NCBI GenBank assembly: GCA_016930435.1
Contig: JAFGGQ010000086.1
Coordinates: 1-21,617, forward strand
Length of the DNA stretch: 21,617 nucleotides
Origin: a bacterium
GTDB lineage: Bacteria > UBP14 > UBA6098 > JAFGQG01
Direction of reading: 5' to 3'
Within the stretch, counting starts at the first letter, position 1. Each line of letters starts with the position of its first letter. Positions 1 through 21,617 of the stretch are shown in pieces. The notes below the pieces were generated by a model, which saw nothing but the letters and a program-made list of their open reading frames with translations, was not told where the DNA came from and made no database searches. The position numbers and the translations under genes are program-made.

Positions 1-587
1 ATTGCAAACAGAAGATATCCATCCGATATCCCCTGGTGGAGCTTAGTGTTGCCTTTTTATTCCTTTTAACATTTATATTTTCCGGAATGGCTTTGAACCT
101 GAAGTTTTTTGCGGGGGTCTTTCTTGTGATTAACCTGGTACCTATCTTTATGATTGATCTTGAGCATCAGGTAATCCCCGAACATCTCACCTTACCCGGG
201 ATTGTGGTGGGTTTAGTATTATCCCCCTTGTTGCTGGGGGGACTGATTGGTTTTGTAAATTCCCTTTTAGGAATACTGGTAGGAGGGGGGAGCCTTTTAT
301 TGCTGTCCATGTTGTGGAAAACCGCTTTCAAGAAGGAGGGGATGGGATTCGGTGATGTCGAGCTTATGGCATTTTTAGGGGCTTTTTTGGGTTGGCAGAA
401 GATACTACTGGTGATCTTTGCGGCATCCCTGTTGGGAGTTGCATTTGGAATGGTTATTATGTTCTTGAGTAAAAAGTTCAGAAAGGAACGGGTTCTTCCT
501 TTTGGTCCCTTTATAGCCTTATCCGGATTTTTGGCATTTTATTGGGGGGAGACCATAATTCATTGGTTTTTAAGACTATATCTATAA
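1..587 (+). CDS. pilD: Type IV prepilin peptidase, C-terminal part (5' end outside window)
   Basis: Aspartic membrane peptidase (family A24) that cleaves the leader of type IV pilin or type II secretion pseudopilins at the cytoplasmic face of the inner membrane and usually N-methylates the new end. The frame is open to the left edge. Its first visible residues, C-K-Q-K-I-S-I-R-Y-P-L-V-E, match the end of the family's zinc-binding cysteine region, so the GTG at 36 is internal and not the start. Both catalytic aspartates are visible: the DLEHQVIP motif (codon 156-158) and the GFGD motif (codon 354-356). About six hydrophobic segments follow the family pattern. The gene converges on hslV with a 30-bp gap. 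The family call is secure; whether it serves pili or secretion cannot be told here. Confidence 0.93.
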   Translation, partial: CKQKISIRYPLVELSVAFLFLLTFIFSGMALNLKFFAGVFLVINLVPIFMIDLEHQVIPEHLTLPGIVVGLVLSPLLLGGLIGFVNSLLGILVGGGSLLLLSMLWKTAFKKEGMGFGDVELMAFLGAFLGWQKILLVIFAASLLGVAFGMVIMFLSKKFRKERVLPFGPFIALSGFLAFYWGETIIHWFLRLYL

Positions 588-617
588 TATTTGGGGTTGA
601 GCGGAATAAAGCCCTGT

Positions 618-1151
618 TTACAGTTCCAACACGGTAATATTTTCATTAGTATAAACGCAGATGGCGGAAGCGATTTCAAGTGATCTTTTTACAATTTCGG
701 GAGTTTTCATTTTAGGATTGGCGATCCTGAAAGCCCTTGCTGCAGCAAGGGCATATCCCGCGCCGGAACCGATAGCAATTACCGAATCATCAGGTTCGAT
801 GATGTCGCCCTGCCCGGAAAGTACAAGGATATGCTCTTTGTTCATTACCGTTAGGAGTGCGTCCAGGCGTCGAAGGTAGCGGTCGGTTCGCCAGTCCTGG
901 GCCAATTCTACCGCACCCCGGAGCAGGTCACCCTTAAATTTCTCGAGGTTATTCTCGAATCTTTCGAGAAGTGCAAAGGCATCCGCGGCAGCTCCAGCGA
1001 ATCCGGACAATACGGTATCATTGTATAATTTGCGGACTTTACTGGAATGATGCTTCACAATGGTAGTATCCAGAGTTACTTGACCGTCTCCGCCTAAGGC
1101 AGCAGTACCATTGTGTATCATTCCTAATATGGTCGTGGCTCTTATTTTCAT
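618..1151 (-). CDS. hslV: ATP-dependent protease proteolytic subunit HslV
   Basis: Threonine peptidase subunit of the HslUV (ClpYQ) proteasome-like complex; the HslU ATPase unfolds substrates and feeds them to the HslV double ring in the cytoplasm. The protein has 177 residues, the usual length. A five-residue propeptide (MKIRA) precedes the T-T-I start of the mature chain, so Thr6 should become the catalytic Thr1. On that numbering Asp17 (in GDGQVT) and Lys33 (in SSKVRKL) fall exactly where the family needs them. The ATG overlaps the xerC stop as ATGA, implying translational coupling, and AGGTAAAG lies just upstream. This order (topA, xerC, hslV) resembles the Bacillus codV-clpQ-clpY cluster, but no hslU follows: the next gene is pilD on the opposite strand. 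Confidence 0.96.
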   Translation of the reverse strand: MKIRATTILGMIHNGTAALGGDGQVTLDTTIVKHHSSKVRKLYNDTVLSGFAGAAADAFALLERFENNLEKFKGDLLRGAVELAQDWRTDRYLRRLDALLTVMNKEHILVLSGQGDIIEPDDSVIAIGSGAGYALAAARAFRIANPKMKTPEIVKRSLEIASAICVYTNENITVLEL

Positions 1152-2062
1152 TTCTTTACCTGCCTTGCTCGTGGATGAGCTTTTTGATAAATTTTCTTTA
1201 ATCTCTCCACCGTGGTATGTGTATAAATCTGGGTAGTGGACAGGCTCTTATGGCCCAATAGTTCTTTGACCGTAAGGAGATCCGCACCCATATCCAGAAG
1301 ATGGGTTGCAAAGGTATGTCTAAGGGTATGGGGGAATGATTTCCCATCGGTAACCTGCTCCAGATATTTATCCACGATATATTGAACTCCGCGTGGGGTC
1401 AACGGTTTTCCTTTCAGATTCAAAAAAAAGACCTTAGGATCATCAGTCCCCACAAGCAATCCGGGACGGATCGACTTGTATTGAAGCATCTTTTCCCTGG
1501 CACGCTCTCCGAAAGGTACTATCCTTTCTTTAGAGCCTTTTCCTAAAACGCGGATCTCATGATTTGAGAAATCAATATCACAAGTTTTTAGATTTGTCAA
1601 TTCAATCAAGCGGATGCCGGTGGCATAGAATAGTTCCAGAATGGCGATATCGCGTTTGCCCTTGGGAGAGCCCTGGTCTGGTAAACGAAGCGCTTCGTTC
1701 AACTGTGAAAGCTCAAGGAAAGATGGCACTTTCTGGGGTTTTTTGGGGATATGAACATACTTGGCGTAGTTGATCTCCAGGGCTCCTTTGAAGTAGAGGT
1801 ATCTGAACATTGAACGTAGCGAAGTGATTTTTCTCTGGATAGAAGTAATCGAATAACCACCCCGTTTGAGTCCTCCCAAAAAAGCCCTGATAACGATATT
1901 ATCGATCAATTTGAATTCCTGTAATCCCTGGGGGAATTGCTCTTCCAGAAATTCTTTGAACTGACCGAGGTCATTTGCATAAGCGGTTATGGTATGTGGC
2001 GAATAGCGGCGTTCCTTCTCCAAATAAAGAAGAAATTCCGGTATCAGGTCCTCAAAGAGCAT
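1148..2062 (-). CDS. xerC: Site-specific tyrosine recombinase XerC/XerD type
   Basis: Tyrosine recombinase that resolves chromosome dimers at dif. The 304-residue length is typical. It has an N-terminal SAM-like core-binding domain (about 1-95) and a C-terminal catalytic domain with all catalytic residues visible: Arg151 (ATGIR), Lys175 (GKGSKE), His245 and Arg248 (HTLRH), His271 (GHKS) and Tyr280 (TQIYTH). The gene starts 11 bp after topA and overlaps hslV by 4 bp. Its place between topA and hslV is the usual chromosomal xerC context, which favours XerC over an integrase of a mobile element. XerC and XerD cannot be told apart firmly without a tree. Confidence 0.93.
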   Translation of the reverse strand: MLFEDLIPEFLLYLEKERRYSPHTITAYANDLGQFKEFLEEQFPQGLQEFKLIDNIVIRAFLGGLKRGGYSITSIQRKITSLRSMFRYLYFKGALEINYAKYVHIPKKPQKVPSFLELSQLNEALRLPDQGSPKGKRDIAILELFYATGIRLIELTNLKTCDIDFSNHEIRVLGKGSKERIVPFGERAREKMLQYKSIRPGLLVGTDDPKVFFLNLKGKPLTPRGVQYIVDKYLEQVTDGKSFPHTLRHTFATHLLDMGADLLTVKELLGHKSLSTTQIYTHTTVERLKKIYQKAHPRARQVKK

Positions 2063-2073
2063 AGTCCTAACTA

Positions 2074-4317
2074 TCAGGAATTCTCATTTTTAGTATGTTC
2101 TTCGGACCATGAGCAATTGGCGCAATAGAATTTCAGTTTGGTAGGAGAGTCCTTTTTGAAAATGGCAATTGCGCCGCATTCCGGGCATACTTCATTAACG
2201 GGTTCGTCCCAGCTGGCAAACTTGCAATTGGGATACTCGCTGCATCCGTAGAACTGGCGTCCCCGTTTTGAATATCTTTCTACCAGTGTACCCGGGCAAT
2301 CCGGTTTGGGACACTTGACCCCAGAGTTGTAGGGTTCCGTATATTTGCACTTGGGATATGCTTCACAGGCTATGAAACGCCTGTTCTGTTTACTGTATTT
2401 CACCACAAGATTGGAACCGCATTTAGGGCATTTTTTGGAGATACTGTGGGATTCCTCTTCTCCTCCGAGGTCAGTGGGAAGAGGTTTTGCATTCTGGCAT
2501 TTGGGGAAGGCCGAACAAGCCAGAAACCGTCCGTATTTTCCCCATTTAATGACCATTGGAGCTCCGCATTCCTCACAAACATAATCGGTTGGAGTTTCAG
2601 TCTGCTTTTTAAGTTCCTGCTGATGCTCCCGAACACTGTCCAGAAGTGGCTTGAAAGATGTGTAGAACTTCTTGAGCAGGCTTACCCAATTCCGTTTTCC
2701 GGATTCTACTTCATCAAGTTTTTCCTCTAAATTTGCAGTAAATTTGACATCGAAGATATCCGGGAATACCTTGACCAGAAGCCCATTTATCTCCATACCG
2801 ATCTCGGTTGGTACAAGCTTTCCGCTTTCCCTTTTTATATAATTACGGCCGATCAGGGTGGAGATGATCTGGGCGTAGGTACTTGGCCGGCCGATCCCGT
2901 TACTCTCTAATTCTTTTACGATAGTACCCTCGTTGAATTGGGGTGGAGGTTGGGTGAAGTTCTGTTCGGGTTCTGCGTCCAGAAATTGGAGTACCTGATT
3001 AACCTCTAATTCAGGCAGGACACCATCGGGTTTGGATTCGCCGCCGTTGTTGGAGTAAACTTTGGTAAAACCATCGAACAGGGTTTTAAGCGCCTGGGCT
3101 TCAAATTCATATTTTTCACCGTTAATGGTTACTATCGTAGCCTCCAACTTTGCAGGTTTCATTTGGGAGGCAATAAAGCGCCGCCAGATCAGCTGGTATA
3201 AACGGAATTGGTTGTTATCGAGATAGGGTTTAACACTTTCAGGGGTATTTTCCATTGATGTGGGCCGGATAGCTTCGTGAGCGTCCTGAGCTCCCTTACC
3301 GGGCTTATATTTTTTTGTGGTCGCATATTCGGCACCATAGGTAGCGGTGATATACTGGTAAGCTTCATCCAGAGCCTCTTGGGCAATCCTGGTAGAGTCC
3401 GTTCTCATATAGGTTATCAAACCCATTGGACCCTTGGTTCCCAGCTCAACCCCTTCATATAGGGTCTGGGCGATCTTCATGGTCTTCATTGTGGAAAATC
3501 GCAGGAATTTAACCGCATCATGCTGCAGGCTGCTAGTGATAAATGGGGCTGGCGGATTCCTCAAACGCTGTTTCTTCTCGATATTCAGAACCTTGAATTC
3601 CTTGATCAACCGGATAGCTTTAAGATGAGTTTCAGCCTCTTTTTGATTGGGAATCTCCAGAACGGTTCCTTCTTTTTTAACCAGTCTCGTTTTGAAGCGT
3701 TCCTTTTCCCGGGAGGGCAGAGCGAAGAAAACGAATATTTTCCAGAATTCCCGGGGGTCGAACTGATTTATCTCATCCTGGCGCTCACAGATCAATCGGA
3801 GGGCAACGCTTTGGACACGACCTGCGGAAAGACCGCTATAATAAGTCTTCCAAAGGATAGGGCTTACCAGGTAACCCACAAGACGGTCAAGTATCCTCCG
3901 GGCCTGCTGAGCATATACCTTCCGGGTGTCGATCTGAGTGGGATTGCTGATACCGTAAGTCACCGCTTTTTTTGTTATCTCGTTAAACAGCACCCGGTAT
4001 AATTCCCGGGAATCGGTCTCAATAACCTTGCTGATGTGCCAGGCAATAGCCTCGCCTTCCCGGTCAGGGTCCATTGCCAGAAAGATCTGGTCAACGCTTT
4101 TGGTAGCTCTCTTCAGGGTATCTACTATGCTTTTTTTACCCTTGATCAGAACATACTTTGGTGTAAAATCATCCTTGAGATTGACCCCAAATTCATCCTC
4201 CGGAAGATCCCGGACATGTCCCTTTGAAGCCATTACCTTAAAAGATGAATCCAGATATTTAGAAATAGTCCGGCACTTAGCCGGTGACTCTACAATGATT
4301 AAAGATTTTTTTTTCAT
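2074..4317 (-). CDS. topA: DNA topoisomerase I (type IA)
   Basis: Relaxes negative supercoils through a 5'-phosphotyrosyl intermediate. The 747-residue protein begins with a TOPRIM domain (SLIIVESPAK with Glu10; DPDREGEA with Asp83 and Asp85) and continues into the type IA core with catalytic Tyr303 in ITYMRTDS. The carboxy end carries four zinc-ribbon modules starting near residues 580, 629, 666 and 710. Each has a CxxC or CxxxxC pair, and the first three also have a second cysteine pair in a GRFLAC..PKC-type pattern, as in Gram-negative TopA. The gene lies 16 bp after rpoZ and 11 bp before xerC. No strong Shine-Dalgarno is visible, only a purine-rich AGAAAGAAA upstream. Confidence 0.97.
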   Translation of the reverse strand: MKKKSLIIVESPAKCRTISKYLDSSFKVMASKGHVRDLPEDEFGVNLKDDFTPKYVLIKGKKSIVDTLKRATKSVDQIFLAMDPDREGEAIAWHISKVIETDSRELYRVLFNEITKKAVTYGISNPTQIDTRKVYAQQARRILDRLVGYLVSPILWKTYYSGLSAGRVQSVALRLICERQDEINQFDPREFWKIFVFFALPSREKERFKTRLVKKEGTVLEIPNQKEAETHLKAIRLIKEFKVLNIEKKQRLRNPPAPFITSSLQHDAVKFLRFSTMKTMKIAQTLYEGVELGTKGPMGLITYMRTDSTRIAQEALDEAYQYITATYGAEYATTKKYKPGKGAQDAHEAIRPTSMENTPESVKPYLDNNQFRLYQLIWRRFIASQMKPAKLEATIVTINGEKYEFEAQALKTLFDGFTKVYSNNGGESKPDGVLPELEVNQVLQFLDAEPEQNFTQPPPQFNEGTIVKELESNGIGRPSTYAQIISTLIGRNYIKRESGKLVPTEIGMEINGLLVKVFPDIFDVKFTANLEEKLDEVESGKRNWVSLLKKFYTSFKPLLDSVREHQQELKKQTETPTDYVCEECGAPMVIKWGKYGRFLACSAFPKCQNAKPLPTDLGGEEESHSISKKCPKCGSNLVVKYSKQNRRFIACEAYPKCKYTEPYNSGVKCPKPDCPGTLVERYSKRGRQFYGCSEYPNCKFASWDEPVNEVCPECGAIAIFKKDSPTKLKFYCANCSWSEEHTKNENS

Positions 4318-4333
4318 GATTTTTCTTTCTGAT

Positions 4334-4609
4334 TTAAAATACCGTTTTCAAGCCCCTGGGTCTTTGTTGTTCCTTGATCTCCTCTTGCTTTTTTTCCTTG
4401 GATGTGGAATATTTATAAGTAATCAGGTTGCGGTCGATCTCTTTTAAGGCTAATGTGGTAGATTTTTCCTTTTCAATAACCTTTTTCTCAAGCTGTTTTT
4501 GTTTCAGTACTCTTAACTGATTGATTTGCCTTGCCCTTTTAGCCGCCAGAAGAACTGTTTCAAAGCGATTTAAATTATCAACTTCAATGGTAGCAAAATC
4601 CTTCTCCAT
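4334..4609 (-). CDS. rpoZ: RNA polymerase omega subunit
   Basis: Small RNA polymerase subunit that helps assembly of beta-prime and often mediates ppGpp responses. The 91-residue protein has the family core NRFETVLLAAKRARQIN near the N-terminus and a degenerate TTLALKEI motif after it, followed by a charged Lys/Glu/Gln-rich tail that is variable in the family. A clear Shine-Dalgarno (GGGAGG) sits five bases before the ATG. Position directly after gmk (15 bp) is the classical gmk-rpoZ order seen in many bacteria, which strongly supports the call for such a short protein. Confidence 0.93.
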   Translation of the reverse strand: MEKDFATIEVDNLNRFETVLLAAKRARQINQLRVLKQKQLEKKVIEKEKSTTLALKEIDRNLITYKYSTSKEKKQEEIKEQQRPRGLKTVF

Positions 4610-4624
4610 GTTTTCCTCCCGTTT

Positions 4625-5257
4625 TTACTTTATTTCATTAAGAATATTTTCCGGTATATCCCAGGTAAAATCCTGATACCTGGTGGTTTTATGTTTTTCT
4701 GCTTGAATAATGTCTTCAACTACTTTAACACAGTCACCCAATCTATCATTTATAACAAGATAGTCATATTTTTTCCAATGCGGAACCTCAGAAATTGCGT
4801 TTTTTATCCGGGTACGCAATACATCCTTCGAATCCGTTTTGCGGCTGATCAACCTTTTAGTTAATTTATTAAAGGTGGGGGGTAGAATGAAAATCGAAAC
4901 GGCTTCCTTATATTGCTTTTTTATATTCAAAGTGCCTTGAATATCTATGTCCAAAAGGACCACTTTGTTCTTATTCAGGAATTCAGAGATGGGCGATCTG
5001 AGTGTACCGTAATAATAGTTGTGAACCATAGCCCATTCTACAAAAGCTCCCGCATCTTTAAGTTCCTCGAATTCCGGATTGGATTTAAAATGGTATTCCC
5101 TGCCATTACATTCTCCTGGTCTTGGGGGCCTGGTGGTAACCGAAATAGAATAGGCAAATTCGGGATTCAGCTTTAAAAGCTCCCGGTAAACGCTCGTTTT
5201 CCCCCCACCGGAAGGGGAAGACAGAATAACCAGCAGTCCATCTTTTAATCTATACAC
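4625..5257 (-). CDS. gmk: Guanylate kinase
   Basis: Phosphorylates GMP to GDP with ATP, an essential step of purine nucleotide salvage and synthesis. The 210 residues have the normal length. The P-loop S-P-S-G-G-G-K-T lies at 14-21, the GMP-binding stretch SVTTRPPRPGE at 39-49, and the NYYYGT GMP contact at about 80-85. The start is GTG, with AAAGGGA about nine bases upstream. It sits 19 bp after yicC and 15 bp before rpoZ, the usual yicC-gmk-rpoZ order, and is presumably co-transcribed. Confidence 0.97.
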   Translation of the reverse strand: MYRLKDGLLVILSSPSGGGKTSVYRELLKLNPEFAYSISVTTRPPRPGECNGREYHFKSNPEFEELKDAGAFVEWAMVHNYYYGTLRSPISEFLNKNKVVLLDIDIQGTLNIKKQYKEAVSIFILPPTFNKLTKRLISRKTDSKDVLRTRIKNAISEVPHWKKYDYLVINDRLGDCVKVVEDIIQAEKHKTTRYQDFTWDIPENILNEIK

Positions 5258-5276
5258 TAATTAGTCCCTTTTAGTT

Positions 5277-6158
5277 CTATTCAATATTTCTTATCTGCTC
5301 CCTGATACGCTCATACTCCTCTTTGATCTGGATAATGATACGAGCAGTATCGATATTGGAAGCCTTTGCGGCGATAGTATTTGATTCCCGCAATAATTCC
5401 TGCAGTATATAGCTAAGCTTGCTTCCCACAGGGATATCGCTGTTTAGCGCATTATAAAGTTGTTCCAAATGTGAACGGGTCCGCACTATCTCTTCGGTAT
5501 AGTCGCCCTTTTGCGCAAGTAAAGCCACTTCTTGAAACAGACGGTCTTCATTAATATTGTTATCCTTAAGAAGCGCAGCTAATTCGCCTTTCAGATAATT
5601 ATAGCGGTTTTCTTTTTCAGCCTGAAGATTACTATCAATTTTGTCCAGGCTCTTTTGAATTATATCCAGCCGGGCTCTTAAATCCTTTTCAATATAATTT
5701 CCCTCTTTTATACGGGTATCGTCTAAATTATCCAGAGCTTTCTCCACCCCTTTAAGTACCTTCCCGGAAATTTCTTTCATTTTTGACTTGAGAGGCCTTA
5801 TTTTTAATACCTCCGGCAAGGAAAAAACATCACTTAAACTCAAAGAATATTGGATACCTTTCTCCTGGGCAATGGAATCCATCATCTCAATGTAGGACTT
5901 TGCCAACTCTGTATCCGCCTGGGGTTGAAAGAGTTCTGTATGACGATGAACCTCAAGGTCAATATACAAGTTGATTTTACCCCGTTTTATCCTATTCTTG
6001 ATCAACTCCATAATGGGCTCCTCATATTCGTAAAGATAGGGAGGGAGATTGACCTTGATTTCCCGGAAGCGACTATTTACTGTTTTTACTGCAATAGAAG
6101 CGCTATAACTGCTATTTTCGATCAATGTTTTTCCGTAACCGGTCATACTGTAAAGCAT
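5277..6158 (-). CDS. yicC: YicC family endoribonuclease
   Basis: Member of the YicC/UPF0701 family; the E. coli protein has been described as an endoribonuclease acting on small RNAs, and deletion mutants have stationary-phase defects. The N-terminus MLYSMTGYG is the family's hallmark. The C-terminal domain (LxSHLEQ, GSKLSYILQELLRESNT, KASNID, REQIRNIE at the very end) is also intact. I chose the ATG at 6158, giving 293 residues, because GGAGG lies six bases upstream of it. A longer reading from 6176 would place this Shine-Dalgarno inside the coding region and has no ribosome-binding site of its own. It is first in the yicC-gmk-rpoZ-topA-xerC-hslV run, 60 bp after mltG. Confidence 0.94.
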   Translation of the reverse strand: MLYSMTGYGKTLIENSSYSASIAVKTVNSRFREIKVNLPPYLYEYEEPIMELIKNRIKRGKINLYIDLEVHRHTELFQPQADTELAKSYIEMMDSIAQEKGIQYSLSLSDVFSLPEVLKIRPLKSKMKEISGKVLKGVEKALDNLDDTRIKEGNYIEKDLRARLDIIQKSLDKIDSNLQAEKENRYNYLKGELAALLKDNNINEDRLFQEVALLAQKGDYTEEIVRTRSHLEQLYNALNSDIPVGSKLSYILQELLRESNTIAAKASNIDTARIIIQIKEEYERIREQIRNIE

Positions 6159-6164
6159 AAAAAT

Positions 6165-6169
6165 CCTCC
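6165..6169 (-). promoter_or_regulatory. Shine-Dalgarno site deciding the yicC start
   Basis: On the minus strand GGAGG is followed by ATTTTT and the ATG at 6158. This spacing of six bases is optimal and fixes the yicC start. The upstream in-frame ATG at 6176 lacks any purine-rich site. Confidence 0.8.
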
Positions 6170-6218
6170 GTCCCATAATAATATAGGCTTCATCCTTTTT
6201 GTCAAATCTTTTTTGAAA

Positions 6219-7331
6219 TCAATTTTCGTTTTTCAATTTTTCCTTGATGTCCCGGATAGCTTGATTATGCTCATCTGCATTTCTGGAGAAACGGTGTGTA
6301 CCATCCCGGTTCGAAACGAAGAATAAAAATGGTACCTCCGCAGGGTAAAGCGCAGCTTGGACAGCATTAAGTCCGGGATTGCATATAGGTCCAGGGGGTA
6401 AACCCGGGTAAACATAGGTGTTGTAAGGGGAATCGAAAGTAAGATCCTTGATCAATAAGGGCCGATCAAATTTCTTCATGGCATAGATTGTTGTGGGATC
6501 CGCCTGTAGTAATATCCCCTTCTTTAAACGATTGTGATATACGCCGGATATTATAGGTTGTTCACTTTTTACATGGGCTTCTTCCTCGATGATGGATGCC
6601 AGGGTAATTACTTCGGAAAGAGATAGGCCCAGCGGAGGAGAACTCTGGCTGTAAAGGGGGTAAACGGTCTCTTTGAATTGGTTATACATCAGGATGATTA
6701 TTTCCTTTGGAGCAATCCCCGGATCAATATTATAGGTTTCCGGGAAAAGAAATCCTTCAGCAGTGGATAAGGGAATGCCAATCGAGTTCATAAAAACGCT
6801 ATCGGTGGCTGATGAGATCCATTCCAGTGAATCGATCTCAAGTTGTCGCCGGAGCAGTCCCCCTATCTGATAGATATTCAATCCCTCCGGAATTGTTATG
6901 TTCCGGGAAAAAGACCCTCCCCGGCTTAGCCGCTTGATCAAACCGTAAACTGATAGTGGTTCTGTAAAAACATATTCTCCGGCATGGAAGCTTTGATCCT
7001 TACCCAATATCTTGGACCAAATGATGAATACCGACCGGTTTTTAACTAGACCTGCGTTTTCCACTTCCGTGGCTATCTTTCTGGTGTTGTAACCCTTTGG
7101 AATGGAAAGCAAACGTTTGTTCGTATCCGATATCTGTGGATTTACAACAAACAGGGCGGTGATCATTAAACCCAAAATTATCAATACCAGAATAATAAGA
7201 AGGTCCAATAATAGTTTTCCTTTAAGCATCCTGAAAAAACCTCTTAAGCCACTCCATAAACGGGCAATAATAAATAAAACTCCAAATATAAGGGCACTGC
7301 TTAGGATCAGCAAAATAGTTGAAATTCTCAT
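6219..7331 (-). CDS. mltG: Endolytic murein transglycosylase MltG
   Basis: YceG/MltG family inner-membrane lytic transglycosylase that cuts nascent glycan strands inside the chain and is thought to end peptidoglycan polymerisation. The 370-residue protein ends in the YceG domain, with the catalytic Glu in ASIIEEE (Glu249), followed by VYHNRLKKGILLQADPTTIY and the LPPGPICNPG motif. The N-terminus has two hydrophobic segments (about 4-24 and 41-62) where most family members have one. The start is supported by a TAATG overlap with the ruvX stop. An alternative Met at residue 35 would remove the first segment. A LysM-like or linker region around 70-120 precedes the catalytic part. Confidence 0.94.
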   Translation of the reverse strand: MRISTILLILSSALIFGVLFIIARLWSGLRGFFRMLKGKLLLDLLIILVLIILGLMITALFVVNPQISDTNKRLLSIPKGYNTRKIATEVENAGLVKNRSVFIIWSKILGKDQSFHAGEYVFTEPLSVYGLIKRLSRGGSFSRNITIPEGLNIYQIGGLLRRQLEIDSLEWISSATDSVFMNSIGIPLSTAEGFLFPETYNIDPGIAPKEIIILMYNQFKETVYPLYSQSSPPLGLSLSEVITLASIIEEEAHVKSEQPIISGVYHNRLKKGILLQADPTTIYAMKKFDRPLLIKDLTFDSPYNTYVYPGLPPGPICNPGLNAVQAALYPAEVPFLFFVSNRDGTHRFSRNADEHNQAIRDIKEKLKNEN

Positions 7332-7744
7332 TATCTTGTTTCAATATAATCCAAGTAGTTTTGTAACAGCAGACAAGCCGCAATCTTATCAACCATTGGC
7401 TTTATCCGGGAAGGTTTTAGATTATGTTCCCGAATACAACGCTCACTTTCTTTAGATGTCAAACGCTCATCCCAAAGCAGGATTTCCAGTCCCAGGTGCA
7501 TTTCCATGGCGGTTTTGAATTCAATAACTTTCCCGGCGACTTCACCAATTTCTCCCGATAATTGAAGGGGTAATCCCAGGATGATCAGATCGACGCTATT
7601 ATTGAGGCATACATTTTTTAAATTGTCAAGTATATCCGGGCCGTTGCGGAGGGTGGTCAAAGGGTGGCCAATAATGCGGTCTGGATCGCTCAAGGCTAAT
7701 CCGATCCTATTCTCACCATAGTCTATTGCTAATATGCGTCCCAT
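7331..7744 (-). CDS. ruvX: Holliday junction resolvase-like RuvX/YqgF
   Basis: RNase H-fold protein of the YqgF family, implicated in pre-16S rRNA 5' maturation and possibly Holliday junction cleavage. From the ATG at 7744 it has 137 residues, the usual length. Motifs are MGRILAIDYGENRIGLALSD with the first catalytic Asp at the N-terminus, LIILGLPLQLSGEIG in the middle, DERLTSKE, and the terminal DKIAACLLLQNYLD. A TTG twelve bases further upstream is in frame, but adds a non-conserved MFYQ and has no better ribosome-binding site. The stop overlaps the mltG start by one base (TAATG), indicating coupling. It heads the minus-strand housekeeping block. Confidence 0.93.
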   Translation of the reverse strand: MGRILAIDYGENRIGLALSDPDRIIGHPLTTLRNGPDILDNLKNVCLNNSVDLIILGLPLQLSGEIGEVAGKVIEFKTAMEMHLGLEILLWDERLTSKESERCIREHNLKPSRIKPMVDKIAACLLLQNYLDYIETR

Positions 7745-7861
7745 TTGATAAAACAATATAAGGTTTATTTCGAGTTTGTAAAGAGCACTAAAAAAGTAAA
7801 AATAAGTTTAAAGTCAACCCCAAAATTGATTATTGTCTGATCACATAGCTGCAACCAGCAT

Positions 7862-8863
7862 TTATTCGCTGCCCTCGCTGAGTTCTTCTTTGAATCCTTC
7901 CATTAAGAGGTCTTTTTCCTTAAAGCGTTGCCCCTTCAGTTTTTTATTTATAAGGAGGGTTATTATCAAAGGCGTGCCCCAAAAAAAACTGAAATAGAGA
8001 AGGGGATTCATCTTAAAGATGTTAATAGGAGCGAATCTGTTTAGATTGAACAGGATAACCAGAACGCTTCCCCAGATCAGGAAAAAATTGGCGATTGGAG
8101 ACGAGGCGGAGGTGATTTTGAGTCCTTCGGTCCTTCTTTTAGTAAAGGGCCACAGTAGGTTCCCTCCCATAAATCCAGCGAGGTCCACTGCGACGTGCAG
8201 CATAAAAGGGAGTCCGATCAGCAGGCCGACAGTGGTGCCGAAAAGCAGTCCGCCGAGCAAACCGAGTAGTATTCCAAGTGTAAAACTGTGGCTCCACTGG
8301 CGATGCCAGGGTAAAAAAACGGTTTCAACTCCTTCCTTTTGGGGGGAGAAGCCTATGGTAGGACCGCTCATGATGTCAATAGTTGTAGGTTTGCCGTGCC
8401 TGTGTATTATCTTGCTCCGGGTGTTTGCAGAGGCTGTCGGGGTATTTTCCGGTTCGGTACCCGCATAAACAGCCTGTGATGTTGATACTATTGGTCCGAC
8501 GGAGACCTCGACAGCGCTGCTGTCAGGCCGGAAATTAATAGAATATTGTCGCCAGCGGTCATAATCCAACTGGAGGGTGTGAAACCTTACCCGTGTTTCC
8601 TTGCCACTTTCCGCAGCCTGGTCAATAGCCTTGGCGATAGTTGTCGCAATAGGAGCAGGATCAAGGGTGGCCGGGTCTAACTCAACGATATAGTCCGGTT
8701 TCTCAAAATAACGGGCAAACTTGAAATCCAGGGTGTCGGGCAGAATACCAAAAGCACCTGTTAACAGCATAACAAATGAGTAATTTGCGGCAGAACTCTG
8801 AACAACCTCGGGAAAGAAACTTCCCAGGGCAACACCCATAGTAAAGTGAGTTAGTCCTTTCAT
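7862..8863 (-). CDS. Membrane metal-dependent hydrolase, YdjM/DUF457 type with large insertion
   Basis: Likely a membrane-bound metal-dependent hydrolase of the YdjM (DUF457) group; E. coli YdjM is LexA-regulated and its substrate is unknown. The 333-residue protein has the dispersed family motifs: THFTMG (His6), LPDTLD (Asp43, Asp46), WHRQWSHS (186-193) and HVAVD (His223, Asp227). Transmembrane segments lie near 25-42, 196-216, 213-233, 258-274 and 287-307. Between the Asp motif and WHRxxSHS sits a soluble stretch of about 130 residues (52-183) with an amphipathic helix region and a DIMSGPTIGF segment, longer than in YdjM. The gene starts 1 bp after the TctA-like gene, so the two are translationally coupled. 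The family is moderately sure; the function is open. Confidence 0.72.
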   Translation of the reverse strand: MKGLTHFTMGVALGSFFPEVVQSSAANYSFVMLLTGAFGILPDTLDFKFARYFEKPDYIVELDPATLDPAPIATTIAKAIDQAAESGKETRVRFHTLQLDYDRWRQYSINFRPDSSAVEVSVGPIVSTSQAVYAGTEPENTPTASANTRSKIIHRHGKPTTIDIMSGPTIGFSPQKEGVETVFLPWHRQWSHSFTLGILLGLLGGLLFGTTVGLLIGLPFMLHVAVDLAGFMGGNLLWPFTKRRTEGLKITSASSPIANFFLIWGSVLVILFNLNRFAPINIFKMNPLLYFSFFWGTPLIITLLINKKLKGQRFKEKDLLMEGFKEELSEGSE

Positions 8864-8864
8864 G

Positions 8865-10190
8865 TTAGAATATCCCCAGGGCTGAGGCGATTTTAGGGCC
8901 TAAACCGGCCATATTAAGGGTAATAGGCACCAGTAAAACACCCATGCAATTCAACCTGCGTGAGCCGAACAATACGGGTATCAAACCAATAGCTGCGCTC
9001 ACTGTCGAAATAAATATCCCTATCCAACCCGCGAACAGGAATACGATAATAAAGAGGATTGCCAGTACAATTCCGGAAATGATTTGGTAATTAACTTTCC
9101 CAATCAGTGAAATGATAAATTTAGAGTATTGGATAAGCATTAGAAAAGCTATCCCGGCGCTGAAGAGCATTACGGCGATGGCGAGAAAATATTCCTGGGA
9201 GGTATATGAGCTATAGACAGGGCCCAGCATGGCAACCAACCCGCCTTTACCCAGTCGCCCGGCGGGAACGAAGAAAAACAGAAAGGCACCGACATAGTAA
9301 ACGGATTTGGCTACTCCCTGGGAGAACACAAAGATTCGTTCATCCCTTTGGGCTGTGGCATGTCCTGCCAGAAGTCCCCCTACTCCGCCGGTAACGATGG
9401 GGAATAGCGCGGCGATCAAGCCTCCAAAACTCCCTGCAAGCGTTCCCCGCAAGGTCAAATCGGCATTGAAGTCGATACTACTGCAGATGTGCTGCCGGGG
9501 GATAGGTTTTTCAGAGAGTAGATTCAGGAGAACCCAGGGGATAGCGAAAAGGCCTACGAAGACCGGCATAATGCCCTGGAAGGAACTTTGTAGTGGCACC
9601 AGGCTCTTGTTGAATACGATCAATCCCAGAAATCCCGAAAGGAGGAAGGTCAGCAGTCCGGCGCCCAGTCCACGCCAGGCTTCAAAAAACCGGCCCCAGG
9701 TGGTTGGGGCTCGTTCTGTACCCTTGGGCCACTCGGACATCAGAATATAAACCACAATCAATCCCAGAATCCAGAAGAGGTGGGGACTGATAACTTGTTT
9801 TACCAGGGGTAAAAGATTGAAGGTCAAAGGGGTAAGCAGAACCAGGAAGAAAATCCCCATCAGGCTGCCGAAACCAGTTAGTATAGCGGCTTCATAACCC
9901 TTACCCAAAAGCAAATATTTCTGGCCGGGAAGAACTACAAAAATAGTAGAATCATCCGGAGCACCCAGAAAGATAGAGGGGATCGTATTTAAAATGGCAT
10001 AGGTGACTACCATGGACATTAGCAGAAAAGGGAGAACCTCCCTGGGGATAATAGCCCCAAATTTCAAGTAGAGCAGAATTATTACACCGATCACATTATA
10101 GATATGAAGTGCTGGAATCAGGGACAGGATAGATGCGATTAGGGTACCTAATATACTGTAGAACAATATAGAAAAAAAGTTGAACTCCAT
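8865..10190 (-). CDS. TctA-like (COG1784) polytopic membrane protein
   Basis: Predicted inner-membrane transporter-like protein of 441 residues with about ten to twelve hydrophobic segments. The glycine/alanine-rich motif GTLIASILSLIPALH at 15-29 has an echo at about 250-270 (GTLAGSFGGLIAALFP), the internal repeat expected in TctA/DUF112 tricarboxylate-transporter permeases. The archaeal-type COG1784 branch of that family has this shape and works without visible TctB/TctC partners; none lie here. A signal peptide is not needed. A TTGACA promoter candidate lies upstream and a weak GGGAA ribosome site precedes the ATG. The partner gene is the DUF457-like hydrolase 1 bp downstream. A transported substrate cannot be named. 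Confidence 0.7.
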   Translation of the reverse strand: MEFNFFSILFYSILGTLIASILSLIPALHIYNVIGVIILLYLKFGAIIPREVLPFLLMSMVVTYAILNTIPSIFLGAPDDSTIFVVLPGQKYLLLGKGYEAAILTGFGSLMGIFFLVLLTPLTFNLLPLVKQVISPHLFWILGLIVVYILMSEWPKGTERAPTTWGRFFEAWRGLGAGLLTFLLSGFLGLIVFNKSLVPLQSSFQGIMPVFVGLFAIPWVLLNLLSEKPIPRQHICSSIDFNADLTLRGTLAGSFGGLIAALFPIVTGGVGGLLAGHATAQRDERIFVFSQGVAKSVYYVGAFLFFFVPAGRLGKGGLVAMLGPVYSSYTSQEYFLAIAVMLFSAGIAFLMLIQYSKFIISLIGKVNYQIISGIVLAILFIIVFLFAGWIGIFISTVSAAIGLIPVLFGSRRLNCMGVLLVPITLNMAGLGPKIASALGIF

Positions 10191-10220
10191 TTTAAATTCC
10201 CGTATTCCTATTAATTAATC

Positions 10221-10247
10221 ATTATCATTAAATTATCTTAATGTCAA
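10221..10247 (-). promoter_or_regulatory. Candidate sigma-70-type promoter for the TctA-like/DUF457 pair
   Basis: On the minus strand a perfect TTGACA (10242-10247) is followed after 15 bases by GATAAT (10221-10226, five of six matches). The spacing is shorter than the ideal 17, but the site lies in the only AT-rich gap before this two-gene unit, about 30 bases before the start codon. Confidence 0.45.
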
Positions 10248-10253
10248 GAATTA

Positions 10254-11489
10254 CTATCTTAATAGCATGATTTTTTCGGTTAAAGAATGTTGTGAAGATC
10301 CAATGCAAATAAGGTACAAACCCTGGGAAAGCTTTTCGGAAGGGAACCAGCGAATGGTTTCATCATAGCTTTTTCGATCATGAAAGACCTGGGTGCCATT
10401 AAGATTATAAATGGTCACTTCGATATCATCCTTGAGATAGTCTTGATAAGAAAGCAGGCCTGGAATGGTTAAAGCGATATTCAATTCGTCGGTGACCGGA
10501 TTCGGGAAAACGTTCAGCCTGTATTCCTCTAATTCACAGTACTCCTGGATTGCTATTGAGGTAGTATCGATGATCATAATGATGCTTCCGCTGCCGTCTT
10601 CGGTAACGAAGATTCGGTTCAGATCATCGACCAGCACGTCTTCAATACTCAGAAATCCGGTAGCGAAGGTCGAGTGGCTTCCGCTTTCATTTACCTCAGA
10701 TAGCCGGCCGTGGCCGTCGCCCAGATCCTCTTCAGCTACAAAGATGGGAAAATTTTTCCCGGGGCTGAATGCCAGGCCTTCGCAGGCTGTCAATCCCGAA
10801 CAGAAAAGGCTCTGAACCCCCGTATTCGGGTCAATAGTGAGAACGCTGTTCGTAGTGCCGGTACCAGAAGCTTCATTGCAAACATAGATCAAGCCATCAC
10901 CATCAGTAGTGATCCCGGAATAACTCCAGAGAAACAGGGCTGTATGAAAGCGGTCAGGAGAATAACCCGCCTCAACCCTGGTTACATAGGTCTGATAATC
11001 AAATGGACTGGATACGAACTGAACGGTGGATTCGGTAATCAGTAGTTCTCCCAGGGGCGATAATGTGATCCCTTCAGGAGCTGCCCGGTCGGTAGCTACA
11101 ATGCTGAGTGTCCCGGTTGAGTCGTAACAAAGAACCCTTCCGTTCTGAATGTCTTCAACTGCATAGAGATTTCCAAGATTATCGAAGGCAATTCCCTCCG
11201 GTGAAGAAAGGCCTTCCACAAAGGTGATCACGGATCCTTCTTCGGTTATTTTTGATATTCTGCCTGCTGATTCTTCGGAAACATAGAGATCGCCGGAAGG
11301 GGAGAGTGCAAGGGCATCGGGACTGGATAAACCCGTTGCGTAAACAAAAGCCTGATAGGGGGGTGAGAGAATGATCCGGGGTAATGGATCGCCTGGTTCC
11401 ATGGACTCAGCGAAAGTGCAGAATATGCCTGTCTGCAGAATAATCAGAAACAGAATAAATTTAAGATTCTGTATGGTGATTTTGATCAT
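10254..11489 (-). CDS. Secreted NHL/SMP-30-like beta-propeller protein with C-terminal sorting domain
   Basis: The 411-residue protein starts with a signal peptide (hydrophobic 9-26, likely cleavage after CTFA at 27). Residues about 50-310 hold repeated propeller blades of the form LSSPxxxAxxxxGxLYVxE (near 53-71, 94-112, 137-153, 235-253, 280-297), as in NHL, Vgb or gluconolactonase-like propellers. Residues about 324-411 form a type-IX-type sorting domain (YRLNVFPNPVTDELNI, ExxLSQGLYL, ending KIMLLR). The role is probably extracellular ligand binding or a lactonase-like activity; no catalytic set can be assigned. The GGGGAG before the ATG is unusually close. It follows the five-helix membrane protein gene by 8 bp. 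Confidence 0.8.
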   Translation of the reverse strand: MIKITIQNLKFILFLIILQTGIFCTFAESMEPGDPLPRIILSPPYQAFVYATGLSSPDALALSPSGDLYVSEESAGRISKITEEGSVITFVEGLSSPEGIAFDNLGNLYAVEDIQNGRVLCYDSTGTLSIVATDRAAPEGITLSPLGELLITESTVQFVSSPFDYQTYVTRVEAGYSPDRFHTALFLWSYSGITTDGDGLIYVCNEASGTGTTNSVLTIDPNTGVQSLFCSGLTACEGLAFSPGKNFPIFVAEEDLGDGHGRLSEVNESGSHSTFATGFLSIEDVLVDDLNRIFVTEDGSGSIIMIIDTTSIAIQEYCELEEYRLNVFPNPVTDELNIALTIPGLLSYQDYLKDDIEVTIYNLNGTQVFHDRKSYDETIRWFPSEKLSQGLYLICIGSSQHSLTEKIMLLR

Positions 11490-11497
11490 CTCCCCGA

Positions 11498-12073
11498 TTA
11501 AGGTTTGATATTTTGAAAACTGTCCAGGATAATACTTTCAACTTCCAGGATCATTATCATGATCAAGGATAGCGATAATGGCCTGATGATCACTTCCAGC
11601 CGGTATTTCCGTGGGCTGATGAGTATCAGTAATATAAAACCAGCAAGCCAGGCCGCGGTCTGCAACGATAGTCCCGGTAAATCAGCCGCTCTGTTGCAGC
11701 CATGATTAAAGGAAACCAAAATAAGGGTATAAAAATCAAGGCTGAATATGAATGCTGGCAATGACGAAAGCCATATAAATGGCCAGGGATTGGATGGTAT
11801 TTTCTTCATCACCATCAATACCACTGAGATTAATGAAACCAGAAGGCCATAAGTACACAAAAGAAGCAGAGTAATAACTGGCGGATAGATAATGTACCGG
11901 AGTAGTTTATCACTGGAATTAAAGGGATTCAGCAGGAAGAATGCCCAATAAATGACCAAAACCAGGGCAATATACCAGGTAGTTTTCAGAAGGCTTCCTG
12001 ACTGGTGCTCGAAAAAGTTTAAAAATATGGCTTTCCTGACCGATATATCAAGCTTTTCATTAAGAGAATTCAT
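11498..12073 (-). CDS. Five-helix integral membrane protein of unknown function
   Basis: The 191-residue product has about five hydrophobic segments (32-50, 62-90, 97-121, 137-152, 161-183), a short N-terminal cytoplasmic part and no recognised catalytic motif. The overall plan recalls small Yip1-like membrane proteins, but I see no convincing motif, so no family is assigned. GGAGG lies three bases beyond a GAT spacer before the ATG. It is sandwiched between the OB-fold protein gene (25 bp upstream) and the secreted propeller gene (8 bp downstream), which suggests an operon and an envelope role. Confidence 0.72.
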   Translation of the reverse strand: MNSLNEKLDISVRKAIFLNFFEHQSGSLLKTTWYIALVLVIYWAFFLLNPFNSSDKLLRYIIYPPVITLLLLCTYGLLVSLISVVLMVMKKIPSNPWPFIWLSSLPAFIFSLDFYTLILVSFNHGCNRAADLPGLSLQTAAWLAGFILLILISPRKYRLEVIIRPLSLSLIMIMILEVESIILDSFQNIKP

Positions 12074-12098
12074 ATCCCTCCAGAGGGAAATTAAGGTG

Positions 12099-13208
12099 TT
12101 AATCGGAAAATATAATATCCTCCGGTTTTCGGGGGACTATCTGTATCTTGTCCCTGTATTCATCGACCTTTCCAGTGACCTGGATCCGTTGTCCTATACG
12201 CAAGTTAAGGTTACCGGGTACCTGATTCAGAATACTGCTCCAGATGACAACTTTGGTATAATGATCATCTGCTTTCAGTGTAAATTCTGCCCCCCCTGAG
12301 AAATCGCGGCGAAAAGTTATCTCTCCATACACCACCACCAGCTTTCCTATTAGGTTAGGATTCAGGTCTTTGATCAGGATGCTCTGAGGTGGAGGACTAA
12401 TTCTGGTTCGCTCACCCGTCTCCACCTTCTCGATGAACTCTATATCAGACATACTGCGGGGATAAAGCTGAAGTTTGTCCCGGTATTCGGATAATAGCCC
12501 GGTCAAACGGATCATATCCCCCCTTGCCAGCTCCGGAAGTGCTTCTGAATGAGCATCCTTGTAAAGCACCACCTCTATTTCTGTTCTGTTCGATGAATCG
12601 CTTAAAGTAAATTTTAGAAGGGCATCGTAATCCCTGAATTCAGTTAGTTCTCCCTGGACTGTTACTACTTTGTACAGAAATTCCGGATTAAGTTGAACAA
12701 TATCTAACAGTAGTGGTTTCGGTGAGGTAATTTTTACCAATTCAGGCAGATTAATTAGTAGTGATGGCTTTTGGGCCCTTATACGAATAGTACCGGCAAC
12801 GTCAAGCGTATCTCCTACCCGTGGAATTTTTTGTGAAGCTGCCAGATCATCAACTACAGCGCCATACGCTCTTACATTCAAGGTTCCGGTAAGATCCTGA
12901 ATCTCTATGGAAACTGATTTTTTGTCCAGATCTACCCTCGGCATTTCCGTTACTATTCCGCTTATCCTTATAAATCCGTAATTCATCGTGGTGGAGATAT
13001 GCCCGATGGGGATCACCGGGATCTCTTTATGACGGGCAATAAGCAGTAGTAAAATGACGCCGAGAACCGAAAATGACAGGGCGAATACCTTAAGTAATTT
13101 TACAGATAAACGCTGTTTCAAGTGAGCGCCACAGTACGGACAGGTAGTATAAGCGCCTATAAAACGCCCGCAACTGGGGCATTGTGCAGATTCCCGGGAC
13201 TCTTGCAT
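12099..13208 (-). CDS. Membrane-anchored zinc-ribbon protein with three tandem OB-folds
   Basis: From the ATG at 13208 the product has 369 residues; a TTG 24 bases upstream is in frame, but neither start has a clear ribosome site. An N-terminal zinc ribbon (Cys10, Cys13, Cys23, Cys26 in CPSCG..CPYCG) is followed by one transmembrane helix (about 38-58) and three OB-fold-like units, about 75-160, 175-258 and 283-367. Units 2 and 3 end in near-identical stretches (EYRDKLQLYPR and EYRDKIQIVPR), showing internal duplication. Such OB units resemble tRNA_anti-type nucleic-acid-binding folds, but with the positive side inward the OB part should lie outside the cytoplasm, where sugar or protein binding is as likely. 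Function is unknown. The next two genes follow closely. Confidence 0.78.
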   Translation of the reverse strand: MQESRESAQCPSCGRFIGAYTTCPYCGAHLKQRLSVKLLKVFALSFSVLGVILLLLIARHKEIPVIPIGHISTTMNYGFIRISGIVTEMPRVDLDKKSVSIEIQDLTGTLNVRAYGAVVDDLAASQKIPRVGDTLDVAGTIRIRAQKPSLLINLPELVKITSPKPLLLDIVQLNPEFLYKVVTVQGELTEFRDYDALLKFTLSDSSNRTEIEVVLYKDAHSEALPELARGDMIRLTGLLSEYRDKLQLYPRSMSDIEFIEKVETGERTRISPPPQSILIKDLNPNLIGKLVVVYGEITFRRDFSGGAEFTLKADDHYTKVVIWSSILNQVPGNLNLRIGQRIQVTGKVDEYRDKIQIVPRKPEDIIFSD

Positions 13209-13284
13209 GATACTTAAATGGCTACAGGCCAAATACTTGTCTGAAAATCAAAGCTGATGACTCCAGTTTAAACCGCAAAGACGG

Positions 13285-13330
13285 ATAAGATAAAGATATT
13301 CAATATCAATCAGTATTTTTTTTATCTTAT
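13285..13330. repeat. Inverted repeat at the 3' end of the C25 peptidase gene
   Basis: ATAAGATAAA (13285-13294) and its exact reverse complement TTTATCTTAT (13321-13330) flank a 26-base spacer that itself contains the palindrome GATATT-C-AATATC (13295-13307). One arm covers the last codons and the stop of the peptidase gene. No T-run follows the hairpin on the minus strand, so it is not a textbook terminator. It could protect the 3' end of the mRNA or separate the peptidase from the OB-fold gene. Confidence 0.5.
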
Positions 13331-16300
13331 AAGCAACATTGAAATCGTGCTAAATCTCGACCCATGGGAAATCCTGCAGAAATATATGCCGCTGGGAGCT
13401 AACTGGCCATCTTCCTGTTTGCCATCCCAGCGCGTTTCATATTCCCCGGGTTCACAAACCCCATCCGCCAGTGTAGTGATCTTGTTTCCTAAAATATCGA
13501 ATAAGCTAATGTTTACCGGTCCCTTTTCCGGTAGGGCATATTTGATAATGGTCTGCGAATTAAAGGGATTGGGAATATTCTGGGAGATTGTAAGTGTACT
13601 CGGAATTTTAGGCTCGGGACTAACAAGCTGAATCCCGGTAGCCTCTGAACCGATTATGTATATGTTGCTTATGTACCAACCCGCTTCAACGTTGACCGAG
13701 GATGACCCGAAATTGAAGAATATCTGGACATTATGGCCTACGTAAGGGCGCAGATCAAATGTACTGAAATGCCAGAAATTTCCATTTCCAACATCTGCGT
13801 ATGATAATTCCCAGGGAATATAACGGTTATATTGAGACATTATAACATCGTAATATTCTTGAGGATAGAGAAAAACCGGGTCGCCTCCATCTACGGATAT
13901 CTTGATATTTCCGCCATCGTGATATCCGTAGGAGTTGGGAGTCTGGAAACGGTACCAGTGCGCGATTTTCAGAAAGGCCCAGGCTGCTTCGGTCAAGTCA
14001 ATTGAAGGAAGGATCAACTTTGACCGTGAGCTGTCCCTGTAAGCAGAAGCTAATTTAGTTGCCCAGACATTGCTTCCGAAGGGGACCCCGCTGGGGCCAT
14101 AAGTGGGTATTCCCCATTCCCAATCATTCCAGGGTCCGCCAGTAGTGATTCCGGAGCTTGATGAACCTACATTTAAAAAATGGAGGCTATTATCGACATA
14201 AGGTCCGGTGAGGTAGCCTGTACGCGGAAAGCGGATCACCTGTCCGTTCGCAGTAAACTCGAAGTAGTAATTGTGTACCCCGTTAGGCATCGAGCTGGAA
14301 AATGTAAAAGCGGAACCGTCAGTATAATCATAGTCGGTAGTGGACAAAGGGTAAGCAGCGCCATCCAGCACGATGTTTTTGGTGGTTGGAGCATATCCGT
14401 TATGGCTTATGTAATTCACCGAGAAATTGAACCCGGTAGTATCGCTGCCTGCAAGTGGATAGACCGTTCCGGCTCCCAGGTACCCGTTATGTTCGGGCCC
14501 TATATAAAAATCGTCGATGTACCATCCTTCGCCGTGCACATAATTATCACTTTTCATCTTAAACCGGACCTGGATTTCGGAGCCGGCGGTTAGCGAACTG
14601 AGATCATAAGCCCGGTAAAGCCATTTCTTGCTCAGTCCGGTAAAACCCTCTACAGTAGTCCATCCGCTACCGCTGTTGATCTGGACAAACCCGGAGTCGA
14701 AACCTGCCTCGGTAGAGTAAAAATGCCAGAATGAAAGTATGGAATTGGCGGGTAGAATTACAGATGAGGAGGTGAGATCCAGTTCTGAGAGGTCGGGGTA
14801 GAGGTGCGTTATTTCATCTCCGCAGTACCAACTGTTGCCGGGTGTATTAGACCGGAATTGAGTGCGTTGCCAACCAGAAGATGTCCAGCCGCCTATGCCT
14901 CCTTCTATATCGTCAGACATGCCGCCTTCTCCAATGAGGATGCTGAATGTATCAGAATCTGTGAAGCCGATAGCAGTTGAAAAATCCAGACTAAAATGGG
15001 ATATGTGAGGAGATGGGCAGGAAGTATTTATTGAAAAGGTATAACTGTGAGATGAAATTGAGGAGGCGGAAGGTATAAGGTTGCCGTAGGATGCTGAGGA
15101 GGTAGTAACTGTAATATATGGATCAGTAATATCGGATAGTATTCCGGTAATGCTACGGGCAGTCTCCCCGCCGTTATTAATTATGGATATATTAAGATCA
15201 CAGATTTCACCCGGCTCCGGAAAACCATCTCCGTCACCGCCGGGTGGAGTGTCCAGCAACTCATAACTCAGAAAATCCAGTACGGGCGCCCTTACCGTTA
15301 CCTGAAAATCAATATTCCAGGTGCTGTCCTCGCTATCGGTGGCCTGAAGCACTAATGGAACCACATGATTATCCGGGCAATCCACGTTAACCCTGAATAT
15401 ATAGGGGGTAAGGGATGCTTTATTGGTTCCGGCAGGGATATTGCCGAAGGAATTCAATCCATCAGTAATTGTGATATAGGGATCCGTTGTGCTTAATATC
15501 CCGGTTACGCTCAAAGCATCAACCGAACCATTATTACGGAGTGTGATCTGCATTTCAATGGTTTCCCCAATATCGATAATGCCGTCGTTGTCTCCCGAGC
15601 TTTCACCTGGTTCATCGTCATTGACGGTACTGGATGAATAAACCAGGTAAGGCTGATTCCCGGATACTATTATGGTGCCAAAATAAGGGATTTTATTATA
15701 GGCGGTTACTGTTATGAATAGAGTGTCCCCCATAGTCGCGTCGCTAATGGCAAGGGATACACTCCCGGAGCTGTTAGTATAGCCGGCTTTATGAATGCTG
15801 CCATCATTGGTTATACATACCAGGGCATTTTGCAATGGACTTCCTCCCGACGTCACGGTTGCACTGATATTGGAGGCGCCCGGTAAGGTTATGTCGGGGT
15901 GTGTAACATTCATTGCCATTGGTTGCCGGAACCATAGGGCAACAGAAGGGTCACCCAGGATATTGTACATATCGTAATAATACTCGGCATTGGAAGGATA
16001 GGTAAGGTAAACGCCATACAGCCCTCTCTGAGCCATCCCTCCGATAAGGTAATACTCATCTTCGAATACATCGTCATACATTCTGCGTTCCAGCACATCA
16101 TCTTCATCCCAGTAAGAGTTGTTGGATGCCCCAAAGAATGCTAAAGCGCCCCCATTATCCTGTCGGATCCAGGTTTCGCCAAAGCATTCATCCCTTGAGA
16201 ACTTCCCGGTTAGACAGGCATTGCTGATAACGAAGGGGTACATGTTATTGTTGGACGCAGCCTGGACCATGGCCTGGGAAACGCTGGGGCCAGCCCAGGA

Positions 16301-17656
16301 TGTCTCCGAACCGTGGCCCGAGTAGTTCACTATCATCCGTCCATTGTTTACCGCATTCATCACCTGGATGCCGGTTCCCCCGGAGTGAGCCCAGATCGAA
16401 TCACATTGAAAACCCCTGGGGCCGTACCAGGTCTGAATAGCATAGCGATGGGTGGCCTCCGCCAGATCCCAGTACCAGCTATCATCCGAAGCCGGGAAAC
16501 ATGCCTTATCCATCCAGGCAAAACTGCTGTATTCCCTTTTTTCATAAGTTACTATACGCCCGACCATTTCACTTACCTGAGTGGTATTGGTCAAGGATAA
16601 ACGCCCTACCATAAGGTCCGGAAGATAATCGCTGACATCCATCAGGGAGAAGGGCAGATCACTGGCCGATCCGGATTCCTCCCCCGAGAAAGTGGGGATT
16701 TGACCTACATCACCGACTAAAAGAACAAAATCGGGCGGCACCAGCCCGGAATCATACTGGTTCTGGATATAGTTACGAACACCGTTAGCCGTACCCCCTA
16801 ACTCTGCATCGGTCTTGAAATCTACCTTAAAACCCTTACGCATCTTCCAGTGAACCAGATCGGAAAGCTGAGAGGCAAAACCGGATTCATATACTATTAT
16901 CATTCCGATATCCAGAGCAGGCACCCAATCCGGACTGAAATACGCGCCGGGATTTAATAGCAATCCGGAGAACATCTCCTCAAAATAAGCGGAATAATAG
17001 CGCGTTTTCATTTCCCTGGTTAACTGATAATCAGACCCGCTTAAATTAATATTGAAATTCAGGCTTTTAACCACTTTTAAATTATTCTCAGCTGGATTAT
17101 AATCTACCGGGCGAATCTCAATTAGGAGAATGTGATAGCCTCGGGCTACAGCATTATCAATGATCACCACCGGTTCCGCAAACAGATAGGAATGTCCATC
17201 GTAAAATTGCTGGTCAATAATGAAGGGATTTTTCTGGTTCGGCAATTTGATCTGAGGTTGCTGAAGAGGATAAACGGGTTCTTCTATTCCCAGTTCCTGT
17301 CCCGGATACTCGTCATATTGATAATCTGTGATCTGGAGATAGGGGGTTGCCCCAAAGGGAATCTGGACCATTGCCCGGATCACCGGAAGCTGAGGTTTGC
17401 CAATTTCAGATGAATACTGACCGGTTGCAGTGACCAGCTGGGTGAAATTCCCTGCTTCAGTTTCAACAGTGTTTATCTCAAAATCAGTCCCCGAGTATTC
17501 CAGGGTGACTTTAAAATAATCACTATCAAGCAAATTCAAAGCGGGAACTGAACCTAAATCCAAGGCTAATACCGAAAAGAAATTAACCAGGATGATAAAA
17601 ACTGCCAATATCCCTGCAGTTTTAAGTTTTGGTTTTATAGATGAAGCTTTTAACAT
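13322..17656 (-). CDS. Secreted gingipain-like C25 cysteine peptidase, multidomain, with FlgD-like sorting tail
   Basis: A 1444-residue exported protein. The signal peptide is residues 1-31 (hydrophobic 14-31). A C25 propeptide-like region (about 45-248, with QLPVIRAMVQIPFG) precedes the caspase-fold peptidase at about 249-577. The catalytic dyad is visible: His448 in NYSGHGSETSW and Cys481 in ISNACLTG. The domain ends with ILGDPSVALWF, as in gingipains. Then come an Ig-like domain (578-670), two CARDB-like domains (about 676-905) each opening with an acidic DxDGxxxxGE stretch, a jelly-roll adhesion module (about 913-1055, GGIGGWTSSGWQ), a linker domain (1063-1160), a second jelly-roll (1163-1340) and a FlgD-like tail (1352-1444: IPNPFN, WDGKQEDG, SGIYF). 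It probably acts outside the cell or on its surface in protein degradation. Confidence 0.9.
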   Translation of the reverse strand: MLKASSIKPKLKTAGILAVFIILVNFFSVLALDLGSVPALNLLDSDYFKVTLEYSGTDFEINTVETEAGNFTQLVTATGQYSSEIGKPQLPVIRAMVQIPFGATPYLQITDYQYDEYPGQELGIEEPVYPLQQPQIKLPNQKNPFIIDQQFYDGHSYLFAEPVVIIDNAVARGYHILLIEIRPVDYNPAENNLKVVKSLNFNINLSGSDYQLTREMKTRYYSAYFEEMFSGLLLNPGAYFSPDWVPALDIGMIIVYESGFASQLSDLVHWKMRKGFKVDFKTDAELGGTANGVRNYIQNQYDSGLVPPDFVLLVGDVGQIPTFSGEESGSASDLPFSLMDVSDYLPDLMVGRLSLTNTTQVSEMVGRIVTYEKREYSSFAWMDKACFPASDDSWYWDLAEATHRYAIQTWYGPRGFQCDSIWAHSGGTGIQVMNAVNNGRMIVNYSGHGSETSWAGPSVSQAMVQAASNNNMYPFVISNACLTGKFSRDECFGETWIRQDNGGALAFFGASNNSYWDEDDVLERRMYDDVFEDEYYLIGGMAQRGLYGVYLTYPSNAEYYYDMYNILGDPSVALWFRQPMAMNVTHPDITLPGASNISATVTSGGSPLQNALVCITNDGSIHKAGYTNSSGSVSLAISDATMGDTLFITVTAYNKIPYFGTIIVSGNQPYLVYSSSTVNDDEPGESSGDNDGIIDIGETIEMQITLRNNGSVDALSVTGILSTTDPYITITDGLNSFGNIPAGTNKASLTPYIFRVNVDCPDNHVVPLVLQATDSEDSTWNIDFQVTVRAPVLDFLSYELLDTPPGGDGDGFPEPGEICDLNISIINNGGETARSITGILSDITDPYITVTTSSASYGNLIPSASSISSHSYTFSINTSCPSPHISHFSLDFSTAIGFTDSDTFSILIGEGGMSDDIEGGIGGWTSSGWQRTQFRSNTPGNSWYCGDEITHLYPDLSELDLTSSSVILPANSILSFWHFYSTEAGFDSGFVQINSGSGWTTVEGFTGLSKKWLYRAYDLSSLTAGSEIQVRFKMKSDNYVHGEGWYIDDFYIGPEHNGYLGAGTVYPLAGSDTTGFNFSVNYISHNGYAPTTKNIVLDGAAYPLSTTDYDYTDGSAFTFSSSMPNGVHNYYFEFTANGQVIRFPRTGYLTGPYVDNSLHFLNVGSSSSGITTGGPWNDWEWGIPTYGPSGVPFGSNVWATKLASAYRDSSRSKLILPSIDLTEAAWAFLKIAHWYRFQTPNSYGYHDGGNIKISVDGGDPVFLYPQEYYDVIMSQYNRYIPWELSYADVGNGNFWHFSTFDLRPYVGHNVQIFFNFGSSSVNVEAGWYISNIYIIGSEATGIQLVSPEPKIPSTLTISQNIPNPFNSQTIIKYALPEKGPVNISLFDILGNKITTLADGVCEPGEYETRWDGKQEDGQLAPSGIYFCRISHGSRFSTISMLLIR

Positions 17657-17840
17657 ATCCAGCTTACTCCCAGTTTGTTAATGATGATAGCGGCATAAAT
17701 ACTTGCCAAACCGACCTTACGTTTAATAATTTACGGTTCATATACAAATTTATTGCAGTAATATTACAAAATCCATATATCTTTTTTGTTATCTATCAAA
17801 TTAAAAGACATTTTCGGAAAATAAAGATAATTCTCTATTT

Positions 17841-18236
17841 TTACAAATGGTACTCGTTATAAAAGCACTTTATTTCATTTTCGATATCACTGAATTTTAT
17901 ACAATGGCTGGGGCAGCCTTTACGAGAACAAATTTCCCCCATTCCAGGAGCCCGAAGGAGGGAGAGTGTAACCATGGGAGCTCCGCAAATAGAACAGAAA
18001 CTTGTTGAATTAAGTGGCTTTCCGCAATGAGGGCAAAAAAAGGTAACCAGTTCACCAAAAGGAGCTTCGGTATGATCGATCTTTTCAATATCGCCATAAA
18101 CGGAGCTCAGAAATACTTTCCCCCTCTTTGTCTCATAAAGCCCATCGAGAACAATACTCGGTCTGTTGCTGACTTTGACCCTATCATCCATCAAGGAATT
18201 ACTGCAATGGGGGCATTTTACTTCAAGTTCTATCAT
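17841..18236 (-). CDS. Small cysteine-rich zinc-ribbon protein of unknown function
   Basis: The 131-residue protein carries ten cysteines: CxxC at 8-11 and 68-71, CxxC at 81-84, then Cys103, Cys108, Cys112 and Cys124. Pairing 8/11 with 68/71 or 81/84 with 103/108 would give two zinc ribbons. There is no signal peptide or membrane helix, so it is likely cytoplasmic. AGGA lies nine bases before the ATG. It follows the aldolase gene by 54 bp on the same strand, with no terminator seen between, which suggests co-expression. I do not recognise a named family, and no catalytic motif is visible. A metal-binding or regulatory part is inferred only. Confidence 0.72.
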   Translation of the reverse strand: MIELEVKCPHCSNSLMDDRVKVSNRPSIVLDGLYETKRGKVFLSSVYGDIEKIDHTEAPFGELVTFFCPHCGKPLNSTSFCSICGAPMVTLSLLRAPGMGEICSRKGCPSHCIKFSDIENEIKCFYNEYHL

Positions 18237-18290
18237 CTGCGCGGTCCTTTACTGGTAATATTTTCGGTATAAATAGCATCATTTTAAAAA

Positions 18291-19370
18291 CTAATCACGA
18301 AGACGTTCAAACAATAAGGAAGCGCTTCCTTGTGCCCGAAAGCTCTTAATGAAATCCAAAGCGGAGTGGTATGCTGATTCTTGAATTTGCTTTACATTAC
18401 TGGAAGGTATATTATCGATTTGCTCCTTAAAAACCTTTGTTGCCTTTTTGATCGGCTGTCCGTTTTCCTGAACCCACTTATTAATGTCTTTCATGAGGTT
18501 CTCGGGCAGGCCTTGATGAGCAATATTTTGCCAGTTGGTACCAACATTCCCTTTTCGAATACCATAATCCGCAAAAGACCCGATCAAATGTAGAGGGGTT
18601 CCGGTTATGCCATGTTGGGCAATAGAGACCCCGTAAGGTTTAATCGCATCATATATCTGTCCGGTACGCTCAAGATCAATGTGAACTTCTTCTTCAGGAT
18701 CATAATTGCCATGTTTGGAGCCATTACTGATGGCCAGCAGATTCATGTTTACTCCATTTTTCTTCAGAGTGGAGATATATTCAAGAGCTTCTTCTACGGT
18801 AGTCAGTTTGCCCTGGCTGCCGGCAATTTCACCAACTTCTACTTCAAGCCCGAGGCCAGCTTTTAGGATAGGGGGCACTAATTTCAAGGTGATTTCAATA
18901 TTATCCGGTAGTTCATTATGAGAAGCGTCAATAGCAAAGGAGGAAAATCCCGCTTCAAGTTGCGCCTGGATCAATTCCTGTGCCTCCCTCAACTGGTTTT
19001 CAGAAGTGTCCTTAACGCTGATATGATCGGCATGTATAAAGAACGGGACGGTGTAATCCATGCTCTCGCCGTATTCAATCAACATCTCCACGAACTGCCT
19101 GGGAGTTTGACCGGTATAACCTCCGGTGATTCCCCCCTCTGATTTTGCCAATTCAAATCCTAAAATAGCGTCCAATTCCTGAGCGGCCTTCATGATTCCT
19201 GGTACTACATGCTTTATCCGAATGTTGCATGCCATGAATATTAACCTGTCCTCTAGAAAACGCGAAAAAATATCAGCGCTGTTAAGCACGCACAATTTAC
19301 TTTTTGAACCCAAAACTTTTCGGACATTCTCCGGTCTTTTCTCAAGGAATGTATCAATCTTTGTGGTCAT
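18291..19370 (-). CDS. fba: Class II fructose-bisphosphate aldolase family protein
   Basis: Zinc-dependent aldolase, most likely splitting fructose-1,6-bisphosphate or a related ketose bisphosphate such as tagatose-1,6-bisphosphate. The 359-residue length fits the type A branch. HADH at 113-116 gives the catalytic Asp115 and zinc ligand His116. The GLEVEVGEIAG stretch (174-184) supplies the acidic zinc/metal region, SKHG gives His220 and AQHG His253, the other expected zinc ligands. SEGGITGGYTGQTP (77-90) is part of the active-site region. An excellent Shine-Dalgarno GGAGG lies five bases before the ATG. It is divergent from the microcompartment shell gene and ahead of the zinc-ribbon gene. 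Sequence alone does not decide between fructose and other substrates. Confidence 0.85.
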   Translation of the reverse strand: MTTKIDTFLEKRPENVRKVLGSKSKLCVLNSADIFSRFLEDRLIFMACNIRIKHVVPGIMKAAQELDAILGFELAKSEGGITGGYTGQTPRQFVEMLIEYGESMDYTVPFFIHADHISVKDTSENQLREAQELIQAQLEAGFSSFAIDASHNELPDNIEITLKLVPPILKAGLGLEVEVGEIAGSQGKLTTVEEALEYISTLKKNGVNMNLLAISNGSKHGNYDPEEEVHIDLERTGQIYDAIKPYGVSIAQHGITGTPLHLIGSFADYGIRKGNVGTNWQNIAHQGLPENLMKDINKWVQENGQPIKKATKVFKEQIDNIPSSNVKQIQESAYHSALDFIKSFRAQGSASLLFERLRD

Positions 19371-19633
19371 TTGTCCTCCGGGTAAATATTAGAAGTTTAT
19401 TTTTATCCTTCCTATTTCTATATTTGGCACTTTAGGTATTATTAGCAATTTACATATTAAAATAGTAAAATAAACGAGTCTTGCAACTTTTTTTTGCAGC
19501 TTAACTAACATTCAGGAACAATCAATACAGATCACTTTTTAATCCAGTATTATGCCTTTAATTTATCTTGACTTTTTTAAAAATCCACATTAATTATGCA
19601 GAAAAGATGGAATTTAGTAAAAAAGGGGCAAAT
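19371..19633. promoter_or_regulatory. Divergent control region between aldolase and shell-protein genes
   Basis: A 263-bp AT-rich gap separating two head-to-head genes and presumably holding both promoters. It contains the aldolase ribosome site, a small hairpin (TGCAA, loop of eight, TTGCA, near 19482-19500) and a TTGACT promoter candidate for the shell gene. I see no clear operator, riboswitch or small gene. Confidence 0.5.
19568..19594 (+). promoter_or_regulatory. Weak promoter candidate for the BMC shell gene
   Basis: TTGACT (19568-19573) is followed after 15 bases by ATTAAT (19589-19594, four of six matches). It would begin transcription about 30 bases before the chosen start codon. The short spacing keeps confidence low. 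The reading frame of the shell gene is open back to this TTG, but this stretch is better explained as promoter than as coding. Confidence 0.3.
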
Positions 19634-20194
19634 ATGATACAAGCTTTGGGTATGATAGAGACTGTCGGTTTTATTGGTTGTGTAGAGGCGGCGGACGCCG
19701 CCGTTAAAGCGGCAAAAGTTGAGCTTATCGACTACGAATATTCCTCGGGAGGCATGGTTATTGTTAAATTTTTAGGGGCAGTTGGAGCGGTAAAGGCTGC
19801 AGTTGAAGCTGGTGCTGCTGCAGCTGATAAGATTGGTGAGTTAGTAGCAGCCCACGTCATTCCTCGGCCAGGGGATGATATTGCGATGGAGATTTTTCCT
19901 CCCAAGAAAAAAATGAAGGTCGATACATCGGAACCGGATGATAATTTTAGGGTTGCGGCCAAACCAAGGATAGCTCCTAAGTCCAAACCAGCTGGAAGAC
20001 CAAAAGTATCAAAATCCGAAAAAGAAAAAGAGCTGTTAAAAAAGGTTAACAGTGAAGGCATGGACAACCTTGAAGCTTATGAACTAAGGTTTCTGGCTCG
20101 TCGTATTGACAGTTTTCCACTCCCTAAATCGGAAATAAGATTGGCGGGGAAAAAGAGACTGTTGAATGCATTTAAAAAGGTTAAATTCAGTTAA
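19634..20194 (+). CDS. BMC-H microcompartment shell protein with basic helical C-terminal tail
   Basis: Hexamer-forming shell protein of the PduA/EutM/CcmK type (Pfam BMC). From the ATG at 19634 (AAGGGGC upstream) it has 186 residues; the BMC domain (1-88) opens with the classic MIQALGMIETVGF, keeps the edge lysine Lys25 (AAVKAA), a pore loop YSSGG (36-40), GAVGAVKAAVEAG (48-60) and the VIPRP end with Arg78. Family members usually stop there. Here about 98 residues follow: a Lys/Pro-rich linker (91-128) with the AT-hook-like core PAGRPK (119-124) and a helical module (about 129-183, NLEAYELRFLARR..PLPKSEIRL..KKRLLNAF) resembling a SAP or Rho-N fold. EutK also joins a BMC domain to a nucleic-acid-binding-like tail. 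No other shell or cargo gene is in the window. Confidence 0.9.
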   Translation: MIQALGMIETVGFIGCVEAADAAVKAAKVELIDYEYSSGGMVIVKFLGAVGAVKAAVEAGAAAADKIGELVAAHVIPRPGDDIAMEIFPPKKKMKVDTSEPDDNFRVAAKPRIAPKSKPAGRPKVSKSEKEKELLKKVNSEGMDNLEAYELRFLARRIDSFPLPKSEIRLAGKKRLLNAFKKVKFS

Positions 20195-20214
20195 TTTGAT
20201 TAACCCCGTTTTTT
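20179..20214 (+). terminator. Weak rho-independent terminator candidate after the shell gene
   Basis: GGTTAA (20179-20184) pairs with TTAACC (20200-20205) and six T residues follow at 20209-20214. The left arm overlaps the last codons of the shell gene. The stem is short and AT-rich, so termination efficiency is doubtful. Confidence 0.35.
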
Positions 20215-20239
20215 CTGACCGTTTATTTTACTAATCGCC

Positions 20240-21061
20240 ATGTTAAGATTGATTAAGATACATATAATTTGCATTTTGCTTACATTTGCCCTCGGAAAAA
20301 GTTTTGCTGAATATGCTTTCGGTTTCAGATTAAAAGCATTGTTTTCTTCAGGTGAACCGGTATATATCGATAATCTTATCTTTGGTTTGGATGGTTATGC
20401 ATCCGATGGTTTAGATCCTGGTATTGATGGACTGATGCCGCCCCCACCGCCAATAGGAGGATTTTACTGGTACTTTGTCCCGGATTCAACCTCGGATGTC
20501 TTCCTGAGGACGGATATACGCAACCTGACCGGAGACGAGTTCTGGTGGCAAATCCAAACCTGGGACACCACTTCAGATTTATATTACACGGGCTGGTGTT
20601 CAGATTCTATTATCGCATATCCATGGGGAGGGGAGTTCCGGATCGGAGCAAGTTATCCACCATCTCTGCCTACTGAGTGGGTGGACATGGCATCGGAATC
20701 ACTATTGGCTTTTTCACCTGGCCAAATAATTACCATTCATCATACCGGAACCGGAGTAGATGACCCGTTACCGCTAAGTGCTTCAGGATTTGCGCTGGGA
20801 GACCCCTATCCCAATCCTTTCAATAGCTCTGTGAACATAATCTACAGGTTTACATCTGGTAACGGGAGATGCCGATTAATTATTACGGACCTCCTGGGTA
20901 ATGTGATTTTCCGTCAATTATTGCAGGCATCTACAGGTTCTAATGTTTTTATTTGGGATGGAAAAAGTTGCAACGGGGACAATGTGCCTTCCGGTATATA
21001 CGTTTTAAATTTTGAACATAAAGGAATCACTGCGTCCAGATCCGTATTATTTTTGAAATAA
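20240..21061 (+). CDS. Small secreted protein with FlgD-like C-terminal sorting domain
   Basis: The 273-residue product has a signal peptide (hydrophobic 6-19, cleavage likely after SFA at 23). Residues about 24-175 form an unrecognised extracellular domain, rich in Gly, Asp, Trp and Tyr, with a run of five prolines near 67-71 and a FWWQIQTWD patch. Residues about 186-273 are a FlgD-like sorting domain: GDPYPNPFNSS, ITDLLGNVI, WDGKSCNGDNVPSGIY, and a final Lys. The mature part probably ends up at the cell surface or outside. No Shine-Dalgarno is visible before the ATG. It lies 45 bp after the BMC gene on the same strand, but the functions look unrelated. The N-terminal domain function is unknown. 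Confidence 0.8.
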   Translation: MLRLIKIHIICILLTFALGKSFAEYAFGFRLKALFSSGEPVYIDNLIFGLDGYASDGLDPGIDGLMPPPPPIGGFYWYFVPDSTSDVFLRTDIRNLTGDEFWWQIQTWDTTSDLYYTGWCSDSIIAYPWGGEFRIGASYPPSLPTEWVDMASESLLAFSPGQIITIHHTGTGVDDPLPLSASGFALGDPYPNPFNSSVNIIYRFTSGNGRCRLIITDLLGNVIFRQLLQASTGSNVFIWDGKSCNGDNVPSGIYVLNFEHKGITASRSVLFLK

Positions 21062-21081
21062 TTTAGGATGCTTTGTATTAT
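21053..21081 (+). promoter_or_regulatory. Candidate sigma-70-type promoter for the TfoX C-terminal-domain gene
   Basis: TTGAAA (21053-21058) and TATTAT (21076-21081) each match the sigma-70 consensus at five of six positions and are separated by the ideal 17 bases. Transcription would start near 21088, leaving a very short leader before the ATG at 21102. The -35 element overlaps the end of the preceding gene. Confidence 0.5.
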
Positions 21082-21101
21082 AAACCTTAACCGGTGCTTA
21101 G

Positions 21102-21359
21102 ATGTCAAATCTATCGTTACAACCGAATATTGGCAGTACTATTGAAGAGAAATTAGTAGCAGTGGGGATTGATTCTATTGAAAAACTGCGTAAAGATGGT
21201 AGTATTGGGGCATATAATAAGCTCCAGAAATCCGGTTACCGCTGTTCTTTAAATCTGCTATTTGCGCTGGAAGGCGCAATTATGGGGATCAGGTGGCATA
21301 AACTTTCCCGTGAAAGAAAGTTGGAACTACAAAGTATTTTTGAGGATCAATCTCTTTAA
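21102..21359 (+). CDS. Stand-alone TfoX C-terminal domain protein
   Basis: The 85-residue protein matches the TfoX_C domain (the second half of the competence regulator TfoX/Sxy), a helix-hairpin-helix-like fold. The key stretches are PNIGSTIEEKLVAVGI (8-23), where the family has PNIG..L..VGI, LR.DGSIGAYNKL (29-41), SLNLLFALEGAIMG (49-62) and Trp65 with LSRERK. No N-terminal TfoX domain is present and none lies next to it, so it is a single-domain form, common in many bacteria and probably a nucleic-acid- or protein-binding module. A good promoter candidate lies upstream, yet no clear Shine-Dalgarno. Competence function should not be assumed. Confidence 0.85.
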   Translation: MSNLSLQPNIGSTIEEKLVAVGIDSIEKLRKDGSIGAYNKLQKSGYRCSLNLLFALEGAIMGIRWHKLSRERKLELQSIFEDQSL

Positions 21360-21617
21360 ACTGTTCGTCAAATATATAGCTTATATTGAACACTATCAAC
21401 TGCATTTTACGGGATTATGCCGAAAATTATGAAAAGTTGTTTAAAGAGTTTGGTTCATACGCAATTTAGTTGCATGGTATTATTTGAAATTTACCATAAC
21501 TGCCACTGGATGAATTGATGGCTGGATGAATGGATGGTTGCCTCTCCTGTATTGTTGAGTGATGATTGTTCTTGTAAAATTTAGTGAGTTTATCATTCAT
21601 CTTATTTCCATAACATC
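21360..21617. other. Right-end stretch without a convincing gene
   Basis: 258 bases to the window edge. It is AT-rich with stops in all frames at short intervals; the longest open stretch noticed is a 42-codon one on the minus strand without ribosome site or family resemblance. It holds the octamer-like repeat near 21507 and otherwise nothing recognisable. Confidence 0.5.
21507..21538 (+). repeat. Short degenerate octamer repeat, four copies
   Basis: TGGATGAA, TTGATGGC, TGGATGAA and TGGATGGT follow one another; taken as 16-mers the two halves differ at 2 of 16 positions. It lies in the gene-free right end and has no assigned function. Confidence 0.5.

What the first reader, a model, noticed from the sequence alone, without database searches (positions are those of the whole stretch)
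19634..20194. Lone microcompartment shell protein with an AT-hook-like linker and SAP-like tail
The BMC-H domain is complete, yet it carries about 98 extra residues: a basic Lys/Pro linker with the core PAGRPK and a helical module with the spacing of SAP/Rho-N folds. Both parts recall nucleic-acid binders. EutK is a known precedent for a BMC domain fused to a nucleic-acid-binding-like tail, but its tail is a different, winged-helix type. No cargo, pentamer (BMC-P) or trimer (BMC-T) genes are nearby, so the shell may be satellite to a distant locus, or may serve something other than a metabolosome, for example a structure that holds DNA or RNA. The nucleic-acid idea is inference.
Basis: partly seen in the sequence, partly recalled or inferred. 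Interest (0 to 1): 0.75.

Follow-up and report, generated by a model that had tools for sequence, protein, structure and literature searches.

The report
Shell protein with conserved basic helical tail
This gene encodes a wall protein of a bacterial protein organelle whose other parts are scattered over the same genome; it carries a conserved, positively charged folded tail that probably sits outside the organelle and may tether it inside the cell, a variant of a known theme rather than a new kind of structure.

Summary
In detail: 19634-20194 encodes a complete BMC-H domain plus a ~98-residue C-terminal extension. Two interpretive points fail. (1) It is not an isolated shell protein: the genome also has a plain BMC-H, a tandem BMC-T and a BMC-P, each on another contig. 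Across the 17-genome candidate phylum, 8 genomes have dispersed shell genes and 9 have none. In one family an aldehyde dehydrogenase with an encapsulation-peptide-like N-terminus follows the plain BMC-H. This fits the published 'FRAG' organisation, perhaps with SPU-like (deoxyribose) chemistry. (2) The AT-hook-like PAGRPK is absent from all five orthologues. The terminal module, however, is conserved in all six tailed proteins (two families), found in no other protein searched, and predicted as a confident ~55-residue helical domain (pLDDT 90). Its sequence is not SAP, Rho-N or EutK_C; a weak fold match to the Rho N-terminus exists. It is consistently basic. Because BMC-H termini lie on the outer face, and the tailed BMC-H proteins PduK and EutK control organelle distribution, the best explanation is an externally displayed basic tether that positions the organelle, possibly on the nucleoid. 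Nucleic-acid binding remains inference. New variant of a known kind.

The parts
19623..19628 (+). Shine-Dalgarno-like AAGGGG before the ATG
   Evidence: read directly
19634..20194 (+). CDS of the tailed BMC-H shell protein, 186 aa (an in-frame TTG at 19568 is a less likely start)
   Evidence: orthologues start at the equivalent ATG
19643..19870 (+). BMC-H domain (PF00936, residues 4-79), specialised type: lacks the PRPH and KAAN motifs described for basal BMC-H
   Evidence: motif definition from PMC8217296
19895..20011 (+). variable, basic, probably disordered linker (residues 88-126)
   Evidence: pLDDT under 50; mean pairwise identity 0.30 with gaps
19988..20005 (+). PAGRPK, AT-hook-like by eye, not conserved
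   Evidence: absent from all five orthologues
20015..20179 (+). conserved basic helical module (residues 128-182); invariant K130 K137 G142 L146 R152 L154 A155 R156 R157 F161 P162 K165 I168 R169 A171 G172
   Evidence: AF2 pLDDT 90, pTM 0.75 when folded alone

Best explanation
A specialised, probably minor BMC-H subunit of a metabolosome whose shell genes are dispersed over the genome (FRAG-like layout, perhaps with SPU-like chemistry). Its PF00936 domain takes a place in the shell facets. Its C-terminus, which in BMC-H lies on the outward concave face, displays up to six copies per hexamer of a basic helical module on a flexible basic linker. The module tethers the organelle to an anionic cellular scaffold, most likely the nucleoid or RNA, so that organelles are spread and inherited rather than left at a pole: the role shown genetically for EutK and PduK, here with a tail of different sequence. 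Shown here: domain, conservation, restriction to BMC-H, dispersed shell set, predicted fold, basic charge. From literature: outward termini; positioning by EutK and PduK. Inferred: external display in this protein, tethering, and nucleic acid as the partner.
For: PF00936 complete. In the phylum's 17 genomes shell genes occur in 8 and are absent in 9; the fuller sets have one plain BMC-H, one tailed BMC-H, one BMC-T and 3-4 BMC-P on separate contigs (two BMC-P genes adjacent in G001). The tailed form is one clade, support 100/99. Module conserved in 6/6 tailed proteins, absent from other proteins of 31 genomes, predicted at pLDDT 90. Core acidic (net -2 to -5), linker plus module basic (+6 to +15) in all six. 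Literature: concave face and both BMC-H termini are external (PMC6787980); PduK loss leaves Pdu organelles at the poles and its tail is proposed to act from the outer face (PMC9132943); EutK loss leaves Eut organelles polar, and its positively charged tail is proposed to bind nucleotides (PMC12487888). Weak fold match to Rho residues 1-46, Z 3.6, 2.5 A over 41 residues.
Against: No sequence homology of the module to any nucleic-acid-binding family. The Rho fold match is in the chance range for small helical models. Two of six modules have a net charge of only +2. A basic tail can also bind acidic proteins or membranes. No positioning partner was identified.
Confidence: 0.45

Rival explanations
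1. The module is a protein-protein docking domain: it recruits an enzyme, transporter or regulator to the outer face of the shell (or cargo, if the subunit is inverted).
For: Conserved hydrophobic and Pro/Gly positions as well as basic ones; folded domain on a flexible linker; weak match of one member to DUF6576, a domain of unknown function (E 0.0013), and a DUF6576 protein as top viral fold hit at E 1.1.
Against: Consistent basicity of linker plus module; no partner gene conserved next to the gene in six genomes.
Confidence: 0.3
2. The extension tunes shell assembly: it limits facet growth or stacks hexamers through the concave faces.
For: C-terminal extensions of CcmK2 and CcmK4 were proposed to affect tiling or stacking (PMC5534457); the tailed core has lost the PRPH/KAAN edge motifs.
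Against: A ~55-residue globular basic domain is more than steric control needs; the linker is long and variable.
Confidence: 0.15
3. The tail captures DNA fragments or nucleotides as substrate for an SPU-type, DNA-catabolising compartment.
For: DeoC in one operon with BMC-P and an HD-domain hydrolase in G006; BMC-P beside cytidine deaminase and phosphopentomutase in the window's genome and near cytidine deaminase in G001; AldDH with an EP-like N-terminus beside plain BMC-H.
Against: Substrates would be sugar phosphates that pass pores, not polymers; that AldDH is not found in the window's genome, and G001 has only a 29% match.
Confidence: 0.08

Closest known systems
EutK (BMC-H with EutK_C tail, PF16365)
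   Same: Single BMC-H domain, linker, folded positively charged C-terminal domain, one tailed paralogue beside plain BMC-H paralogues
   Different: EutK's tail is the PF16365 nucleic-acid-binding-type fold (PMC12058022); the module here has no match to it among Pfam hits up to E 10; different BMC type and genome layout
PduK (BMC-H with Cys-rich C-terminal extension)
   Same: Minor tailed BMC-H whose tail is proposed to act on the outer face; needed for organelle distribution (PMC9132943)
   Different: PduK's extension is mostly disordered with a Cys-rich motif; this one has no Cys and is a helical domain
FRAG BMC types (Sutter et al. 2021, PMC8217296)
   Same: Shell genes at many separate genomic places, mostly away from enzyme genes; three or more BMC-P in relatives; found in candidate phyla
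   Different: Not typed here with the published HMM set; cargo links differ between the two families
SPU BMC types
   Same: DeoC in one operon with BMC-P in one genome; AldDH with an EP-like N-terminus beside BMC-H; PduS-like protein near BMC-T in G001
   Different: No compact locus; RpiB not tested; that AldDH not found in the window's genome
SAP and Rho_N domains
   Same: Small helical module with ELR-LAR and GK-rLL spacing; weak VIA-align match to Rho residues 1-46
   Different: An extra helix between the two conserved segments; no sequence or profile similarity

Membership tests
BMC-H shell proteins (PF00936) | one complete PF00936 domain over the curated cut-off | tested here: met
   positions 1-75 of 75, 87.9 bits against 24.5; solved relatives at E 1e-24 and better
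FRAG-type BMC | shell genes dispersed over many genomic locations away from enzymes | tested here: met
   four shell genes on four contigs in the window's genome; the same in relatives
FRAG-type BMC | BMC-P triplet | tested here: inconclusive
   3-4 BMC-P in six relatives; only one, split over two frames near a contig end, in the window's genome
FRAG-type BMC | type-specific shell-protein HMM composition (BMC Caller) | not testable with these tools
   HMM set not available here
SPU-type BMC | DeoC aldolase linked to shell genes | tested here: inconclusive
   linked in G006 only; every genome with detected shell genes has a DeoC, but so do most without
SPU-type BMC | RpiB in the locus | not tested
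SPU-type BMC | BMC-associated aldehyde dehydrogenase | tested here: inconclusive
   beside plain BMC-H in five genomes of f3; not found in the window's genome
EutK_C (PF16365) | profile match of the tail | tested here: not met
   not listed for any of six tails at E up to 10
SAP (PF02037) | profile match of the tail | tested here: not met
   not listed by Pfam; hhalign against five SAP sequences probability 0.8%, one column aligned
Rho_N (PF07498) | profile match of the tail | tested here: not met
   PF07498 search finds one place in the window's genome, on contig 90, not the tail; hhalign probability 0.8%
Rho_N (PF07498) | fold | tested here: inconclusive
   VIA-align Z 3.6, rmsd 2.5, 41 residues to 6duq chain A residues 1-46; in the chance range
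AT-hook | conserved GRP core flanked by basic residues | tested here: not met
   GRP present only in the window protein, absent from five orthologues
PduK/EutK-like positioning function | loss causes polar mislocalisation of organelles | not testable with these tools
   needs genetics; the known cases are PMC9132943 and PMC12487888

The most novel reading that the evidence does not exclude
A previously undescribed small nucleic-acid-binding domain, so far seen only on this shell protein of one candidate phylum, anchors a metabolosome directly to the nucleoid without a ParA/McdA-type system; with EutK this would be a second, independently evolved solution, suggesting that direct DNA tethering of organelles is a recurrent principle.
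Probability: 0.25. Interest if true: 0.7.

Novelty: new variant of a known kind. Interest (0 to 1): 0.45.

Why it matters
How bacterial protein organelles are spread and inherited is open outside the McdAB carboxysome system. EutK and PduK implicate tailed BMC-H subunits, but the mechanism is unknown. A third tailed BMC-H with a different folded basic tail, conserved over genus and family lines, is an independent case: it would let one ask whether an outward, basic, nucleic-acid-binding tail is what matters rather than a specific domain. The ~60-residue module is small enough to test in E. coli directly.

Tried and rejected
AT-hook reading: rejected, not conserved. SAP and Rho_N by profile-profile comparison: no signal. 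Tail shared with cargo or other proteins: none in 31 genomes; a pattern scan of ~85,000 species genomes gave only four loci, all with the tail, on contigs whose lengths equal those of the G001, G008, G010 and G015 contigs. PduL phosphotransacylase as a metabolosome marker: absent in all 17 genomes, so no support from it. Exog_C similarity (E 2.8e-5 for one member, 0.014 for another, none for the rest) and DUF6576 (one member): treated as weak leads, since the window's own tail matches neither. PDB Foldseek: no match better than E 2.3; top VIA-align row is an RNA-editing complex subunit, Z 4.9. PHROGs: nothing. My first DeoC N-terminus alignment read minus-strand loci on the wrong strand and was redone.

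Full report
The feature. The ORF at 19634-20194 (186 aa) is real: it has a Shine-Dalgarno-like AAGGGG 5 bases before the ATG and a full PF00936 match at residues 4-79. Closest solved relatives are canonical shell hexamer proteins such as HO-5815, EutM and PduA. The remaining ~98 residues consist of a low-confidence linker (88-126) and a helical module (128-182).

Not an isolated shell protein. The window is the whole of contig 123 of a 180-contig assembly (2.85 Mb, 90% complete). The same genome holds a plain BMC-H (contig 77), a tandem BMC-T (contig 17) and a BMC-P (contig 142). In the 17 genomes of this candidate phylum, shell genes are present in 8 and absent from 9. The three 92-98% complete carriers (G006, G008, G010) each have one plain BMC-H, one tailed BMC-H, one BMC-T and 3-4 BMC-P genes, each on its own contig. 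The tailed form is missing only from carriers that are 83% and 59% complete (G014, G016). This is the organisation Sutter et al. 2021 describe as FRAG: shell genes at as many as six locations, with a BMC-P triplet (PMC8217296).

Cargo hints. In five genomes of family f3 an aldehyde dehydrogenase (PRK15398 family) directly follows the plain BMC-H (in G014 only its N-terminal part, at a contig end), with an N-terminal helix of encapsulation-peptide type as judged by eye. In G006 a BMC-P, an HD-domain hydrolase and a DeoC aldolase form one operon. In the window's genome BMC-P lies beside cytidine deaminase and phosphopentomutase, and in G001 near cytidine deaminase (the phosphopentomutase name is from its sequence and the PF01676 match). 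G001 also has a PduS-like protein two genes before BMC-T. These point to deoxyribose-phosphate catabolism as in SPU compartments, but this is not proven: that AldDH is not found in the window's genome and PduL is absent throughout.

The tailed BMC-H is a distinct, specialised paralogue. On a tree of 24 BMC-H domains the six tailed proteins form one clade (100/99) and the six plain ones another (100/99). The plain ones keep the PRPH motif described for basal, facet-building BMC-H; the tailed ones do not (motif).

The tail. Mean pairwise identity is 0.69 for the core, 0.30 for the linker and 0.52 for the module. The AT-hook-like PAGRPK is present only in the window protein. The module has 16 invariant residues in six sequences, several of them basic (R152, R156, R157, K165, R169), and folds alone at pLDDT 90, pTM 0.75 into four helices. 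It occurs in no other protein of 31 genomes. A pattern scan of ~85,000 species genomes found only four loci, all with the tail. It has no profile similarity to SAP, Rho_N or EutK_C. The core is acidic and the extension basic in all six.

How it probably works. BMC-H termini lie on the concave face, which faces the cytosol (PMC6787980). Two tailed BMC-H proteins with unrelated tails, PduK and EutK, are needed to keep organelles away from the poles (PMC9132943; PMC12487888), and for EutK nucleotide binding by a positively charged tail has been proposed. The simplest explanation is that this protein does the same with a different module: an outward-facing basic tether, most likely to the nucleoid. 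External display in this particular protein, tethering and the nature of the partner are inferred, not shown.

Novelty. Tailed BMC-H proteins and a proposed nucleic-acid-binding tail (EutK) are known; extensions up to 200 residues have been noted (PMC8217296). New are the module itself, its restriction to one candidate phylum so far, and its presence in a dispersed system. I rate it a new variant of a known kind.

Noticed in passing
L039:100-347 (window genome contig 142): The only BMC-P found in the window's genome is read in two frames (apparent frameshift) near a contig end: either a broken pentamer gene or an assembly error.
   Followed up: partly
L122:5614-6456 and DeoC genes in L157-L164: DeoC in shell-positive genomes carries an N-terminal amphipathic-looking helix followed, in 7 of 8, by a four-cysteine cluster (such as CxDGxxCxxCxxC); the six DeoC read from shell-negative genomes lack the cysteines. 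Possibly an encapsulation peptide plus metal or Fe-S site.
   Followed up: partly
18291-19370: A class II fructose-bisphosphate-aldolase-like gene lies divergent to the shell gene; it passes the Pfam cut-off (PF01116) but scores far below the curated NCBIfam aldolase cut-offs. A link to the organelle was not tested.
   Followed up: no
13322-17656, 10254-11489, 20240-21061: Three proteins with type IX secretion C-terminal sorting-domain matches, one resembling the PorU/gingipain peptidase region, in a bacterium of an unnamed phylum.
   Followed up: no
20240-21061 and L041:1414-2232: The protein with a T9SS sorting-domain match downstream of the tailed BMC-H has a similar protein downstream of the orthologue in G001, the only context seen conserved for this gene within the family.
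   Followed up: no
21102-21359: Stand-alone TfoX C-terminal-domain protein (PF04994, E 4e-22) near the contig end.
   Followed up: no
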